This document shows positions 1 through 64,000 of a stretch of DNA of 64,000 nt, one piece after another. The position numbers were made by a program, and so were the translations under genes. This DNA comes from Pedobacter chitinilyticus (GTDB lineage: Bacteria; Bacteroidota; Bacteroidia; Sphingobacteriales; Sphingobacteriaceae), in NCBI RefSeq assembly GCF_003313385.1, contig NZ_QMHN01000001.1:645673-709672 (forward strand), in the 5' to 3' direction. Position 1 is the stretch's first letter. Every line of letters starts with the position of its first letter. The notes below the pieces were generated by a model. That model saw nothing but the letters and a program-made list of their open reading frames with translations, did not search any database and had not been told where the DNA came from.

Positions 1-1411
1 TTTTAGCTTCGCTTAAGTAACTGCCAATGCAAGAATCTGTATAGAAAGCGGTGCTTTTGAATTTTTGAATGTTATCCGTATTCCCAAATTTATATTTAAC
101 AGGTAATTCAAAAGGCTCGTGGTTGGTTAACGATAATAGGGTAGAGAAGAAAGGTTGCTTGGTGGTATTGGCGTCCGTTAACTGTTTGTTGAATACCAAT
201 CCGTCATAGGCTCCCCATTTCGAGTTCATATCTTTCTTGTCAAAGCTATTTTTGTCCACCAATTTCTTGTACTGATGTCCTAAAATGAAAGCTTTGTAGT
301 TGTCGAATTCCGATTCGCCACCATAATAAAATGAGGTTTGGTAACCTTGCTGATAAAGTTTTTGACTGATGGCTGGGATTTTCTGCATCTTTTCAGGCCA
401 TTTCACAATACTGCCCACACCCAAGGTAGGGAAGCCCGTTAATGAGCCAATCAGTCCTTTGTCGGTACGATTACCTGTAGCATAAATCTGACTAAAGAAA
501 ACACCTTTTTTTGCTAATGAATCTATATTTGGTGTAATGCCATCCTCATTGCCCAATGACTTCGTTAAATCAGCCGTAAAGCTTTCTAAAATGAAAATAA
601 CCACATTAGGTCGGTCAGTTTTTAGAATAGAGAGGGTGGTGTCTTTTTCTACTTTGAACAAGTCGTTAATCTCCAATTCCGCTTGTTTCTGGTCACCATA
701 GCTATATGGGTTTTTCTTTACCTTCCCGCTTGCCAAAATGCTCGACATCAAGTTCCATTCTGTATTTAAGGATGCATGGTTGAGGATTTGGTAATTGGAG
801 AAAAATGCCATGCTTTGTGAGTTTGGTGCCGTTCCAGTGCCACCTCTAATCAATAGGAAATTAATGCCTAGAGTTAAAACGGCAACAATAAGCTTGGCCC
901 AAATAGGTGTTTTTACATAAGTGATTTCTCGCCTAATTAAAATAAAATTGAGATATAGACCTACTGCCAATAGAATGAGCAATACGCACAAGGTTAAAAA
1001 GATAGGTGATGAGGCGCTAGATGCCAAAGATTCGTTTGGTGTGCGAATGGCAAATTCAATAGCTCTAGAATTCACCTTGCTTCCCCATTCGCGGTAAATA
1101 TTAAAGTTAATTACCGAAATAAAACTGAACATGGAAATGAGTACAATATTGTATTTCCTTACCCAATTAAAATTGATTTTTTTCTTGTTCGAAAAATACC
1201 AGAAAGTGTAAACTAATAGAGGGATGATGGTGATATAAGCAGCCATTGACAAATCTAGCCTCAGGGCATGATAATAGGTGGCAAGCTTCTCGGAAAAAGG
1301 GATATTTCTTAATTTAACATGGAAGATAAACATAAAAATAAACCTGTCTATTGCGAAATAGAGCAACCAGAACAGAAAGTATCTGGCAAAAAAAATCAGA
1401 CTTTTAAACAT
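1..1411 (-). CDS. LTA synthase-family sulfatase/phosphotransferase (C-terminus beyond window)
   Basis: Membrane-anchored alkaline-phosphatase-superfamily enzyme, as in lipoteichoic acid synthase and MdoB-type phosphoglycerol transferases. The start is an ATG at 1409-1411 and about 470 codons are visible before the window edge. The first ~190 residues hold about five hydrophobic membrane segments, followed by the extracytoplasmic sulfatase-like domain. Family marks are the metal-site ILESF near residue 276 and the nucleophile-type Thr in GNRTDKG near residue 315. Bacteroidota have no lipoteichoic acid, so transfer of phosphoethanolamine or phosphoglycerol to an envelope glycan or lipid is more likely; the substrate cannot be told from sequence. 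It is upstream of the small secreted-protein gene on the same strand. Confidence 0.85.
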   Translation of the reverse strand, partial: MFKSLIFFARYFLFWLLYFAIDRFIFMFIFHVKLRNIPFSEKLATYYHALRLDLSMAAYITIIPLLVYTFWYFSNKKKINFNWVRKYNIVLISMFSFISVINFNIYREWGSKVNSRAIEFAIRTPNESLASSASSPIFLTLCVLLILLAVGLYLNFILIRREITYVKTPIWAKLIVAVLTLGINFLLIRGGTGTAPNSQSMAFFSNYQILNHASLNTEWNLMSSILASGKVKKNPYSYGDQKQAELEINDLFKVEKDTTLSILKTDRPNVVIFILESFTADLTKSLGNEDGITPNIDSLAKKGVFFSQIYATGNRTDKGLIGSLTGFPTLGVGSIVKWPEKMQKIPAISQKLYQQGYQTSFYYGGESEFDNYKAFILGHQYKKLVDKNSFDKKDMNSKWGAYDGLVFNKQLTDANTTKQPFFSTLLSLTNHEPFELPVKYKFGNTDNIQKFKSTAFYTDSCIGSYLSEAK

Positions 1412-1477
1412 GGGCAGCTAAATTACTAAAAAACCCATAATTAAAAGTCTGATTTATATCAACGTCAAAACTACAGA

Positions 1478-2158
1478 CTATTGTCCGCCGCCTTGCATGG
1501 CCATGATTTCTTGCATGGTTTTAAGTTCGTAACCACTAGGTACCTCTAAAGAAAAAGGTCCAACTTTATCTTCAAGGATGTTTTTGATGGTTAAAGTTAC
1601 TTTTAAGCCATTTTGGAAAGTAGTGTATTTTACCAAAGCACCTTTGATTTCTTTAAATTGGTCACCAGCAAAACCTGTTGGAAGTTCTACTTCGTTACTT
1701 GCCCATAATTCATAAGCACCACCTTTGTCATCTTTGTAAGTATATTTCTCGGCGTTGTAGTTGCCTACTTTTTGTTTTTCGCCTGTTGCTTTAAAGTCAC
1801 TTAATTTAGGAGCTGAAGCTTCTGCTTTCTCAACATCTTCTTTGCTCATTTTTACAGCATATTGAATTTGTGCCATTGGAACATCAATCAGCATCAGACC
1901 TTTTTTGTCTACAAAGTCTTGCAAAATGCCAATCGTTGCGGGGCCTTGTTGCATGTCTATGCGAAGTACATTTCCGTTGAATTTTACTTTTTGCTCTTTT
2001 GGCAATTGAGCTGCCATAGCAGCTTGCTCAGCTGGCAAAGAATACTCCACGCCATAAACTACTGTACCTTGAGAAATTTTCTTTTGAGCATTGGCAATGA
2101 TTGCAGAGCCCACTAACACAGCCGCTAAAAGGCTTGTCTTTACCGATTTGAACATCAT
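1478..2158 (-). CDS. Secreted DUF4412-like protein
   Basis: A 226-residue exported protein. Residues 1-24 form a clear signal peptide ending in ANA before Gln. The mature part is beta-rich and polar with no cysteine cluster or catalytic motif. The layout (a conversion-like GTVVYGVEYS strand, a central YNAEKYTYKD strand, a short Gly/Gln tail) resembles DUF4412-type small outer-membrane or periplasmic proteins of Bacteroidota. The function is unknown. The start could be either of two adjacent Met codons. It follows the enoyl-CoA hydratase gene by about 20 bp and may be the last gene of that run. Confidence 0.7.
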   Translation of the reverse strand: MMFKSVKTSLLAAVLVGSAIIANAQKKISQGTVVYGVEYSLPAEQAAMAAQLPKEQKVKFNGNVLRIDMQQGPATIGILQDFVDKKGLMLIDVPMAQIQYAVKMSKEDVEKAEASAPKLSDFKATGEKQKVGNYNAEKYTYKDDKGGAYELWASNEVELPTGFAGDQFKEIKGALVKYTTFQNGLKVTLTIKNILEDKVGPFSLEVPSGYELKTMQEIMAMQGGGQ

Positions 2159-2178
2159 ATTATTTTTTTATAGTTTAG

Positions 2179-2958
2179 TTACCAATTAATTTTTTCCTTG
2201 GCCAAAAAAGCTGAAATTCCTTTTTTGAAATCACCACTTTCTCTGGTTCTGGCATTCGTTTTTACCGCCTCATTCAAACAACTATCGAGCCAAGTATTAC
2301 TGGTATAGTTAATTAACTGCTTGGTAAGCGCTAACGAGTTTCCTGAAGCGTTGTTGCACAAATGTAGGGCAAAATTATTTACCATTAGAGGGATTTCTTC
2401 GGCTTTTGTTACATAGGTAATCAAATTGTAATTAAGGGCTTCTTCAGCGGTAAATAAATCGCCACTAAGCAGTAATTTTTTAGCGATGGTTTCGCCAACT
2501 TTTTGTACTAAATAACAACTCACAATAGCAGGAACAAAGCCCAGTTTAACTTCGGTGTAGCCAAATTTAGCTTCTGGAACTGCAAAAATAACATCACAAA
2601 TGGTCGCCAACCCACAACCGCCAGCAATGGCATGTCCTTCTACTTGGGCAATTACCACTTTTGATAAAGTTCTAATGGTTTCGAAAAGGTCTTTTAAAGC
2701 ACTAGAGTCTTGTATGTTTTCTTCGTAAGAGAAATGTTGAAGTTGTTGCATGTAGGCCAAATCGGCACCTGCACTAAACACCTCGCCATTGGCTTTGAGT
2801 ACCACTACTTTTGCATTTTCGTCTTCTTGAGCTTTTTTAAACGCACTTTTTAAAGATTCAACCAATGCAGGGTTTAAAGCATTTCTTTTCTCAGGCCTAT
2901 TGATGGTAATTTCAGCGATCCTGTTATTAACTTGGTATAAAACCAATGAATTTTCCAT
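2179..2958 (-). CDS. Enoyl-CoA hydratase/isomerase (crotonase) family protein
   Basis: Crotonase-fold enzyme of 259 residues, the usual length. The N-terminal NRPEKRNAL motif, the oxyanion-hole SAGADL stretch near residue 63 and HAIAGGCGLA near residue 109 define the family. Of the two catalytic glutamates of rat enoyl-CoA hydratase, the first is replaced by Gly (GGCGLA instead of GGCELA), while the second is kept in YTEVKLG. This pattern suits a methylglutaconyl-CoA-hydratase-like or isomerase-like role in branched-chain acyl-CoA breakdown, but the substrate is not proven. It starts 5 bp after the ComEC stop, so it is probably cotranscribed though functionally unrelated. Confidence 0.9.
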   Translation of the reverse strand: MENSLVLYQVNNRIAEITINRPEKRNALNPALVESLKSAFKKAQEDENAKVVVLKANGEVFSAGADLAYMQQLQHFSYEENIQDSSALKDLFETIRTLSKVVIAQVEGHAIAGGCGLATICDVIFAVPEAKFGYTEVKLGFVPAIVSCYLVQKVGETIAKKLLLSGDLFTAEEALNYNLITYVTKAEEIPLMVNNFALHLCNNASGNSLALTKQLINYTSNTWLDSCLNEAVKTNARTRESGDFKKGISAFLAKEKINW

Positions 2959-2963
2959 AAGAT

Positions 2964-5051
2964 TTATTTTTGGTTCAGCATTATTGCTGGTTGTTTTTTA
3001 AGGATATGTATGGGCAAATTTAACAGATTAGCTTGAAGCTCAAATTTTGAAATCAGGTAATCTTTATTACTGGCATCCATAATAATTGCTTTAAAGTTAA
3101 TTTCTTTGTTTAATAGTTCAATTTTTTGTTTTGGAGTATTGTGTGCCCAAATAAAGTCGAAACTTAGCCTGTTTACTATCTTTTGACCATTAAAGGTTTC
3201 ATCCATCAGTAAAAAGCGTTTCCCTTTGCTAATTAGCTGCTTGCCTTTTTTAATGAAATTTGGTGCGCTAAATTCTTCTTCCCATTTTACAAACTTAATA
3301 GAATCAATATGTTTTTGATCTAACGCAGGCTTAACAAAGAATTCAAAATTTCTATTGTTCATTTCTAAATCAGTCACCAGTATGCAATGATTACCTTCTA
3401 TAAAAGCTGCTGCATAGTTTTTCCTTAAACTAAAAAAGATAGCTTCTGATTGTTTTGTAGACTTGATTTTTTGAAAACTCAAGGAGCTTTGAAGGATAAG
3501 CCAAATAAAAAAACCAACAAATAGAAAGTTCTTTTTGTAATTGGACAAGCCAATGCTTAACGTTCCAATCAAAAGAAATAGTAAAATGAGCTGCCATTGG
3601 TTGAGCCAAATTTCGGTAATGCCAGCATATGGTAATTCCGCAATCCATTTTAAACCTTTATTGGTAAAAATAATAAGCCATTCAAAAGCTGGAGCTACAA
3701 AATAAATGTGTAATACCAATATGGCAATACCGCTGTACATTAACAAGGTGATAGGAATGAGGATAAACAAGTTGCTAATGATGAAATAAATAGGGAATTG
3801 ATGGAAATAATAGATGCTTAACGGGAGTGTAGCTAACTGTGCGGCCAAGCTCATAGCAATGGTAGACCATAATTTATCAGCCCAAACTTGCTTGAAGTAA
3901 AACCATTTGTAGATTTTCGGTTGAAAGTAAACCAAGCCAAACACGGCCAGGAAAGATAGCTGAAAGCCAACATCCCAAATCAAAAATGGACTGAACACCA
4001 AAAGGATAAATGCTGTAAAGGCCAATACATTATAGCTATTGTTGCCTCGGTTAAGTTGCTTGGCGAATATGAAAACGGTAATCATAATGGCTGAACGAAG
4101 TACAGACGGTGAAAATCCTGTGAGTAAAGAATAATACCAAATCAAGCTGCAAATGACTAAGGTTTTTAGAATTTGCCCGAACTTTTTTCTGTTTAAAAAA
4201 GCTAAGCACCAATTGAGCATGATATAAATAAGGCCCACATGCATTCCTGAAACCGAAAGCGCGTGTATGGTGCCAGTTTTACTATAAGCAGCGAGGGTTT
4301 CTTTGCTTAAATCAGCACGGTAACCTAAAATTAAGGTTGAAGCCACAGCGAAAGCTTCATCGTTATGAATGAGTTTCCTGTAAACGTTCACTAGTTTTTG
4401 CCTTAATGTTAAAGCGTATTTTACAAGACTATTTCCCTGATCTTGATTAGTTTTTATAAGTTGTTCTTGTTTGATAAAGCTTTGGTGGTAGATGTTTTTT
4501 GCCGCCAGCCATTGCTTAAAATTAAATTCGGCAGGATTGTAAGGTGGTTCTACGTGGAGGTAGTTTGTGGAAATGATTAATTCGTCGCCGTAATTTAGTT
4601 TGATGGATTTTAAACTATCTAGTTTCAAAGCGATTAATAATTTGCCGGTACAGCGGTCGGTTTTTTGATTGATAAACCCTTCGTTTATCGAGAGCTCAAA
4701 TCTTAAAATTTGATTGTTTTGCTGAGGCTCGCTGTTGATCCATCCTTTTAAATAAGGATAATTTTTTCTTCCAAAATAGTCTGCATTCAGAAAATCGGTA
4801 TTTGCTAGAGAGAGGTAAATACCTAAGCAGAAAAACAATAAATAATAAAAACTAGCGATGGTTTTTTTGAAATTCCAGCCTTTAAGTTTTTTATAATAGC
4901 TGTGAATGAGTACAGCAAAACCAATCAGTGAAGTAAGAGTATATTGGAGTATTCGTAATAGTTGTTGATCTTGGAAATGGTAGGCTAGTGTTATTCCCAA
5001 GCTAAAAGGAAATAATAGCTTGACAAATACTATTTCCGATTTAAATATCAA
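2964..5051 (-). CDS. comEC: ComEC/Rec2 family competence membrane protein
   Basis: Inner-membrane DNA-uptake channel protein of 695 residues. Residues ~1-90 are hydrophobic, followed by a DUF4131-like domain to ~190 and the Competence domain at ~215-500 with the signature HALSVSGMHVGL near residue 265. About ten membrane segments are seen. ComEC in Gram-positive bacteria ends in a metallo-beta-lactamase nuclease domain; here the last ~180 residues keep no HxHxDH motif, so that domain is degenerate or absent, as in other short Bacteroidota ComECs. It lies 6 bp after an HhH/barrel protein gene, which may be functionally linked to DNA uptake. Confidence 0.88.
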   Translation of the reverse strand: MIFKSEIVFVKLLFPFSLGITLAYHFQDQQLLRILQYTLTSLIGFAVLIHSYYKKLKGWNFKKTIASFYYLLFFCLGIYLSLANTDFLNADYFGRKNYPYLKGWINSEPQQNNQILRFELSINEGFINQKTDRCTGKLLIALKLDSLKSIKLNYGDELIISTNYLHVEPPYNPAEFNFKQWLAAKNIYHQSFIKQEQLIKTNQDQGNSLVKYALTLRQKLVNVYRKLIHNDEAFAVASTLILGYRADLSKETLAAYSKTGTIHALSVSGMHVGLIYIMLNWCLAFLNRKKFGQILKTLVICSLIWYYSLLTGFSPSVLRSAIMITVFIFAKQLNRGNNSYNVLAFTAFILLVFSPFLIWDVGFQLSFLAVFGLVYFQPKIYKWFYFKQVWADKLWSTIAMSLAAQLATLPLSIYYFHQFPIYFIISNLFILIPITLLMYSGIAILVLHIYFVAPAFEWLIIFTNKGLKWIAELPYAGITEIWLNQWQLILLFLLIGTLSIGLSNYKKNFLFVGFFIWLILQSSLSFQKIKSTKQSEAIFFSLRKNYAAAFIEGNHCILVTDLEMNNRNFEFFVKPALDQKHIDSIKFVKWEEEFSAPNFIKKGKQLISKGKRFLLMDETFNGQKIVNRLSFDFIWAHNTPKQKIELLNKEINFKAIIMDASNKDYLISKFELQANLLNLPIHILKKQPAIMLNQK

Positions 5052-5057
5052 CGCATT

Positions 5058-7097
5058 TTAAAATTGATAACGTAATTGTATTCTCATTTCTGATTTCATT
5101 TTGCCATTTATCTCATCCAATCCTGAACCTACCGTTTCTACATTGTCGTAGTTGTACAGCGCATATCTGCCCCAAAGGTCTATACGTTTTGCTAATCGAT
5201 ACTTTAAGTTGGCGTAACCTCTTAATCCCTTTCCATTATACAAACCAAAAGTAAAGTTGTAAAGTACATCATCTTCGTAGGCATAAATCCTGCTGTCGTA
5301 TGAGGCGGTGTTAAAATATGCCACCCTAATGTTACCCGATAATCGAGAAGAAAGCGGAGAGTAGCTCACATCCTGATAAGCCAAATAGCCAAATTCAGCT
5401 TTGGCATCTCCCTTTCTAAACTGTACCACTTCTACACGGTTTTGGAAACCGAAAGATTTGCCAACTGCCCATTTTACTTCTGCACGATAGTTTTCTCTTT
5501 TTACTTCATCCAAATAGTTGAAAGGTACTGTTAAGTTAGTGTTTTGTTGTTTAACTTCAGTTTTGTACCTCAAAATAGCCCTAAATGTTTTGGTAGGAGA
5601 GTAAGTTACCTGTCCCAAAAACTCGTAGCCATCTGAAGGAGCATCAACTCTGAAACGCAACCATGGGAATTTAAAATAATCGCCATAAACCTGAATGCTC
5701 CATACCTTTGAGGGATTGATATTCAGACCTGCATAAAATCCCTTTTCGTTAAAGGCTTCGCTGGCTTCGGCTGTGGCCTGATTGAAAAAGTTATGGTAGT
5801 TTTTTTGATAGTTTCTGTGTAAAAGTACTGCAGAAACGGTAGAGGATAGACTCACCAAAGCACCATTTACATAGGCCAATCCAGCATCTAAAGATTTACC
5901 AAACTCGCCAAAAAAGTAGAAATTTTTGTAAGTATAGCTATAGTGGGCACCAACATTGGTCAATTCTTTTCCCGTAAAATTATGAATGCGATAAAGGCCT
6001 GTTCCTGGGGTGAAAGTCCTGTTAAAAGAAGTATGATAAGCCACTGCACCAATGCTTAAGGCACTGGTTCTGTACTGTAGCACGCCGCCATAAACAGTTT
6101 GCTCTAAATTATTCTTATTGTTAATTTCTGACTGCGTTCTGTGCAAACCAGTTTCGTTAATGGTAGAAACCATATTTACGCCGTCAATGGTCGTCATCGA
6201 TGCGTCTAATTTACGGTGCGATACAAATGGAGAAAAATCGATGTTTTTGGCAATATTCACGGTCATTGCCGCACCACGTAAAAATGCAAACTCATTAGCC
6301 GAGGTATAGGGCCGTAAACCTACATCACGTTTAGCTACACCCGTTACATCAGGTGATTTACCAAAGGCAAAACCTGACCACAAGGTAAGCGCTTGACCAA
6401 ATTGCATGGTATAATCACCGAGTACAATTTTTTTAAACCTGCCCGTATTAAGAAAGGCAATGTGACCAGATAAGAAATCGAACGGTTTTTGTTTGGGACC
6501 TCTGAAAAAATGCTCACCAGCATCTTTCTCAAACACCAATGAAGCTGAAACGCGGTTAGAATAGGTATAACGATATCTGAACAAATATCGATCAGGTGTG
6601 CCCAAATATTTACTTCCAGGTAAATCGGTATAACCCTTTGATTTTTCAATGACTCTGCCGTATCTTAAAATCAGATCATTGTTGCCATACTTCAACAAGT
6701 TTGCTGCCGTAATTTTGTCTACCATGGCAGACTGTTCTAAAGTGGCAAAAGGCAATAAACGCTGGATGGTTTGTATATCAAACTCAGGAATACTTTGCAG
6801 CTCCAGTAAATCAATCAGTTTGCCGTTTTTTCTGATGTGCTCAAATAAATTACTGATCTGCAACGGAGATAAGAAAACTAGGGTCTTCAATTCTTCAGCA
6901 GTAGTGTTATTTAAGTTAATGGGATGTTTACGGTAATAGGTTAACCGATCCTGCAATTCAGAAAGGTCGTAATCTTCAGGTAGGTTTTCAGCAATACTCT
7001 CAATTAAATCTTTAATCAATTGGTCTTCTTGTGTTTGTGCTTTAGCAGCAAAACCAATCAGTAACAGGGCAAATAGTACTAACAGCCTAAAACGCAT
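5058..7097 (-). CDS. Helix-hairpin-helix plus outer-membrane barrel protein
   Basis: The ATG at 7095-7097 is preferred because it opens a normal signal peptide (MRFRLLVLF to AKA-Q); the longer reading frame adds 19 unlikely residues that overlap the gene upstream. The protein has 679 residues. Residues ~45-130 carry ComEA-like helix-hairpin-helix repeats (INLNNTTAEELKTL and two more). The rest is a long series of alternating aromatic beta strands ending in RIQLRYQF, a terminal Phe typical of outer-membrane barrels. The combination suggests DNA binding at the outer membrane. It overlaps the upstream PorV/PorQ-like gene by 11 bp and precedes comEC by 6 bp, which supports translational coupling and a shared role; the transport function is inferred. 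Confidence 0.75.
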   Translation of the reverse strand: MRFRLLVLFALLLIGFAAKAQTQEDQLIKDLIESIAENLPEDYDLSELQDRLTYYRKHPINLNNTTAEELKTLVFLSPLQISNLFEHIRKNGKLIDLLELQSIPEFDIQTIQRLLPFATLEQSAMVDKITAANLLKYGNNDLILRYGRVIEKSKGYTDLPGSKYLGTPDRYLFRYRYTYSNRVSASLVFEKDAGEHFFRGPKQKPFDFLSGHIAFLNTGRFKKIVLGDYTMQFGQALTLWSGFAFGKSPDVTGVAKRDVGLRPYTSANEFAFLRGAAMTVNIAKNIDFSPFVSHRKLDASMTTIDGVNMVSTINETGLHRTQSEINNKNNLEQTVYGGVLQYRTSALSIGAVAYHTSFNRTFTPGTGLYRIHNFTGKELTNVGAHYSYTYKNFYFFGEFGKSLDAGLAYVNGALVSLSSTVSAVLLHRNYQKNYHNFFNQATAEASEAFNEKGFYAGLNINPSKVWSIQVYGDYFKFPWLRFRVDAPSDGYEFLGQVTYSPTKTFRAILRYKTEVKQQNTNLTVPFNYLDEVKRENYRAEVKWAVGKSFGFQNRVEVVQFRKGDAKAEFGYLAYQDVSYSPLSSRLSGNIRVAYFNTASYDSRIYAYEDDVLYNFTFGLYNGKGLRGYANLKYRLAKRIDLWGRYALYNYDNVETVGSGLDEINGKMKSEMRIQLRYQF

Positions 7098-7893
7098 ACG
7101 ACAAACCAATTTGAGGGGTGTAACCAATTTGAGGGTGACTTTGGACCGCAACATCTAAAACCAATTTTTCGTAATTTAAGCCAATGCCAACGTATTGTTT
7201 AAAAGGTTTGGCACTAATGCCTCCACGTAAACTTAATATTTCATAAAATCGATAATCTACCCCAACGCTCACGTCAAACTTTTGATCAAAGTCCTTTGAA
7301 ACCGTAGTAGCTACAAGTAATTTGTTAGATGCCGTATAGGTAGCACCAAAATGAATGACCGTAGGAATATGGGTTGCTATATTACTTGATTTATAAGTTT
7401 GTGATGATGGATTGTTGACATATAAACCCAAGCCAATTTGCTTGCTCAAGGCATAGTTTACACCTGCATCAACAGAGAAGGTAGTGGCGTCACCGTAGTT
7501 GGTTATTTTAATTTGATGTAGGTTGACTTTAACACCAATAGAAAGGTCTTCACCAAATTTCTTTGCTAAACCTAGGCCAGCTTTGATTTCATTGTATTCA
7601 CTAATGCCATATCGGTTAACACTCAATCCCGCAAAGTTGCCATTAAAGGGTAACACAAAAGCAAAGTTTTGCTCACTTAGCTCGTCTCCGAATAAATAAC
7701 GGGCATAATTTGCCGCTGCCATCGGAGAATTTAGTCTCGTAATGCCCGCAGGATTGGCGTTTAAGCTCCAGATATCGTAAACGGCAGCACTGGCGTTACC
7801 CATAGCTGTTAAACGAGCGCCTTGGTTATATTGAGACCAAGATTTGTTAACACCCAGAAAAACAATAATAATGACTAGTAAAAATTTGCGCAT
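7087..7893 (-). CDS. PorV/PorQ-like outer-membrane beta-barrel protein
   Basis: A 268-residue exported protein. The signal peptide is about residues 1-20 (cleaved near WSQ). The first mature segment contains the hallmark GARLTAMGNASAA and SLNANPAGI stretches seen in PorV/PorQ and FadL-like barrels, and the protein ends in GLSYAF with terminal Phe. It is shorter than PorV proper. In type IX secretion PorV shuttles cargo; here there are no por/gld genes nearby, and the next gene is the HhH/barrel protein it overlaps by 11 bp. It may therefore serve that protein or be a stand-alone porin. Confidence 0.72.
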   Translation of the reverse strand: MRKFLLVIIIVFLGVNKSWSQYNQGARLTAMGNASAAVYDIWSLNANPAGITRLNSPMAAANYARYLFGDELSEQNFAFVLPFNGNFAGLSVNRYGISEYNEIKAGLGLAKKFGEDLSIGVKVNLHQIKITNYGDATTFSVDAGVNYALSKQIGLGLYVNNPSSQTYKSSNIATHIPTVIHFGATYTASNKLLVATTVSKDFDQKFDVSVGVDYRFYEILSLRGGISAKPFKQYVGIGLNYEKLVLDVAVQSHPQIGYTPQIGLSYAF

Positions 7894-7953
7894 AGGCTGT
7901 TTGGTATTGCCAATTTATGGTAAAAAAAAATATCTACAAAACAATTTGTAAGG

Positions 7954-8673
7954 TTACTTCTTAATTTCTATTTGCGTATCCTGAAACACAAAGTTTCTAA
8001 AATCAGCCATATCTTTATTAGAAAGGGCAATGCAGCCATTTGTCCAATCTTTTTTTTGCTTAAAACCTTTAGAAGTTCCGTGTACCATAATGTTGCTGCC
8101 TGCTTGTAGTCCCTTGGCTTTAGCTCTCGCAGAATCTATTTTGTTGGGATAGGAAATGTGAAACGAATGAAAAGTGGTACTGTTCCATTTTTGCCAATCA
8201 AGCGTATAAATGCCTTCTGGAGTTTTTCCGTCGCCCTCATATTCTTTCTGTCCAACAGGGTTTGGTCCCAGCGCAATCGAATAGGTTTTTACAATATTTG
8301 AATCTTTAAGGAGGTACATTTTTCGCTCACTTTTAACTACCAATACCTTGTTTACCATATTTCTTTTGATGAACCAAGCCTCGGCATCGGCAATAGCACT
8401 TTCATAGGTAACCTGTTTTTTATTGGGCAGAGGTGCCCATTTGCTATGTAGCCTAACCATAGCCGATTTTAAGATCCAGATATAGTCTTTGGTTTTACCT
8501 GCAGTATCGGTAATGTTTCTATAAGTCAGGTATTTGTCCAAATCACTTTGCATGACCGAATACTTTAATACCGTATCCCTAAAAAGCACTTTGTCTTGTT
8601 GAGCGTTTGATTGACAAGCGTTAAGAAAAAATATTGAAAGAATAGTAAATGACCAAAGTTTAGATTTCTTCAT
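7954..8673 (-). CDS. L,D-transpeptidase (YkuD) lipoprotein
   Basis: Peptidoglycan cross-linking or lipoprotein-attaching enzyme of the YkuD family, 239 residues. The N-terminus carries a lipobox (LNAC, Cys near residue 20), so it is membrane anchored. The catalytic domain covers ~95-239 with the conserved MVHGTSKGF and TNGCIALSN motifs that supply His and the nucleophilic Cys. Residues ~25-95 are a short family-variable linker region. The start overlaps the upstream MerR gene by 14 bp, so the two are likely translated from one message. Confidence 0.9.
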   Translation of the reverse strand: MKKSKLWSFTILSIFFLNACQSNAQQDKVLFRDTVLKYSVMQSDLDKYLTYRNITDTAGKTKDYIWILKSAMVRLHSKWAPLPNKKQVTYESAIADAEAWFIKRNMVNKVLVVKSERKMYLLKDSNIVKTYSIALGPNPVGQKEYEGDGKTPEGIYTLDWQKWNSTTFHSFHISYPNKIDSARAKAKGLQAGSNIMVHGTSKGFKQKKDWTNGCIALSNKDMADFRNFVFQDTQIEIKK

Positions 8674-8995
8674 TCAGTTTAAGCAAAAAGCTTTTCAAAC
8701 GTTCCAAAGAATCAATAATCTTTTGGTTTTCTTTTACTTCGCCACTGTTGCTTTTCATGTGTTCTTTAGCACCTTTAAGTGTAAAGCCCTTGTCGTCTAC
8801 CAAATGAAAAATGATCTTTAAATTGTCGATGTCCTCAGGGGTAAATAGCCTGTTTCCCTTTTTGTTTTTCTTAGGTTTAAGTACATCAAACTCCTTTTCG
8901 TAAAACCTAATCTGCGAAGCATTTACATCGAACATTTCTGTCACTTCGCCCATTGTATAATACATTTTGTTGATTTCTCTTTCCTTGTACGGCAT
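8660..8995 (-). CDS. MerR family transcriptional regulator
   Basis: A 111-residue regulator made up almost entirely of the MerR winged helix. The helix-turn-helix reads YTMGEVTEMFDVNASQIRFY and is followed by the wing ending in RLFTPEDI and a short dimer helix (LKSFLLKLNEEI). There is no effector domain or metal-binding Cys. Such short MerR proteins are common in Bacteroidota next to envelope genes. The 14-bp overlap with the L,D-transpeptidase gene suggests the regulator controls its own operon in response to envelope state, which is inference. An internal Met at residue 11 is an alternative start. Confidence 0.85.
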   Translation of the reverse strand: MPYKEREINKMYYTMGEVTEMFDVNASQIRFYEKEFDVLKPKKNKKGNRLFTPEDIDNLKIIFHLVDDKGFTLKGAKEHMKSNSGEVKENQKIIDSLERLKSFLLKLNEEI

Positions 8996-9056
8996 ATTTA
9001 CTGCTGATTATTAAATGATTGTAGGTTTTACTTAAAGTGTTCAAATGTAAACGGAT

Positions 9057-9090
9057 TTTAGCAGAAAACCACAATAAAATTATAATTTTG
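9057..9090 (+). promoter_or_regulatory. Candidate alaS promoter
   Basis: A TAATTTTG box at 9083-9090 matches the Bacteroidota -7 consensus TAnnTTTG, and a TTTA at 9057-9060 lies 22 bp upstream near the expected -33 TTTG position. It would give a leader of about 90 nt before alaS. The -33 match is imperfect. Confidence 0.5.
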
Positions 9091-9184
9091 TGCCCAAGTG
9101 GCTTGAGGTGTAAAGTTTGGAGTTTAAGGTTGAACATCTTATGCTTTAAACTCTGCACCTTGCGCCTTTAAAACCTATAAAAAA

Positions 9185-11815
9185 ATGACAGCGAAAGAAA
9201 TAAGACAAACCTTTTTAGAGTTTTTTAAAAGCAAAGGACATCATATTGTTCCATCAGCGCCTATTGTGGTGAAGAATGACCCAACTTTGATGTTCACTAA
9301 TGCGGGTATGAACCAATTTAAAGATTTGTTTTTGGGTGAAGCAGCGGTGAAATACCCGCGTGTGGTTGATACCCAACGCTGTTTACGTGTTTCTGGTAAG
9401 CATAACGATTTGGAAGAGGTAGGAATTGATACTTATCACCATACCATGTTTGAAATGTTGGGCAACTGGAGCTTTGGCGATTATTTTAAAAAAGAAGCCA
9501 TTGCTTGGAGCTGGGAGCTATTAACAGAAGTATATAAAATCCCTAAAGACCAACTTTATGTTTCAGTTTTTGAGGGTGATGAGAAAGAAGGTTTGCCAAA
9601 AGATACCGAAGCTTACGAGCTTTGGAAGCAGTTTGTGCCCGAAGATCGCATCGTATTGGGCAATAAGAAGGATAATTTCTGGGAAATGGGTGATACTGGC
9701 CCGTGTGGTCCATGTTCTGAAATCCATGTAGATTGTCGCAGTGCCGAAGAACGTAAAGATGGTAAAGGTAAATCGTTGGTAAATGCCGATCATCCACAGG
9801 TGATTGAAATTTGGAACAACGTATTTATGCAGTTCAACCGCTTAAAAGACGGCTCATTAAAGCCACTTCCAAACAAGCACGTGGATACAGGAATGGGTTT
9901 TGAACGTTTGGTGCGTGTATTACAAGGCAAAAGCTCAAATTATGATACCGATGTTTTCCAAACCCTTATCCAATATATCTCAGATAAATCTGGATTTGAA
10001 TATGTAAGCAGTGCCGAACCTGGCCAAAAGGGCTGGAACGAAGCGGTTGCCATGCGTGTAATGGCCGACCATATCCGTGCAATTTCTTTTGTGATTGCCG
10101 ATGGTCAGTTGCCTTCAAATAATAAAGCTGGTTACGTGATCCGTCGTATTTTACGTAGAGCAGTGCGTTACGCTTATACTTTCTTAAACCTAAAAGAACC
10201 TTTTTTAAATCAGTTGGTTCCTGTTTTGGCAGATCAGTTTAAAGGTGTTTTTGATGAATTGTATCATCAAAAAGATTTCGTCCAGAAAGTTGTTTTAGAA
10301 GAAGAGGTTTCTTTCTTGAGAACGTTGGCAACAGGGATCCAACGTTTTGAAAAGTACGAAGGCGGTAAAGTAATCGACGGCAATTTTGCTTTCGAACTAT
10401 ATGATACGTTTGGTTTTCCTATCGATTTAACAGAGTTGATGGCTAGGGAAAAAGGACTTTCTGTAGATATGGAAGGTTTCAACAAAGCCTTGGAAGAGCA
10501 AAAGAATCGTTCTCGTGCGGCAACTACCATTGATACGGGAGATTGGGTTATCGTAAATGAGGATAGAGAGACTGAATTTGTAGGTTACGACCTTACAGAA
10601 TTAGAAACAGAGATTATTAAATACCGTAAAGTAAAAGCTAAAGGCAAAGAGCAATATCAAATTGTATTGGCTCAAACGCCTTTTTATGCCGAAAGTGGTG
10701 GTCAGGTAGGCGATACTGGAAGACTGGAAGATCATAGTCGCCAGTTTTGGGTAGAGATTACCGATACCAAAAAAGAAAACGGGGTAATCGTTCATTTCAC
10801 GGATACTTTGCCAGCTGATTTGGAAGGTAAGTTCTGGGCGGTAATTGATGAAGAAAAACGCAAGGAAACAGAAAACAATCACTCGGCTACGCACTTATTG
10901 CATGCCGCTTTAAAGCAAGTTTTAGGTCATCATGTTAACCAAAAAGGTAGTTTGGTGAACTCTGATTACTTACGTTTCGACTTTTCACACTTTGCTAAAG
11001 TAACCGACGAAGAACTGAACCAGATTGAAGATATCGTTAATGCAAAAATCCGTGAGAACATTCCTTTGAAAGAACAAAGAAATGTGCCTTACCAAGAAGC
11101 GATTGAAAGTGGTGTAACGGCTTTATTTGGTGAAAAATATGGTGATTTTGTCCGTGTAATTACTTTTGACGACCATTACTCAAAAGAGCTTTGCGGTGGT
11201 ACGCACGTAAAGGCTACTGGACAAATTGGTTTCTTTAAACTTACCGCCGAATCTGCCGTGGCAGCTGGAGTACGTAGGATAGAAGCCATTACTGGACAAC
11301 GTTCGGCTTCAGTAATTCGTGAGCATTTTGAATTGGTGAAGCACCTAGGCGCTTTATTGAACAATCCAAAAGACTTTGTTTCCGCCCTGACGAAGATGAT
11401 CGAAGATAACGGAGCACTTAAAAAGGAAATTGAAAAAAGTATTTCTGAACGTGCCGTAGCTTTAAGGACAGATTTAGAAAGTCAAATCCAACATATTGAT
11501 GGCGTTAACTTTATCGCTACTGTAGTAGATTTGCCAAATGCTGATGCTGTTAAAACCTTAGCGTATGCTGTAAAAGGTGCCGTACAAAATTTGTTCTTGG
11601 TATTGGGCGTAGTCATCGATGGAAAACCACAGCTTACTGTAGCTATCGACGATGAATTGGTGAAAGCCAAAGGTTACAACGCTGGACAAATCGTAAGAGA
11701 ATTGGCTAAAGAAATCCAAGGTGGTGGCGGTGGACAACCTTTTTATGCTACTGCGGGTGGTAAGGACGCTGCTGGAATGAGCAGAGCCATTGAAAAAGCA
11801 AAAAACTTTTTATAA
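9185..11815 (+). CDS. alaS: Alanyl-tRNA synthetase
   Basis: Charges tRNA-Ala in the cytoplasm. The protein is 876 residues, full length for the family. The class II catalytic domain occupies ~1-240 with TNAGMNQFKDLF and HHTMFEMLGNWSFGDY. The editing domain carries the zinc-type HSATHLLH motif near residue 567 and CGGTHVKATG near residue 671. The C-terminal C-Ala domain runs to the end and has the Gly-rich IQGGGGGQPFYATAGG loop. The N-terminus begins TAKEIRQTFLEFF as in homologues, which fixes the start. It is monocistronic, followed by a terminator. Confidence 0.98.
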   Translation: MTAKEIRQTFLEFFKSKGHHIVPSAPIVVKNDPTLMFTNAGMNQFKDLFLGEAAVKYPRVVDTQRCLRVSGKHNDLEEVGIDTYHHTMFEMLGNWSFGDYFKKEAIAWSWELLTEVYKIPKDQLYVSVFEGDEKEGLPKDTEAYELWKQFVPEDRIVLGNKKDNFWEMGDTGPCGPCSEIHVDCRSAEERKDGKGKSLVNADHPQVIEIWNNVFMQFNRLKDGSLKPLPNKHVDTGMGFERLVRVLQGKSSNYDTDVFQTLIQYISDKSGFEYVSSAEPGQKGWNEAVAMRVMADHIRAISFVIADGQLPSNNKAGYVIRRILRRAVRYAYTFLNLKEPFLNQLVPVLADQFKGVFDELYHQKDFVQKVVLEEEVSFLRTLATGIQRFEKYEGGKVIDGNFAFELYDTFGFPIDLTELMAREKGLSVDMEGFNKALEEQKNRSRAATTIDTGDWVIVNEDRETEFVGYDLTELETEIIKYRKVKAKGKEQYQIVLAQTPFYAESGGQVGDTGRLEDHSRQFWVEITDTKKENGVIVHFTDTLPADLEGKFWAVIDEEKRKETENNHSATHLLHAALKQVLGHHVNQKGSLVNSDYLRFDFSHFAKVTDEELNQIEDIVNAKIRENIPLKEQRNVPYQEAIESGVTALFGEKYGDFVRVITFDDHYSKELCGGTHVKATGQIGFFKLTAESAVAAGVRRIEAITGQRSASVIREHFELVKHLGALLNNPKDFVSALTKMIEDNGALKKEIEKSISERAVALRTDLESQIQHIDGVNFIATVVDLPNADAVKTLAYAVKGAVQNLFLVLGVVIDGKPQLTVAIDDELVKAKGYNAGQIVRELAKEIQGGGGGQPFYATAGGKDAAGMSRAIEKAKNFL

Positions 11816-11817
11816 AA

Positions 11818-11850
11818 ACAAAAGCCCCGAAATTTTTCGAGGCTTTTGTT
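11818..11850 (+). terminator. Terminator of alaS
   Basis: An inverted repeat with ACAAAAGCC and GGCTTTTGT arms plus inner CGAAA/TTTCG pairing begins 3 bp after the alaS stop and is followed by TTTTT. It is a standard rho-independent terminator. Confidence 0.85.
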
Positions 11851-11854
11851 TTTC

Positions 11855-11938
11855 CGTCATTTCGACGAAGAATGAGGAGAAATCTAGCAACTTTATTTCG
11901 TCATTACCGTTAGATTTCTCTCTACGTTGGAAATGACG
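11855..11938. repeat. Intergenic palindrome, GTCATTTC family, copy 1
   Basis: The outer arms CGTCATTTC (11855-11863) and GAAATGACG (11930-11938) and the inner arms GAGAAATCTA (11877-11886) and TAGATTTCTC (11911-11920) form a long hairpin. Related copies occur near 16116, 25843, 26193 and 61627. Confidence 0.8.
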
Positions 11939-11946
11939 ATTTTGGT

Positions 11947-12363
11947 TTAATGTCTTCCTCTATCTCTACCTTTATGGCCTTTTTCTTTGTGCCATCCTTT
12001 ATGTTTGCCGTTATCATGTCTGTATCTTTCTACATAACGGGTTTGATAAACGTTATGTCTTAAATAAGGACGAGATTCGTTAATCACCACTTTTCTTCCC
12101 CTATGTAAGTCGTAACCTCTATAAGCTCTAGGTAACGAGGTTCTGTGCACCCATCTGCTACCTTCATAATATACGTAGCGTCTGCTGGGTACGTGATAAT
12201 AAGTGCGAATATCGGGCATGTAGTAATACTCCACGTAATCATAGCCGCGAGGTCCCCAATTAGGCTGTGCACCTATATTGATATTTAAACTAACTTGAGC
12301 GTTGGCTGTTTGCAATGTTGTTGCTACTATAGCAACCGTTAACATTAGGATTAAACGTTTCAT
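11947..12363 (-). CDS. Small secreted basic protein, Arg/His/Tyr-rich
   Basis: The ATG at 12361-12363 opens a good signal peptide (MKRLILM to TANA-Q); a 16-residue upstream extension is unlikely. The 138-residue product is strongly basic, with Tyr-rich PDIRTYYHVPSRRYVYYEG in the middle and a Lys/Arg/His/Gly tail (KGWHKEKGHKGRDRGRH). No known domain is recognised. Similar small exported proteins with XYYxP-type Tyr repeats are common in Sphingobacteriaceae and unassigned. Envelope binding through charge is a guess. It is convergent with alaS and separated from it by a terminator and a palindromic repeat. Confidence 0.65.
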   Translation of the reverse strand: MKRLILMLTVAIVATTLQTANAQVSLNINIGAQPNWGPRGYDYVEYYYMPDIRTYYHVPSRRYVYYEGSRWVHRTSLPRAYRGYDLHRGRKVVINESRPYLRHNVYQTRYVERYRHDNGKHKGWHKEKGHKGRDRGRH

Positions 12364-12468
12364 ATCATTTAGTTTTTGTGTGTGACAAAACTTATACGAA
12401 TACCGTGCCACAGCAGGAGGTTACTTTTTTATGTTACACATTTGATACATTTCGGTAATTCATCAGCT

Positions 12469-12528
12469 ACAGATACACAGCGATTTAAATTTTCATGTTT
12501 TTTTAGTTTTAAATCGGTCTATCTGTGT
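12469..12528. repeat. Degenerate CACAGAT palindrome, copy 1
   Basis: ACAGATACACAG followed by CGATTTAAA (12481-12489) pairs imperfectly with TTTAAATCG (12508-12515 region) and CTATCTGTGT (12519-12528). It resembles the better preserved copies at 32888 and 60381. Confidence 0.6.
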
Positions 12529-12559
12529 TTCAAAATGGTTATTCATATATAATAATCCC

Positions 12560-12567
12560 TATATTTG
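12560..12567 (+). promoter_or_regulatory. Candidate -7 box of gatB
   Basis: TATATTTG matches TAnnTTTG exactly, 39 bp before the gatB start. No good -33 TTTG is visible at the usual 19-21 bp distance. Confidence 0.45.
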
Positions 12568-12606
12568 GGACATCTAAAAAGCTTTACCGAATAGTAAAAT
12601 CTATTA

Positions 12607-14073
12607 ATGAGTACAACAACTATCGTAAAAGAAGTCGAGGATTTCGAGCTGGTTTCGGGTTTAGAGATCCATGTTCAGTTAAATACACAATCCAAAATAT
12701 TTTGTTCTGATAGCGCTGCATTTGGTGCAGAAGCTAACGAACATATTTCGGCCGTTTCGTTGGGATTGCCAGGCGCTTTGCCTAAGCTCAACAAAGAAGT
12801 CATTGAAAAAGCGATGCGCATTGGTTTGGCTCTTAATTGCGAAATCAACCAGTACAATTTCTTCGATAGGAAAAATTATTTCTATGCCGATTTGCCAAAA
12901 GGATATCAGATTACACAAGACAATAGCCCTATTTGTAAAAATGGTTATTTAAATGTGCAATTGTCTGATGGTACCGAAAAACGGATTGGCATTAACCGTA
13001 TTCACTTAGAAGAAGATGCAGGCAAAAGCATGCACGATCAGGACGATCACTATTCATTGGTGGATTTAAACCGTGCAGGTGTGCCATTAATTGAAATTGT
13101 AACTGAACCTGATATTCGCAGTGCGGAAGAAGCATCAGCTTTGTTGAGTGAAATTAGACAATTGGTGCGCTTCTTAAATGTAAGTGATGGCAACATGGAA
13201 GAAGGTTCCCTGCGTTGCGATGCCAATATTTCTATCCGTGAAAAAGGCAGTATTGCTTTTGGTACACGTTGCGAAGTTAAAAACCTTAACTCTATCCGTA
13301 ATGTACGCAGAGCGATTGATTTTGAATTTGGTAGACAGGTAGAGGTAGTGGCTACAGGAGGCAAGATCATTCAAAGTACGTTGAATTTTGACGCTGATAA
13401 AGGTACTACTTCACCAATGCGCAGTAAAGAAGAAGCGAATGACTATCGTTATTTCCCAGATCCAGACTTGCCGCCAGTGGTCATTTCAGATGAATGGCTA
13501 GCTAGAGTAAAAGCAGCAATGCCAGTCTTGCCAAAAGAGATTGCAAAGCAATTGGTTGCCGAACTGGGAATTAACCTTTCTGAAGCATCTGTATTGGCTG
13601 ATGACAGAGATTTGTACCAGTATTATAACGAAGCAAAAAAATACATCAAGCAGCTAAAGAGCTTGGTAAACTGGCTGTTGGGAAGTATCAGAGCAATCCT
13701 TAACGAAAAGCAGATTGATATATCCGCCTACGCGGTAAAACCTGCACAGTTGGCTCAAACCATTAATTTGGTGGATGAAAAGAAAATCTCCCAGCAAAAT
13801 GCCGTTCAGCAGTTATTGCCTGCTTTAGAAAACAAGGCAGAAGCCAATGCAGAAGAATTGGCTCAACAACTTAACTTACTGATTGTTGAAGATGCGGACG
13901 CCATTTCGAGACTTATTGACGAAGTGTTGGCCAAATATGAAGCGCAGGTAGAAGCATACAAAAAAGGTAAGAAAGGCGTTTTAGGTTTGTTTGTAGGCGA
14001 AGTAATGAAACTGGCCAAAGGCAAAGCCGACGCCAAAAAAGTAAACGAATTGATTTTAGAAAAATTGAAATAA
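12607..14073 (+). CDS. gatB: Asp/Glu-tRNA amidotransferase subunit B
   Basis: Subunit B of the GatCAB complex, which converts mischarged Glu-tRNA-Gln (and Asp-tRNA-Asn) to the amide form. The 488-residue product has the catalytic GatB domain at ~13-300 (LVSGLEIHVQL, HLEEDAGKS, DLNRAGVPLIEIVTEPD, DYRYFPDPDLPP) and the helical YqeY-like tRNA-binding tail at ~340-488. gatA and gatC are not in this window, as is common where gat genes are scattered. Presence of GatB implies the organism makes Gln-tRNA indirectly or has both routes. Confidence 0.97.
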   Translation: MSTTTIVKEVEDFELVSGLEIHVQLNTQSKIFCSDSAAFGAEANEHISAVSLGLPGALPKLNKEVIEKAMRIGLALNCEINQYNFFDRKNYFYADLPKGYQITQDNSPICKNGYLNVQLSDGTEKRIGINRIHLEEDAGKSMHDQDDHYSLVDLNRAGVPLIEIVTEPDIRSAEEASALLSEIRQLVRFLNVSDGNMEEGSLRCDANISIREKGSIAFGTRCEVKNLNSIRNVRRAIDFEFGRQVEVVATGGKIIQSTLNFDADKGTTSPMRSKEEANDYRYFPDPDLPPVVISDEWLARVKAAMPVLPKEIAKQLVAELGINLSEASVLADDRDLYQYYNEAKKYIKQLKSLVNWLLGSIRAILNEKQIDISAYAVKPAQLAQTINLVDEKKISQQNAVQQLLPALENKAEANAEELAQQLNLLIVEDADAISRLIDEVLAKYEAQVEAYKKGKKGVLGLFVGEVMKLAKGKADAKKVNELILEKLK

Positions 14074-14151
14074 GTTTTAAGTACTAAGTGGTAAGTTTTG
14101 TTAATGCTTGACTTTCTAAACACTAAGTACTAAATACTAAGACCTAATTAA

Positions 14152-15267
14152 ATGAAAAGAATAATATTAATTTTAGCGGTAGTAGTTGCAACATTCACAG
14201 CTTGCAAGGATAAAACGAAATTTACCATTAGCGGAAAGTTGACCAACGCCGATGTAAAGAATAAGGTTTACTTATATGGAATGGCTAGCAACAGCATGGT
14301 TTTATTGGACTCGACTAATTTATCGCAAGATGGTGAGTTTAAGTTTACCAATACCAAGCAAGAGCCTGATTTTTTTAGGGTAAACTATCTTACCAACGAA
14401 TATATTGTGATTGCTAAAAATGGCGATCAGGTTAAAGTGACTGCCGATGTAAATGATAAAAGCCAGCACTATACCATTGATGGTGCAGAGGATGCTTCGA
14501 AATTAGCTGAGTTCAATGATATGAAAATCAAGCATCAGCAAAAGATTATTGAAGTAAGTAAACAGTTTGAAGAGAAAGTAGCTGCAGATCCAAGCAAAAG
14601 AGACGACCTTTTACAACAGTTATCGCCAGTATATAACAATGCATTAAATGAGCTTAACCAAGCTATAATCAAATTTGCAATGGATAACAACAAATCTCTA
14701 GTAAGTTTTTATGCTATTAGTTTGGTTAATCCAGTAGGAAATGAAAAAGCGATGGTTGATTACGCCGAAAAGGTAGATGCTAGTTTAAGAGGACATTCGG
14801 CGGTGAAAAACTTCATTGAAAAAGTGTCTAGGCTAAAAGCGGTACAAATTGGCCAAGTAGCACCAGATTTCTCTATCCCAAGCATTGATGGTAAAGAAGT
14901 TAAATTGGCCGACTATCGTGGCAAATATGTGTTGCTAGATTTTTGGGCTTCATGGTGTGGACCATGCAGAGCCGAAAATCCTAACGTGGTAAAGGCTTAT
15001 CAAACCTATAGAAACAGAAATTTTACAGTATTGGGTATTTCTTTAGATAAAGATAAAAATGCTTGGTCACAAGCTGTTAAACAAGATAATTTGACATGGG
15101 ATCAGGTAGGGGAATTGAAAGATTTTGAAGGACCAACTGTAAGGCTTTATCAAGTTGAGGCTATCCCTAGCTCGTTTTTACTTGACCCTCAAGGTAAAAT
15201 CATTGCTCGTGACCTCAGGGGTGAAGAATTGGAGGTTTTTTTAAACAAAACCTTACCTAAACTCTAA
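14152..15267 (+). CDS. TlpA-like thioredoxin lipoprotein with DUF4369 domain
   Basis: Envelope thiol-disulfide protein of 371 residues. The N-terminus is a lipoprotein signal (FTACKD, Cys near residue 18). Residues ~22-115 form a DUF4369 beta domain, ~120-220 a helical linker, and ~230-371 an AhpC/TSA-thioredoxin domain with the redox motif WCGPC near residue 266 and the cis-Pro in AIPSSFLLD. Such proteins reduce or isomerise disulfides of exported proteins or support cytochrome maturation. It follows gatB by 78 bp of low-complexity TAAGTACTAAGT-like spacer and is probably separate. Confidence 0.9.
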   Translation: MKRIILILAVVVATFTACKDKTKFTISGKLTNADVKNKVYLYGMASNSMVLLDSTNLSQDGEFKFTNTKQEPDFFRVNYLTNEYIVIAKNGDQVKVTADVNDKSQHYTIDGAEDASKLAEFNDMKIKHQQKIIEVSKQFEEKVAADPSKRDDLLQQLSPVYNNALNELNQAIIKFAMDNNKSLVSFYAISLVNPVGNEKAMVDYAEKVDASLRGHSAVKNFIEKVSRLKAVQIGQVAPDFSIPSIDGKEVKLADYRGKYVLLDFWASWCGPCRAENPNVVKAYQTYRNRNFTVLGISLDKDKNAWSQAVKQDNLTWDQVGELKDFEGPTVRLYQVEAIPSSFLLDPQGKIIARDLRGEELEVFLNKTLPKL

Positions 15268-15365
15268 TTCTATGTTAATATATAGAGTAGTCTTAACAAT
15301 TTGTTAACTTCACCTTAACTAAATATTGCAATTGTCTACTTACTTTCGTAACAAATAAAACTGCA

Positions 15366-16055
15366 ATGAGTACAGCTAAACAGAAGATATTAATTGTTGA
15401 CGACGAACCAGATATCTTGGAACTAATTGAGTATAACCTCAAAAAAGAAGGTTACCAAGTGTTTTTGGCCAGTAATGGACAGGACGGAATCAACGTTGCT
15501 AAGAAGGTTCAGCCTGACTTGATCATCTTGGACATCATGATGCCTAAGATGGACGGCATTGAAGCCTGTCGACTAATGAGGGCTATTCCAGAGTTTAAAA
15601 ATACCTTTATGGTGTTTTTAACAGCAAGGAGCGAAGAATACTCGGAGATTGCGGGATTCAACGTAGGAGCTGATGATTACATTGCCAAGCCTATTAAACC
15701 TAGAGCATTGGTAAGTCGTATTAATGCGATCTTACGCCGTAATGCGAGTAACGATGAAGTTTCTGAGAACAAATTAGAAATTGGCGACTTGGTGATTGAC
15801 CGCGAATCTTACTTAGTTTATCAAAATGGTGAGAAAGTGGTTTTAGCTAAGAAAGAATTTGAACTGCTTTATTTGCTGGCTTCAAAACCTGGAAAAGTTT
15901 ACACCCGCGAAGCGATATTGAAGAACATCTGGGAAGACTCGGTAGTGGTGACCAACAGAACCATAGATGTCCACATCAGGAAATTGAGAGAAAAACTAGG
16001 CGAAAACTATGTGTCGACCGTAAAAGGAGTAGGATACAAGTTTGAATTGTCTTAA
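15366..16055 (+). CDS. PhoB/OmpR-type response regulator
   Basis: DNA-binding two-component regulator of 229 residues. The receiver domain (~6-120) has the acidic pair DDEPD, the phospho-acceptor Asp in LIILDIMMPKMDG near residue 55, and the conserved Lys in DDYIAKPI near residue 104. The C-terminal winged helix (~130-229) ends in the usual VSTVKGVGYKF. No histidine kinase gene is adjacent, so it is an orphan here; the partner must be elsewhere. A TACTTTCG box at 15341-15348, 17 bp before the start, resembles the Bacteroidota -7 element. Confidence 0.95.
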   Translation: MSTAKQKILIVDDEPDILELIEYNLKKEGYQVFLASNGQDGINVAKKVQPDLIILDIMMPKMDGIEACRLMRAIPEFKNTFMVFLTARSEEYSEIAGFNVGADDYIAKPIKPRALVSRINAILRRNASNDEVSENKLEIGDLVIDRESYLVYQNGEKVVLAKKEFELLYLLASKPGKVYTREAILKNIWEDSVVVTNRTIDVHIRKLREKLGENYVSTVKGVGYKFELS

Positions 16056-16061
16056 GATATA

Positions 16062-16090
16062 AAGCCTCGCACAAGCGGGGCTTTTTTATT
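16062..16090 (+). terminator. Terminator of the response regulator
   Basis: AAGCCTCGC and GCGGGGCTT arms (9 bp, one G-T pair) around ACAA, followed by a T-rich tract, 6 bp after the stop codon. Confidence 0.88.
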
Positions 16091-16115
16091 TTACTTAGTG
16101 GTTCCGTTGTGTTTT

Positions 16116-16216
16116 CCGTCATTTCGACCTTGCGGAGAACCAAAGCTCAACGAAGTTAAATCTTTGAATATGATTATAAATATAATTTAGAGATTCTTCG
16201 CCATGCTCTGAATGAC
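16116..16216. repeat. Intergenic palindrome, GTCATTTCGA family, copy 2
   Basis: It begins CGTCATTTCGACC and ends TCTGAATGAC, with TTAAATCTTTGA and AGAGATTCTTCG stretches inside. The arms are less perfect than in copy 1. It fills the gap between the convergent response-regulator and WYL genes. Confidence 0.65.
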
Positions 16217-16219
16217 AAA

Positions 16220-17272
16220 TTACAGTGCCAAAGTCTGTTGTTCTCCTTTGCTCTTTTCTTCTTTTTCGTACAGATTAGCTGCTCCTGCTATTCTGCGCTT
16301 AATACGTTGAGCTAATATTTTTGGTCCTAACACTTTTACACATTCACCAAATCCCAATATTTCTCTTTCCAATTCATAATTCAATACGACGTCAATTCTG
16401 AATACCGTTGTTTTCTCCTTTTCTGCAACAAGCTCTTGGGTATGATGAAGTGGTTTAGTAATTACATAAGGAGCATTTCGGTTGTCAAATTCTAAAATTA
16501 CCTTATGGGGCCTGTCATTACTGTTTTTGGTGACTCCTATTAAATCGCTATAATAGCGTTCGAAATCAATCCCCTCATGTACTACAAAAGTTTCATTAGG
16601 TAGTTCCTGGAACTCGATAATTCTATCTAAAGCTAAATTCAATAATGAGCCTCCTTTTTTCGCTTTCACAATTAAAAACCATCTATTCCGATATTCTTTT
16701 AATAGATAAGGATAATATATAGCGTTTTGAGATTGTTGTGCCTTAAAAGATTTGTATTCAATGAGTAGAGCAGATTTGTTTAAAATTGCCTGATATAGTT
16801 TGGGTATATATTCCATACCTTTCAATTGGTTATTACTTTCCAATTGAATATAGTTTCCTCCTTCGTGCGTTGATTTGTATAGGTTATTCTCCAGGCGAGC
16901 AATCATGTCGCTCATTTCATCAAAGTAATTGAAAGCATTAAACTGTTTTAAAACACCGACGATTTCCTTCATTTTATCTACATCAGCATTGTTGATGGGT
17001 GCTTTAGTGATGCTATAGCTGGTATCTTCATATACGTAAAACCGTTTGTCTTTAACAATGATAGGCGCATTGTATCCCAATTTATCGCTGCGCATCAATT
17101 GAATATCGGCCTGTATGGTGCGTTTGCTTACGCCCGAAGTAATTCCCTCTAGCTCATACAGCGTTTCGGATACCTTTTCAATAAGGTCTTCTAGAGTCCA
17201 TTTCTTATAACGGTTTTTTAAACAATCGTCGATGGTTTTGTACCTGATTAATGCCAGCTTGTTAATCGCCAT
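16220..17272 (-). CDS. WYL-domain transcriptional regulator
   Basis: A 350-residue regulator. Residues ~1-65 hold a winged helix with SKRTIQADIQLMR as recognition segment. Residues ~155-235 are the WYL domain, recognisable from ALLIEYKSF and YPYLLKEYRNRWFLIV. The rest (~250-330) is a WCX-type C-terminal domain. WYL domains are ligand and nucleic-acid sensors in DNA-damage, CRISPR and phage-defence regulators. The gene is divergent from slipin-rtcB across an 875-bp gap with two copies of a 19-bp palindrome, the nearer one 76 bp upstream of this start. Control of the RNA-repair genes and of itself is a strong inference from layout. Confidence 0.88.
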   Translation of the reverse strand: MAINKLALIRYKTIDDCLKNRYKKWTLEDLIEKVSETLYELEGITSGVSKRTIQADIQLMRSDKLGYNAPIIVKDKRFYVYEDTSYSITKAPINNADVDKMKEIVGVLKQFNAFNYFDEMSDMIARLENNLYKSTHEGGNYIQLESNNQLKGMEYIPKLYQAILNKSALLIEYKSFKAQQSQNAIYYPYLLKEYRNRWFLIVKAKKGGSLLNLALDRIIEFQELPNETFVVHEGIDFERYYSDLIGVTKNSNDRPHKVILEFDNRNAPYVITKPLHHTQELVAEKEKTTVFRIDVVLNYELEREILGFGECVKVLGPKILAQRIKRRIAGAANLYEKEEKSKGEQQTLAL

Positions 17273-17347
17273 TTGGTCAATTTTTTTGAAGAATTAAGAA
17301 AACTTGTTGATAAAGCTAATGGAAAATATTTGAAATGAAATATTTTC

Positions 17348-17366
17348 TGCGCAATGTATTTGCGTA
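17348..17366. promoter_or_regulatory. Operator-like palindrome 1 (TGCGCAA-N5-TTGCGTA)
   Basis: TGCGCAA at 17348-17354 and TTGCGTA at 17360-17366 form an inverted repeat with a 5-bp spacer. The same arms and spacing recur at 17460. It is the probable binding site of the divergent WYL regulator, close to that gene's own start. Confidence 0.75.
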
Positions 17367-17459
17367 ATTGATGTTTTTTTAGATGTTTTTAACTCTTTTA
17401 TTGAAATTATATATCTGATTATTAATGATGTAAAGTATTTGTTGTAACTATTTTTTTAA

Positions 17460-17478
17460 TGCGCAAATATGTTGCGTA
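17460..17478. promoter_or_regulatory. Operator-like palindrome 2 (TGCGCAA-N5-TTGCGTA)
   Basis: The arms are identical to the first copy with a different 5-bp spacer, and the two copies start 112 bp apart. It lies upstream of the tRNA-like chain. A CATCTTTG at 17489-17496 resembles a Bacteroidota -7 box just downstream, so binding here could block a rightward promoter. Confidence 0.75.
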
Positions 17479-17551
17479 GTGTTGCTGGCATCTTTGTAAT
17501 GTCGCCAGTCGATAATAGTTCTTTGATTAATATTCATCATGATATAAAGAT

Positions 17552-17572
17552 ATTCCGACCGAAAGTCGGAAT
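17552..17572 (+). ncRNA. Perfect hairpin ahead of the tRNA-like chain
   Basis: ATTCCGAC and GTCGGAAT form an 8-bp perfect stem with the loop CGAAA. No T tract follows, so it is not a typical terminator. It may be the 5' structure of the transcript that contains the tRNA-like units, or a processing site. Confidence 0.5.
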
Positions 17573-17624
17573 GGCAATACTAAATGAGATTTATCCTATG
17601 TTGTAGGTTTCTGTATAGCCCCAA

Positions 17625-17675
17625 AGTATCCAAGTGTTTAACGAAGGATATGCTGATAAAGGTAATCTTGTGTTG
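17625..17675 (+). ncRNA. Degenerate tRNA-like unit 0
   Basis: GTATCC (17626-17631) pairs with GGATAT (17646-17651) across a 14-nt loop. It is followed two bases after the seventh acceptor position by a D-arm-like hairpin GAT-AAAGGTA-ATC (17655-17667), whose loop has the GG and final A of tRNA D-loops. This repeats the acceptor-3' / acceptor-5' / D-arm order seen in units 1 and 2. No convincing T-arm precedes it. It may be a decayed or incomplete copy. Confidence 0.35.
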
Positions 17676-17752
17676 TCTAATATACGTCTACGTGGGTTCG
17701 AATCCCGCTTCCGCAAATGTGGAATAGCTAAGTGGCTAAGCAACGTAAAAGT
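17676..17752 (+). ncRNA. tRNA-like unit 1, apparently circularly permuted
   Basis: In order: anticodon-loop-like bases with CTA at 17677-17679; TACGT (17683-17687); 4-nt variable loop CTAC; T-arm GTGGG-TTCGAAT-CCCGC (17692-17708); acceptor 3' strand TTCCGCA (17709-17715); AA; acceptor 5' strand TGTGGAA (17718-17724); TA as positions 8-9; D-arm GCT-AAGTGGCTA-AGC (17727-17741) with G18G19; one base; ACGTA (17743-17747). The two acceptor strands pair over 7 bp (one G-U) and ACGTA pairs perfectly with TACGT as a 5-bp anticodon stem. All spacings match a class I tRNA once the halves are joined. The normal-order alternative, 5' strand with TTCCAAA downstream, has a G-A mismatch. The anticodon cannot be fixed because the joining points are unknown. 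Confidence 0.5.
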
Positions 17753-17828
17753 GCAGGTTCGAATCCTGCTTCCAAACCACAATTGGAATCGCATAAGGGT
17801 AGTGCAATGGAGTTTGGATCCATCTAAA
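17753..17828 (+). ncRNA. tRNA-like unit 2, Gln(UUG)-like, apparently permuted
   Basis: T-arm GCAGG-TTCGAAT-CCTGC (17753-17769); acceptor 3' strand TTCCAA (17770-17775); A then CCA (17776-17779); acceptor 5' strand TTGGAA (17783-17788), perfectly complementary; TC; D-arm GCAT-AAGGGTA-GTGC (17791-17805); one base; a closed anticodon arm ATGGA-GTTTGGA-TCCAT (17807-17823). The anticodon position reads UUG (glutamine). No T-arm or matching acceptor strand follows downstream, so the molecule only closes if the upstream T-arm is used, i.e. with the break in the variable loop. Discriminator A and CCA directly after the acceptor strand are further tRNA-like marks. Confidence 0.5.
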
Positions 17829-17830
17829 AA

Positions 17831-17869
17831 GAAGAGATACTTCAAATTTCTCAAAACAACTAGCGTTGT
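17831..17869 (+). ncRNA. Two small hairpins after the tRNA-like units
   Basis: GAAG-AGATA-CTTC (17831-17843) and ACAAC-TAGC-GTTGT (17856-17869, perfect 5-bp stem). They show that the structured RNA region continues past the tRNA-like part. Their role is unknown. Confidence 0.4.
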
Positions 17870-18057
17870 AAAACCACATTTGGCTTAAGGTAAATAACCA
17901 AGAAGCAGTTTGTGTTTTGCTCAGCAAGTGCTAAACAAGTAAGTCGTGATTTTTAAGTCAAGCCTTTTGGCTAATCGTTCGCTCTAGCTGTTGAGGATCA
18001 TCCCCATCATCTAAAACTAGGCAACTGGCTTCACTTTTAAACAAACTTGTGGTTTTA
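17869..18057 (+). ncRNA. Structured leader closed by a 10-bp long-range stem
   Basis: TAAAACCACA (17869-17878) is exactly complementary to TGTGGTTTTA (18048-18057) and would close a ~170-nt domain. Inside is AGCC-TTTT-GGCT (17961-17972) and GGATCATCC near 17994. It lies just before the slipin start at 18148, so it could be the slipin-rtcB leader or an independent small RNA. It does not match a riboswitch class I can recognise. Confidence 0.4.
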
Positions 18058-18147
18058 GCTCTTCCGCAAAAAGATAAATAAATGTGCAATTACAACGCTT
18101 TTTAAAAGCGAATAATTAATAGAAAATAAATTTTAACATCAAAAAAC

Positions 18148-19245
18148 ATGAAAAGAGTAACCGTTAACACCAATAATGTTGGATTGGTGTTTAAAAGAGG
18201 AAAATTAGAAAAAGTATTAACAGTAGGAACTCATTGGATTGGCTTCAGCGAAAGCGCAATGATTTATGATATGAGCAAGGAATATCACTATACTTCAGCA
18301 GAATTAGATATTTTATTGCAGAATGCAGACTTTGTGAATTTGATTCACTTAGTGACCGTAGCCGATAATGAATTGGTATTAACCTATCAAAACAACAACT
18401 TTAAAGGTATCATGAATGCCGGAAGACACGCGATTTGGAAAGGTTTATCTGAATATAATTTTGTTAGGGTGGATACCAGGAACATTGATATTGACGAAAC
18501 GATTGATAAGAATTTGTTAGAAAAGATGCCTTTGTTGAATTATATCAGAGCTTATAAAATCGATTCTTTCGAGAAAGGCTTGTTGTTTATCGATGGTAAA
18601 TTCAATAAGGCGTTAGAACCAGGAAATTATACCTATTGGAAAAATAGTACGACTATTCAGGTTTATAAAGCAGATATGAGGCAATTGAGCATGGAGATTA
18701 GCGGTCAGGAAATTTTAACCAAAGACAAAGCTCAATTGAGGGTTAACTTTAATATCCAATATAAAATTGAGGATATCGAAAAAGCCTTGTTGGAAAACAA
18801 AGAATTCGAGAAACAATTGTACACCACCATGCAATTGGCCTTAAGGGAATTTATTGGCTTGATGACTTTAGACGAGTTGATGGAAAGCAAAGAGAAAGTT
18901 GCGGAAACGGTGATGGACTTAGCCGCTGCTAAAGTTGCTGATTTAGGTGTGAAATTGATCAATAGTGGTGTGAAGGACATTATTTTACCAGGCGATGTGA
19001 AAGAAATCATGAACCAAGTATTAGTGGCCGAGAAAAGAGCGTAGGCCAATATCGTTACAAGAAGGGAAGAAACCGCCTCAACTAGAAGCTTGTTAAATAC
19101 CGCGAAATTAATGGAAGAGAATACGATGTTGTACAAGTTGAAAGAAATGGAGTATGTGGAGAAGATTGCAGAGAAAATCAACAATATCAGCTTGTCTGGT
19201 AGTGGACAAATTGTAGATCAATTGAAACAAATTTTTGTGAAATAA
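18148..19245 (+). pseudogene. Slipin (SPFH/band-7 protein) interrupted by an in-frame TAG
   Basis: Membrane-associated SPFH-family scaffold. The open part is 298 codons (18148-19044) with the SPFH core at ~130-298 (QEILTKDKAQLRVNFNIQYK, GVKDIILPGDVK). At 19042-19044 a TAG falls where slipins have Gln in EKRAQAN, one base from CAG. The same frame then stays open for 66 codons with perfect family sequence (TRREETASTRSLLNTAKLMEEN) to a TAA at 19243-19245, so the full product would be 365 residues. Possible explanations are a recent nonsense mutation, a sequencing error, or programmed readthrough; the intact tail argues that any mutation is very recent. An ATG at 19111 could restart a 44-residue tail piece. 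rtcB follows. Confidence 0.8.
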
Positions 19246-19260
19246 ATTAAATTTAGACGC

Positions 19261-19289
19261 CCTCGGCAAGTGAACGATGCTTGTCGAGG
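19261..19289 (+). promoter_or_regulatory. Intercistronic hairpin between slipin and rtcB
   Basis: CCTCGGCAAG and CTTGTCGAGG form a 10-bp stem (one G-U) around a 9-nt loop, ending 18 bp before the rtcB ATG. Only TTT follows, so it is a weak terminator at best; it could act as an attenuator, an RNA-processing site or an mRNA stabiliser. Confidence 0.6.
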
Positions 19290-19307
19290 TTTGATGAAAA
19301 AGAAAAA

Positions 19308-20732
19308 ATGAAAACAACTATCACAGGAAGTAACCTTTTAAAAATCGGTTATTCTGAAGGCAAAATATTAGGCTTGGCGTTAAATATCATCGCCGAGCAC
19401 TTTAAAGAGACTAACGAAGCTGAGCTTTTGGCTTTGTTCAAAAAAGTAAAAGAATATCCAGAAAGCTTTTTGGATGATGCAGTGTTGGAAGGCTTGGCAA
19501 AAGCGATGATTGAAGAAGCACAACCTAAAGAAAGTGATACCATTGCATTGGTAAGGAATGCTAAATCGTATACGGTATTTGGTGAAAGCCATATCGAAGA
19601 AGGCGCCAGGAGCCAGATGAATATTGCCATGCGATTACCAGTAACCGAAGCTGGAGCTTTAATGCCAGATGCGCATCAAGGTTATGGTTTGCCTATCGGT
19701 GGGGTGCTGGCTACTAAAAATGCCATTATTCCCTACGGTGTTGGGGTAGATATTGGTTGCAGAATGGCTTTGAGTATTTTTGATATTCCAGAAAAGCATT
19801 ATTTCGGGAAAGACGCCATGTATAAAAGAGAGTTGATTGCCTTTACCAAATTTGGTGCGGGACACGGCTTTAAAGGCGATGAAAGAGCTGATCATGAAGT
19901 GTTGGAAAATGAAGCTTTCTATTCAACGCCTTTCTTAAAGCATTTACATGGTAAGGCTTGGTCGCAATTGGGGACTTCTGGTGGTGGTAACCACTTTGTG
20001 GAGTGGGGTATCATTGAATTTGCCGAGCGAGATGAGGTATTGAATATTGACAAAGGACGTTATGTAGCTTTATTAACGCATTCGGGTTCTAGAGGCTTGG
20101 GTGCCACCATTGCTGGTCACTATACTAAATTGGCCAAAGACCTTTGTAAACTGCCGAAGGAAGCGGCAAACTTGGCTTATTTGGATTTAAACTCTGCAGA
20201 AGGGCAAGAATACTGGATTGCCATGAACTTGGCTGGCGATTATGCTTCTGCCTGTCATGAAATTATCCATAAAAGACTGACCAAAGCTATTGGAGCGAAA
20301 GTGCTTGCAAAGGTAGAGAACCATCATAATTTCGCTTGGAAGGAAACGTTAAATGGCGAAGAAGTGATTGTCCACAGAAAAGGGGCAACACCAGCAGGTA
20401 AAGGTGTGATGGGGATTATCCCAGGGAGTATGACCGCTCCAGGTTTTTTAGTGCGAGGAAAAGGCGAGACTTCTTCTATTAATTCGGCCTCACATGGTGC
20501 AGGGAGATTAATGAGCCGTACAAAAGCCATCCAAAGCATTACACGTTCAGAAATGAAAGCGATTTTAAAAGATCACGGCGTCACCTTAATTGGTGCTGGA
20601 TTAGATGAAGCACCAATGGCTTATAAAGACATTCACCAAGTAATGGCTGCACAAACCGATTTGGTAGATGTTGTCGCAAAATTTGAGCCTAAAATGGTGA
20701 GAATGGCCGATGACGGTAGTAGAGAAGACTAA
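19308..20732 (+). CDS. rtcB: RtcB RNA ligase
   Basis: GTP- and Mn-dependent ligase that joins 2',3'-cyclic-phosphate or 3'-phosphate ends to 5'-OH ends of RNA. The ATG at 19308 is chosen over an upstream TTG that lies inside the intercistronic hairpin; the product is 474 residues. Metal and guanylate-binding motifs are all present: MPDAHQGYGLPIGGV, GVDIGCRM, GGGNHFVEWG, LTHSGSRGLG, ENHHNFAW, HRKGATPAG, and the guanylated-His region SASHGAGRLMSR near residue 400. No archease, RtcA or Ro-protein gene is present. The position after slipin and opposite a WYL regulator marks an RNA-repair locus; the substrates may be the tRNA-like RNAs encoded upstream or damaged tRNAs. Confidence 0.96.
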   Translation: MKTTITGSNLLKIGYSEGKILGLALNIIAEHFKETNEAELLALFKKVKEYPESFLDDAVLEGLAKAMIEEAQPKESDTIALVRNAKSYTVFGESHIEEGARSQMNIAMRLPVTEAGALMPDAHQGYGLPIGGVLATKNAIIPYGVGVDIGCRMALSIFDIPEKHYFGKDAMYKRELIAFTKFGAGHGFKGDERADHEVLENEAFYSTPFLKHLHGKAWSQLGTSGGGNHFVEWGIIEFAERDEVLNIDKGRYVALLTHSGSRGLGATIAGHYTKLAKDLCKLPKEAANLAYLDLNSAEGQEYWIAMNLAGDYASACHEIIHKRLTKAIGAKVLAKVENHHNFAWKETLNGEEVIVHRKGATPAGKGVMGIIPGSMTAPGFLVRGKGETSSINSASHGAGRLMSRTKAIQSITRSEMKAILKDHGVTLIGAGLDEAPMAYKDIHQVMAAQTDLVDVVAKFEPKMVRMADDGSRED

Positions 20733-20791
20733 AATTGTTGATTGGGGTTACTCCATAAAAGTAATCCCAATCTCATTTTGCTAATATGTTT

Positions 20792-20811
20792 AATATACCA
20801 ATCGGTATATT
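20792..20811. promoter_or_regulatory. TetR operator 1
   Basis: AATATACC-AATC-GGTATATT, perfect 8-bp arms. It lies just upstream of the TetR gene and recurs at 21453 with the complementary spacer, which strongly suggests autorepression. Confidence 0.85.
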
Positions 20812-20843
20812 TTGTACGTTTGTTCTGTTAAATGATAAACAAC

Positions 20844-21437
20844 ATGAGCAAAGCCGAAAAAACAAGGCAATTGATTATTGAAAAAACAGCGGATGTCTTT
20901 AATAGCAAAGGCTATGCGGCAACCTCTTTATCGGATATTACCAAAATTACTGGGCTTACCAAAGGGAGTATTTATGGCAACTTTGATGACAAAGAAGAAG
21001 TAGTCATCGCGGCTTTTAAATTCAATGCCAAGCGTTTGAGAGATAGCATGGATGCTGCCATTTCGAAGGAAGAAACTGCTTACGAGCAATTGATGGCAAT
21101 GCTTAACTTCTACAAAACTACTTGGAAAAAAGCGGCATCGCAAGGTGGCTGTCCAATGTTAAATGCAGCAACCGAAGCAGACGATCATTTGCTATTTCTG
21201 CGAGATGCCGTTAAGGATAACTTCATTGCTTGGCAAAAGAAAGTATCAACCATTATAGAAAAAGGGAAAGCAGAAGGTAGTTTTAAAGTTCACTTACAAA
21301 CGGAGACGTATGCTTACACCTTCATCATGCTCATCGAAGGTGGCATATTGCTATCTCGTACGCTTAATCAAATCACACACTTAAATACGGCACTAGATCG
21401 CGTAAAACTGATCATAGACCAAGAAATTGTCAATTAA
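20844..21437 (+). CDS. TetR/AcrR family repressor
   Basis: Ligand-responsive repressor of about 197 residues. The helix-turn-helix covers ~10-55 (SLSDITKITGLTKGSIYGNFDDKE). The C-terminal helical domain contains GGCPMLNAATEADD, typical of the TetR_C group seen in YxaF/LmrA-like regulators. The ATG at 20844 (SKAEKTR) is preferred; another ATG 12 bp upstream would add MINN. Identical palindromes flank the gene, one before it and one before the SDR gene, so it very probably represses both itself and the SDR-thioesterase-FabF operon. The ligand may be an acyl compound, inferred from the neighbours. Confidence 0.92.
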   Translation: MSKAEKTRQLIIEKTADVFNSKGYAATSLSDITKITGLTKGSIYGNFDDKEEVVIAAFKFNAKRLRDSMDAAISKEETAYEQLMAMLNFYKTTWKKAASQGGCPMLNAATEADDHLLFLRDAVKDNFIAWQKKVSTIIEKGKAEGSFKVHLQTETYAYTFIMLIEGGILLSRTLNQITHLNTALDRVKLIIDQEIVN

Positions 21438-21452
21438 ATTTTTTTAACCTAA

Positions 21453-21472
21453 AATATACCGATTGGTATATT
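21453..21472. promoter_or_regulatory. TetR operator 2
   Basis: AATATACC-GATT-GGTATATT, the same arms as operator 1, placed 14 bp before the SDR start codon where binding would cover the transcription or translation start. Confidence 0.85.
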
Positions 21473-21486
21473 AAATTTTAAATATC

Positions 21487-22185
21487 ATGAGAATAGAAAA
21501 TAACAAAGTATTTATTTCGGGAGCAACTTCAGGAATAGGATTGGCCATTGCGCGTAGACTTCATGCTTTAGGCAACCAAATTTTGGTGAATGGCAGAGAT
21601 GAAAAGAAGTTGAATGAAACCGTTAATGAACTGAAAGGTAGCATTGCCATAAAAGCTGATTTAAGTTTGGAAGAGGAGCGTTTACGAGTGGCTGAACTTT
21701 TAAAGAATGAACATCCAGACTTGAATTGGATCATTAATAATGCAGGCCTGGCTTACACCCATTCTTTGCAAAATGGTGCAAATGCTTTTGAATTGGCTAA
21801 AAATGAGATCAATCTTAACTATTTAAGCATTATCCATTTTACTGAGTTGTTATTGCCTCAACTGTTGGGACTTGAAAATAGTGCCATTGTTAACGTAACA
21901 AGTATTGCGGCCTTTAGAGGGCATGCTAGCATTCCAACTTATTCGGCTAGTAAGGCCGCCTTACAGAACTACACCAACGTACTTCGCGATAGTTTGGCAG
22001 AACAGGAAAATGTTCGCGTTTTTGAATTAATTCCACCTTTGGTGAATACGCCATTTTCTAAGGAGATAGGTGGACAGGAACATGGCATTCCGCCAGAAGA
22101 GGTTGCTGATGAGCTTTTGACTGCACTTAGTTTAGATCAGTATCAGGTGCCTGTAGGCATGACCAAGCAATTTTTTCAATCGTAA
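21487..22185 (+). CDS. Short-chain dehydrogenase/reductase, DltE-like
   Basis: NAD(P)-dependent oxidoreductase of the classical SDR family, 232 residues. The Rossmann signature ISGATSGIGLAIARRL begins near residue 10, NNAG occurs near residue 83, and the active-site Ser-Tyr-Lys is in VTSIAAF and YSASKAAL (Tyr near residue 155). The sequence style resembles DltE-type proteins. It is the first gene after operator 2 and precedes a hotdog thioesterase by 6 bp and FabF, so the substrate may be a beta-ketoacyl or related acyl group, though this is inferred from context. Confidence 0.9.
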   Translation: MRIENNKVFISGATSGIGLAIARRLHALGNQILVNGRDEKKLNETVNELKGSIAIKADLSLEEERLRVAELLKNEHPDLNWIINNAGLAYTHSLQNGANAFELAKNEINLNYLSIIHFTELLLPQLLGLENSAIVNVTSIAAFRGHASIPTYSASKAALQNYTNVLRDSLAEQENVRVFELIPPLVNTPFSKEIGGQEHGIPPEEVADELLTALSLDQYQVPVGMTKQFFQS

Positions 22186-22191
22186 ACTTTT

Positions 22192-22623
22192 ATGGATGCG
22201 CTAGAATCAATGAGGTCATACATCGGAAAAGAATTTGATCGTTCGCCCTCACCATTTATGAGATGGTTGCTACCTGTGGTGGTCTCGGTAGAAAAAGGCA
22301 GCTTGGAATTTAAATATGTGATCAGAAGCGAGTGGTTGAACCCAATGGATAGGTTGCATGGTGGAGTTACCGCTGCAATTATCGATGACGTATTGGGCGC
22401 AACAATGTTTAGTTTGGATGAGCCTTTTTATTATACGACCATTAATAATACCATAGATTACTTTTCTGTAGCCCAAGAAAACGAAGAAATTACGGCAAAA
22501 ACTAAAATAATTAAAAAAGGACGACAATTTATCCACGCCGAATGCGAAATTTGGGGCCGGAATGGAACACGGCTCATTGCCCGTGGTACATCCAATTTAT
22601 TTAAAACACAGATAAAAAAATGA
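22192..22623 (+). CDS. PaaI-type hotdog thioesterase
   Basis: A 143-residue acyl-CoA/ACP thioesterase-like protein of the hotdog fold. The motif LHGGVTAAIIDDVLGATMF near residue 56 is the PaaI/YdiI signature with His-Gly-Gly and the following Asp pair. It shares the same plan with a second protein in this window at 53662 (GKE..SPS.FM.WL and LHGGxTAxIIDDxxGAT). The stop overlaps the FabF start by 4 bp (ATGA), so the two are translationally coupled. Confidence 0.88.
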   Translation: MDALESMRSYIGKEFDRSPSPFMRWLLPVVVSVEKGSLEFKYVIRSEWLNPMDRLHGGVTAAIIDDVLGATMFSLDEPFYYTTINNTIDYFSVAQENEEITAKTKIIKKGRQFIHAECEIWGRNGTRLIARGTSNLFKTQIKK

Positions 22624-23861
22624 GACGAGTTGTAGTTACAGGATTAGGGACCATTAATCCCCTAGGAGATAATGTTGCTGATTTTTGGAAGAATATCGTT
22701 GCAGGAAAAAGTGCCTGCGAGCGTGTAACGCGTTTTGATGTGTCCCGTTTTCGTTCGCAAATGGCCTGCGAATTGAAAGGTTTTGATCCAGCAGCCCACT
22801 TGGACAGAAACGAAATTAAACGTACTGATTTGTTTACGCAGTATGCTTTGTATGCTGCAGACCAAGCCATGAAAGATTGTGGCATTGATTTGAGTACTAT
22901 TGATCCGTTTGATTTTGGAGTAATTTGGGGTAGTGGACAAGGGGGAATGCAAACTTTCGAAACGGAAGTAGAGAATTATGTGAAAGGGGAATACAATCCT
23001 CGTTTCAATCCATTCTTTATTCCTAAACTTTTGGTAAATATGGCTTCGGGCTTAATTTCGATGAAATTTGGCTTGCAGGGAATTAACTATACGCCAGTTT
23101 CAGCTTGTGCTACAGGTAATAATGCCATTATGGATGCCTTTAACTATATCAGATTTGGCAAAGCAAAAATGTTTGTGACAGGTGGTTCGGAAGCTGGAAT
23201 TACGCCAGCTTCGTTTGGTGGTTTTGCTGCTTTAAAAGCGATGTCTACTAGAAATGATGATCCACAAACTGCGAGTAGACCGTTTGATAAAGATAGAGAT
23301 GGTTTTGTAATGGGAGAGGGTGCAGGCGCTTTAATTTTAGAAGAATATGAGCATGCAAAGGCAAGAGGTGCAAAAATCTATGCGGAAGTAGTTGGCGCTG
23401 CAATGACCGCTGATGCTTATCATATTACATCGCCACATCCAGAAGGTATTGGTGCCGCAAAAGCCATGACTTTAGCTTTAGAAGAAGCAAATTTAAAGGC
23501 AGAAGATTTGGATTATTTGAATCTGCATGCTACTTCAACACCTGTTGGAGATTTGGCCGAGCTGAATGCTGCAAAATTGGTTTTTGGTGCTTCTGATCAA
23601 CTTCACATCAGCTCTACTAAATCAATGACAGGTCACTTATTAGGTGCCGCCGCCGCTATTGAGGCCATTATTGCGATTAAGAGTATTAATGATAATGTAG
23701 TGCCACCAACCATTAACGTGACTGAGCCTGATCCAGAAATTCCTGAAGGCATGAAATTGGTATTTAATGAACCACTATATAAAGAAGTGAAAACTGCTAT
23801 GAGCAATGCGTTTGGCTTTGGTGGCCATAATAGTACCGTTGTTTTTAAAGAACTGGTTTAA
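22620..23861 (+). CDS. fabF: Beta-ketoacyl-ACP synthase II
   Basis: Condensing enzyme of fatty-acid or polyketide elongation, 413 residues, full length. The catalytic Cys is in VSACATGNNAI near residue 162, the two His are in LHATSTPVGD and TGHLLGAAAAIEA, and the C-terminus has the glycine-rich NAFGFGGHNST. It is probably a second copy rather than the housekeeping fabF, because no acpP or other fab genes are adjacent and it belongs to a TetR-controlled operon with an SDR and a thioesterase. The operon could tailor or release a special acyl chain. Confidence 0.94.
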   Translation: MRRVVVTGLGTINPLGDNVADFWKNIVAGKSACERVTRFDVSRFRSQMACELKGFDPAAHLDRNEIKRTDLFTQYALYAADQAMKDCGIDLSTIDPFDFGVIWGSGQGGMQTFETEVENYVKGEYNPRFNPFFIPKLLVNMASGLISMKFGLQGINYTPVSACATGNNAIMDAFNYIRFGKAKMFVTGGSEAGITPASFGGFAALKAMSTRNDDPQTASRPFDKDRDGFVMGEGAGALILEEYEHAKARGAKIYAEVVGAAMTADAYHITSPHPEGIGAAKAMTLALEEANLKAEDLDYLNLHATSTPVGDLAELNAAKLVFGASDQLHISSTKSMTGHLLGAAAAIEAIIAIKSINDNVVPPTINVTEPDPEIPEGMKLVFNEPLYKEVKTAMSNAFGFGGHNSTVVFKELV

Positions 23862-23877
23862 GGCCTTAAATAAGACA

Positions 23878-23915
23878 GACCTACGAGGTTTTTAAAGCCT
23901 CGTAGGTCATTTTTA
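23878..23915. terminator. Terminator hairpin after fabF
   Basis: GACCTACGAGG (23878-23888) and CCTCGTAGGTC (23898-23908) are perfect 11-bp arms, followed by ATTTTT. It sits between convergent fabF and the OmpA-family gene and can serve fabF; the long GC arms suggest it is also a dispersed palindrome. Confidence 0.8.
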
Positions 23916-23946
23916 CTAGTTCCTAGCCACTAATCCCTAGTCACTA

Positions 23947-25701
23947 TTAATAATTCAATACTTTAATTTCTGTCCTTCTATTGGCTTGGTGTTGTTCCTC
24001 TGAACAGGTTACGCCATTGCCGCATCCATTCAATAATTTTGTTTCGCCGTATCCTCTGGCAATCAGCCTATCTCTGCTAATACCATTGGCAACTAAGTAA
24101 TTTACCGCTGCTTCGGCACGTTGTTGAGACAGTTTTCTGTTGTAAGCATCATTGCCACGACTATCGGTATGAGAAGAGAGCTCAATTTTTAATGATGGGT
24201 TTTGCTTCATAATGGCCACTACGTTATCTAAAATGATGGCGGCATCTGGGCGGATGTTAGCTTTGTCGAAATCGTACAGAATATTTTTCAGTACCCACTG
24301 ACTGCCTGTAGCAAGTTCGCAAACACCTAGTTTTAACGTTACATATAATGTTTTGCTTCGGTCTAAACCTTTGGTGGTTACCAATTCAGTTTGTGAGTAA
24401 CGTGCTTGATGGTTAGCTACTACCGTAAAGTCTGATTGAGCATCCAATTGGTAAATGAACTTACCTTGCGCATCAGATATTTGGCTCATATTACTCTTAG
24501 TACCTGTATTGGTTAATACGGTACTAATGCCTGCCAGATTGGTACCTTTTACACAATCAAAAGTTTCTCCAACCAGTGTAAATCTAGGATCATCATGATA
24601 AATCTCCTTGAATATGGTGGCTGAGCTACCTTTAAAGTCTTCATCGCTTAAAGTTAGCAAAGGTGTTTTGACGCCATTTTTCTCGCCAATGACTTGATAG
24701 CTTCCTGGCGATACTTTGGTGATTCTTTGCGCTTGGCCATTGGCATCTGTGATTGATTTTTCATTCAATTTATCGCTGCTGATGCTTACAGTAACACCAC
24801 TTAAAGCTAATCCAGTTTGTTTATCCTTAACTACAATTTGTAGGTCCTTGGTGGCAATTAGCGGTTTTACCACGTCATCATATTTGGCGACAGTCTCTTG
24901 TGGAAGAACAGGTTTTTTGTTTTCACCGAAGATGAATTTGATACCAGCCCCAGCGTTAAGGCTTTTGTGAAGCGTGTTTTCTCGAACCCTAACTTCGTTA
25001 TAGTGATCTAGGATGCCGCTTTTGATTCCAACCGCAGGATCAATAGGCGTGTGTTGTACACTTTTTTCAATGGTAAACCTACTTGGTTTATTACCAAATG
25101 TTGTACCGAAGGTTTGTACATAATCAACGTGAGCGAATACGGCGATTTTTGGCGTAATTTTGTAGTTTAAGCGTAAGCCTCCAACACCAGCCCAACTATT
25201 TGCCTTGTTGCTGGCATCGTTTACGGTGTATTGGGTATCGTAGTTGGTGGTGCCAAATACGTTGGTAAAGGTTAAGGTGGTGGTGTACTCGGGAAAGTGT
25301 TGCATCATTACACCGCCACGTAAATACAATTCGGCGTGAAAGTTGTTTTTGGTAAACTTATAGCTAGGACCAAAGGTGAATAAATAGTCCTGAAACCGTT
25401 GGCTGTTTTTGTAATCGGTAACAATGTAACCATTGGTGAAAAGTACGCTGTCGGCTACGTTAATTCCATTTCTGATGAAGCGGGCATCAATACCTAATCC
25501 GAATTTATTTCCTTTGAAGTATTTTTCTAAGAAAATGCCAGCGTGATAGCCTAATTTGGTATCTCCAATTTTTTTGTAAGTACTTAATGGTTGGGTAATT
25601 CCGCCTTGTAAGCCTATTTGAAAATCTCCTCTCGGCTTTTCTTGGGCGACTGCAAAAAATGTAAATCCTAGTAACATCAGTGCAAGTGAAAATTTCTTCA
25701 T
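23947..25701 (-). CDS. OmpA-family outer-membrane protein
   Basis: The ATG at 25699-25701 opens a signal peptide (MKKFSLALML to FAVAQ); six extra residues of the longer frame are dropped. The 584-residue protein has three parts: an outer-membrane beta-barrel-like region (~25-255), a linker with two carboxypeptidase-regulatory-like beta domains (~285-450), and a C-terminal OmpA domain (~470-584) with ILYDFDKANIRPDA and SHTDSRGNDAYNRKLSQQRA that binds peptidoglycan. It probably anchors the outer membrane to the wall; the beta domains may bind partners. It is monocistronic. Confidence 0.9.
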   Translation of the reverse strand: MKKFSLALMLLGFTFFAVAQEKPRGDFQIGLQGGITQPLSTYKKIGDTKLGYHAGIFLEKYFKGNKFGLGIDARFIRNGINVADSVLFTNGYIVTDYKNSQRFQDYLFTFGPSYKFTKNNFHAELYLRGGVMMQHFPEYTTTLTFTNVFGTTNYDTQYTVNDASNKANSWAGVGGLRLNYKITPKIAVFAHVDYVQTFGTTFGNKPSRFTIEKSVQHTPIDPAVGIKSGILDHYNEVRVRENTLHKSLNAGAGIKFIFGENKKPVLPQETVAKYDDVVKPLIATKDLQIVVKDKQTGLALSGVTVSISSDKLNEKSITDANGQAQRITKVSPGSYQVIGEKNGVKTPLLTLSDEDFKGSSATIFKEIYHDDPRFTLVGETFDCVKGTNLAGISTVLTNTGTKSNMSQISDAQGKFIYQLDAQSDFTVVANHQARYSQTELVTTKGLDRSKTLYVTLKLGVCELATGSQWVLKNILYDFDKANIRPDAAIILDNVVAIMKQNPSLKIELSSHTDSRGNDAYNRKLSQQRAEAAVNYLVANGISRDRLIARGYGETKLLNGCGNGVTCSEEQHQANRRTEIKVLNY

Positions 25702-25842
25702 GATCTTAATATTTAACATTCAACATTCTGTTCTTTAGCTCTTGGTCCAATATGGACGTGTTATTAGCTAATCAACAGGATGGAAGAAATGTTACCCTAT
25801 GAAGGCGTTTTTCTTGCTTTTTTTAGTCTGTTTCTGTGTTTT

Positions 25843-25942
25843 TTTGTCATTCAAATGAGAGGATGAATCTCTAAGTGGCTGTTGTTGTTTATTAGAGATC
25901 CTTCGCTACCGAATAGTCGGTACAGGTAACGCTCTGAATGAC
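25843..25942. repeat. Intergenic palindrome, GTCATTC variant, copy 3
   Basis: It begins TTTTGTCATTCAAATGAGAG and ends CGCTCTGAATGACAGG, with GATGAATCTC and GAGATCCTTCG inside. It is a diverged member of the family seen at 11855. Confidence 0.6.
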
Positions 25943-25985
25943 AGGGTGATTAAGTGACTAATTCGGTTTGATGAATAGGCTTTTG

Positions 25986-26046
25986 TAACCTAAACCCGAT
26001 TGGAACGAGCATCCCGATGAAATCGGGATAAAGTGGAAAGCGGGAC
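25986..26046. repeat. Conserved-looking intergenic element with ATCCCGAT hairpin
   Basis: A stretch reading TAACCTAAACCCGAT, then ATCCCGAT-GAA-ATCGGGAT (26011-26029, perfect 8-bp stem), then AAAGTGGAAAGCGGGAC. I recognise the general form as a recurrent intergenic element of Bacteroidota. With the flanking GTCATTC palindromes it fills the 594-bp gap 25702-26295, in which no gene is visible. Confidence 0.55.
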
Positions 26047-26192
26047 TACCGATAATAGTGATCCTAATTTGCTTTTCGAAAAATATAGATTTGCTTAGGA
26101 TTCTTCGCTACGCTCTAAATAACAAGATGTTCACGGGTAAATGCTCTCTTGGACGCTTGAATCCTCAGTTATTGTATTGTTAAGTTGGTGTT

Positions 26193-26286
26193 TCATCATC
26201 TCGGCTTCATAGAGAGATTTTTGGATGTGCCGATAGTAGGTGTCTTTAAAGTACAAAGATCTCTCCGCTGCGGTCGAGATGACGGG
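26193..26286. repeat. Intergenic palindrome, TCTCGA family, copy 4
   Basis: ATCATCTCGGCTTCATAGAGAG faces CTCTCCGCTGCGGTCGAGATGA, a variant with TCATCTCG/CGAGATGA outer arms. A remnant (GGATTCTTCGCTACGCTCTAAATAAC) lies near 26098-26125. Confidence 0.6.
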
Positions 26287-26295
26287 ACGGTAAAG

Positions 26296-27132
26296 CTAGG
26301 CTTTCGCTTGTTGAATAAGTTTTTGCAGCTCTGCTAAATCTTTTGCCACAATATCGGGCTTTACGGTTGATTGTTGTACATCGCTAATGGTTGCTTCTCC
26401 TGAAAGGACGAGTACGCCCAATGCTCCAGCGTTCTTCGCCATTTTTACATCGGTATAAATTCTATCGCCTACCATGGCAATTTCATTGGGTTTTAAGCCA
26501 TATTGATGGATGATGCCGTCTAACATTTGAGGGTCGGGCTTGCCAATCACCACATCTGGTTTTCTTTTGGTGGCGCCTTCAATACAAGCGCAAATAGAAC
26601 CACAGTCTACCAAGATGTTAGGTTGGTCGGTAGGACAAACCCAATCTGGGTTGGTGGCAAAATAGGGAAGAGGTTGGCTTGCCCAGTAGGCAGCTCTACA
26701 TAATCTCGAATAAATGAGTGAGGTATCGAAACCCACCACTAGTGCATCTGGTCTGTCATCGGCACTTTCCGCTGTAGAGATGAAACCTGCATCTTCAAAC
26801 TCTTTCACCATGCTTGGCGTGCCCAAAATAAACAACCGTTTTACGTTGGGGTAGTGGTTTTTAATATAATTGATGGTGGCAACGGCAGAGGTGTACATTT
26901 CATCTGCTGTTGCTGGAATGCCCATTTTTTCTAAATGCTTAAGGTAGTCGGCAGTACTTTTGGATGGGTTATTGGTTAAAAAGGAATAACCAATGCCATT
27001 TTGTTTTAAATAGCTTAAAAAATTGTTGGTAAACGGAAATAGTGTGCTGCCATTGTAAATGGTGCCATCCATGTCCAAAGCAAAATGCTTAGTGTTTTTG
27101 AGTTGTTCGCTGATAACTATAGGAAGTGTCAT
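26296..27132 (-). CDS. HAD-IIA family phosphatase (NagD/AraL-like)
   Basis: Cytoplasmic HAD hydrolase of 278 residues with a type IIA cap. Motif I is LDMDGTIYNG near residue 19, motif II is in FLTNNPSKS, and the acid motif IV is MVGDRIYTDVKMA near residue 221. NagD and Bacillus AraL dephosphorylate small sugar or polyol phosphates. It is 8 bp after an organophosphate-type MFS gene and in the same run as a glycerol-1-phosphate dehydrogenase, so glycerol-1-phosphate or a pentose phosphate is a plausible substrate (inference). Confidence 0.9.
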   Translation of the reverse strand: MTLPIVISEQLKNTKHFALDMDGTIYNGSTLFPFTNNFLSYLKQNGIGYSFLTNNPSKSTADYLKHLEKMGIPATADEMYTSAVATINYIKNHYPNVKRLFILGTPSMVKEFEDAGFISTAESADDRPDALVVGFDTSLIYSRLCRAAYWASQPLPYFATNPDWVCPTDQPNILVDCGSICACIEGATKRKPDVVIGKPDPQMLDGIIHQYGLKPNEIAMVGDRIYTDVKMAKNAGALGVLVLSGEATISDVQQSTVKPDIVAKDLAELQKLIQQAKA

Positions 27133-27140
27133 AAAATCAA

Positions 27141-28631
27141 TTAATCTTTAGTTTCTAATTCGTCGTATCCGTGTGCTTTGGCTTTCCACATGAGCGCAAA
27201 AATGAATATACAAAGTACCGCCATACCAATCATCATCATGAATACATAGTCCCAAGCTTTTCCAGGGTTGACTTTACTGATGGAATCTACCATATAGCCA
27301 ACGCCTACGCCCGAGACCAACCCACTGGCATAACCAAAAAGTCCAGTGAGGCCATTTGCGGTGGCAGCGGCACGGTTTGTGGCTTGGTTTGCTGCTGCAA
27401 TGCCAATTAGCGCTTGAGGACCGTAGATAAAAAAGCCCGACATGGCCAATACCAATATCATTGCCCACGAAGGAGTACTATCTGGCAAATACAAGAAAAT
27501 GGTCATAAATACCGCTACACCAACCATGCAATACAAAGAGGTGCGGTGAGCTTTGCCCGCAAAATATTTATCGGTCACCCAGCCAGCGGCCAGCATACCT
27601 ACAATACCGAAAATTTCGAAAACGGCAACGGTCCATCCTGCATTGGTTAAGGTCATGCCGTGTGCTTCTTTAAGGAAAGTTGGTCCCCAGTCTAATACCG
27701 CAAAGCGAACAATGTACACGAAGAAATTGGCTATTCCCAATATCCAAATCCATTTGTTTCGGTACACATGTTTGTTGACAAAAGCTTTGAATTCGGCAGA
27801 GGAATATTTACCTTTTTTATGTGTTTTATGAAGTTCTGGTAGCCCTACGGAAGAAGGGGTGTCTCTTAAGCCGATAAATAGACCTAATGAACCTACTAAG
27901 GCAATGGATGCAGGTATCCAAAAACACCATTTCCACGCACCGTAATGGGATGCCGACTCGATGACACTTTTCATCTTTTCGGTATCTGTTGCATCTATTT
28001 TCAGGTTGGCTGCAATGGAAGCAATGACTTCTGGGTTGTTACTCATATTAGTACCCATTGAACCCATGATATAACCCGCTAAAATGGCTACTAAAGCTGC
28101 TCCAATAGAGTGTGAAGTATTCCAAATAGACATTTTGGTGGCCAATTCGTTTTGAGGAATCCAGTGCGTAAGTAGGCGAGCTACAGGTGGAAAGCCACTT
28201 CCTTGGATGAGATTGTTCAGGATCAGGATAATTCCAAAAATGAGTACCATGGTATTGGTGAACATTGGTCCGCCAGTTTGCCCCGTGAAGATGGTGCTCA
28301 AATCAGCTCCCCAACCAAAGGCGAAGTTGGCTACAGCGCACAGGAATAGGCCAATGGACATATGATAGCGGGCGTTCATTCTGTCGGCTAATACGCCATT
28401 GAGAAATCTCGATATGCCATAAACAATGGTCACCAAAGTCATGATGATACCAAAGCTGGTTTTGGTGATGCCGTATTCGGCGGTTAGACCAGGGATGGCA
28501 AAAGAGAAGTTTTTGCGAACGAAATAAAATACTGCATAACCAATCATGGTCACGATGATGGTTCTGGTTTGCCAGTATTTAAACAGTTTTTGTGTGGCTT
28601 CTTTGTCGTTTGTTTGTTCTTGGTTGGTCAT
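27141..28631 (-). CDS. MFS organophosphate:phosphate antiporter-like transporter
   Basis: A 496-residue protein with 12 membrane segments. It follows the OPA family (GlpT/UhpT/UhpC): YFVRKNFSFAIPGL near residue 37 matches the phosphate-binding YxxRxNxxxA motif, and GFPPVARLLTHWIPQNE resembles the family's central loop. A large periplasmic insertion (~200-230) is present. It is expected to exchange glycerol-phosphate or another sugar phosphate for phosphate. It lies between a G1P dehydrogenase and a HAD phosphatase, which suggests uptake of the compound they metabolise. Confidence 0.9.
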   Translation of the reverse strand: MTNQEQTNDKEATQKLFKYWQTRTIIVTMIGYAVFYFVRKNFSFAIPGLTAEYGITKTSFGIIMTLVTIVYGISRFLNGVLADRMNARYHMSIGLFLCAVANFAFGWGADLSTIFTGQTGGPMFTNTMVLIFGIILILNNLIQGSGFPPVARLLTHWIPQNELATKMSIWNTSHSIGAALVAILAGYIMGSMGTNMSNNPEVIASIAANLKIDATDTEKMKSVIESASHYGAWKWCFWIPASIALVGSLGLFIGLRDTPSSVGLPELHKTHKKGKYSSAEFKAFVNKHVYRNKWIWILGIANFFVYIVRFAVLDWGPTFLKEAHGMTLTNAGWTVAVFEIFGIVGMLAAGWVTDKYFAGKAHRTSLYCMVGVAVFMTIFLYLPDSTPSWAMILVLAMSGFFIYGPQALIGIAAANQATNRAAATANGLTGLFGYASGLVSGVGVGYMVDSISKVNPGKAWDYVFMMMIGMAVLCIFIFALMWKAKAHGYDELETKD

Positions 28632-28681
28632 TTTGTTTAACTGTTTTATTCGTTAAATTGATTAATGGAGTTTACCAATTT

Positions 28682-30025
28682 TTAATTCGTTCCCAGTTTC
28701 CAGATACCGTCTTTGCCAAAAAGCTGGTCAAGCCATTGGTTTAGGTAGCCAGTTCTTACCGCAAGGTCAAGGATGGTAAATCTTCGTCTAATATATTGCG
28801 CTCTAACAAAAGTTTGTTTTAATTTTTCTCTCGTGATGCCGATATGCTCAGGTTCGGTAGGGGCGCCTACGGTAGCCAAACGGGCTTTGGCCTCTTCAAA
28901 TGGAACAATTTGCTGCTTTAAGCGAGCTTTAATGTTGCTCCAGTTATCTTTCAATGTCTGTAATTGTTTTTCTAATAATTGGCGGTCGATATATTTAGCA
29001 CTGGTTTCTTGCCAGCCAATTTCTGGGAAATCGGTGTCTTTAAAAATGTCTAGAGATTGTGTTTTTAGTTCTTCCAAGGTTGGCCATTGTTCTAATGCTT
29101 TTGGAATGTCCAAATGTTCAAAGTCGGTTTTTAATGCCAAGTCATAAAGAGCGGTAATGGCCAAAGTCCCAATGCTTACTTGAAAACCATGCGAAACGTG
29201 TTCGCCATTGTTAAGGTGGTGTTCCATGTTCCAAAGGTGGCTGAACTGATGTTCAGCGCCAGAGGCAGGTCTGCTTGATTTAGACCATTGCATGGCAAAG
29301 CCGCCTAGCATTAATCCTTCAGTAAGTTGCGAAACTGCTTTAGTCTCGCCATTTCTGGTTCCCGCTGGATCTGAAAGTGCTTCATGAAGTCCATCCTGTA
29401 CAATAGACCATGCCGTTGGATCTATTGGCTCTACATTCAGTGCATCTGCTAAAATCCAGTCAGCGCCTGCAGTGATTTTTGCAAATAAGTCTGCGTAACC
29501 CGAAGCGGTCATTTCGGTAGGAGCTGCACTTAAAATATCAATATCCGCCAAACATGCTTGTGGTGCTGGACAATTAAAGGTTTGTTTTGCGCCATCGGCT
29601 GTAATAGAGGCTCCAAAAGCGGTGTAGCCGTCCATGGAAGCTGCAGTGGCTACGCAGAGGTAAGGTCTATTGGTTAAGTGTGCTGCCAGTTTGGTGAGGT
29701 CGTTAATGGTGCCAGAACCTACGGCTACTGGAATGGCTTGGTTTTGTTTTAAGACGTTCACTAGTTCTTCTACATACTCGTAAGCGGCGTAAATCTCTGG
29801 ATCTTTGTAAATATAAGGGGATTCTTGAAGGATACCATTGCTTTCAAATTGTTTCAATAATGATTTTCCTGCTAATTCAAAGGTGGTTGTATCAGCAACA
29901 ATGATGGCTTTGGCTCCTGGGAATTGTTCCTTAAATAATTGAGAAGTTTGTTTTAGCTTGTCTTGGCCTATTATTAGGGCTTTGGTTTCGCTAGCAGATT
30001 TTAACGCTGTGGCTACTTTTGACAT
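28682..30025 (-). CDS. sn-Glycerol-1-phosphate dehydrogenase (AraM/EgsA-like)
   Basis: NAD(P)-dependent enzyme that interconverts dihydroxyacetone phosphate and sn-glycerol-1-phosphate. The ATG at 30025 (MSKVATALK) is preferred; the longer frame adds 33 Phe/Asn-rich residues. The product has 447 residues. Family marks are VGSGTINDLTK near residue 110, TAASMDGYTAFGA, and the metal ligands in GADWILAD, GAEHQFSHLW and NGEHVSHGFQV. G1P is the archaeal lipid backbone; bacterial AraM makes it for ether-type lipids or from catabolism. Bacillus has araL (HAD phosphatase) beside araM; the same pair occurs here with a transporter. Confidence 0.92.
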   Translation of the reverse strand: MSKVATALKSASETKALIIGQDKLKQTSQLFKEQFPGAKAIIVADTTTFELAGKSLLKQFESNGILQESPYIYKDPEIYAAYEYVEELVNVLKQNQAIPVAVGSGTINDLTKLAAHLTNRPYLCVATAASMDGYTAFGASITADGAKQTFNCPAPQACLADIDILSAAPTEMTASGYADLFAKITAGADWILADALNVEPIDPTAWSIVQDGLHEALSDPAGTRNGETKAVSQLTEGLMLGGFAMQWSKSSRPASGAEHQFSHLWNMEHHLNNGEHVSHGFQVSIGTLAITALYDLALKTDFEHLDIPKALEQWPTLEELKTQSLDIFKDTDFPEIGWQETSAKYIDRQLLEKQLQTLKDNWSNIKARLKQQIVPFEEAKARLATVGAPTEPEHIGITREKLKQTFVRAQYIRRRFTILDLAVRTGYLNQWLDQLFGKDGIWKLGTN

Positions 30026-30163
30026 TAAGGAAAGGCTTTGGTTGGTTAAATTTGGTTGATTTTTAGCTTTATCAAATAAACGATTTTTAAAAAAATAAAA
30101 CAAATAAAAATTTATAAATAACATTTTGAAAGTTTAACGATGGGTTAACAAAATGTTTAAATA

Positions 30164-30192
30164 CAAAAAAAGCCCCGCATGTGCGAGGCTTT
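30164..30192 (-). terminator. Terminator of udk operon
   Basis: Read on the minus strand, AAGCCTCGCAC pairs with GTGCGGGGCTT-like sequence (plus strand AGCCCCGCAT/GTGCGAGGCT, 30171-30190) and is followed by seven T residues. It ends the LysM-udk message. Confidence 0.85.
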
Positions 30193-30213
30193 AAGTTCTT
30201 TGATTACTTTCTG

Positions 30214-30852
30214 TTATTTACAGTAATTGGATTTAAATTCTTCCGACATGATCTCTGTAATACGGATAATTTCATCCGCTTCATTGGAATTGTTATAAAT
30301 CAACTGGTTGCAGGTTTCTCTGTAAGGAAGTAAATATTCCTTATATGCAGGTACTACGTGATTGTGCCATTTGTATAGTACATCTTCTTCGGGATAACCT
30401 CTTTCGATACCGTCTCTTTGTACTCTTCTTTCTAGGGCTATGTTTTCATCTGCCTCGATAAAGATTCGGTAATCTATTAGCGAGTTGATTTCTTTAAAGT
30501 GTAAGATGAACAAACCCTCTACAATGATAATGGGAGCGGGGTGAATTTCTAAGATTTTGGTTACTGCCAAAGGATTGTTAAAGTTGTATTCCTTTTTGTA
30601 GACGGTTTCTCCGTTGATCAGTTTTTTAATGTCCATTAGGAATTGCTGATCATCGATGGTGCTGGGAAGGTCAAAGTTGTAAAGTTTGTTTTCCTCCTGA
30701 GTCATTTCGCCAGCAGGGATGTAATAATCATCCTGTGATACTAGCGTTACTTCATCATGTTTAAAATGGTGTAAAAAACTGTGCAGGAAAAAAGTTTTAC
30801 CTGAGCCGCTGCCTCCAGCGATGCCAATAATTACAGGCTTTTTAGTTTTCAT
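30214..30852 (-). CDS. udk: Uridine kinase
   Basis: Phosphorylates uridine and cytidine in pyrimidine salvage. The 212-residue product has the P-loop GIAGGSGSGKTFF at residue 11, the substrate-binding DDYYIP, FDLPSTIDDQ and the lid-region RRVQRDGIERG. Length and motifs are standard. Its start overlaps the end of the LysM-protein gene by 11 bp, so translation is coupled although the functions seem unrelated. Confidence 0.95.
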   Translation of the reverse strand: MKTKKPVIIGIAGGSGSGKTFFLHSFLHHFKHDEVTLVSQDDYYIPAGEMTQEENKLYNFDLPSTIDDQQFLMDIKKLINGETVYKKEYNFNNPLAVTKILEIHPAPIIIVEGLFILHFKEINSLIDYRIFIEADENIALERRVQRDGIERGYPEEDVLYKWHNHVVPAYKEYLLPYRETCNQLIYNNSNEADEIIRITEIMSEEFKSNYCK

Positions 30853-32194
30853 TCTCTTTAGGACCGTATGTTAAAGTACAGAAAAAACGTTTATCCAATG
30901 CGCCAACTGCATCGGCCACCGCCTTAGTCATTACAATTATGACATCTTTAGTGGTTTCATTTTCAGTGAATTTGCCTACTACCTTTGCAAAGGTTGAGCG
31001 GTTGGTCATTGGATTAGTGATTTGAATAATAGTGCCTACAGGAGCAGTTCTGTGCAAAATTAGCATTTTATTGGGATCTAAGTCCGCATCAGTGATCCAA
31101 ACTCCAGTACCTTTTTCTTCAATCCTATTTAGTCCGTAGGTTGCCGCTGGCCGTTTTAGATTTGGATTTTTAAGTGTACCTGTACTTTCCGTAGACTCGT
31201 CATCGTTGTCGTTATTGTTAGCTGTAGATACCGTAGGAGCAGGTTTTTCTCCTTTAATGATTAATTTTTGGCCTACCGTTAGATCGTTAGATGTTAAATT
31301 GTTGAAGGTTTTTAGTTGATAGGTAGTGAGCTGATATTTTTGGGCGATGGAATAGATCGTTTCGTTTGCCGCTACCACGTGTTCGAAAGTAGGATCTGTT
31401 TTGCTAGGCGCAGGAGTGCTGACTGCAGCTGTTGGTTTGCTTTCTACAGGTTTACTTTCGACAGGTTTGCTTTCAATGGGCTTGCTGGCTATTACAGGCG
31501 CTTCATTTTGAGCTGCTGCACCCTTGGCAGGAATTTTTAATACCTGACCAATTTGGAGGTTGTTGGAGTTTAATCCGTTGAGTTCTTTGATTTCTTCTAC
31601 CGTCACCTCATATTGTTTCGCAATCACTCCCAAATACTCTTTAGGTTTTACAATATGCTCAATCACTCCTGTAGTAGTAGGGACTGTTTTTGTTTCTTGA
31701 GGCTGATTGCTGGTTTGAGGAGTAGCAGTATTGGTGGCCAAAGGATTGGTTTTATTAAAAGGGACTCTTAAAACCTGACCAACTTGTAGGTTGTTTCCGC
31801 TTAAATTATTGAGTTTTTTGATATCGGCTACGGTGGTCGCAAATCTCTCGGCAATTAAATTCAAATTGTCTTTGGCTACTACTGTATAGTCGAAAAAGCT
31901 ATTGGCGGTAATCGTTGGTACGCTTGTCGTTGCTTTTTGATTAAACGGGATTTCGGTAGGTACTTTAACAATGGAGCCAATTTGAAGGGCCGCATTATTG
32001 TTGTACGCCTGAACGTCTTTTACGTTGACGTTGTATTTTCTAGAAATAGAGTAGTAACTTTCTTTTGGATCTACCTTGTGGATGATCAATTTTTTGCCAT
32101 TATTGTTCTCTACACCTATAGAGTCAAGCGGCTTACTGGCAAAAGCAGCAGCTGAACTTAGCAGCGTGCAGATTAAAATATATCTCTTAAGCAT
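30842..32194 (-). CDS. LysM-repeat cell-wall protein with RlpA-like C-terminus
   Basis: Exported peptidoglycan-binding protein of 450 residues. The signal peptide covers ~1-19. Four LysM repeats (~37-80, ~105-146, ~180-222, ~265-310) share the YxSISRKYNVNVKDVQ...GSIVKVP pattern. The third and fourth are separated by a KPVESKP tandem stretch that is likely flexible. Residues ~350-450 resemble a double-psi beta-barrel (RlpA/expansin-like: HRTAPVGTIIQITNPMTNR, FAKVVGKF) without obvious catalytic acids. It may bind and bridge the wall rather than cut it. A similar LysM + DPBB layout is typical in Bacteroidota. Confidence 0.88.
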   Translation of the reverse strand: MLKRYILICTLLSSAAAFASKPLDSIGVENNNGKKLIIHKVDPKESYYSISRKYNVNVKDVQAYNNNAALQIGSIVKVPTEIPFNQKATTSVPTITANSFFDYTVVAKDNLNLIAERFATTVADIKKLNNLSGNNLQVGQVLRVPFNKTNPLATNTATPQTSNQPQETKTVPTTTGVIEHIVKPKEYLGVIAKQYEVTVEEIKELNGLNSNNLQIGQVLKIPAKGAAAQNEAPVIASKPIESKPVESKPVESKPTAAVSTPAPSKTDPTFEHVVAANETIYSIAQKYQLTTYQLKTFNNLTSNDLTVGQKLIIKGEKPAPTVSTANNNDNDDESTESTGTLKNPNLKRPAATYGLNRIEEKGTGVWITDADLDPNKMLILHRTAPVGTIIQITNPMTNRSTFAKVVGKFTENETTKDVIIVMTKAVADAVGALDKRFFCTLTYGPKENEN

Positions 32195-32320
32195 CTATAT
32201 TTTTAATTTTTGGAGGTACAATTATACGAATAATATATAGGAACACTAACAATGTAACTAAACGGTAACATTTTGTATTCTATTGTACGAATTTGTAATG
32301 AAATCAAAACTTATTCCCAT

Positions 32321-32328
32321 TAGTTTTG
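32321..32328 (+). promoter_or_regulatory. Candidate -7 box of dps
   Basis: TAGTTTTG fits TAnnTTTG, 31 bp before the dps start. A TTTG at 32292-32295 is 25 bp upstream, longer than the usual spacing. Confidence 0.4.
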
Positions 32329-32359
32329 TTAATTTGGTACTATCAAAAACACAGATATT

Positions 32360-32839
32360 ATGTCAGCAAAAGAAATAAATCTAACAGAGAAACAAGTTAA
32401 ACCAGTGGTGGATATGCTTAATGATTATTTGGCAAACTATCACATTCACTATCAAAAATTAAGAGGTTGCCATTGGAATATTAAAGGTCAAAACTTCTTC
32501 ACGCTTCACCTTAAATTTGAGGAACTGTATACTAACGCTCAGCTTACTATCGATGAAATTGCAGAGCGTGTATTGACTTTAGGGAAAGCTCCTCATAGCC
32601 GTTTTTCAGATTATATCAAGGAATCAGGCATTAAAGAAATTGATACTATTGGCTTGGCTGATACAGCGATGGTTGAGGCGATTTTAGATGATATGACCAA
32701 ACTTATTGAACTAGAACGTGAATTGTTGGAAGCTACCGATAAAGCAAGTGACGACGGTTCGAATGATATGGTCAATCGTTTTATGCAGTTTAAAGAAAAA
32801 ACCATTTGGATGTTACGTTCTTTTTTAGGGAAGAAATAA
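32360..32839 (+). CDS. dps: Dps-family ferritin-like DNA-protection protein
   Basis: Ferritin-like protein of 159 residues forming a 12-subunit shell that oxidises iron with peroxide and protects DNA. The Dps signature with the intersubunit ferroxidase ligands is present: His in HYQKLRGCHWNIKG and Asp/Glu in TIDEIAERV. It is monocistronic; the palindrome at 32888 may end the transcript. Expression is usually induced by starvation or oxidative stress. Confidence 0.95.
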   Translation: MSAKEINLTEKQVKPVVDMLNDYLANYHIHYQKLRGCHWNIKGQNFFTLHLKFEELYTNAQLTIDEIAERVLTLGKAPHSRFSDYIKESGIKEIDTIGLADTAMVEAILDDMTKLIELERELLEATDKASDDGSNDMVNRFMQFKEKTIWMLRSFLGKK

Positions 32840-32887
32840 TTTTAACTAGCTGATTGGTTAATGTGATGATTAGCTAATTGGTATGGA

Positions 32888-32936
32888 GCCACAGATGCAC
32901 AGATAAAAAATATTGGTGTATCTGTGGCTTTTTTAT
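32888..32936. repeat. CCACAGAT palindrome, copy 2 (also terminator-like)
   Basis: GCCACAGATGCACAGATA faces TGTATCTGTGGC (32917-32928) and is followed by TTTTTTATT. It has the same arms as the copy at 60381. It sits directly after dps and can act as its terminator. Confidence 0.8.
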
Positions 32937-33012
32937 TATCTAATTGTCGCATCATCTCATCATCATATTCTCTCATTATCACATTATGAAGACCTCTCAT
33001 TATCAATTTTTT

Positions 33013-33020
33013 TATCTTTG
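33013..33020 (+). promoter_or_regulatory. -7 box immediately before ubiD (leaderless?)
   Basis: TATCTTTG is a perfect TAnnTTTG match, and the ubiD ATG follows after only 4 bp (AACC). Transcription would begin at or next to the start codon. No clear -33 box is visible. Confidence 0.55.
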
Positions 33021-33024
33021 AACC

Positions 33025-34851
33025 ATGGGATATAAAAGCTTGGCTGAATGTGTTGCCGATTTGGAAAAACATGGCCATCTGATTAGAATTAAGGAAGAAG
33101 TAGATCCATATTTAGAAATGGCTGATATACACCTTCGAGTGTATGAAAAGCAAGGTCCAGCGCTATTGTTCGAGAAAGTTAAAGGTAGTCCGTTTAAGGC
33201 GGTGTCAAACTTATTTGGTACGTTGGAGCGCTCTAAATTTATGTTTAGAGATTCACTTCCGAAAGTACAGCAATTGGTAGAATTACGCTCAGATCCGATG
33301 AAAGCTGTTAAAAACCCGTTTAAGTTTTTAGGTACTGGTTTGACTGCTCTATCGGCTTTGCCATTAAAGCAATCCTTATTTAAACAAACTTTTCAGAAAA
33401 CCACCATCTCGGCATTGCCTCAAATTGTGAATTGGCCTATGGATGGTGGCCCTTTTATTACCATGCCGCAAGTGTTTACTGAAGATATTGATCGACCAGG
33501 GGTGATGAATGGTAACTTGGGTATGTATCGTATTCAACTGGCAGGTAACGATTATATACAGGATAAAGAAATTGGTCTTCATTATCAAATCCACAGGGGG
33601 ATTGGGGTACACCAAACCAAAGCAAATGCTAAAGGACAGCCGCTTAAAGTAAGTATTTTTGTAGGTGGTCCGCCATCACATCCTTTGGCTGCAGTAATGC
33701 CATTGCCTGAAGGACTTTCAGAGATGACTTTTGCAGGAGCGTTAGGCAATAGACGTTTTAGGTATTTTAGGGACGAGGAAGGTTTTGTGATTTCTGCAGA
33801 TGCTGATTTTGTAATTACAGGCACGGTTTATCCTCACGAAAATAAACCAGAAGGACCATTTGGCGACCATTTGGGCTATTATAGCTTGGTGCATCCATTT
33901 CCTTTAATGAAAGTGCATCATGTATACCATAAAAAAGATGCACTTTGGTCGTTTACGGTAGTAGGCAGGCCGCCTCAAGAAGATACCAGTTTTGGTGCAT
34001 TGATCCATGAAATATCGGGTTCGGCTATTCCGCAAGAAATACATGGTTTAAAAGAGGTTAACGCTGTGGATGCTGCAGGTGTACACCCGCTTTTATTTGC
34101 TATAGGAAGTGAGCGTTATACGCCATATTTGAAAGAAAGAAAGCCACAGGAGATTTTGACCATCAGTAATCATATTTTAGGTAAAAATCAATTGAGTTTG
34201 GCTAAGTATCTTTTGATTGCTGCGAGAGAAGATAATGAAGCGTTAACTACGCATCACCTAGATGAGTTTTTGCAGCACATGCTTGAAAGGGTTGATCTGA
34301 CAAGAGATATTCATTTTCATACCAATACTACTATTGATACTTTGGATTATTCGGGCGATGGGCTTAACTCGGGGTCTAAAGTGGTTTTTGCAGCAGCAGG
34401 AGAAAAGAAACGTGAGCTTTTAGGCAGCTTGCCTACTGGTTTTGACCTGGCTGAACCTCATCATTTGGCGGTACCAGGTATCTTGACGGTTCAATTGCCT
34501 AAGTATACCAATCAACAGGAAGCTAAAAGAGACATTGCGTCTCTTAAAGAAAGATTAAAAGCAAACGAGCTTTCACAATTGCCATTGGTGGTAGTGTGTG
34601 ATGATGCAAGCTTTACTGCTGAAAATATTAATAATTTGGTTTGGGTAACTTTTACGAGAAGTAATCCTGCTGCAGATATAGATGGTGTGGATGACTTTAC
34701 GGAAAATAAGCATTGGGGCTGTAGAGGGCCATTAATTATAGATGCCCGTAAGAAACCTCATCATGCGCCAGAGTTGATTAAGGATGAAGCCGTAGCGGAA
34801 AGAATAGATAGGATGGGAGCGCAGGGTGGTTCTTTATATGGTATTATATAA
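33025..34851 (+). CDS. ubiD: UbiD-family decarboxylase
   Basis: Prenylated-FMN-dependent decarboxylase of 608 residues, the long form used in menaquinone or aromatic acid metabolism in Bacteroidota. The N-terminus MGYKSLAECVADLEKHGHLIRI matches homologues, so the start is certain. The cofactor and metal region includes EGPFGDHLGYYS near residue 278 and the HHVYHKKDALW strand. The C-terminus ends with the family-typical RIDRMGAQGG. No ubiX-type prenyltransferase gene is adjacent, so the cofactor must come from elsewhere. A menaquinone role is likely but not proven. Confidence 0.92.
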   Translation: MGYKSLAECVADLEKHGHLIRIKEEVDPYLEMADIHLRVYEKQGPALLFEKVKGSPFKAVSNLFGTLERSKFMFRDSLPKVQQLVELRSDPMKAVKNPFKFLGTGLTALSALPLKQSLFKQTFQKTTISALPQIVNWPMDGGPFITMPQVFTEDIDRPGVMNGNLGMYRIQLAGNDYIQDKEIGLHYQIHRGIGVHQTKANAKGQPLKVSIFVGGPPSHPLAAVMPLPEGLSEMTFAGALGNRRFRYFRDEEGFVISADADFVITGTVYPHENKPEGPFGDHLGYYSLVHPFPLMKVHHVYHKKDALWSFTVVGRPPQEDTSFGALIHEISGSAIPQEIHGLKEVNAVDAAGVHPLLFAIGSERYTPYLKERKPQEILTISNHILGKNQLSLAKYLLIAAREDNEALTTHHLDEFLQHMLERVDLTRDIHFHTNTTIDTLDYSGDGLNSGSKVVFAAAGEKKRELLGSLPTGFDLAEPHHLAVPGILTVQLPKYTNQQEAKRDIASLKERLKANELSQLPLVVVCDDASFTAENINNLVWVTFTRSNPAADIDGVDDFTENKHWGCRGPLIIDARKKPHHAPELIKDEAVAERIDRMGAQGGSLYGII

Positions 34852-34854
34852 AAA

Positions 34855-34882
34855 AAACCGACGAGCAGTTCGTCGGTTTTTT
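34855..34882. terminator. Bidirectional terminator
   Basis: ACCGACGA-GCAGT-TCGTCGGT with flanking A and T tracts between convergent ubiD and the FadL-like gene; it can serve both. Confidence 0.88.
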
Positions 34883-34901
34883 TGTTTAAAATCTTAGGTA
34901 T

Positions 34902-36287
34902 TTAAAATCTTACTCCAAAAGTTAAGAACACATTGTTTTTGTTGTTTTTTGCTTGTGCAACGGGTTCATTAAAATCTTGTAATAAATAAGGGCTGAAAGT
35001 TGAATTGGTTTCTACACGTTGGTAAGCAAGATCGATAGAGTAGTTTTTGTTTCTGTAGCCAATACCTCCAGAATAGAATTTGCTTTGGAATTGATTTTTA
35101 CTGTCGTCTTTATAAGCTGTTCCATTAATGCCGTATCCACCTCTTAAACTTACCAAATCAGTTACTTTAACTTCGGCACCTACACGATAGTTTACTGCAC
35201 TTTTATAAAGTGCTTTAACGTCGTTATTGGCATTGTTGATTTCGCCGATACCTACACCATCTACGCTAGAAAAACGCATGCTCGAATAATCGATGAAGTC
35301 TACATCAGCAGAAATTAAAGCCCTGCCACCAATGACATAACTTGCGCCAAGTGAGCCTTTGAATGGTGTGCGTAAATCGTAGCTAAAGTCATAAATTTCT
35401 TCGTCTAGGACTGCTTTATCAGAACTGCTACCTGCGCTACGGTCATCAATATTAAACCAAGTAGGGGTTTGTAAGTTCATTCCGATTCTAAATTCGCTTA
35501 CTGGTCTGAAAATCACACCAATTCTACCATTCACCCCTGAACCTTTAACTTCTTGGTTTTGATAGTAATCAACGGCATAGGTGGTTGAGTTTGCTAAATT
35601 GCCACTTTCATAAAGGTGCGAATCATTATTCATGTTAATGCTTACTAAACCTAAGTTAGCTCCAATGTAGATTTGATTGGAGATGTTGATGGCTCCAGCG
35701 ATACTAAATTCAGAAACCGAACCAGAACGCAATACGTTTACTTGTTGCGTATTGCCTAAAGTACCTGCATTTTCTTCATAAAACATGTTGTAAACCGAAC
35801 TGGTATTGTTGGTTCCAGAGAAATTAGATTCTAAACCATAATCGTTATTACGGTTGTAGCCTAAACCAATAGAAGCGCTGATGACACCAGTTTGAGTATC
35901 TTGCCCCTTTGATCTGTAAGTAGGCATGTGGAACACTACCCCAATTTGGTTCAAGTTAACTTGACTTTTATTGGTAGAAGTATTATTGTTCAAGTAATCC
36001 GCTTTGATGTTGGTGCCATTAAATTCAGGCGTAAGTACAAATTCTGAACGGGTAAACAAACCTAAACCAGCCGGGTTGCCTCCCAAAGAGCTGATGTCGC
36101 CACCTACGCCAATTTGTGCATTTCCCATGCCTTTAAAACGAGCTGAACTGCCATAATTGGTTTGTGAAAATCTTAAGCCATCACCTGCGTAAGTTGGGAA
36201 AGTAATAGGTTGTGGCGTAGTTGTTTGTGCGTGCACGTAGTTAGCGGTAGCTGCTGCTACCACTAACAGTGAAAATATCTTTTTCAT
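34902..36287 (-). CDS. OmpP1/FadL-family outer-membrane porin
   Basis: Outer-membrane beta-barrel for hydrophobic substrates, 461 residues. The signal peptide is about residues 1-20 (YVHAQ). The N-terminal plug shows GDGLRFSQTNYGSSARFKGMGN and ISSLGGNPAGLGLF, which are hallmarks of the FadL/OmpP1 group. The barrel ends in VFLTFGVRF with terminal Phe. The function in long-chain fatty acid or hydrocarbon uptake is by family. It follows the Gly/Tyr-rich lipoprotein gene by 32 bp on the same strand. Confidence 0.88.
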   Translation of the reverse strand: MKKIFSLLVVAAATANYVHAQTTTPQPITFPTYAGDGLRFSQTNYGSSARFKGMGNAQIGVGGDISSLGGNPAGLGLFTRSEFVLTPEFNGTNIKADYLNNNTSTNKSQVNLNQIGVVFHMPTYRSKGQDTQTGVISASIGLGYNRNNDYGLESNFSGTNNTSSVYNMFYEENAGTLGNTQQVNVLRSGSVSEFSIAGAINISNQIYIGANLGLVSINMNNDSHLYESGNLANSTTYAVDYYQNQEVKGSGVNGRIGVIFRPVSEFRIGMNLQTPTWFNIDDRSAGSSSDKAVLDEEIYDFSYDLRTPFKGSLGASYVIGGRALISADVDFIDYSSMRFSSVDGVGIGEINNANNDVKALYKSAVNYRVGAEVKVTDLVSLRGGYGINGTAYKDDSKNQFQSKFYSGGIGYRNKNYSIDLAYQRVETNSTFSPYLLQDFNEPVAQAKNNKNNVFLTFGVRF

Positions 36288-36319
36288 TTAAATTGCGATA
36301 AATAATTTAGAAATAAACC

Positions 36320-37231
36320 TTAGCCTCTGCCTCCACCACGTGTTGGACGGCCACCACCACTACTGCTGCTGCCACTGCTTCCGCTTCCGCTACTTGCAGG
36401 AGGAGGAGTTGGTCTTGAAGGTGGCGTATAACTTTCTCTTTGAGGAGGTGCAGAAGGTCTGCCGCTATCACTTGATCTACTAGGTCTGCCGTAATTACCA
36501 CCTGAGTTAGAAGTTCTATCAGGTCTAGATACGGTTCCGTTGTTAGCTGGGTTATAGCTTTGTGGTCTAGGTCTATTCATACCATCGCCTATATTTCCTC
36601 TATCACTACCTGCATATCTTCCAGAAGACGGTCTTACAGTGCTGCTTCCCATTCTAGATGGTCTCGGTCTGTAGTTTTCGTTTCTAACGATAGTAGAGCC
36701 TCCCCAGCCGCCACCCCAGTAGCCGCCTCCGCCCCAATAACCACCACCCCAGTAGCCTCCGCCCCAGCCACCAAACCAAGGGTTGTGGTAGGAGTAAGGA
36801 CCCCAAGTGTTCCAGTAATATGGACTACCGTAATATCCCCAATAAGTGTAAGGATTATTCCAACGGTTAAAGCCCCATCCGTAGTTAAAGCCTAATGAGA
36901 AATCGTAAGGGTTGTACCACGAATTGTAACCGTAAAAGTTGTAGTAATCATCAAAATAAATTCTGTTTGGGCTACCATAGTAAAAACGGTCAATCCTCGA
37001 CGCGTAATCCATGTCGTAACTTTGATCACTTGGTCGGTAATTAGGATCAGTTCGTGAAGTATCTATTTGAGCCGTTTGTACTGGCGGGGAGTATTTGTAA
37101 ACCCGAGCCTGCGCAGTCGTATTATACACATCATCGGCACTGTTGTTTTGTGCCATCTTTTGTGTAGAGCAAGACGCAACTAACAAGGCAGTTGCGGCAA
37201 GTGTACTGGTGAAAAAATGATTGACTCTCAT
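36320..37231 (-). CDS. Gly/Tyr/Trp-rich low-complexity lipoprotein
   Basis: A 303-residue exported protein with a lipobox (LLVASCST, Cys near residue 21). Residues ~80-175 are extremely rich in Tyr, Asn, Trp and Gly, including a tandem run of GGGYW units near 155-175. Residues ~185-303 are basic and Pro/Ser/Gly-rich, ending in RPTRGGGRG. There is no catalytic domain. Such proteins may be surface-associated or aggregation-prone, and similar vWA-less proteins recur in Sphingobacteriaceae. The gene precedes the FadL-like porin. The internal repeats make the DNA prone to slippage. Confidence 0.7.
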   Translation of the reverse strand: MRVNHFFTSTLAATALLVASCSTQKMAQNNSADDVYNTTAQARVYKYSPPVQTAQIDTSRTDPNYRPSDQSYDMDYASRIDRFYYGSPNRIYFDDYYNFYGYNSWYNPYDFSLGFNYGWGFNRWNNPYTYWGYYGSPYYWNTWGPYSYHNPWFGGWGGGYWGGGYWGGGGYWGGGWGGSTIVRNENYRPRPSRMGSSTVRPSSGRYAGSDRGNIGDGMNRPRPQSYNPANNGTVSRPDRTSNSGGNYGRPSRSSDSGRPSAPPQRESYTPPSRPTPPPASSGSGSSGSSSSGGGRPTRGGGRG

Positions 37232-37336
37232 TGTATTTAGTTTTATTTGTGTGCTAAATTAAATTGTGACTATAAATTTATAGCTTTGTAGCCATCAATA
37301 CAAGATATTTAACACAAAAAACGTTCCAAATAAGTT

Positions 37337-38809
37337 ATGAGCAAAGGTATTACGAGTAAAAGTGAAGATTATTCCCAGTGGTATAACGAAATTGTTATAA
37401 AAGCTGACTTGGCAGAACATTCGTCGGTAAAGGGCTGTATGGTAATTAAGCCGTACGGTTACTCTATTTGGGAGAAGATGCAAGCGGTTTTAGACCATAA
37501 ATTTAAAGAAACAGGTCACTCGAATGCTTACTTCCCCTTGTTCATTCCCAAATCTTATTTTTCTAAGGAAGCTGCCCACGTAGATGGCTTTGCTACAGAG
37601 TGTGCCGTTGTGACACATTACCGTTTAAAAAACGATGGTCAAGGTAATATCATTGTGGACGAAGAGGCTAAATTGGAAGAGGAGCTGATTGTTCGTCCAA
37701 CTTCGGAGACCATTATCTGGAATACCTATAAAGGTTGGATTCAATCTTACCGTGATTTGCCTTTATTGATTAACCAATGGGCTAATGTGGTGCGTTGGGA
37801 AATGAGAACCCGTTTGTTTTTACGTACTACCGAGTTTTTATGGCAAGAAGGACACACTGCACATGCTACTTCTGAGGAAGCTATTGAAGAGACCGAAAAA
37901 ATGTTGGATGTATATGCCGATTTTGCTGAAAATTGGATGGCTGTACCAGTAGTAAAGGGTAGAAAAACAGAGACCGAGCGTTTTGCGGGTGCTTTGGATA
38001 CTTATTGTATCGAGGCTTTAATGCAAGATGGTAAGGCTTTGCAGGCTGGAACTTCGCACTTCTTGGGTCAAAACTTTGCAAAGGCATTTGATGTTAAATT
38101 CACTAACAAAGAAGGTAAACAGGATTATGTTTGGGCCAGTTCATGGGGTGTTTCAACGCGTTTAATGGGGGCCTTAATTATGGCGCATAGCGATGATAGT
38201 GGTTTGGTACTGCCTCCGAAATTAGCTCCTATTCAAGTGGTAATTGTACCTATCCATAAGGGCGACGAGGAACTTCAAAAAATATCAACATTTGTAGACG
38301 AATTGCTTCCAAGGTTAAAAGGTTATGGAATTTCTGTAAAATATGATGACAGAGATAGTCAGCGCCCTGGATTTAAGTTTGCTGAATATGAATTGAAAGG
38401 TGTGCCTATTCGTTTGGCGATTGGTGCTAGGGATATGGAAAATGGTACTGTGGAGCTTGCTCGTAGGGATACCAAGGAAAAATTCACCGTACCGCAAGAG
38501 GGTTTGGCAGAGTATGTTTTCCAAATGTTGGCGCAAATCCAAGAGAACATCTTCAATAGAGCATTGAAATTTAGAGATGAGCATATCACTGAAGCCAATT
38601 CATACGAAGAGTTTAAAGCGCTGTTGGAAACCAAAACAGGTTTTATTGCGGCGCATTGGGACGGTACAGCTGAAACGGAGAAGCGTATTAAAGAAGAAAC
38701 TAAAGCTACTATCAGGTGTATTCCTTTAGATAATAAGTTGGAAGATGGGGTTTGTATCTTAACAGGCAAGCCATCTAAGCAACGCGTATTGTTTGCGAAA
38801 GCTTATTAG
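37337..38809 (+). CDS. proS: Prolyl-tRNA synthetase, archaeal/eukaryal type
   Basis: Charges tRNA-Pro. The 490-residue length, lack of the ~180-residue bacterial editing insertion, and presence of a C-terminal extension (ending [10 protein letters not shown]) identify the type 3 form common in Bacteroidota. Class II motif 2 ([21 protein letters not shown]) and motif 3 ([12 protein letters not shown]) are present, with an anticodon-binding domain at ~280-400. The gene is monocistronic, divergent from the lipoprotein gene. Confidence 0.97.
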
Positions 38810-38889
38810 GCTATAAGTGATAAGTTTTAAGTTTGGTTGTTTAGGTTTTCAAACATCTATACAACCAAACGCTAAAAAAAAAATCCGTC

Positions 38890-39585
38890 ATGGAAACGAC
38901 CAATTACCAACTGATCCTCGAGAAATTAGAAAGCAAGGCTTCTTTAAAGCAAGCCATTTACAGAAACACCGTTGATGTTTTTGCCATTGCCAAGAAGTCA
39001 CTTTCAAAATTAGCGTCTAGATTATATCAAGATTATACTGTAAAAGATCCTTCGGTAGAGGTGACTTATAAGGATGCTCATCAGTTTGAAGCGGAACTTA
39101 AGTTTTCTGGGGATATGTTGTTGTTGTCCATGCATAGTAACATCTTCAATTTTGAGGAGGGGCATCGCATTTATTCGACTAGCTATGTGAAAGCTAATCC
39201 GAGCTTGAGTTATTGCGGAGTTATTTACATCCATAACTTTTTGGCCGATTCGATTAAGTATAATCGGTTAGCTGATGAGGGTACTTTGATTGCCAGGATT
39301 CTGATCAATAAAGAGAAGCGTTTCATTGTGGAAGGTGAGGGGCAATTGGGGTTTTTATATGAGGCTTTTAGCGAAACTGAAATTAATGAAGAGGTGTTGA
39401 CGCATATCTTGGAGTTAGCGGTGCTAGATTGTATAGAAACTGATTTGCAATTACCACCTTATGCTACGGTTAAGGATATTACGCTGCACCAAAAGCAAAC
39501 AACTTTAGCGGCAAGTGGTTATCCAACAGGAAAGCGTTTGGGCTATATGTTTAAATCTGAAGTGCAACAAAATAATAGTTTATAA
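38890..39585 (+). CDS. Conserved hypothetical protein (Bacteroidota type)
   Basis: A 231-residue soluble protein with no signal peptide or membrane segment and no family that I recognise. It opens with a helical segment (ESKASLKQAIYRNTVDVFAIAKKSLSKLAS), followed by mixed beta strands (HQFEAELKFSGDMLLLSMHSN, RFIVEGEGQLGFLYEAF). It looks like a small alpha/beta housekeeping protein. Its last 11 codons are duplicated, as non-coding copies, in the gap after it. It starts 80 bp after proS. Confidence 0.7.
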   Translation: METTNYQLILEKLESKASLKQAIYRNTVDVFAIAKKSLSKLASRLYQDYTVKDPSVEVTYKDAHQFEAELKFSGDMLLLSMHSNIFNFEEGHRIYSTSYVKANPSLSYCGVIYIHNFLADSIKYNRLADEGTLIARILINKEKRFIVEGEGQLGFLYEAFSETEINEEVLTHILELAVLDCIETDLQLPPYATVKDITLHQKQTTLAASGYPTGKRLGYMFKSEVQQNNSL

Positions 39586-39797
39586 TAATTTAACCACATA
39601 GACACATAGCACAGCAATTTATAGGCTATTTGTCAGAGGTGCAACAGAATAATAGTTTTATCATTAAACTAACCACATAGGCATATAGGATAATGTTACT
39701 CTGCAGGAGGAGCAAACAATAGGTTGTTTAAATCTGAAGTGCAACAGAATAATAGTTTTATCATTAAATTGAACCACATAGACACATAGGTAGAACT
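39551..39797. repeat. Triplicated gene-end plus AACCACATAGACACATAG repeats
   Basis: Three partial copies of a unit of about 90 bp: the end of the hypothetical gene (TTAAATCTGAAGTGCAACA..AATAATAGTTT, from 39551), a 5'-shortened copy (39637-39690), and a longer copy (39727-39790). Each is followed by AACCACATAGRCAYATAG (39592, 39671, 39772). This is a local tandem expansion that has copied the last codons of the gene. Confidence 0.85.
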
Positions 39798-39834
39798 AAG
39801 TGATGTGTTATGTAGTTATAAAAAAAATATCGAA

Positions 39835-40974
39835 ATGAAATTTGCAACTAAAGCGATACATGCTGGTCAGCATCCTGATCCAACTACTGGTGCGGTAATG
39901 ACCCCGATTTATCAAACTTCAACTTATTGGCAGGCATCACCTGGGGAGCACAAGGGATACGAGTACTCCAGAGGTACTAACCCCACCCGTAAGGCGCTTG
40001 AAGATTGTTTGGCAGCATTGGAAAATTGTCAATTTGGTTTGGCTTTTAGTAGTGGAATGGGTGCTACGGATACTTTGTTAAGGTTGTTGAAACCTGGCGA
40101 TGAGGTGATTACTGGTGACGATTTGTACGGTGGTTCTTATCGTATTTTTACCAAGGTTTATCAAAACTACGGTATCAAGTTTCATTTCTTGGATTTATCG
40201 AATCCAGAAAATATTACGCCTTATATTAATGACAAAACTAAATTGGTTTGGATAGAAACGCCTACCAATCCAACGATGCGTATTATTGATATTGAAGGGG
40301 TGGCCAAAATTACTAAGGCTCATAACATCCTTTTAGCGGTTGATAATACTTTTGCTTCGCCTTATTTGCAAAACCCTATTGACTTGGGTGCTGATGTGGT
40401 GATGCATTCGGTAACGAAATATATTGGAGGCCACTCTGATGTGGTTATGGGTGCTTTATTGACCAACAATGAGCAGTTGTACAAAGATTTGTTCTTCATT
40501 TACAATGCTTGTGGCGCTACGCCAGGACCTCAAGATGCTTTCTTAGTGTTAAGAGGGATTAAAACTTTGCACTTGCGTATGAAAGCGCATTGTGAAAACG
40601 GAGAAAAGGTCGCTCATTTCTTGAAAAACCATCCTAAAATTGATAAAATTTACTGGCCAGGTTTTGAAGAACATCCTAATCACGACATTGCCAAAAAACA
40701 AATGCGTGGTTTTGGAGGTATGGTTTCGGTTACTTTAAAGGATGCTGATTTGCAAGAAACTTTCCGTATTGCTTCACGTTTTAAAGTGTTTTCGTTAGCG
40801 GAATCTTTGGGTGGTGTAGAAAGTTTAGTGAATCATCCAGTAAGTATGACGCATGGTTCCATTCCAAAAGAAGCGCGTGAAAAGGTAGGGGTAACCGATA
40901 ATTTATTGCGTTTCAGCATTGGTGTTGAAGATATTGATGATTTATTGGCGGATTTGGAACAGGCACTTGCTTAA
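39835..40974 (+). CDS. metB: Cystathionine gamma-synthase/lyase family PLP enzyme
   Basis: PLP-dependent transsulfuration enzyme of 379 residues. The ATG at 39835 (MKFATKAIHAGQ) is chosen over a longer frame with 10 unlikely residues. Motifs include YSRGTNPTRKALE, the PLP-Lys segment HSVTKYIGGHSDV near residue 198, and the C-terminal SLGGVESLVNHP. Sequence alone does not separate gamma-synthase from gamma-lyase; both roles fit methionine/cysteine interconversion. No other met genes are adjacent. Confidence 0.9.
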   Translation: MKFATKAIHAGQHPDPTTGAVMTPIYQTSTYWQASPGEHKGYEYSRGTNPTRKALEDCLAALENCQFGLAFSSGMGATDTLLRLLKPGDEVITGDDLYGGSYRIFTKVYQNYGIKFHFLDLSNPENITPYINDKTKLVWIETPTNPTMRIIDIEGVAKITKAHNILLAVDNTFASPYLQNPIDLGADVVMHSVTKYIGGHSDVVMGALLTNNEQLYKDLFFIYNACGATPGPQDAFLVLRGIKTLHLRMKAHCENGEKVAHFLKNHPKIDKIYWPGFEEHPNHDIAKKQMRGFGGMVSVTLKDADLQETFRIASRFKVFSLAESLGGVESLVNHPVSMTHGSIPKEAREKVGVTDNLLRFSIGVEDIDDLLADLEQALA

Positions 40975-41055
40975 GGTTTAATCGTTTAACGGTATAATTG
41001 GTTAATCGATGTCGGATCAGTTAACCAACTCAACAAATCTACAATTAACCAAAGT

Positions 41056-41916
41056 ATGCAAATTGCAGATATTAAAGATTTTCTTAATGCTAAAGTAGCG
41101 CAATACAATCGACCAAATTTCATTGAGAATGACCCGATTAGTGTTCCGCATCAATACACGTTAAAACAAGACATTGAAATTGCCGCTTTTTTCGCGGCAA
41201 TTTTAGCTTGGGGCCAACGAAAAACCATTATCAATAAATGCAACGAATTGTTGGCTCGAATGGATCATCAGCCTTATCAGTTCATGCTTCATCATTCTGA
41301 CGAGGATTTGAAAGGTTTGCTTGGTTTTAAGCATCGTACTTTTAACGATACCGATTTACTTTACTTTGTGGCGTTCTTTCAACAGCATTATCAGCAATCG
41401 AACTCTTTAGAAACCGCTTTTATTCCAAAGTCTTTAATTTATAGGACAGATTATTTGAGTGTTGAAGAAATCGATTCAGGGTACGAATTGACTTCTTCTA
41501 CCTGTTATACTTCCGATTTGGTCATTGCCGATTTTACCATAGAAAAAGCTTTAAACCATTTCCGTTCTTATTTTTTTAGTCTGCCAGATTTTCCGCGAAG
41601 AACGATTAAACATATTTCTTCGCCCTTGCAAAAATCAACTTGTAAGCGCTTGAATATGTTTCTTCGTTGGATGGTAAGAAAAGACGATTGTGGGGTTGAT
41701 TTTGGCATTTGGAACACCTTACGTTCCGCAGATTTGATATGTCCGTGTGATGTACATGTAGAACGTGTGGCTAGGCATTTAGGGTTAATTGAACGTAAGC
41801 AAACAGATTGGCTAACGGCGGTTGAGCTCACCCAAAAATTAAAAGCATTTGATGAACAAGATCCAGTAAAGTATGATTTTGCTTTGTTTGGATTAGGGGT
41901 TGAGGGACATTTATAA
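41056..41916 (+). CDS. TIGR02757 (DUF2400) family protein
   Basis: A 286-residue protein of the TIGR02757 family, found mainly in Bacteroidota and of unknown function. The pattern AFFAAILAWGQRKTIINKC, FKHRTFNDTDLLYF, FLRWMVRKDDCGVDFGIW and ADLICPCDVHVERVARHLGL is diagnostic. The helical architecture and the CPCDVHVxR segment recall HhH-GPD DNA glycosylase folds. Residues ~125-165 (PKSLIYRTDYLSVEEIDSG) look like an insertion relative to what I remember of the family. It is 82 bp after the metB-like gene. Confidence 0.85.
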   Translation: MQIADIKDFLNAKVAQYNRPNFIENDPISVPHQYTLKQDIEIAAFFAAILAWGQRKTIINKCNELLARMDHQPYQFMLHHSDEDLKGLLGFKHRTFNDTDLLYFVAFFQQHYQQSNSLETAFIPKSLIYRTDYLSVEEIDSGYELTSSTCYTSDLVIADFTIEKALNHFRSYFFSLPDFPRRTIKHISSPLQKSTCKRLNMFLRWMVRKDDCGVDFGIWNTLRSADLICPCDVHVERVARHLGLIERKQTDWLTAVELTQKLKAFDEQDPVKYDFALFGLGVEGHL

Positions 41917-41949
41917 TAAATTTACAACTGGTAAACTAATCCTTCAATT

Positions 41950-42966
41950 ATGGCTACACCGCTTTCTTCATGGCAAATGACCTACCCAGAAAAATTTATT
42001 GCTGCAGCAAGTAATATTCCGACGGTTGTACATGATGATAAAAGGCAGGTTTTAGTGGCCGATAGCTCCCAACTTAAAACTACTTTTCAGTATGAAAAAA
42101 TAGAGGAGGGATGTTATTTGTTTGTGGTAGACATGACCGCTCAGGAGGCTACCGAAATAGCGCTGTTTGGTGATAGGAGCATTGAATATTACTGCTTATC
42201 CTACCAGCTCATCAGAGGTGGGGTGAATAAAGTACCTGCAAAAGATAATGATCCGCTACAGGCAAAAACCATGTCACTACCGCGTATTTGCAGTTTTTAC
42301 AATAATGAGTTTGATTATAAAACTTTATTTGAGAAAGAGGCTGGCGTTAGGGCTTTTATATTTTGCTTTACCAAAGATTGGCTGTCCAAGGGCATTGATT
42401 TTTCGGGCGTAGATCCAGAAGCGACCTTTTTAAAGGTGATTGATAAGAAGATGGAGGGTTTGGCCTATTTCAGTGATAGTTTTTATAAAGATACTTTCGA
42501 TGAATTGGATCGATTGCTAACACAAGCACAGCGTTCGCCTGTTTATCCGTTGGTTGTTCGTAAGTTATCCCTTACGCTTATTGCCGATTTTTTTAGTATC
42601 GTAGCTGATCCAAATTCGGTACTGAATAGTCCTCCAATCAACCATGAATTTGATGGTATTGAAAAAATAAAGTTGCATATAAACCGAAATTTTAAAAATG
42701 GATTCCCAGGGCTGGCGGCTTTAGCCTATATCGGAAATATGAGTGTCGCATCGATGCGTAGGCATTTTACAAGACAAATGGGCCATTCTGCTTTTGATTA
42801 TTTTAGAGATGTGCAGATGCGTTATGCTTTTGAGCAATTGCAGAAAGGTATTCAAGTAAAACATATTGCCAATGAATTGAACTTTAAGAGCTCTGCTAAT
42901 TTTGGTAGGGCATTTAAAAAGGCTTATAAAATACTGCCAGGTGAGGTGAAGAGCCTGAAGAACTAA
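41950..42966 (+). CDS. AraC family transcriptional regulator
   Basis: Regulator of 338 residues. The C-terminal ~100 residues have the paired AraC helix-turn-helix (AALAYIGNMSVASMRRHFTRQMG and HIANELNFKSSANFGRAFKKAYKILPGE). The ~230-residue N-terminal part is an unassigned sensor domain. It is 34 bp after the TIGR02757 gene and 80 bp before a large secreted beta-helix protein gene; control of the latter is possible but not shown. Confidence 0.9.
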   Translation: MATPLSSWQMTYPEKFIAAASNIPTVVHDDKRQVLVADSSQLKTTFQYEKIEEGCYLFVVDMTAQEATEIALFGDRSIEYYCLSYQLIRGGVNKVPAKDNDPLQAKTMSLPRICSFYNNEFDYKTLFEKEAGVRAFIFCFTKDWLSKGIDFSGVDPEATFLKVIDKKMEGLAYFSDSFYKDTFDELDRLLTQAQRSPVYPLVVRKLSLTLIADFFSIVADPNSVLNSPPINHEFDGIEKIKLHINRNFKNGFPGLAALAYIGNMSVASMRRHFTRQMGHSAFDYFRDVQMRYAFEQLQKGIQVKHIANELNFKSSANFGRAFKKAYKILPGEVKSLKN

Positions 42967-43021
42967 GTGAATTTGCGCATATATGAGTGCTTTTTGAGCA
43001 TATTAACTATCATTAACCCGA

Positions 43022-43029
43022 TAGTTTTG
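43022..43029 (+). promoter_or_regulatory. Candidate -7 box of the beta-helix gene
   Basis: TAGTTTTG matches TAnnTTTG, 16 bp before the ATG at 43046. A TTTG at 42993-42996 lies 25 bp upstream. Confidence 0.4.
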
Positions 43030-43045
43030 CTGAAAAAACTTGTGT

Positions 43046-45571
43046 ATGAAGCATTTCTACAATCTCAAATTTATCTTCCTCTTTTTAACTATTCTTTTTT
43101 GTTTGAATACTGTTCACTCTAAAAGTAAGCCGTCTATTTTAGGAGATAGACCTTTCAATGCCATTAAAAGAATTGGTCCCAATCAGGACGGTATTTTATT
43201 TGTCAATAAAAATACCACTAATACAGACTTGTCTGGTGAAAGTTGGACTACGGCTATCAAAGAGTTATATATCGCCATTGATCAAGCGAATTTTGATCAA
43301 AATATTAAGCAAATATGGGTAGCTGAAGGTACCTATTTCCCGTCTAACACGGGAAACAAGTTTTCTTTTTTTAAACTTCCTTCTGGGGTTAAACTCATTG
43401 GTGGGTTTGCGGGGACCGAGACTTCGGTTGATGACAGGAACTTAACGCTTCATCAAACTATTTTGTCAGGAGATTTGGCCCAAAATGATCAGCAGAACTA
43501 CTCTGAAAATTATGATAATAGCTTGCATATTCTCTATTTAAAGGATGTGGATCATCAAACACTGGTAGATGGGTTTACTTTTGTGTCTGGTTGTTCAAAT
43601 GGTCTTGGATTTTCTGGTGAAATGGATGACAAAAAAGGACCTGCCATTTATAATGAGAACAGCTTTGCAGAAATCAGAAATTGTATCTTCACTAAAAACT
43701 TTGCATCATATGACGGTGCGGGGATTTATAATACCACTGGTAGCCATGTAAAAATTACTAACTGCTTGTTCTACGAAAATAAGGCGAATTATGGCGGTGC
43801 TATTTTAAACACTGCTAATAGCTCGTCAGATATCCTTCATTGTACCTTTGTTAATAATGTAGCGGCTGATGCCGGACGTGGTGCGGCGATCTATAACCAA
43901 AATTCGCCTGCTGGATTTTTACGAAACAGTATTGTTTGGAACAATACGCCGAATGGACAAATCGTCAATGAGAATAGTTCAGGCTTTGTTATAAGAGATA
44001 ATATTATTTCTGGAGGATTTAATGATGATGATGAGGTAAACAAGATTTATAACTTAAATCCAGTATTTATTTCAGAAGCCGCACAAGATTTCCGTCTTGC
44101 AAATGGAAGTCCAGCTATGGGCAAAGGTGATGTGGCTATGCTTCCTGTTTCATTAAAAAAGGATTTGGCTAGTAATATTCGGATTTTAGGCCAGGCTCCT
44201 GATTTGGGCGCTTATGAGTTTGAGGGTGTCAAGCCAACTTTTCAAAGTTATCCTATGGTTCGTAAAACATACGGTGATGCTAGTTTTCAGCTGTCTGATC
44301 CGGTCAGTAATAGCGGTGGCACTTTTATTTTTAAAAAGTTATTTGAGGATGATGTTATTGAATTATCTGGAAATAGTGTAACGATCTTAAAACCTGGCTT
44401 TACGCTCATCAATGCTGTACAGTCCTCGACAGAAGTGTTTAAAGCCGATAGTACAGTGTTTCCAGTAAATGTGGCAAAGTTAACGGCTAATTTAGTGCTT
44501 AAAATAGATGGAACGGCTTATCAAGCGAGTGATGTTGTGACTGCCAAATATGGAGAAAGAAGGCTTTTTACTTTGGAAACTAATTCTGACATCAGTTTTC
44601 AAGATATTGAATTTGATTTATTAGATGATTATCAGGATCCGTATATTGATTTTTCAGAAATTCCTTGGATTAAGGCTGTTAAAGTGGGTAGTACTGCATT
44701 AGAAGTTCGTATTCCAGAAACAGAGTATTATCTGCCTGTTTCGCAACGTCTTCAACTGCAAATTTCAAAGGCTAGCCCAAGTCTTAATTTTGCTGCTATT
44801 CCAGTGTTAAAAGTTGGTGAGGCCGACTATGCCCTACAGGCTACCTCATCGGCAGGTTTGCCTATTTCTTTTAGCAGTAGCGATGATCAGGTTGCTAGCG
44901 TTTATCAAGATGTGGATGGCCAATGGAAGCTAAAAGCTACGGCTATTGGTTGGGTCACGATAACTGCCCATCAAAATGGGAACGCGAATTATGAAGCGGT
45001 TGTAAGCACGCGGCAGGTGCAAATTATTGAGAATCCTTTGCCAGTAAGTTTAATTAGCTTCAATGTAAAAGCTATCGCAAAGGGTGCATTATTGGAATGG
45101 AATACAGCCACAGAGCGTAAAAATGCTGGCTATCATATTTATCGTTCTACTGATGGCAGGTCTTTCGTTAAAATTGCGGAGGTTAAAGGGGCTGGTAATA
45201 GCGATCAGGTGAATGCCTACCAATACGTAGATCACAAGCCTTTGAATGGCGTTAATTATTATCAGCTTTATCAAATGGATGATCAAGGAGATCAGCATGA
45301 CCTGGGCATTAGAGATTTAAACTTCTCGGTCAATGAAATGCGTATTTTTGCTTATCCAAATCCAACGCAAGATATTGTTGCACTCAGTTTCCCAGCTCAA
45401 ATTTATCAGCGATTAGTACTGGCGGATTTTAACGGTAAAATATTGCAGAGGCTATTGATTAAATCTAATGCAACCTCAATTGCCATAGATTTAAGTGTTT
45501 ATCCTAATGGTATTTACTTTGTTAAATTGGAAGGGAGTGAAATAGCTGCCCAAAAAATTATCAAGAGATAA
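43046..45571 (+). CDS. Secreted beta-helix protein with T9SS sorting domain
   Basis: Large exported protein of 841 residues starting at the ATG (MKHFYNLKFIFLFL signal peptide, ~1-27). Residues ~45-390 are a right-handed parallel beta-helix of the DUF1565/choice-of-anchor type: WTTAIKELYIAID, GVKLIGGFAG, repeated GAxIYN/xITNC turns, ending in PDLGAYEFEG. Residues ~400-640 hold MBG-like and Ig-like (BACON-type) segments. The last ~80 residues (YPNPTQDIVALSF to AAQKIIKR) are a type IX secretion C-terminal signal. It is probably exported through the outer membrane and anchored to the surface, where the beta-helix may bind or cut polysaccharide. Confidence 0.88.
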   Translation: MKHFYNLKFIFLFLTILFCLNTVHSKSKPSILGDRPFNAIKRIGPNQDGILFVNKNTTNTDLSGESWTTAIKELYIAIDQANFDQNIKQIWVAEGTYFPSNTGNKFSFFKLPSGVKLIGGFAGTETSVDDRNLTLHQTILSGDLAQNDQQNYSENYDNSLHILYLKDVDHQTLVDGFTFVSGCSNGLGFSGEMDDKKGPAIYNENSFAEIRNCIFTKNFASYDGAGIYNTTGSHVKITNCLFYENKANYGGAILNTANSSSDILHCTFVNNVAADAGRGAAIYNQNSPAGFLRNSIVWNNTPNGQIVNENSSGFVIRDNIISGGFNDDDEVNKIYNLNPVFISEAAQDFRLANGSPAMGKGDVAMLPVSLKKDLASNIRILGQAPDLGAYEFEGVKPTFQSYPMVRKTYGDASFQLSDPVSNSGGTFIFKKLFEDDVIELSGNSVTILKPGFTLINAVQSSTEVFKADSTVFPVNVAKLTANLVLKIDGTAYQASDVVTAKYGERRLFTLETNSDISFQDIEFDLLDDYQDPYIDFSEIPWIKAVKVGSTALEVRIPETEYYLPVSQRLQLQISKASPSLNFAAIPVLKVGEADYALQATSSAGLPISFSSSDDQVASVYQDVDGQWKLKATAIGWVTITAHQNGNANYEAVVSTRQVQIIENPLPVSLISFNVKAIAKGALLEWNTATERKNAGYHIYRSTDGRSFVKIAEVKGAGNSDQVNAYQYVDHKPLNGVNYYQLYQMDDQGDQHDLGIRDLNFSVNEMRIFAYPNPTQDIVALSFPAQIYQRLVLADFNGKILQRLLIKSNATSIAIDLSVYPNGIYFVKLEGSEIAAQKIIKR

Positions 45572-45603
45572 AAATTTTAATTCATCTTAAGTGCTCTTGA
45601 TTT

Positions 45604-45632
45604 AAGCCTGCCGTATGTGGTAGGCTTTTTTT
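45604..45632 (+). terminator. Terminator of the beta-helix gene
   Basis: AAGCCTGCC-GTATGT-GGTAGGCTT with a 9-bp stem and a T tract, 32 bp after the stop. Confidence 0.85.
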
Positions 45633-45750
45633 GTGGATTGTTCTTTGTATGAGTTTTGATTATTAATCTTTTTAGTCCGCTAATTAGTGGGAGAAAATAA
45701 GTCCTTCAATTGTTATGCATGCATAATATAGTACTCTCTTAGTACACTAT

Positions 45751-45779
45751 CCCTACTTAAGCCCTACTCTAAACCTACT
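45751..45779. repeat. Three-fold CCTACT repeat
   Basis: CCCTACT, CCCTACT and ACCTACT at 45751, 45762 and 45773, spaced 11 bp, close to one helical turn. They lie in the 334-bp gap 45572-45905, together with a palindromic ATGCATGCAT at 45716-45725 and TAGTACTCTCTTAGTAC. A regulator-binding array is possible; nothing else is seen in the gap apart from the terminator. Confidence 0.4.
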
Positions 45780-45905
45780 TGAAACATGTAGAAACCGGCA
45801 TGCTTCGGCGCGTATTTTGTGGCTTTTAAGGTTCTTTTGTGCTTATTTACGAAGCTTTCGACACGCTTAGTCGACTTATTTTGGAACTAGTTCTTATCTT
45901 TAAAT

Positions 45906-46415
45906 ATGGTAAATTTTAATGCCGAAATAGAAAGGTTTGAGAAAAACGGTGAAAAAACGGGTTGGAGCTATGTTTTTGTTCCCGAAGAAATTGCGCATCA
46001 GATTAAACCTAATGACCGAAGAGGAATGCGGGTTCGTGGTCATATAGACCAAGTGGCTATTGATGGTAAAAGTTTAATCCCAATGGGTGGCGGCGATTTT
46101 ATTTTAGCGCTTGATGCAAAGCTGCGTAAACAGTTGCGAAAGGAGGAGGGGAATATGGTTAGCCTTTCCTTGGAACACGATGTAGATTTCAAAATAGAGA
46201 TGCCTGAAGATTTGGAAGTTTGCCTTGCTCAAGAAGATGGTTTACTTGAGCATTTTCTTTCGTATACCAAGGCACATCAAAATTATTTTATTAACTGGTT
46301 AAATACGGCAAAAACAGAAGTGACCAGAACTAAACGCTTGGTTATGATTGTAGATGCTATGGCTAAAAAGCAGGATTTTGGGTTGATGTTGAGGAGTAAT
46401 AAGCGGGAGAAGTAA
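45906..46415 (+). CDS. DUF1905/YdeI-type protein
   Basis: A 169-residue soluble protein. Residues ~1-95 form a DUF1905 beta-barrel (FNAEIERFEKNGEKTGWSYVFVP, KSLIPMGGGDFIL), and ~105-165 are a YdeI/OmpD-associated helical tail (FLSYTKAHQNYFINWLNTAKTEVTRTKRL). The function is unknown; related proteins are linked to stress responses. A TATCTTTA box ends 3 bp before the ATG, which suggests a leaderless message similar to ubiD. Confidence 0.82.
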   Translation: MVNFNAEIERFEKNGEKTGWSYVFVPEEIAHQIKPNDRRGMRVRGHIDQVAIDGKSLIPMGGGDFILALDAKLRKQLRKEEGNMVSLSLEHDVDFKIEMPEDLEVCLAQEDGLLEHFLSYTKAHQNYFINWLNTAKTEVTRTKRLVMIVDAMAKKQDFGLMLRSNKREK

Positions 46416-46525
46416 TTTGATGATTTGATGATTGGATAATTAGCTAATTTGATGATGCCCAAATAGCTAATGAAAGTTATGGTTAGCTGATGCTGAAATA
46501 AATTCAGCATGACGGGTGAGGGCAA

Positions 46526-47251
46526 CTACCTATTATAATTTCTGAACCAGCTATTTACCTTCATTTGGATTACGCCTAAAAAGGCTTCGCGGAAAATACG
46601 GGTACTCATTTTGGAGGTTCCTTCGGTTCTGTCTGTGAAGATAATGGGAACTTCTACTACATTGAAACCGTATTTGATCGCTGTGAATTTCATCTCAATT
46701 TGAAAGGCATAACCTACAAACTTGATTTTCTCCATCGGAATGGTTTCTAATACTTTTCTTCGGTAGCACTTAAAACCTGCGGTGGCATCTTGTATGTTAA
46801 TGCCCGTAATGATACGTACGTACATCGAGGCAAAATAAGACATCAATACTCTTCCCATTGGCCAGTTCACTACATTTACGCCTTTCACATATCTGGAGCC
46901 AATTGCTAAATCGGCACCATTTACACAAGCTTCACGTAGTTTCACTAAGTCATCGGGGTTGTGAGAGAAATCGGCATCCATTTCGAAAATATATTCGTAT
47001 TTCCTTTCTAAAGCCCATTTAAATCCGTGGATGTAAGCGGTACCTAATCCAAGTTTTCCTTTGCGTTCTTCGATATGGAGCATCGGAAATTCCTCTTGCA
47101 AGTCCTTTACTATTTGCGCGGTACCATCAGGAGAACCGTCGTCAATGATCAGGATTTCGAAATGATAAGGCAAAGAGAAAACCTTGCGAATGATCTTTTC
47201 GATGTTCTCTTTTTCGTTGTAAGTGGGGATTATGACTAGGCTGTCGGACAA
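46526..47251 (-). CDS. Polyprenol-phosphate mannosyltransferase-like GT2 enzyme
   Basis: Family 2 glycosyltransferase of 241 residues, close to dolichol-phosphate mannose synthase (DPM1). It has IIPTYNEKENIEKII at residue 6, LIIDDGSPDGTA, EMDADFSHNPDDL (metal and nucleotide Asp) and IGSRYVKGV, with a short hydrophobic C-terminus but no membrane tail. It probably loads a sugar onto polyprenyl phosphate for glycan assembly or protein O-mannosylation, which is common in Bacteroidota. It is monocistronic in this window. Confidence 0.92.
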   Translation of the reverse strand: MSDSLVIIPTYNEKENIEKIIRKVFSLPYHFEILIIDDGSPDGTAQIVKDLQEEFPMLHIEERKGKLGLGTAYIHGFKWALERKYEYIFEMDADFSHNPDDLVKLREACVNGADLAIGSRYVKGVNVVNWPMGRVLMSYFASMYVRIITGINIQDATAGFKCYRRKVLETIPMEKIKFVGYAFQIEMKFTAIKYGFNVVEVPIIFTDRTEGTSKMSTRIFREAFLGVIQMKVNSWFRNYNR

Positions 47252-47361
47252 TTAATTTTAGATTTTAGATGGACGGTTTACGGTTTGCAATTTTTTGTTC
47301 TGCGAAAGTAATGAATTTACAGCGATGTTTATGCTGAGTTGTTTCGTTAAATTGTGTTAAA

Positions 47362-48825
47362 CTATCTAATGTTGCCCATCCATTTTTTCAATATTGGAAC
47401 CAGTAAGAAGATAAACAAACCGATGCCTGCTGAGTAGATGGAAATTTGAAGTAATACGTTGGCATAATAAGGTAAAGAAAGCACCGGGTTATTTGCTTCA
47501 ATCACGTGTTTAGGAATGGCCATTAAGGCTCCAATTTTACCTGCTAAAAATTCGCCAATGGCGGTGAAAAAGAAGAAAATTCCCATCATTAAGCCTACAA
47601 TGTTGACTGGAGAAAGCTTGGTAATCATGGATAAACCTACTGGAGAAATACACATTTCACCACAGATGATAAAGAAATATCCACCCACAAAGGCAAGTAA
47701 CGGAATTAATCCATTGCCTAAGCTGGCTTGACAGGCTAGATAGAAGGTGAAAAAGCCTAGTGCTACAAAGATGAAAGAAAGTGCAAATTTAGCTGGGGTA
47801 GAGGGTTCTAATCCTCGTTTGTTTAACCAAGGCCATAAGGCGGCAAAAATTAAACTCATGATGATTACCCATGCTGGTGGTAGAAAATTGTTTACGGAAA
47901 GTGCGGGTAGTTCCATCCCAAAAACATGCATGTCTACATTCCGCATGGCAAATAGGTTTAATGAGCCTGCATTTTGCTCGTAAAAAGCCCAAAATAAAGT
48001 AGAAACCACGACTAAGGTTAAAGCAGAAAGTAACTTAAATTTAGCCTCTTTCTCTAGTTTTGAGGATAGGTAAAGGATATAAGTGACTGATATTACCGCA
48101 AGAACCAACATGATACTGTCGAGTGCTTCATAGTAGTTAAAAAGCGTCACAATTAAGGGTAAAGCAAGTAAAGTAAGCAGGTAAATGGCATGCTCTACTT
48201 TGATAATTCCTGCTATTTTTTTGTTTAAATCGTTGGTGATGGGTAACCCTTTTTCTTTAAGAGATGCTTTTCCTAAGATAAAAATGATTAAGCCCAGTAC
48301 CATAAAAATACCCGCCAAGCCAAAACCAAAATGCCAGTTTATTTTTTGCCCTACATAGCCACAAAGTAAACCACCTAATGCGGCGCCAATGTTAATGCCC
48401 ATGTAGAACAAAGAGAATGCACTGTCTTTTTTTGGGTCGTTATTATCGTACAAAGTACCTACCAAGCTTGACACGTTAGGTTTAAAGAAACCATTTCCGC
48501 AAATAATGAAAGCCATGCCATAAAAGAAGCTCCAATCTTGCGGAATAGCGAGTACAATGTGTCCAATGGCCATCATTACGCCGCCAAAAATAATGGCTCT
48601 GCGATAGCCTAAAAATTTGTCGGCAAGCATCCCGCCAAACATTGGCATGGTGTAAACCAAAGCTGAGTAAGCCCCTAAAATAGCATAACCTTTTGGCTCA
48701 TCAAATTTCAATTGGGTCACCATGTAAGCTAAAAGCAGGGCTTTCATACCATAGAACGAGAAACGCTCCCACATTTCGGTGAAGAATAGGAGATAGAGCT
48801 GTTTAGGGTGTTTTGCTTGGTTCAT
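47362..48825 (-). CDS. POT-family di/tripeptide:proton symporter
   Basis: Twelve to fourteen membrane segments in 487 residues. The N-terminal proton-coupling motif EMWERFSFYGMKALL (ExxERFxYYG type) and the PTR2 signature YMGINIGAALGGLLCGYVGQ near residue 140 identify a peptide transporter of the POT/NRT1 family. Substrates should be di- and tripeptides. The gene stands alone, although the right end of the window carries peptidase genes with which its role would fit. Confidence 0.93.
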   Translation of the reverse strand: MNQAKHPKQLYLLFFTEMWERFSFYGMKALLLAYMVTQLKFDEPKGYAILGAYSALVYTMPMFGGMLADKFLGYRRAIIFGGVMMAIGHIVLAIPQDWSFFYGMAFIICGNGFFKPNVSSLVGTLYDNNDPKKDSAFSLFYMGINIGAALGGLLCGYVGQKINWHFGFGLAGIFMVLGLIIFILGKASLKEKGLPITNDLNKKIAGIIKVEHAIYLLTLLALPLIVTLFNYYEALDSIMLVLAVISVTYILYLSSKLEKEAKFKLLSALTLVVVSTLFWAFYEQNAGSLNLFAMRNVDMHVFGMELPALSVNNFLPPAWVIIMSLIFAALWPWLNKRGLEPSTPAKFALSFIFVALGFFTFYLACQASLGNGLIPLLAFVGGYFFIICGEMCISPVGLSMITKLSPVNIVGLMMGIFFFFTAIGEFLAGKIGALMAIPKHVIEANNPVLSLPYYANVLLQISIYSAGIGLFIFLLVPILKKWMGNIR

Positions 48826-48912
48826 TAGTTATTTGGTTGTTTGGTTTTTTGGAATTTAGCAATATGTACTTAGTACTTTTGAATTTTGACTTTAAACTTT
48901 TGACTTTCTATT

Positions 48913-49563
48913 TTAAGGTGCTAGACGTTCGATTTTCCAGCTTCCGTTATTGAAAGTGTATTTAATTCTGTCGTGTAGGCGATTTGACCGTCCTTGCCAA
49001 AACTCAATTGCGGTAGGTTTTACAATGTAACCGCCCCAATGTGCTGGTTTTGGAATTGTTTTTCCTTCGTATTGTTGGGTTAGTTCTTCTACTTTTTGTT
49101 CTAGAACATCTCTATTTGGAATTACTTGGCTTTGTGGTGATGCAATTGCGCCAATTTGGCTTCCTTGTGGACGGGAGTTGAAATATTGCTCGGAGGTTTC
49201 TTTGTCTAATTTTTCAATTTTGCCTTCAATTCTCACTTGTCGTTCTAGTTCGCCCCAAAAGAAAACTAAACAGGCGTAAGGGTTTTTCTTTATTTCTTTA
49301 CCTTTTTGGCTAAGGTAATTGGTGTAAAAGCTAAAGCCATCATTATCAAAACCTTTTAATAATACAATTCTGGCATTCGGTCGTGCACTTTTATCTACTG
49401 TAGCGAGTGTCATGACGTTAGGCTCAAAAATTTCGGCCTTCACCGCATCTTCAAACCATTTTTCGAACTGTGCTATCGGATTTTTAACTACATCTTGTTC
49501 ACTTAACTCGGCAGCTTTATAGTCTTGCCTTAAGTTTTGTATCATTTCTTTACTGACCTTCAT
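48913..49563 (-). CDS. pdxH: Pyridoxamine 5'-phosphate oxidase
   Basis: FMN enzyme making pyridoxal phosphate from PNP or PMP. The 216-residue product has RNARIVLLKGFDNDGFSFYTNY, KGKEIKKNPYACLVFFW and the diagnostic C-terminal pattern RSNRLHDRIKY...WKIERLAP. Standard length. It supplies the PLP cofactor used by enzymes such as the metB-like one. Confidence 0.96.
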   Translation of the reverse strand: MKVSKEMIQNLRQDYKAAELSEQDVVKNPIAQFEKWFEDAVKAEIFEPNVMTLATVDKSARPNARIVLLKGFDNDGFSFYTNYLSQKGKEIKKNPYACLVFFWGELERQVRIEGKIEKLDKETSEQYFNSRPQGSQIGAIASPQSQVIPNRDVLEQKVEELTQQYEGKTIPKPAHWGGYIVKPTAIEFWQGRSNRLHDRIKYTFNNGSWKIERLAP

Positions 49564-49678
49564 GGAGCAAAAATAGCTTTTGTTAATGATAAAGTTTTTA
49601 ATATTTAAGTAGAAATATACCTACTGTGCGCATAATCATATTTGGATACTTGCGAATATTTTTTGTTATTTTACCAAT

Positions 49679-50242
49679 ATGTTAAGCTTGTTAGCACCAT
49701 CGGTAGGAAGATTGTTGATTTCGGAGCCTTTTTTGGCCGATCCAAACTTTAAGCGCTCGGTGGTTTTATTGACGGAATATAATGAGGAGGGCTCTGTAGG
49801 TTTTATTTTGAACCAACCGAGTAATTTACTGGTAAAGGATCTGATTCCTGATTTATGGATGGCAGATTTTCAGGTGTTTATTGGTGGGCCAGTGGAGGTG
49901 GATACGGTTCATTTCATCCATCGCTGTTTTGATAAAATGGATAGTGGCGAGGAAATTATGCCTGGTTTGTATTGGGGTGGAGATTTTGAGACGCTTAAAA
50001 TTTTGGTAAATAACAACAGTATACAGGAGGATGAAGTGAAGTTTTTCCTTGGTTATTCGGGTTGGAGCAATTGTCAGTTGGAAGAGGAGATTGCCACTAA
50101 TACTTGGATTGTTTCAGATCAGTACCATCAGGACACTGTTTTTTCTCATAATGAAGAGGAGTTGTGGAAAGAAGTTATTATTAATTTAGGTCCTAAATAT
50201 GCTCATGTGAGCAATTTTCCCGCAGATCCTAATTTGAATTAA
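49679..50242 (+). CDS. YqgE/AlgH (UPF0301) family protein
   Basis: A 187-residue soluble protein of the YqgE/AlgH family. GRLLISEPFLADPNFKRSVVLLTEYNEEGSVGFILNQPS is characteristic, as are VFIGGPVEVDTVHFIH and FLGYSGWSNCQLEEEI. Its function is not settled; in pseudomonads it is tied to alginate regulation. Divergent from pdxH. Confidence 0.92.
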   Translation: MLSLLAPSVGRLLISEPFLADPNFKRSVVLLTEYNEEGSVGFILNQPSNLLVKDLIPDLWMADFQVFIGGPVEVDTVHFIHRCFDKMDSGEEIMPGLYWGGDFETLKILVNNNSIQEDEVKFFLGYSGWSNCQLEEEIATNTWIVSDQYHQDTVFSHNEEELWKEVIINLGPKYAHVSNFPADPNLN

Positions 50243-50342
50243 AAAAGTCGTTAGTTATTAGTCCGAAAGTCCGAAAGTTTACCTTCCAGACTTCCAAGTC
50301 TCTTTTCTTTACAATTCACGGAATTAACTACCCAACTTGGGA

Positions 50343-50825
50343 TTAGCCTTCCATTTCAGCGGCAGTTTCTTCTACTTTTTGTCTTAGATCATCTTTGTAG
50401 GCCTGCATTTTTTCCGCTAATTCTGGTTTTGCTGTCGATAAGATTTGTACCGCTAATAAACCTGCATTTTTAGCCGCATTTAAAGCTACAGTAGCTACTG
50501 GAATACCATTTGGCATTTGTAAAATGGAAAGGATACTGTCCCAGCCATCAATAGAGTTGGATGATTTTACGGGAACGCCAATGACAGGAACTGTAGTAAT
50601 GGAAGCCACCATGCCAGGCAAATGTGCCGCACCGCCAGCACCAGCAATAATTACTTTAATGCCACGGCTTGCTGCTTCTTTAGCATAGTGAAACATTCTG
50701 TCGGGTGTTCTGTGGGCAGAAACTACCGTAATTTCAAAATCAACACCAAAGGCTTTGCAAATATCTGCTGCATCTTGCATCACTGGTAGGTCAGACTTGC
50801 TGCCCATGATAATACCAACTTTCAT
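50343..50825 (-). CDS. purE: N5-carboxyaminoimidazole ribonucleotide mutase
   Basis: Class I PurE of purine biosynthesis, 160 residues. [15 protein letters not shown] at residue 5, [27 protein letters not shown] and the C-terminal [14 protein letters not shown] are all present. It works with PurK to carboxylate AIR. It follows purK by 77 bp. Confidence 0.97.
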
Positions 50826-50902
50826 TTTTTTATATTGTTTTTATGAGTATCAAGATTTGAGTATCAAGTAACTGGATTTCCTGGTACTCATACTCAATCT
50901 GT

Positions 50903-52042
50903 TTAAGAAATTACTTTTAAGGTTTGTTGTACAAATCTGGCTTTTTCGATTGCTTTTTCGCGGTTTTGGTCGATAATGGTTAGGTGACCCATTTTGCGGA
51001 AAGGCTTAGTGTATTTTTTACCGTATAAATGCACATATACACCATCTATGGATAAAATTTTCTCTAATCCATCGTATTTGGCCACGCCATCGTGACCTTT
51101 TTCGCCCAATACATTTACCATAATGGCATTTGAAATAGAACGGGTATCGCCCAGAGGCAAATTGAAGATTGCTCTTAAATGTTGTCCGAATTGTGAAACG
51201 TAGTTGCCTTCGATGGTTTGGTGGCCGCTGTTGTGTGGACGTGGGGCTAACTCATTCACCAAAATATCACCATGTTTGGTAATGAACATCTCCACTGCTA
51301 GAATACCCGTGATATTTAATGCTGCAGCGATGTCCTTGGCAATTTTTTCGGCTCTTTCTTGTATGCTTTCAGGGTAGGTAGAAGGCGAGATCAGGAATTC
51401 CACCAAATTGGCTTCGGGATTAAATTCCATTTCAACCATTGGGAAAGTTTTTACGTCTCCATTGGCATTACGAGCAACAATAACTGCTATTTCTTTTTCA
51501 AAATGAACCAACTCTTCAATTAAGGTAGGTGCTTGAAAGGCATTTTCTACATCGCTGGCGTCGTTTATTTTCATTACGCCTTTGCCATCGTAGCCGTCTT
51601 TGCGGAGTTTTAAGATGTAAGGGAATGGGAACTTGCCATTAGTTAGATCATCCTTAGAGTTTACTAGCATAAAAGGGGCAGTAGGAATATCATTTTCCTT
51701 AAAGAACTGCTTTTGTATGCCTTTATCTTGTATTAGTCGGATGACACGTGATTGAGGGAAAACTTTTTTACCTTCTTTTTCCAGTTGCTCTAAAGCTTCT
51801 ACGTTTACCTTTTCAATTTCAATGGTAATAATGTCGGCCTTTTTACCAAAATTATAAACGGTATCGTAGTCGGTAATGGAACCGTTTTCGAAATAATTAG
51901 CGATGTGTTTACATGGTGCGTCAGCGTCTGGGTCGAGCACTAAAGTGGTCAAATTGTAATTAATCGCTTCTTGAATCAACATTCTGCCCAATTGTCCGCC
52001 GCCTAAAATACCTAGTTTTAACTCGCTAATTTGTTTTGCCAT
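50903..52042 (-). CDS. purK: N5-carboxyaminoimidazole ribonucleotide synthetase
   Basis: ATP-grasp enzyme that makes N5-CAIR from AIR and bicarbonate, 379 residues. LGILGGGQLGRMLI at residue 9, DPDADAPC, YILKLRKDGYDGKGV, and the metal-ligand run VEMFITKHGDILVNELAPRPHNSGH are standard. It forms the upstream partner of purE in one operon. Confidence 0.97.
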   Translation of the reverse strand: MAKQISELKLGILGGGQLGRMLIQEAINYNLTTLVLDPDADAPCKHIANYFENGSITDYDTVYNFGKKADIITIEIEKVNVEALEQLEKEGKKVFPQSRVIRLIQDKGIQKQFFKENDIPTAPFMLVNSKDDLTNGKFPFPYILKLRKDGYDGKGVMKINDASDVENAFQAPTLIEELVHFEKEIAVIVARNANGDVKTFPMVEMEFNPEANLVEFLISPSTYPESIQERAEKIAKDIAAALNITGILAVEMFITKHGDILVNELAPRPHNSGHQTIEGNYVSQFGQHLRAIFNLPLGDTRSISNAIMVNVLGEKGHDGVAKYDGLEKILSIDGVYVHLYGKKYTKPFRKMGHLTIIDQNREKAIEKARFVQQTLKVIS

Positions 52043-52254
52043 TATTTATCGCTTGAATTTGCACAAAAATAGCAAAAATAAGTATATGCTTTGGGCAAAT
52101 TGCATATTAGGTTGGGGTTTGGGAGTTTGGATATAGGGATTGGATAATGTGATGATTAGTGAATTTGATTATGTTTTATGGGGTAGCTAGCTGATGCTGA
52201 AATAGATTACTTTCGGTGAGCTTGCTAGGGCTCGGTTTGCTTGGGAACTTACTT

Positions 52255-52292
52255 AGTGGCTAGTTGTTAGTTGTTAGTTGTTAGTGGTTAGT
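52255..52292. repeat. TTAGTTG simple-sequence spacer
   Basis: Tandem TAGTTGTTAGTTGTTAGTTGTTAGTGG in the purK/DMT gap. Similar simple or half-random spacers with TTAGTACTTAG or GATGATTGG words occur at 14080-14140, 38815, 46425-46450 and 52140. They appear non-functional. Confidence 0.7.
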
Positions 52293-52302
52293 GTGACGGG
52301 GT

Positions 52303-53196
52303 TTATTGGGTTTGCTCACTTTTCATGCGTTGTACCATGTATAGGCCTGCAATTACTAATACTACGCCTGCCAACGTGTAAATTGTAAGTGGTTCGCCCA
52401 TTAATGTTGCTGCAATGGCAAAGCCTGCAACAGGGCACAAAAAAAGCCAGGCAGAAGCTTTTGTGGGATTGTCCTTTAGTAGCATCATCCAAATTAGCGA
52501 GGCAATAATAGAAGCTGGAATAGCTAACCAAACTACTGAACCTAGAAAGGCACCATTAAAAACATTGGCATCGGATTGATAATAGTATATCGCAAAAGGT
52601 AATAAGCAGATACAGCCTACCAGGGTCTGCCATCCGTTAATTGTTAAAATAGGGGTGTCTTTCCAATGTTGTTTGGCAAAGTAAATGGCCCCCACAGAAT
52701 AGGAGATGTTGCAAAGCAACAATAAAGCCAAACCTAAAATACTGGCGTGGCTGCCATGTAAAAGGGGATAGGCGGCCAAAACCATTCCCGACATACATAA
52801 TGCAAAACTCAATAGGGTTACTGGTCTAATTGGTTGTCTGTACCAAATGGTACTTATCAGCATAATTAGTACTGGATTAATGGCGATAAATAAGGAGCCT
52901 AATCCTGCGGACACTTCTTGCATGGCCACCACATATAAGCCCAGGTACAAACCCACATTGAAAAAACCGTAAATGATGATTTGCTTCCAAAGTTTTTTGT
53001 CTTTAGGAATAGGCTTGCGCATTAACAAATGGGATATGCCCAGCATTAAGGCAGCCGCCAAAATAAAACGAGGAATGGATAAAACGAGTGGTTGTACGGC
53101 TGTTAATCCAATTTTTGTGGCGGAGGATGCAGATGACCAAAGGGTTACAAAGGTAATTCCCGAAAGGAAATTGAGGAGGGGCTTATTGGAGCTCAC
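52303..53196 (-). CDS. EamA/DMT-family transporter
   Basis: Ten membrane segments in 297 residues, arranged as two EamA repeats (LSGITFVTLWSSASSATKIGL at the start, LSFALCMSGMVLAAYPLL and VWLAIPASIIASLIWMM later). DMT proteins export amino acids or other metabolites; the substrate cannot be told. It precedes the OsmC gene on the other side by 35 bp on the same strand and may be cotranscribed with it. Confidence 0.88.
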   Translation of the reverse strand: MSSNKPLLNFLSGITFVTLWSSASSATKIGLTAVQPLVLSIPRFILAAALMLGISHLLMRKPIPKDKKLWKQIIIYGFFNVGLYLGLYVVAMQEVSAGLGSLFIAINPVLIMLISTIWYRQPIRPVTLLSFALCMSGMVLAAYPLLHGSHASILGLALLLLCNISYSVGAIYFAKQHWKDTPILTINGWQTLVGCICLLPFAIYYYQSDANVFNGAFLGSVVWLAIPASIIASLIWMMLLKDNPTKASAWLFLCPVAGFAIAATLMGEPLTIYTLAGVVLVIAGLYMVQRMKSEQTQ

Positions 53197-53231
53197 AAAA
53201 AGTTTATTAAAAGGGTGTACTTTAGAATGGT

Positions 53232-53633
53232 TTACTTCGTCAAAATTCTTATGGGATTACTCAATATTTTATGAATAGGGCATTTGTCGGCAATGATCAT
53301 TAAACGTTTGATCTGGTCTTCATCCAAATCTCCAGTAAATTTAATTTCCCTTTCTATTACGGTTCCCTTATCCATTTCTTCTTCGGCGCATATGGCCAAA
53401 TTGACGGTAATGGTTTCTAAAGGAAATTGTTTTCTGTCGGCATACATGCGTATGGTAATGGCTGTGCAGCTGCCTAGGCTGGCTAATAGTAATGCTCCTG
53501 GGGCCATTCCTTCATCTGTACCTCCCAATTCCTCTGGTTCATCTGCATAAATAAAATGTCCATCTGCAAAAACTTTGGTCTTGTATCTTGATTTGTCTAA
53601 TTCTACTACTGCGGTAATTTGCTTTTTACTCAT
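53232..53633 (-). CDS. OsmC-family protein
   Basis: Peroxide-related protein of 133 residues. It has the two redox cysteines of the OsmC/Ohr family in SLGSCTAITIRMYADRK and DKCPIHKIL, and GGTDEGMAPGALLLA in between. The family reduces organic hydroperoxides. It is divergent from the hotdog gene at 53662 with only 28 bp between start codons. Confidence 0.9.
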   Translation of the reverse strand: MSKKQITAVVELDKSRYKTKVFADGHFIYADEPEELGGTDEGMAPGALLLASLGSCTAITIRMYADRKQFPLETITVNLAICAEEEMDKGTVIEREIKFTGDLDEDQIKRLMIIADKCPIHKILSNPIRILTK

Positions 53634-53661
53634 GTTTCTATTTTTTGCCTAAATTTATGAA

Positions 53662-54105
53662 ATGGAACAACAAAACCACGCTAACGATAGATTAAAAATT
53701 TTTCAATCTTTTATTGGGAAGGAGGTGCAAAACTCGCCTTCCAACTTTATGAACTGGTTAAAGCCAACAGTTATTACCGCCGAGAAGGGAAGTTTACATT
53801 GTAGTTATGTGGTTAGACAGGAGATGACCAACCCGTACGGTATTTTACATGGTGGTATTACTGCTGGCATTATTGATGATCTTATTGGAGCGACGGTTTT
53901 TACGTTGGGTTTAGCTCATGCGTTTACGACGGTGAACAACAATATCGATTATTTTGCCCCTGCTAAAGAGGGCGATGTAATTACCGCAAAAACAAGCATT
54001 GTAAAGCAGGGAAGGACGATCATTAATTTGCAATGTGAGGTATTTCTTCCTTCTAAAAATCGATTAATTGCGAGAGGATATTCGAATATGTTAAATGTTG
54101 GGTAG
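53662..54105 (+). CDS. PaaI-type hotdog thioesterase (paralogue)
   Basis: A 147-residue hotdog-fold thioesterase-like protein, same plan as the one at 22192: FQSFIGKEVQNSPSNFMNWL at the start and ILHGGITAGIIDDLIGATVF near residue 70, and RLIARGYSNML at the end. Here it is free of fatty acid genes. It may act on different acyl-CoA. The stop codon is TAG. Confidence 0.87.
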   Translation: MEQQNHANDRLKIFQSFIGKEVQNSPSNFMNWLKPTVITAEKGSLHCSYVVRQEMTNPYGILHGGITAGIIDDLIGATVFTLGLAHAFTTVNNNIDYFAPAKEGDVITAKTSIVKQGRTIINLQCEVFLPSKNRLIARGYSNMLNVG

Positions 54106-54208
54106 TTTTTAAAAAATTTAACAAAAAATAAAGGTTTGTAATGATGTTTGCGTAATTGTGCGTATATTCAGTTGACAATCAACTAATCATCAACTAACAA
54201 AACAAACC

Positions 54209-57200
54209 ATGAACAAAAAGTTTACGCTAACCTTGTTGGGTTTGCTACTGTTTGCGCTATTTTCTTACGCTCAAAAAAGCGTAAGAGGTAAGGTGACAGA
54301 CGCCTCTGATGGAATGGGAATTCCAGGTGTGAGTGTTTCGGTAAAGGGACAAACCGGTAATACTGTAGCAACCAACAACGATGGTACTTTTACCATCAAT
54401 GTTCCATCAAATAATTCAGTTTTAGTCTTTAGTTATATCGGCTATGCCACTAAAGAAGTTACTGTAGGTAACCAAGTAACAATTAATGTAGGTCTCTCTT
54501 CAAGCAACCAACAACTGGACGAAGTGATGGTTGTGGCCTATGGTACTGCTAAGAGAAGTACGTTTACTGGTTCGGCTTCTGTAGTTAAAGCAGATGACAT
54601 TAAAGAAATGCCGACTACCTCATTTCAAAATGCCTTAGCGGGTAGGATGCCTGGCGTACAAGTAACCAATTCATCAGGTCAGGCAGGTGCAACGCCAAGC
54701 ATTCGTATCCGTGGAACTGGCTCCATCAATGCTTCAAATGAACCTCTATATGTAATAGACGGAGTTCCGGTAATATCTGGTGGCTCAGGCCAATTAAGTG
54801 ATTACACTTATTCTAGCAACAACATTATGAACACCATTAATCCTGCAGACATTGAAAGCATTACGATTTTGAAAGATGCTGCCGCTTCTTCACTTTATGG
54901 CTCAAGAGCTGCCAACGGTGTAGTCATTATCAATACCAAAAGGGGGAAAACTGGTAAACCTAAAATAGAGTTTCGAACTTCATTAGGTTTAACCCCATCT
55001 TGGGCAACAGATAATTATGAAGCCGCTAGTCCTCAGGAGCAGATCAATATGTTATACAGCATACTTTATGATTCTCGTATTAGTGCGGGAAGGACTCCTC
55101 AGCAAGCTAACGAACAGACGTTGATGCGATTGAATTCCAGAAACTGGACACCAGGATCGTCATATGGTACTGCTACAACAGCTTATGGATTTGGCATGCA
55201 TGGTTACGAATTTTCAACACAAGGAACTGGTATGTATGAAAATGTTATCATTAAAGGAAAAACTGATGGTGTGGAAAATCGCGATGGAAAGTATTACGAT
55301 TGGGAAAATGCCTTGTTCAGAACTGCGAAATATCAAACCAATGATTTGGCCGTAAGCGGGGGTGATGATAATACAAAATATTATTCTTCATTTTCATATA
55401 CAAAAGATCAAGGAAGAGTGAGAGTTAATGATTTTGACCGTTTCTCTGGCCGTATTAACTTAAGCCAAAAAATTGGTAAAATCATTGAAGTTGGTTCTAA
55501 TGTAAACTTTGCCAGATCAGTTCAAAGTGGTTACAATGATACTAGAAACACGAGTTCCAATAGTTATATGCAGACCAGGAATCTGTTATGGCCATTCTAT
55601 TGGCCTACCGATTATAAAACAGGCCAGCCATTTACTGCTAGGTATGTTAGTTTGGCACAAAACAATATTTATTATGATAAACAATGGGATAATCAATCAT
55701 TAACCAAAAGAATTATTGCTAATTCATATTTACAAGCTAACGTACTACCCGAATTAACATTAAAGACAGTTTTTTCCTATGATAACTCTCAGGTGTCTGA
55801 CCACCTTTACTACAGCGCTATTCATTATAATGGACAAGCAAGCAATGGTAGCGTGAACGAAATGACCACTAATTATAACAAGTGGGTTTCATCATCAACG
55901 GCTAATTTCAACAAGCAATTTGGTTCACATAGTTTGGGCCTATTAGTAGGTTTTGAGGCGGAGAAAAATTTAACCGACTATCAACGTGCTACCGGCCAAG
56001 ATTTGGGAAATAGTGAACTACAAAGTGTTTCTACTGCTGGTACAGTTTCATCAACAGCCTATAATTGGGGCAATGCCATTGTATCTGGTCTTTCACGTTT
56101 GGAATATAATTATAACCAAAAATATTTCTTTTCAAGCTCATTCAGAAGAGATGGCTCTTCTAAACTTGGAACTGCCAATCGCTGGTCAAACTTTTGGTCA
56201 ATAGCTGGATCTTGGATATTAAGCAGTGAAGATTTCGTAAAGAAACTTAAATTTGTTGATAATTTAAGAGTTAGAGCATCATACGGTACAAACGGTACTT
56301 TACCTAACAACAATTTTGAATGGAGAGAGCTTACCTCATACTCAAACAAATATTTAGGTCAGCCAGCTGGTTTATACGCTTCACTTTATAATCCAGAACT
56401 TACTTGGGAATCAAGTCAATCTACGAACATCGCTTTAGAATTTGGAATATTTAAGCGTTTTACTGGTACAGTGGAGTATTTCAACAAAGATACCAAAAGC
56501 CTATTATTAGCCGTACCTGTTTCTATGACTACGGGATTTTCCGAAAATCTCCGCAATATTGGCGAAGTGAATAACCGCGGTATGGAGATAGAATTAAGTG
56601 CAAGTATCATCAGCAATGATCAATTCAAATGGAATGCGGGTATAAATGCATCTTTTATCAATTCTAAGGTAACTAGACTATATAGACCCGAAGGAGTAGC
56701 TATTGGTAATGACATTATTTGGAATGATCCAACTGGCGGTGATGCTAGAGCGCAATTCTTGTACACAGAGGGCAGATCATTACTTAGTTTCTATGGTTTT
56801 GAATGGGCAGGAGTGCAGCCAACCACAGGTAAAAATGTTTGGTACGTAAATGGCTCAGACCCATCTGCTGGTGATTTTATTTATAACGGTAGAGGAGCTA
56901 CGCTTGATTATAATAAGGCCAACCGTAAAATTATTGGTGATGGCACTCCTGATGTAATTGGTGGCTTCAACACTGATTTCGAATATAGAGGAATTACTTT
57001 GGGGCTAGTCTTCAATTATAAGATAGGAGGTCAAATTTACGATGGTGCCTATAAAGATGTAGCTGACGATGGTTATTATTGGGAACGTATCAGAGCAAAA
57101 AGCACCTACGAGAATATGTGGACACCAAGTAATACTAATGGTTCTTTACCAAAACTTGATGGTAACGATTTAACTGATCCAATGCAATATAGCACTCGCC

Positions 57201-57436
57201 AATTACATAGCGCAACTTTTTTAAGGTTGAAAAATGTGGTTTTAGCTTACCGCCTACCTAAAAATTTAGTCTCAAAACTAGGTGCTTCCAATGCTAGGAT
57301 TTACTTCAATGGAACAAATCTATTGACCTTTTCTAAATATAAAGAAGCAGACCCAGAAGTAGGTACCTACAGTACTAGAGGTTGGGAAACGCCATTTGGA
57401 AAGACCTATACTTTTGGTTTAGAATTTAGTTTTTAA
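54209..57436 (+). CDS. SusC/RagA TonB-linked outer-membrane transporter
   Basis: TonB-dependent receptor of 1075 residues. Signal peptide ~1-21, carboxypeptidase-regulatory-like domain ~23-110 (VRGKVTDASDGMGIPGVSVSVKG), TonB box (DEVMVVAYGTAKRS), plug ~115-240 with PLYVIDGVP and SITILKDAAASSLYGSRAANGVV, and a 22-strand barrel ending in YTFGLEFSF. The SusD partner follows by 18 bp. No polysaccharide hydrolase is adjacent; nearby peptidases suggest that peptide or protein fragments may be the ligand. Confidence 0.96.
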   Translation: MNKKFTLTLLGLLLFALFSYAQKSVRGKVTDASDGMGIPGVSVSVKGQTGNTVATNNDGTFTINVPSNNSVLVFSYIGYATKEVTVGNQVTINVGLSSSNQQLDEVMVVAYGTAKRSTFTGSASVVKADDIKEMPTTSFQNALAGRMPGVQVTNSSGQAGATPSIRIRGTGSINASNEPLYVIDGVPVISGGSGQLSDYTYSSNNIMNTINPADIESITILKDAAASSLYGSRAANGVVIINTKRGKTGKPKIEFRTSLGLTPSWATDNYEAASPQEQINMLYSILYDSRISAGRTPQQANEQTLMRLNSRNWTPGSSYGTATTAYGFGMHGYEFSTQGTGMYENVIIKGKTDGVENRDGKYYDWENALFRTAKYQTNDLAVSGGDDNTKYYSSFSYTKDQGRVRVNDFDRFSGRINLSQKIGKIIEVGSNVNFARSVQSGYNDTRNTSSNSYMQTRNLLWPFYWPTDYKTGQPFTARYVSLAQNNIYYDKQWDNQSLTKRIIANSYLQANVLPELTLKTVFSYDNSQVSDHLYYSAIHYNGQASNGSVNEMTTNYNKWVSSSTANFNKQFGSHSLGLLVGFEAEKNLTDYQRATGQDLGNSELQSVSTAGTVSSTAYNWGNAIVSGLSRLEYNYNQKYFFSSSFRRDGSSKLGTANRWSNFWSIAGSWILSSEDFVKKLKFVDNLRVRASYGTNGTLPNNNFEWRELTSYSNKYLGQPAGLYASLYNPELTWESSQSTNIALEFGIFKRFTGTVEYFNKDTKSLLLAVPVSMTTGFSENLRNIGEVNNRGMEIELSASIISNDQFKWNAGINASFINSKVTRLYRPEGVAIGNDIIWNDPTGGDARAQFLYTEGRSLLSFYGFEWAGVQPTTGKNVWYVNGSDPSAGDFIYNGRGATLDYNKANRKIIGDGTPDVIGGFNTDFEYRGITLGLVFNYKIGGQIYDGAYKDVADDGYYWERIRAKSTYENMWTPSNTNGSLPKLDGNDLTDPMQYSTRQLHSATFLRLKNVVLAYRLPKNLVSKLGASNARIYFNGTNLLTFSKYKEADPEVGTYSTRGWETPFGKTYTFGLEFSF

Positions 57437-57454
57437 TGTATAAGGATTTTAGAA

Positions 57455-58948
57455 ATGAAAATAAATAAAATATTATTGTTGGGGCTGCTTGTCATAGGCT
57501 TATCCTCATGTAAAAAGTTCTTAGACGTTACGCCGAGCAATTCAGCCGACGCAACTAAGGCTATTCAAACCCCTCGTGATGCGCAAATCGTGATCAATGG
57601 TATCATGAACCAAATGACCAGTTCTTCTTATTATGGTCGAAACTTTATTATGTATGGTGAAGCGAAGGGAGGGGATGCCGCCGTATATTCTCAAGGACGT
57701 GGACTAGATGCATTTTATACGTTTAACCATAATCCAAATACCAATAGCTATTCAAGTTTTTGGTCTCAGATTTACTATTGTATATTGCAGTGCAATTACC
57801 TTTTAGAAGAAATTGCGAAAGCGGAAGCTAAAGGGATAACTGGATTTAACAGCTTTAAAGGGCAGGCCTTAACAGCAAGAGCTCTGATGTATTTCGATTT
57901 GGTACGTATCTACGGTAAGGCTTATACTTTAGATAAAACATCTTACGGTGTTCCTCTGGTTTTAAGTAAATTGGGCTTTGACGCTAAACCTTTGAGGGCT
58001 TCGGTAGAACAAGTCTATACTCAAATCGTGAAAGATTTAATTGATTCTGCTCCATTATTGCCGAAGACCAAACAAAATGGTTATATCAACTACTATGCAA
58101 ATAAGGCCATATTAGCTAGAGTTTATTTGAATATGGACAATAAACCTGATGCCCTTTTAGCGGCTGATGAAGTAATAGGAGCAACCTCACTTTACACTTT
58201 GTATAACAATACCAATTGGGTAGATTCGTGGAAAAGTCAATATGGTTCGGAATCAATCTTTGAACTGAACATTAATCCACTTGAAAATGATCTGGGAACA
58301 GCATCTTTAGGTGTTTATCAACGTAATAGAAATGTAGGGACAACATCGGCGTTAGGTTTTTTCTACGCTAGCACCGACTTTTTAACGAGCTTAAATCAAA
58401 GTGGAAATACCGATATCAGAAGAGGAATCATGGGTAGAGATGAAAGTTCAGCTACTAGATTAGGAGCTGTTTACAAGTACTCTGGAAGTATTCCTAATGG
58501 CAATGCCACAACTTCAACCATGGCTGGAGATAAAAGTACTGCTAACAGTACCGCAGTAAACATCAAGGTAATCCGTCTTTCAGAGGTATACCTAATTGCG
58601 GCGGAAGCGGCGCTTACTGCAAATCCGATGAAAGCGGTAAATTATCTTAATCTTATCCGTGGACGGAATCCATCTTTGGTTCCAGCCACCACTCTAAGCA
58701 TTACCCAAGATATGATTTTGGAAGAAAAGAGAAAGGAACTTTATGGTGAAGGACATAGATATTTTGATATGTTAAGAACAGGAAAGTCGATTACCTATAA
58801 TGATGAGTTTGGAGCACTGTCCATTCCAGCTACATTAAGACCTAAAACGATTGATAGAACTTTTTTCAAAGCAATACTACCTATCCCTCAATCGGAAATC
58901 AATGCAAATCCACAAATAAAGACACAACAAAATCCAGGATATAACTAG
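57455..58948 (+). CDS. SusD/RagB-family surface lipoprotein
   Basis: Cell-surface ligand-binding lipoprotein of 497 residues that caps the SusC barrel. The lipobox is LSSCKKF near residue 19. N-terminal SusD-like region (~20-230) with SFWSQIYYCILQCNYLLEEI and helical TPR-type repeats, and the RagB/SusD C-terminal domain with RLSEVYLIAAEAALT, NLIRGRNPSL and EKRKELYGEGHRYFDMLRTG. It is coupled to susC by 18 bp. Confidence 0.95.
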   Translation: MKINKILLLGLLVIGLSSCKKFLDVTPSNSADATKAIQTPRDAQIVINGIMNQMTSSSYYGRNFIMYGEAKGGDAAVYSQGRGLDAFYTFNHNPNTNSYSSFWSQIYYCILQCNYLLEEIAKAEAKGITGFNSFKGQALTARALMYFDLVRIYGKAYTLDKTSYGVPLVLSKLGFDAKPLRASVEQVYTQIVKDLIDSAPLLPKTKQNGYINYYANKAILARVYLNMDNKPDALLAADEVIGATSLYTLYNNTNWVDSWKSQYGSESIFELNINPLENDLGTASLGVYQRNRNVGTTSALGFFYASTDFLTSLNQSGNTDIRRGIMGRDESSATRLGAVYKYSGSIPNGNATTSTMAGDKSTANSTAVNIKVIRLSEVYLIAAEAALTANPMKAVNYLNLIRGRNPSLVPATTLSITQDMILEEKRKELYGEGHRYFDMLRTGKSITYNDEFGALSIPATLRPKTIDRTFFKAILPIPQSEINANPQIKTQQNPGYN

Positions 58949-58959
58949 CTTTCCTGAAT

Positions 58960-58998
58960 AAAAAGAAAGCCGCATCATAACGATGCGGCTTTCTTTTT
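58960..58998. terminator. Terminator after the SusC/SusD pair
   Basis: AAAAAGAAAGCCGCATC-ATAAC-GATGCGGCTTTCTTTTT, a 17-bp perfect stem with flanking A and T tracts between convergent susD and the SpmA/B-like gene; it can serve both. Confidence 0.9.
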
Positions 58999-59019
58999 AT
59001 AGAACAAAATTTGATTTAT

Positions 59020-60297
59020 CTAGCTATTCCCAAAAAATAGGTACGCTAAACCAATGGCTGTACAAACACCTGCTAAATCTGCCAATAACATGGTGCCCAC
59101 TGCATAGCGGGTATTTTTAACAGAAACGGAACCAAAGTAAACGGCAATTACATAGAAGGTTGTATCAGCAGCACCTTGGAAAATACCAGATAGCCTGCTG
59201 GCGAAAGAGTCTGGACCATAGGCAGTCATTGTATCCACCATCATCCCTCTGGCGCCACCACCACTTAAAGGTCTGATTAATGCCGTTGGTAATGCTTCTA
59301 CAAATCTGGTATCTGCACCTAAAAAGGTAAAGAAGTTTTTGATTCCTAAAATCACCACATCGAAAGTACCGCTGGTGCGTAGCATGCTAATGGCTACTAA
59401 CATGCCGACTAAGTAAGGGATAATCTTGACTGCGGTTTCAAATCCACCTTTGGCCCCGTCTACAAAAGCATCGAAAACATCAATTTTTTTATAAACGCCA
59501 CCTAGTAGAATGGCCAATACTATAAATAGGATCACGCCGCTACTCAATAGGCCAGAAAAAGAAGTTATCTCTTTGGAGCCTAGTGTAGTGATATACCAAA
59601 CCAGTAAACCTATTACGGCACTAATGCTTAATATCCATCCTAAAATAATGGGTTGGAAGATGTTAATTTTTTGTTTGAACGAGACGATTAACATGGCCGT
59701 TAAAGTTCCCACAAAGGTTACAATTAGGCAGGGAATAAAAATATCGGTAGGATCGGAAGCATTTGAAGAAGCTCTTAGAGCAATGACACTTACAGGGATT
59801 AAACTTAAACCAGCAGCATGTAAGCACAAAAACATGATTTGCGAGTTGCTGGCTGTTGCTTTATTTGGGTTAAGTTCTTGCAAGCTTTCCATGGCCTTTA
59901 AACCAAAAGGGGTGGCCGCATTGTCTAATCCTAATAAATTGGCAGAGAAATTCATCACCATGTGTCCTGTAGCGGGATGTCCTTTAGGGACTTCTGGAAA
60001 TAATTTCGAGAAAAAAGGGCCTACAATTTTTGACAATAGACGAATGCCGCCTGCTTTTTCAGCAATGCTCATTAAGCCCATAAAAAAGGCCAACACACCA
60101 ATGAGTTTCAAGCACATTTCTACGGCATTCCAACATGTTTGTATCACGCCGTCAACTTTGGTTAGGTTGGTAGGGTCATCGGCTTTGCCTATCACCATCC
60201 AGCTAAAAATTTCAGTTTGTCCGAAAAAGAAACATTTAATTGCAGCTACTACAATAGCGACAATGATAAATGCGGACCAAATTCTACTTAATGCCAT
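59020..60297 (-). CDS. Nucleoside-recognition (Gate) domain membrane protein, SpmA-SpmB fusion-like
   Basis: Integral membrane protein of 425 residues with about 10-12 segments. It carries two nucleoside-recognition/Gate domains arranged like spore-maturation proteins SpmA (~1-210, containing GHMVMNFSANLLGLDNAATPFGLKAM) and SpmB (~230-420, containing LPTALIRPLSGGGARGMM and SGIFQGAADTTFYVIAVYFG). The organism does not sporulate, so the role is unrelated to spores; a transport or membrane-integrity role has been proposed for such proteins. Substrate unknown. Confidence 0.85.
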   Translation of the reverse strand: MALSRIWSAFIIVAIVVAAIKCFFFGQTEIFSWMVIGKADDPTNLTKVDGVIQTCWNAVEMCLKLIGVLAFFMGLMSIAEKAGGIRLLSKIVGPFFSKLFPEVPKGHPATGHMVMNFSANLLGLDNAATPFGLKAMESLQELNPNKATASNSQIMFLCLHAAGLSLIPVSVIALRASSNASDPTDIFIPCLIVTFVGTLTAMLIVSFKQKINIFQPIILGWILSISAVIGLLVWYITTLGSKEITSFSGLLSSGVILFIVLAILLGGVYKKIDVFDAFVDGAKGGFETAVKIIPYLVGMLVAISMLRTSGTFDVVILGIKNFFTFLGADTRFVEALPTALIRPLSGGGARGMMVDTMTAYGPDSFASRLSGIFQGAADTTFYVIAVYFGSVSVKNTRYAVGTMLLADLAGVCTAIGLAYLFFGNS

Positions 60298-60380
60298 TTG
60301 TTGTTTAGTTTAATGCGTTGAATTTAGTGTTTTTGCAGTATTTTACCGCAAATACTAATGGATTTAATTGAAAAAAGATA

Positions 60381-60443
60381 GCCACAGATACACAGATTTA
60401 ATTGGGAATGATTTTTCATTAAATATATCTGTGCATCTGTGGC
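60381..60443. repeat. CCACAGAT palindrome, copy 3
   Basis: GCCACAGATACACAGATTTAAT (60381-60402) faces ATATATCTGTGCATCTGTGGC (ends 60443). It lies directly downstream of the M14 gene on the minus strand and next to the start of the Gate protein gene. Same family as 32888. Confidence 0.82.
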
Positions 60444-60450
60444 AAAAAAT

Positions 60451-61608
60451 CTATACTGTTAAAATTCCGTCTTTGAAAGCTAATATACTTCGCTCGTCCT
60501 TTAATAATTCAAAATCTGCAGCTTTATTGAAAGTGATTGTTCCTTTTAATTGGCAGTGTTGCGCATCATAAACTTCATAGGCATCGCAGAAACTCAAATC
60601 TCCAATATCTTGGATACTGTAAGATTTGTAAGTGCTCATGCCATTGTCATTCGGACATTCATCATAATTAACACCTACACTTACTTTAATTCCATCCAAA
60701 ATGAGGTTATGAATCATCATATGAAAGATTTGCTTGTTGTTTTGAGGAATAGCGAAGTAATTAGCAGTGTTTTGATTTTCATAGCTTTTGCTCGCAATGG
60801 ATGTTAATCCTGATAGGATGGAGGCAAAATAATACTTCCTGATCTGTTGCTTTTCTGGATCATTTGGATAGCCTCCTGCTTCAATTAAAATGGTGGAGGT
60901 ACCAGCATGCTGGAAATTATCTCCAAAGGCACGTGGCTCGTATTCATCATCAAAAAGCCCAATGTGTTGCGGTAATAAAGGATCAAGCTCTTTGAACATA
61001 TCAGCAATCACCAACATGGCATTTTCACGTGTTTGATTTACAGAAAGTGCTTTATCATAAGCTGGCGCCAAATAGGACAGGGTAGCGGGTTTCAATGTTT
61101 CATCCACACTCCACAATGTCGTTTGGTCGTGCAGGTTAAAGCCGAAATTGGGTTCAAAGTCAGCTCTGATTTGCTTTAATATTTTTGCTTCGGGACTAGC
61201 GGTTTGAATAAAATCTCTATTGATGTCGATTTGCTGTGCATTTCTGCGGGTGAATACTGCCGCGCCATCAGGGTTTACCATGGGAATCATTAATAGCTGA
61301 CAGTTTTCATCGAGCAGTTTCACCGTTTGATTATCCTGTTGCAGGAAGTTGAATAAATCAAACAATGCCATGCTTCCTGTAGCTTCATCGCCATGCATTT
61401 GGCTCCACAGCATTACCTTAGTTTTTCCATTTCCCCATTTCACAGCGTTGATACTTCTTCCTTTAACAGAGTTACCCAACGTACTTATCGTAAAGGTGGG
61501 GGGTAGCTGTTTGATTAATGGTAAAATGTCTTCGTGTTTGAAAAAACGATTGGTTAAGGTTTGTTCTTGGAAGCTTGAATAGTTGGTTAGGATGGTTTGG
61601 ATGTGCAT
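60451..61608 (-). CDS. M14-family zinc carboxypeptidase
   Basis: The ATG at 61608 (MHIQTILTNYSS) is chosen over a longer frame with Phe/Tyr-rich residues. The 385-residue product has no obvious signal peptide. Zinc ligands are in WSQMHGDEATGSM (HxxE, near residue 78) and NLHDQTTLW, and the catalytic Glu is in ILIEAGGYPNDPEKQ near residue 260. Substrate-recognition Arg/Asn is in NPDGAAVFTRRNAQQIDINRDF. It may act on short peptides or cell-wall peptides in the cytoplasm. Confidence 0.9.
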   Translation of the reverse strand: MHIQTILTNYSSFQEQTLTNRFFKHEDILPLIKQLPPTFTISTLGNSVKGRSINAVKWGNGKTKVMLWSQMHGDEATGSMALFDLFNFLQQDNQTVKLLDENCQLLMIPMVNPDGAAVFTRRNAQQIDINRDFIQTASPEAKILKQIRADFEPNFGFNLHDQTTLWSVDETLKPATLSYLAPAYDKALSVNQTRENAMLVIADMFKELDPLLPQHIGLFDDEYEPRAFGDNFQHAGTSTILIEAGGYPNDPEKQQIRKYYFASILSGLTSIASKSYENQNTANYFAIPQNNKQIFHMMIHNLILDGIKVSVGVNYDECPNDNGMSTYKSYSIQDIGDLSFCDAYEVYDAQHCQLKGTITFNKAADFELLKDERSILAFKDGILTV

Positions 61609-61626
61609 GGTATAAAAATAAAAAAA

Positions 61627-61766
61627 AGCCGTCATTTTGATTGGAATGTAGCACCGAATTTTCGGGAGAAAAATCTTTAAACTTTTTTAGTCCAAAGATT
61701 TCTCGACTTCACTACGTTCCGCTCGAAATGACGGCTTAATATTTCTCGCTTTCGCTCGAAATGACA
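61627..61766. repeat. Intergenic palindrome, GTCATTT family, copy 5 plus half copy
   Basis: GCCGTCATTTTGA (61627-61639) faces TCGAAATGACGGC (61723-61735); inner AGAAAAATCTTT/AAAGATTTCTCG arms also pair. A half copy (TTTCTCGCTTTCGCTCGAAATGAC, 61742-61764) follows. It separates the S9 and M14 genes. Confidence 0.82.
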
Positions 61767-61771
61767 AAGTA

Positions 61772-64000
61772 TTAAGGTTTTTCGTCTGTTAGCTCAAAAC
61801 CCCAAGTTTTACCTTTTTCGGTAGCAGGAATACCGCCTACCATCCAAACTGGCGCTTTAGCACCTTTTAGATAGTAATCGAAAAACTGTTGCTCACGAAT
61901 TTGGATATCTTTTCTATTTTGACGTTGTACTAGGTTATGGGCTTCGTTATTATAGTTCAGCAACCAAACAGGTTTGCCCAAACGACGTAAACCCGTAAAC
62001 ATTTCAATCCCTTGGTACCATGGCACCGCGCCATCAGCATCATTTGCCATTACTACTACTGGTGTGTTTACTTTAGGGAAGTTGAATAAAGGTGAGTTTT
62101 GAATATATAACTCAGGTTTTTCCCATAAAGTTGCACCAATTCTGCTTTGTGTTTTTTCATATTGGAACTGACGGTTCATACCGCTTTCCCAACGAATACC
62201 ACCATAAGCTGAAGTCATGTTTACTACAGGAGCGCCAGCCCAAGCAGCTGCATACATGTTAGTTACGGTAATCAAATGTGCTACTTGGTAACCACCCCAG
62301 CTTTGGCCTTGGATACCAATTTTGGTGCCATCCACCCAAGCGTTCTTTTTCAAATATTCAACTCCAGAATTGATAAATTCTTCGGCTGATTTTCCTGGGT
62401 GGCCTATTTCGTAGCTAATGTCTGGTGTGAAAACCAAATATCCATTGCTTACGAAGAAAGGAATGTTTAAACGTGATGGCGTAGGGGCAGGCGCTTGATA
62501 AGTGTATAGTCCGTCAGAAAGCTTCTCATAGAAATAAACAATCATCGGATATTTCTTGTTAGGATCAAAGTTCTCTGGTTTGTACAAAATACCTTCCGAT
62601 TTATAGCCTTTTGGAGTAGTCCATTTCACTAGTTCAGAAGTTCCCCAGTTGTAATTAGCTTGTTGAGGATTGGTGCTGCTTAATTTGGTTGATGTTTTAA
62701 AGTCTTTCGAGATATAAACATCTGGAGAGTTGATATAGCTTCCTTTATCGTAAATAAACAAATCTGCATCTTTGGCTTTTACCAATGAAGAGAATTTGGC
62801 TTTCTCCATTACCAATTGCTCAGGTAGCTTATTGTCGTTAATGGCTTTACGGAAAATACCATTTTCCTTAGTCGCATTGTTGAAGCCATCGAAATACAAC
62901 ACTTCATTCTTTTTGAAGAAACGATCATCGCTGTTGCCGCCAGTATTTCTCATGCCCATTAATCGATCACCACCTACGCTAATTCTTTCTACACGAAGGG
63001 TAATGTTGTTTGATCGACCAAAACCAATGGTAATGTTTTTAGGTGCTGATTTTCCATCGGGAGAGAAAGCCCAAACATCGTAACGGTCATTGATCAATAC
63101 CAATTTATCTTCTTCGGTCCAACCTGCCATTCCATAGCTGCTCGCAAAATCAGGTACATCATTTTCTTCATCAGCAAATTTTACCGCCATGTTGTTATTC
63201 AACAAGGTTACTTTGCCAGTTGCCACTTGATAAGTGTACCAGTTGCCATTTTCTTTGTTGAAATAAAGGATATATTGGCCCCCTGGTGATGCTTGAACAT
63301 TCCCATTTAAGCCTTCGATAATTTTTTTACGACTTCCTGTTTTAACATCTACCAAATAGTAATCTCTTTTGGTACCGCCTGTCCATTGAGAAGCAATACG
63401 ATTCCCGTAGTCTGTTGATGCCAATACATAAGCCGCATCGCCTTCATTTACTAAGCTTGCGTCAGGTAGTTTCACATCAGTTAATGGAATAACTTTTGGA
63501 TCTGAGCTGAAAACATCAATGGCAGAAAGGTATGTTTTTTTAGATTCTCTGTCGGCGTTCTTCAACTGCACGGTTTGCAAATAATCATCTTTGTAACCCC
63601 AAATATCAAGCTTAGCATTTTCAAAATCTACCAAAGTAGTATCTTTTGCCTTTTTGATAGGTGCAATGCCGAAAAACAATTTTGAACCGTCTTTGCTAAA
63701 AGTAACTCTTCCATCGCCGCTTACTGCGTATTTAGCAGGTATTCCAGTACTTTCATTGTCCACTAAAATCTGGGCAGTGTCTAAGGTTAATGAATTATAA
63801 TAAATGTTGTAATCTTTAATCTCTTTCTTTTCAGGATCTGTTTCTCCTAAAAAGGCTAAATGTTCGCTTTCGTCATCAAATGTGAAACCTTTAAAGTTGC
63901 CTTTATCTTTAACCAAGGTTTTTAGCGTCCATTTTTCGGTATCTAACAAAAACACGCCGTGCTTAGCATCTTTATCTTTTTTAGAACCTGAAGCTGCAAA
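61772..64000 (-). CDS. S9-family (prolyl oligopeptidase/DPP-IV type) serine peptidase, N-terminus beyond window
   Basis: Serine peptidase with about 742 residues visible; the frame is open through the right edge, so the true start lies outside. The N-terminal visible part (~1-430) is a beta-propeller with repeated DPP-IV-type strands. The C-terminal alpha/beta-hydrolase domain has the nucleophile in GIQGQSWGGYQVA, the Asp in MANDADGAVPW and the His in NNEAHNL. It probably cleaves Xaa-Pro dipeptides or oligopeptides in the periplasm. It is close to an M14 carboxypeptidase and a SusC/SusD pair, consistent with peptide use. Confidence 0.93.
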   Translation of the reverse strand, partial: FAASGSKKDKDAKHGVFLLDTEKWTLKTLVKDKGNFKGFTFDDESEHLAFLGETDPEKKEIKDYNIYYNSLTLDTAQILVDNESTGIPAKYAVSGDGRVTFSKDGSKLFFGIAPIKKAKDTTLVDFENAKLDIWGYKDDYLQTVQLKNADRESKKTYLSAIDVFSSDPKVIPLTDVKLPDASLVNEGDAAYVLASTDYGNRIASQWTGGTKRDYYLVDVKTGSRKKIIEGLNGNVQASPGGQYILYFNKENGNWYTYQVATGKVTLLNNNMAVKFADEENDVPDFASSYGMAGWTEEDKLVLINDRYDVWAFSPDGKSAPKNITIGFGRSNNITLRVERISVGGDRLMGMRNTGGNSDDRFFKKNEVLYFDGFNNATKENGIFRKAINDNKLPEQLVMEKAKFSSLVKAKDADLFIYDKGSYINSPDVYISKDFKTSTKLSSTNPQQANYNWGTSELVKWTTPKGYKSEGILYKPENFDPNKKYPMIVYFYEKLSDGLYTYQAPAPTPSRLNIPFFVSNGYLVFTPDISYEIGHPGKSAEEFINSGVEYLKKNAWVDGTKIGIQGQSWGGYQVAHLITVTNMYAAAWAGAPVVNMTSAYGGIRWESGMNRQFQYEKTQSRIGATLWEKPELYIQNSPLFNFPKVNTPVVVMANDADGAVPWYQGIEMFTGLRRLGKPVWLLNYNNEAHNLVQRQNRKDIQIREQQFFDYYLKGAKAPVWMVGGIPATEKGKTWGFELTDEKP

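What the first reader, a model, noticed from the sequence alone, without database searches (positions are those of the whole stretch)
17676..17828. Tandem tRNA-like units in circularly permuted order next to rtcB
Seen: two T-arms with TTCGAAT loops, each followed by an acceptor 3' strand, a short linker (AA or ACCACAA) and then the acceptor 5' strand that pairs with it (TTCCGCA/TGTGGAA, 7 bp with one G-U; TTCCAA/TTGGAA, 6 bp perfect), positions 8-9 and a D-arm with G18G19. In unit 1 ACGTA after the D-arm pairs with TACGT before the T-arm as a 5-bp anticodon stem, with a 4-nt variable loop. Unit 2 has a closed anticodon arm (UUG) but no T-arm after it. Known: permuted tRNA genes (3' half before 5' half) are described in red and green algae and a few archaea and need end-joining; RtcB is a tRNA-splicing ligase in archaea and animals. 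I know of no bacterial example. Inference: these are permuted tRNAs, or tRNA mimics, processed or sensed by this RNA-repair locus.
Basis: partly seen in the sequence, partly recalled or inferred. Interest (0 to 1): 0.92.

Follow-up and report, generated by a model that had tools for sequence, protein, structure and literature searches.

The report
Tandem tRNA-mimic RNA beside slipin
Upstream of a slipin gene in an RNA-repair locus lies a conserved RNA made of two tRNA-shaped modules whose arms come in rearranged order, like the Y RNAs that partner the Ro60 protein elsewhere, so it is probably the RNA partner of the slipin rather than a set of tRNA genes.

Summary
91 of 92 distinct slipin loci examined (window included) carry such T-arms within 640 nt upstream of slipin; the other has a pair at about 800 nt. 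At 140 of 169 T-arms the acceptor strand closes as a hairpin of 5 bp or more. In 46 aligned loci the permuted acceptor helices covary (95% paired, score 0.71); the normal-order alternative has 62% and 0.21, a score 86 of 500 shuffles reach. The constant neighbour is the slipin (16 of 16 strong model hits), not rtcB (52 of 80 loci). Rfam's Y RNA-like family YrlA has the same module and matches a unit in 19 of 20 other loci, always below its cut-off; no Ro60 gene was found in this genome. In four same-class rtcB loci a Ro60 (TROVE) gene lies where slipin would be, three of them with a YrlA match. Best reading: a tRNA-mimic RNA partner of an SPFH slipin in tRNA repair, working like Y RNA with Ro60. 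An SPFH-linked tRNA-like RNA was, as I recall, predicted in 2016 (paper not held). The function is inferred.

The parts
16220..17272 (-). WYL/WCX-domain regulator, divergent from the RNA
   Evidence: Pfam WYL 36.7 bits, WCX 42.4 bits
17460..17479 (.). possible operator: imperfect inverted repeat GCGCAA...TTGCGT
   Evidence: seen in the sequence; a similar repeat is visible in 5 of the 9 rows printed (window, L002, L022, L025, L028); binding not tested
17493..17525 (+). possible promoter TTTG-N25-TTTG (Bacteroidota-like -33/-7), with an inverted repeat between the boxes in several relatives
   Evidence: pattern within 1 kb upstream of slipin in 27 of 29 Pedobacter-group loci, mostly not found by this pattern in the more distant loci; the consensus is recalled
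17552..17572 (+). 5' hairpin of the leader, stem sequence varies between relatives
   Evidence: missing from L028 among the rows printed
17683..17747 (+). unit 1: permuted tRNA-like module (anticodon-stem 3' strand, variable region, T-arm, acceptor hairpin, nt 8-9, D-arm, anticodon-stem 5' strand); its ends lie at the anticodon-loop position
   Evidence: energy fold agrees except for the D-arm
17753..17823 (+). unit 2: permuted tRNA-like module with all four arms (T-arm, acceptor hairpin, nt 8-9, D-arm, closed anticodon arm with UUG); its ends lie at the variable-loop position
   Evidence: energy fold alone does not show it
17829..17853 (+). probable H-type pseudoknot following unit 2 (GAAG/CTTC with GAGA/TCTC in the window, read by eye)
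   Evidence: relatives: 40 of 64 loci with the first stem also have the second, 13.9 expected, 26 different second-stem pairs; the window and most Pedobacter rows were not called by this script
17854..18147 (+). rest of the leader up to the slipin start, partly conserved with a poor stretch near 17970-18029; no terminator-like site on the + strand between the units and slipin
18148..19044 (+). slipin (SPFH/Band 7) gene, ends early at an in-frame TAG (298 aa); 88 of 91 relatives have 358-374 aa from the matched start
19311..20732 (+). rtcB, RNA ligase
   Evidence: Pfam RtcB 275.9 bits

Best explanation
It is a structured RNA that carries two tRNA-mimic modules in permuted order and is the RNA partner of the slipin encoded just downstream. 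Shown: each module is T-arm, acceptor hairpin, nt 8-9, D-arm; the helices covary; the D-loop GG and the T-loop are kept, so each module could fold into a tRNA-like L with its acceptor end closed by a short loop; the RNA is tied to one family of slipins, often in RNA-repair neighbourhoods. Inferred: transcribed as the leader of the regulated slipin(-rtcB) transcript when tRNAs are damaged, it binds the SPFH slipin ring and, by looking like tRNA, docks tRNA-handling enzymes or damaged tRNAs on it so that RtcB can reseal them. That is how Y RNA may work with Ro60 (Rsr). It does not become a translating tRNA.
For: Permuted structure and covariation. Three of unit 1's four helices appear in its minimum-energy fold. 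Same order as YrlA: matches at a unit in 10 of 10 loci at 29.9-44.2 bits and in 9 of 10 more at 29.8-47.4 bits. Constant partner: 16 of 16 covariance-model hits of 86 bits or more (the window's own included) lie upstream of a slipin; the 14 fetched hits at 85 bits or less do not. L066 has the RNA and slipin with no RtcB, WYL or tRNA found in the stretch held. Repair context: RtcB in 52, tRNA genes in 31 and WYL in 35 of 80 loci (lower bounds because flanks are 3 kb or less); RtcR and RlaP beside the Citrobacter slipin. Interchange: 4 of 5 fetched same-class rtcB loci have TROVE and no slipin match, 3 of them with a YrlA match. The slipin model has three repeats of the SPFH beta subdomain, the last within the SPFH domain, then a long helix. 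Published: in Anabaena rtcB, a slipin and a 26-tRNA operon are repressed by one regulator (PMC10272220, passages seen).
Against: No transcript, binding or phenotype data. A leader joined to the slipin mRNA could act only in cis. All YrlA scores lie under the family's cut-off of 69, and YrlA also gives 23.5-33.6 bits on ordinary neighbouring tRNAs (L123, L030), so the window's own 24.4 bits proves nothing alone. Energy folding gives unit 2 another fold and L030's units no more stability than shuffles. In the TROVE loci the YrlA match follows TROVE, whereas here the RNA precedes slipin. Outside Bacteroidota the element is not uniform: Burkholderia and Photobacterium have normal-order tRNA-like sequences upstream of slipin, E. 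coli and Citrobacter only a T-arm plus hairpin. The rows of A1 were chosen for having hairpins of at least 4 bp in both units, which inflates the share of paired cells. The window's own slipin is interrupted.
Confidence: 0.55

Rival explanations
1. Cis-acting leader: the tRNA-like modules sit in the slipin(-rtcB) mRNA and sense the state of the cell's tRNA machinery (binding of RtcB, a tRNA-modifying enzyme or a tRNA nuclease), switching expression. No separate RNA is made.
For: Last T-arm 319-582 nt upstream of the slipin match in 91 of 92 loci; conservation resumes up to the slipin start after a poor stretch; no + strand terminator-like site between the units and the gene; a pseudoknot follows unit 2.
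Against: Distance to the gene and part of the intervening sequence vary; the related YrlA works in trans (PMC8394870, passages seen). I did not search for alternative (switch) structures.
Confidence: 0.27
2. Decoy or bait for anticodon nucleases: the last module, with a closed anticodon arm of varying triplet, is cut instead of cellular tRNAs, or its cleavage reports the attack, and RtcB reseals it.
For: 49 of 89 last units have a closed 5-bp/7-nt arm at the anticodon position (3.3 expected), with U33 in 40 and a purine at 37 in 46 of the 49, and 22 different triplets. A looser position window gave 63 of 89, 8.6 expected, 27 triplets.
Against: 40 of 89 last units lack it. Fragments of the Salmonella YrlA were not seen when tRNAs were cut (PMC7790460, passages seen).
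Confidence: 0.1
3. Permuted tRNA genes: the transcript is circularised (RtcB), then cut at the linker to give working tRNAs.
For: Order of parts and intact cloverleaf elements; RtcB nearby in 52 of 80 loci.
Against: Linkers 2-10 nt; CCA in 20 of 140 linkers; 17 of 140 hairpins have GNRA or UUCG caps; anticodon not conserved; unit 1's anticodon end is an open stem; no RtcB match in one RNA-bearing genome, G436 (31 of 32 have one).
Confidence: 0.05
4. Remnant of a decayed tRNA array, without function.
For: Real tRNA arrays lie beside many relatives; neighbouring tRNAs give weak matches to the same models; RF00005 scores 34.7 bits, above its cut-off of 29, on 17718-17777 read in normal order (not reported by the default filters).
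Against: Compensatory changes in every permuted helix, and a covariation score within shuffles for normal order; kept in 92 of 92 loci across several families.
Confidence: 0.01

Closest known systems
Bacterial Y RNA YrlA (Rfam RF02553) with Ro60/Rsr (TROVE, PF05731)
   Same: Same permuted order T-arm, acceptor hairpin, D-arm inside a basal stem; found in RtcB loci; tRNA mimicry (PMC8394870 and PMC7790460, passages seen).
   Different: Two modules in tandem, the second often with a closed anticodon arm; partner gene is a slipin, no TROVE gene found in this genome; scores 24-47 bits against a cut-off of 69; inside a long slipin leader.
SPFH/Band-7 scaffold with a 'novel tRNA-like molecule' in RNA-repair systems (Burroughs and Aravind 2016, NAR 44:8525)
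   Same: As I recall its abstract, it names exactly this pairing beside TROVE with Y RNAs. Only the reference entry was seen; the paper is not held.
   Different: Whether it describes the permuted tandem order, the covariation or Bacteroidota loci could not be checked.
Circularly permuted tRNA genes of algae and archaea
   Same: 3' part before 5' part (PMC3978253, search listing only; details recalled).
   Different: No sign of processing to a tRNA; closed short linkers; no conserved anticodon.
tmRNA, including its two-piece permuted form
   Same: tRNA-like domain with pseudoknots (general knowledge); weak match of 14.9 bits here.
   Different: This genome has an ordinary ssrA elsewhere (125.5 bits); two canonical D-arms here.
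Anabaena trn operon, rtcB and slipin regulon (TrcR)
   Same: One regulator represses tRNA array, rtcB and a slipin (PMC10272220, passages seen).
   Different: TrcR is an RHH protein, not WYL; no tRNA-mimic RNA is mentioned in the passages seen.

Membership tests
YrlA (RF02553) | permuted T-arm, acceptor hairpin, D-arm inside a basal stem | tested here: met
YrlA (RF02553) | score at or above the curated gathering cut-off (69 bits) | tested here: not met
   window 24.4 bits; best of 20 other loci tested 47.4, one (L134) without a match
YrlA (RF02553) | Ro60 (TROVE) gene in the genome or beside it | tested here: not met
   0 of 41 genomes, own included; 1 of 32 genomes that carry the locus, G241, and there about 30 kb from the slipin RNA
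YrlA (RF02553) | binds Ro60/PNPase as an RNP | not testable with these tools
   needs biochemistry
permuted tRNA gene | 3' part precedes 5' part, helices supported by covariation | tested here: met
permuted tRNA gene | conserved decoding identity | tested here: not met
   22 different triplets among 49 last units with a closed arm
permuted tRNA gene | mature CCA-ended tRNA produced | not testable with these tools
   CCA in only 20 of 140 linkers
ordinary tRNA (RF00005) | called as tRNA by ARAGORN | tested here: not met
   0 genes in the window
ordinary tRNA (RF00005) | normal-order acceptor stem under selection | tested here: not met
   covariation 0.214, 86 of 500 shuffles as high; 62.3% paired, 16 of 500 as high
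tmRNA (RF00023) | score at or above 47 bits; the genome's ssrA | tested here: not met
   14.9 bits here; ssrA at C2:1467546
SPFH/Band-7 with tRNA-like RNA (2016) | tRNA-like RNA coded next to an SPFH gene of an RNA-repair locus | tested here: met
   the definition itself is recalled
Major vault protein | beta repeats plus SPFH-like shoulder plus cap helix | tested here: inconclusive
   Full model: MVP at Foldseek E 1.5e-9, VIA Z 11.5 to 4v60 over 255 residues, rmsd 32.5; N-terminal part alone: no Foldseek match at E 0.001 or better, best Z 7.0 to erlin over 43 residues, MVP about 4.6

The most novel reading that the evidence does not exclude
Slipin and RNA form an unrecognised ribonucleoprotein: an SPFH ring or cage with extra SPFH1-type beta repeats (an arrangement that recalls the major vault protein), loaded with a double permuted-tRNA RNA, which replaces the Ro60/Y RNA particle in RNA repair. 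The second module's anticodon arm, with its varying triplet, serves as bait for anticodon nucleases, and the nicked RNA is the signal or first substrate for RtcB.
Probability: 0.12. Interest if true: 0.88.

Novelty: new variant of a known kind. Interest (0 to 1): 0.64.

Why it matters
It gives a precise, covariation-backed structure to a tRNA-like RNA beside SPFH slipins and shows that, with RtcB, two scaffold proteins of different fold (Ro60 and slipin) can each stand with a permuted tRNA mimic. That makes a clear question testable: do some SPFH proteins, best known as membrane organisers, build RNA-containing particles? A slipin-nucleotidyltransferase form of the locus, with a reduced T-arm and hairpin upstream, is present in 1624 of 5426 complete E. 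coli genomes, including the laboratory strain W, so tests are within easy reach.

Tried and rejected
Chance: rejected by conservation and covariation. Decayed tRNA array: rejected. tmRNA: rejected. Phage origin: no slipin relative in 50,697 phage records nor confirmed in the viral contigs. Ro60 partner in this genome: none found.

Covariance model R1 at E <= 0.001 rings in 326 of 395 genomes; the weaker hits that I looked at are mostly ordinary neighbouring tRNAs. Only hits of 86 bits or more were used, a cut chosen after looking at the 30 fetched loci. A first pseudoknot script gave mixed results and was replaced. The first count of anticodon arms used a loose position window and included hairpins that are probably not anticodon arms; the stricter recount is. 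Energy folding of single units was weak support. Vault relationship: suggestive on the full model, not confirmed on the N-terminal part. VIA-align listed stomatin, prohibitin, erlin, flotillin and MVP among the best matches; absence of other folds there is not evidence.

Papers: 10 searches. None of the listings showed a tandem permuted tRNA-like RNA upstream of slipin ('SPFH' with 'tRNA-like': 0 papers), but the most relevant papers are not held, so I do not claim it is unpublished.

Partial inputs: ARAGORN through find_trnas got 32 of the 110 loci then held, all 80 genome-contig loci. A1 holds 46 of the 65 loci parsed with two units at 55-72 nt spacing, picked by hand for spread. YrlA was tested on the window and on 20 other slipin loci picked by hand, 5 plasmid loci and 5 rtcB loci. 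Of 8 plasmid records in which the slipin match covers 80% or more, 5 were read. The five rtcB loci were picked because R1 had a weak hit beside rtcB.

Full report
What is there. Between a divergent WYL regulator (16220-17272, minus strand) and a slipin gene (18148 onward), the window holds an 875-nt intergenic stretch. At 17683-17823 it contains two tRNA-like modules in permuted order. Each runs T-arm, acceptor 3' strand, short linker, acceptor 5' strand, two bases, D-arm. In unit 1 the strands before the T-arm and after the D-arm pair as an anticodon-type stem. In unit 2 a closed anticodon arm follows the D-arm. ARAGORN calls no tRNA and Rfam at curated thresholds finds nothing in the window. 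With laxer filters the stretch gives RF00005 34.7 bits in normal order (above that family's cut-off of 29), YrlA 24.4 bits and tmRNA 14.9 bits.

Is it real? Slipin relatives were fetched from 80 genome contigs and from a family-wide search of 151 genomes. After removing duplicates and 11 distant SPFH hits, 92 loci remain, the window included. 91 have at least one T-arm within 640 nt upstream of slipin, and the last (L034) has a pair further up. The 11 distant SPFH hits have none. Of 169 T-arms, 140 are followed at once by a perfect hairpin of 5 bp or more, with 64 different 5-bp cores; shuffled sequence averages 1.8 bp against 5.6 observed. Some T-arms without a hairpin belong to ordinary tRNAs in the same stretch (for example L063-L065).

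Permuted or normal order? In alignment A1 (46 loci, chosen for having both hairpins, so the share of paired cells is inflated) the full permuted structure has 90.2% of cells paired and 30 of 34 pairs with changes on both sides; none of 500 shuffles reaches the covariation score. The two acceptor helices alone reach 95.4% and 0.708. The alternative in which unit 1's 5' strand pairs with unit 2's 3' strand, as in a broken normal-order tRNA, has a covariation score of 0.214, reached by 86 of 500 shuffles; its 62.3% of paired cells is reached by 16 of 500. The anticodon-type stem of unit 1 is supported too: 5 bp or more in 47 of 66 loci against 21% of shuffles, 4 bp or more in 65 of 66 against 49%. 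Unit 2's D-arm is badly aligned in A1 (55% paired), because its loop length varies. GG is present in the D-loop stretch of 138 of 140 units and TA at positions 8-9 in 108 of 140, so the D-loop/T-loop contact of a tRNA elbow could form. Energy folding is weaker evidence: the minimum-energy fold of the window's unit 1 (z -2.77) shows the anticodon-type stem, T-arm and acceptor hairpin but another D hairpin; unit 2 folds otherwise; L030's units are not more stable than shuffles.

Not a working tRNA. CCA occurs in 20 of 140 linkers. 17 of 140 hairpins have GNRA or UUCG caps. The last unit has a closed arm at the anticodon position in 49 of 89 loci (3.3 expected), with U33 in 40 and a purine at 37 in 46, but with 22 different triplets (a looser count gave 63, 8.6 expected, 27 triplets). 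It therefore looks like a generic tRNA mimic rather than a decoder of one codon. A probable H-type pseudoknot follows unit 2: 40 of 64 loci with the first stem also have the second (13.9 expected), with 26 different second-stem pairs. The window's own pseudoknot was read by eye, because the script missed the Pedobacter form.

Which gene does it belong to? A covariance model from A1 was run on 395 genomes of the phylum. At E <= 0.001 it rings in 326, many of them at ordinary neighbouring tRNAs. Of the 30 loci fetched, the 16 at 86 bits or more all have slipin downstream (16 of 16, the window's own included); the other 14 have no slipin. Several of the 16 are far from, or on another contig than, the rtcB match (G386, G486, G463, G455). 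Around 80 slipin loci, rtcB was found in 52, tRNA genes in 31 and WYL in 35 (flanks are 3 kb or less, so these are lower bounds). L066 has the RNA and slipin with none of these in the stretch held. In many of the more distant loci real tRNA genes stand close by, up to 19 in L030; L044 also has RNase H-like and AAA genes.

Relation to Y RNA. YrlA's own structure line shows T-arm, acceptor hairpin, two bases, D-arm inside a basal stem, the same module. YrlA matches a unit in 10 of 10 further loci at 29.9-44.2 bits and in 9 of 10 more at 29.8-47.4 bits (L134 has none), always under the cut-off of 69. Against this, YrlA also gives 23.5-33.6 bits on neighbouring ordinary tRNAs (L123, L030), so low scores alone do not show kinship. 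No Ro60 gene was found in 41 genomes, own included, and one in 32 genomes chosen for carrying the RNA-slipin locus. That one, G241, has TROVE beside its rtcB, about 30 kb from its slipin RNA. In five rtcB loci of unnamed same-class genomes, fetched because of weak model hits, four carry a TROVE protein (L155, L157, L158, L159), three of these a YrlA match between TROVE and rtcB (L155, L157, L159), and none a slipin match; a divergent WYL gene was confirmed by Pfam in one (L157). So beside RtcB, Ro60 with its Y-like RNA and slipin with the tandem RNA appear to take each other's place, with the difference that the RNA follows TROVE but precedes slipin.

Beyond Bacteroidota. Of eight plasmid-collection records with a near-full-length slipin match, five were read. 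Citrobacter has rtcR, slipin and RlaP (RlaP by Pfam), with a T-arm plus 6-bp hairpin upstream of slipin; E. coli has a similar reduced element with a 7-bp hairpin; in both the T-arm stem has a mismatch. A Clostridia record has two T-arms, the second with a 7-bp hairpin. Burkholderia and Photobacterium have normal-order tRNA-like sequences there. The association with slipin is thus broader than the permuted order. The E. coli slipin-nucleotidyltransferase locus is in 1624 of 5426 complete genomes, including strain W. In Pseudomonas PA14 one SPFH gene lies inside the rtc locus (PMC13086221, passage seen).

The slipin. Among curated matches Pfam finds only Band 7 at 138-308. A model from an alignment of 40 relatives (mean pLDDT 79.6) shows three five-stranded repeats, the last within the SPFH domain, and a long helix; I see no membrane-spanning stretch (no predictor was run). 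Best structural matches are stomatin-type SPFH proteins; MVP also appears. The N-terminal part alone matches the first SPFH subdomain of erlin and prohibitin over about 43 residues (Z up to 7.0) and MVP repeats weakly (about 4.6). A vault-like design is an idea, not a result. The window's own slipin stops at an in-frame TAG (19042-19044), while 88 of 91 relatives have 358-374 aa from the matched start; I cannot tell a true nonsense change from a sequence error.

How it most likely works. Published work, seen as passages only, gives the frame: damaged tRNAs switch on rtcBA operons, some of which carry Rsr and Y RNAs (PMC7790460); YrlA tethers Rsr to PNPase and is modified like tRNA (PMC8394870); in Anabaena rtcB, a slipin and a tRNA operon share one repressor and respond to translation stress (PMC10272220). 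My reading is that the tandem RNA is the slipin's counterpart of Y RNA. Cis regulation is the main rival and cannot be excluded from sequence.

Novelty. From memory, the abstract of Burroughs and Aravind 2016 names SPFH/Band-7 scaffolds with 'a novel tRNA-like molecule' beside TROVE with Y RNAs; the text is not held here, so I could not check how far its description goes. I therefore rate this a new variant of a known kind. No Rfam 15 family matches it at curated thresholds with the default filters (whole window).

Noticed in passing
window 19042-19044: In-frame TAG cuts the window's slipin to 298 aa, losing the C-terminal helix; 88 of 91 relatives have 358-374 aa from the matched start (L095 and L099 are also short in frame, L045 is cut by its contig end).
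   Followed up: partly
L030:1280-5635, L044, L045, L046, L071, L080, L123: Arrays of ordinary tRNA genes (up to 19) flank the RNA-slipin pair; they look like a stress-inducible spare tRNA set, as in Anabaena.
   Followed up: partly
L155, L157, L158, L159: rtcB loci of unnamed same-class genomes with a Ro60 (TROVE) protein; three of the four have a YrlA-like match.
   Followed up: yes
L156:4532-4651 (-): An rtcB locus without TROVE has a 748-aa protein without a Pfam family above its cut-off and a tmRNA-like match of 27.7 bits, below the cut-off; a possible further scaffold with a tRNA-like RNA.
   Followed up: no
window 17493-17525: Promoter-like boxes enclose an inverted repeat (TGTCR..YGACA) in several Pedobacter-group loci, possibly an operator of the divergent WYL regulator.
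   Followed up: no
L044:768-2397: RNase H-like (PF04308) and AAA ATPase genes lie between the tRNA array and the RNA-slipin pair.
   Followed up: no
L154:3309-6195 (E. coli W): slipin and a nucleotidyltransferase gene followed by a zeta-toxin family gene on the other strand; 1624 of 5426 complete E. coli genomes match the slipin-nucleotidyltransferase stretch.
   Followed up: no
window 17552-17572 and 18060-18104: Further conserved blocks of the leader (a 5' hairpin and a block close to the slipin start) with no Rfam match.
   Followed up: no
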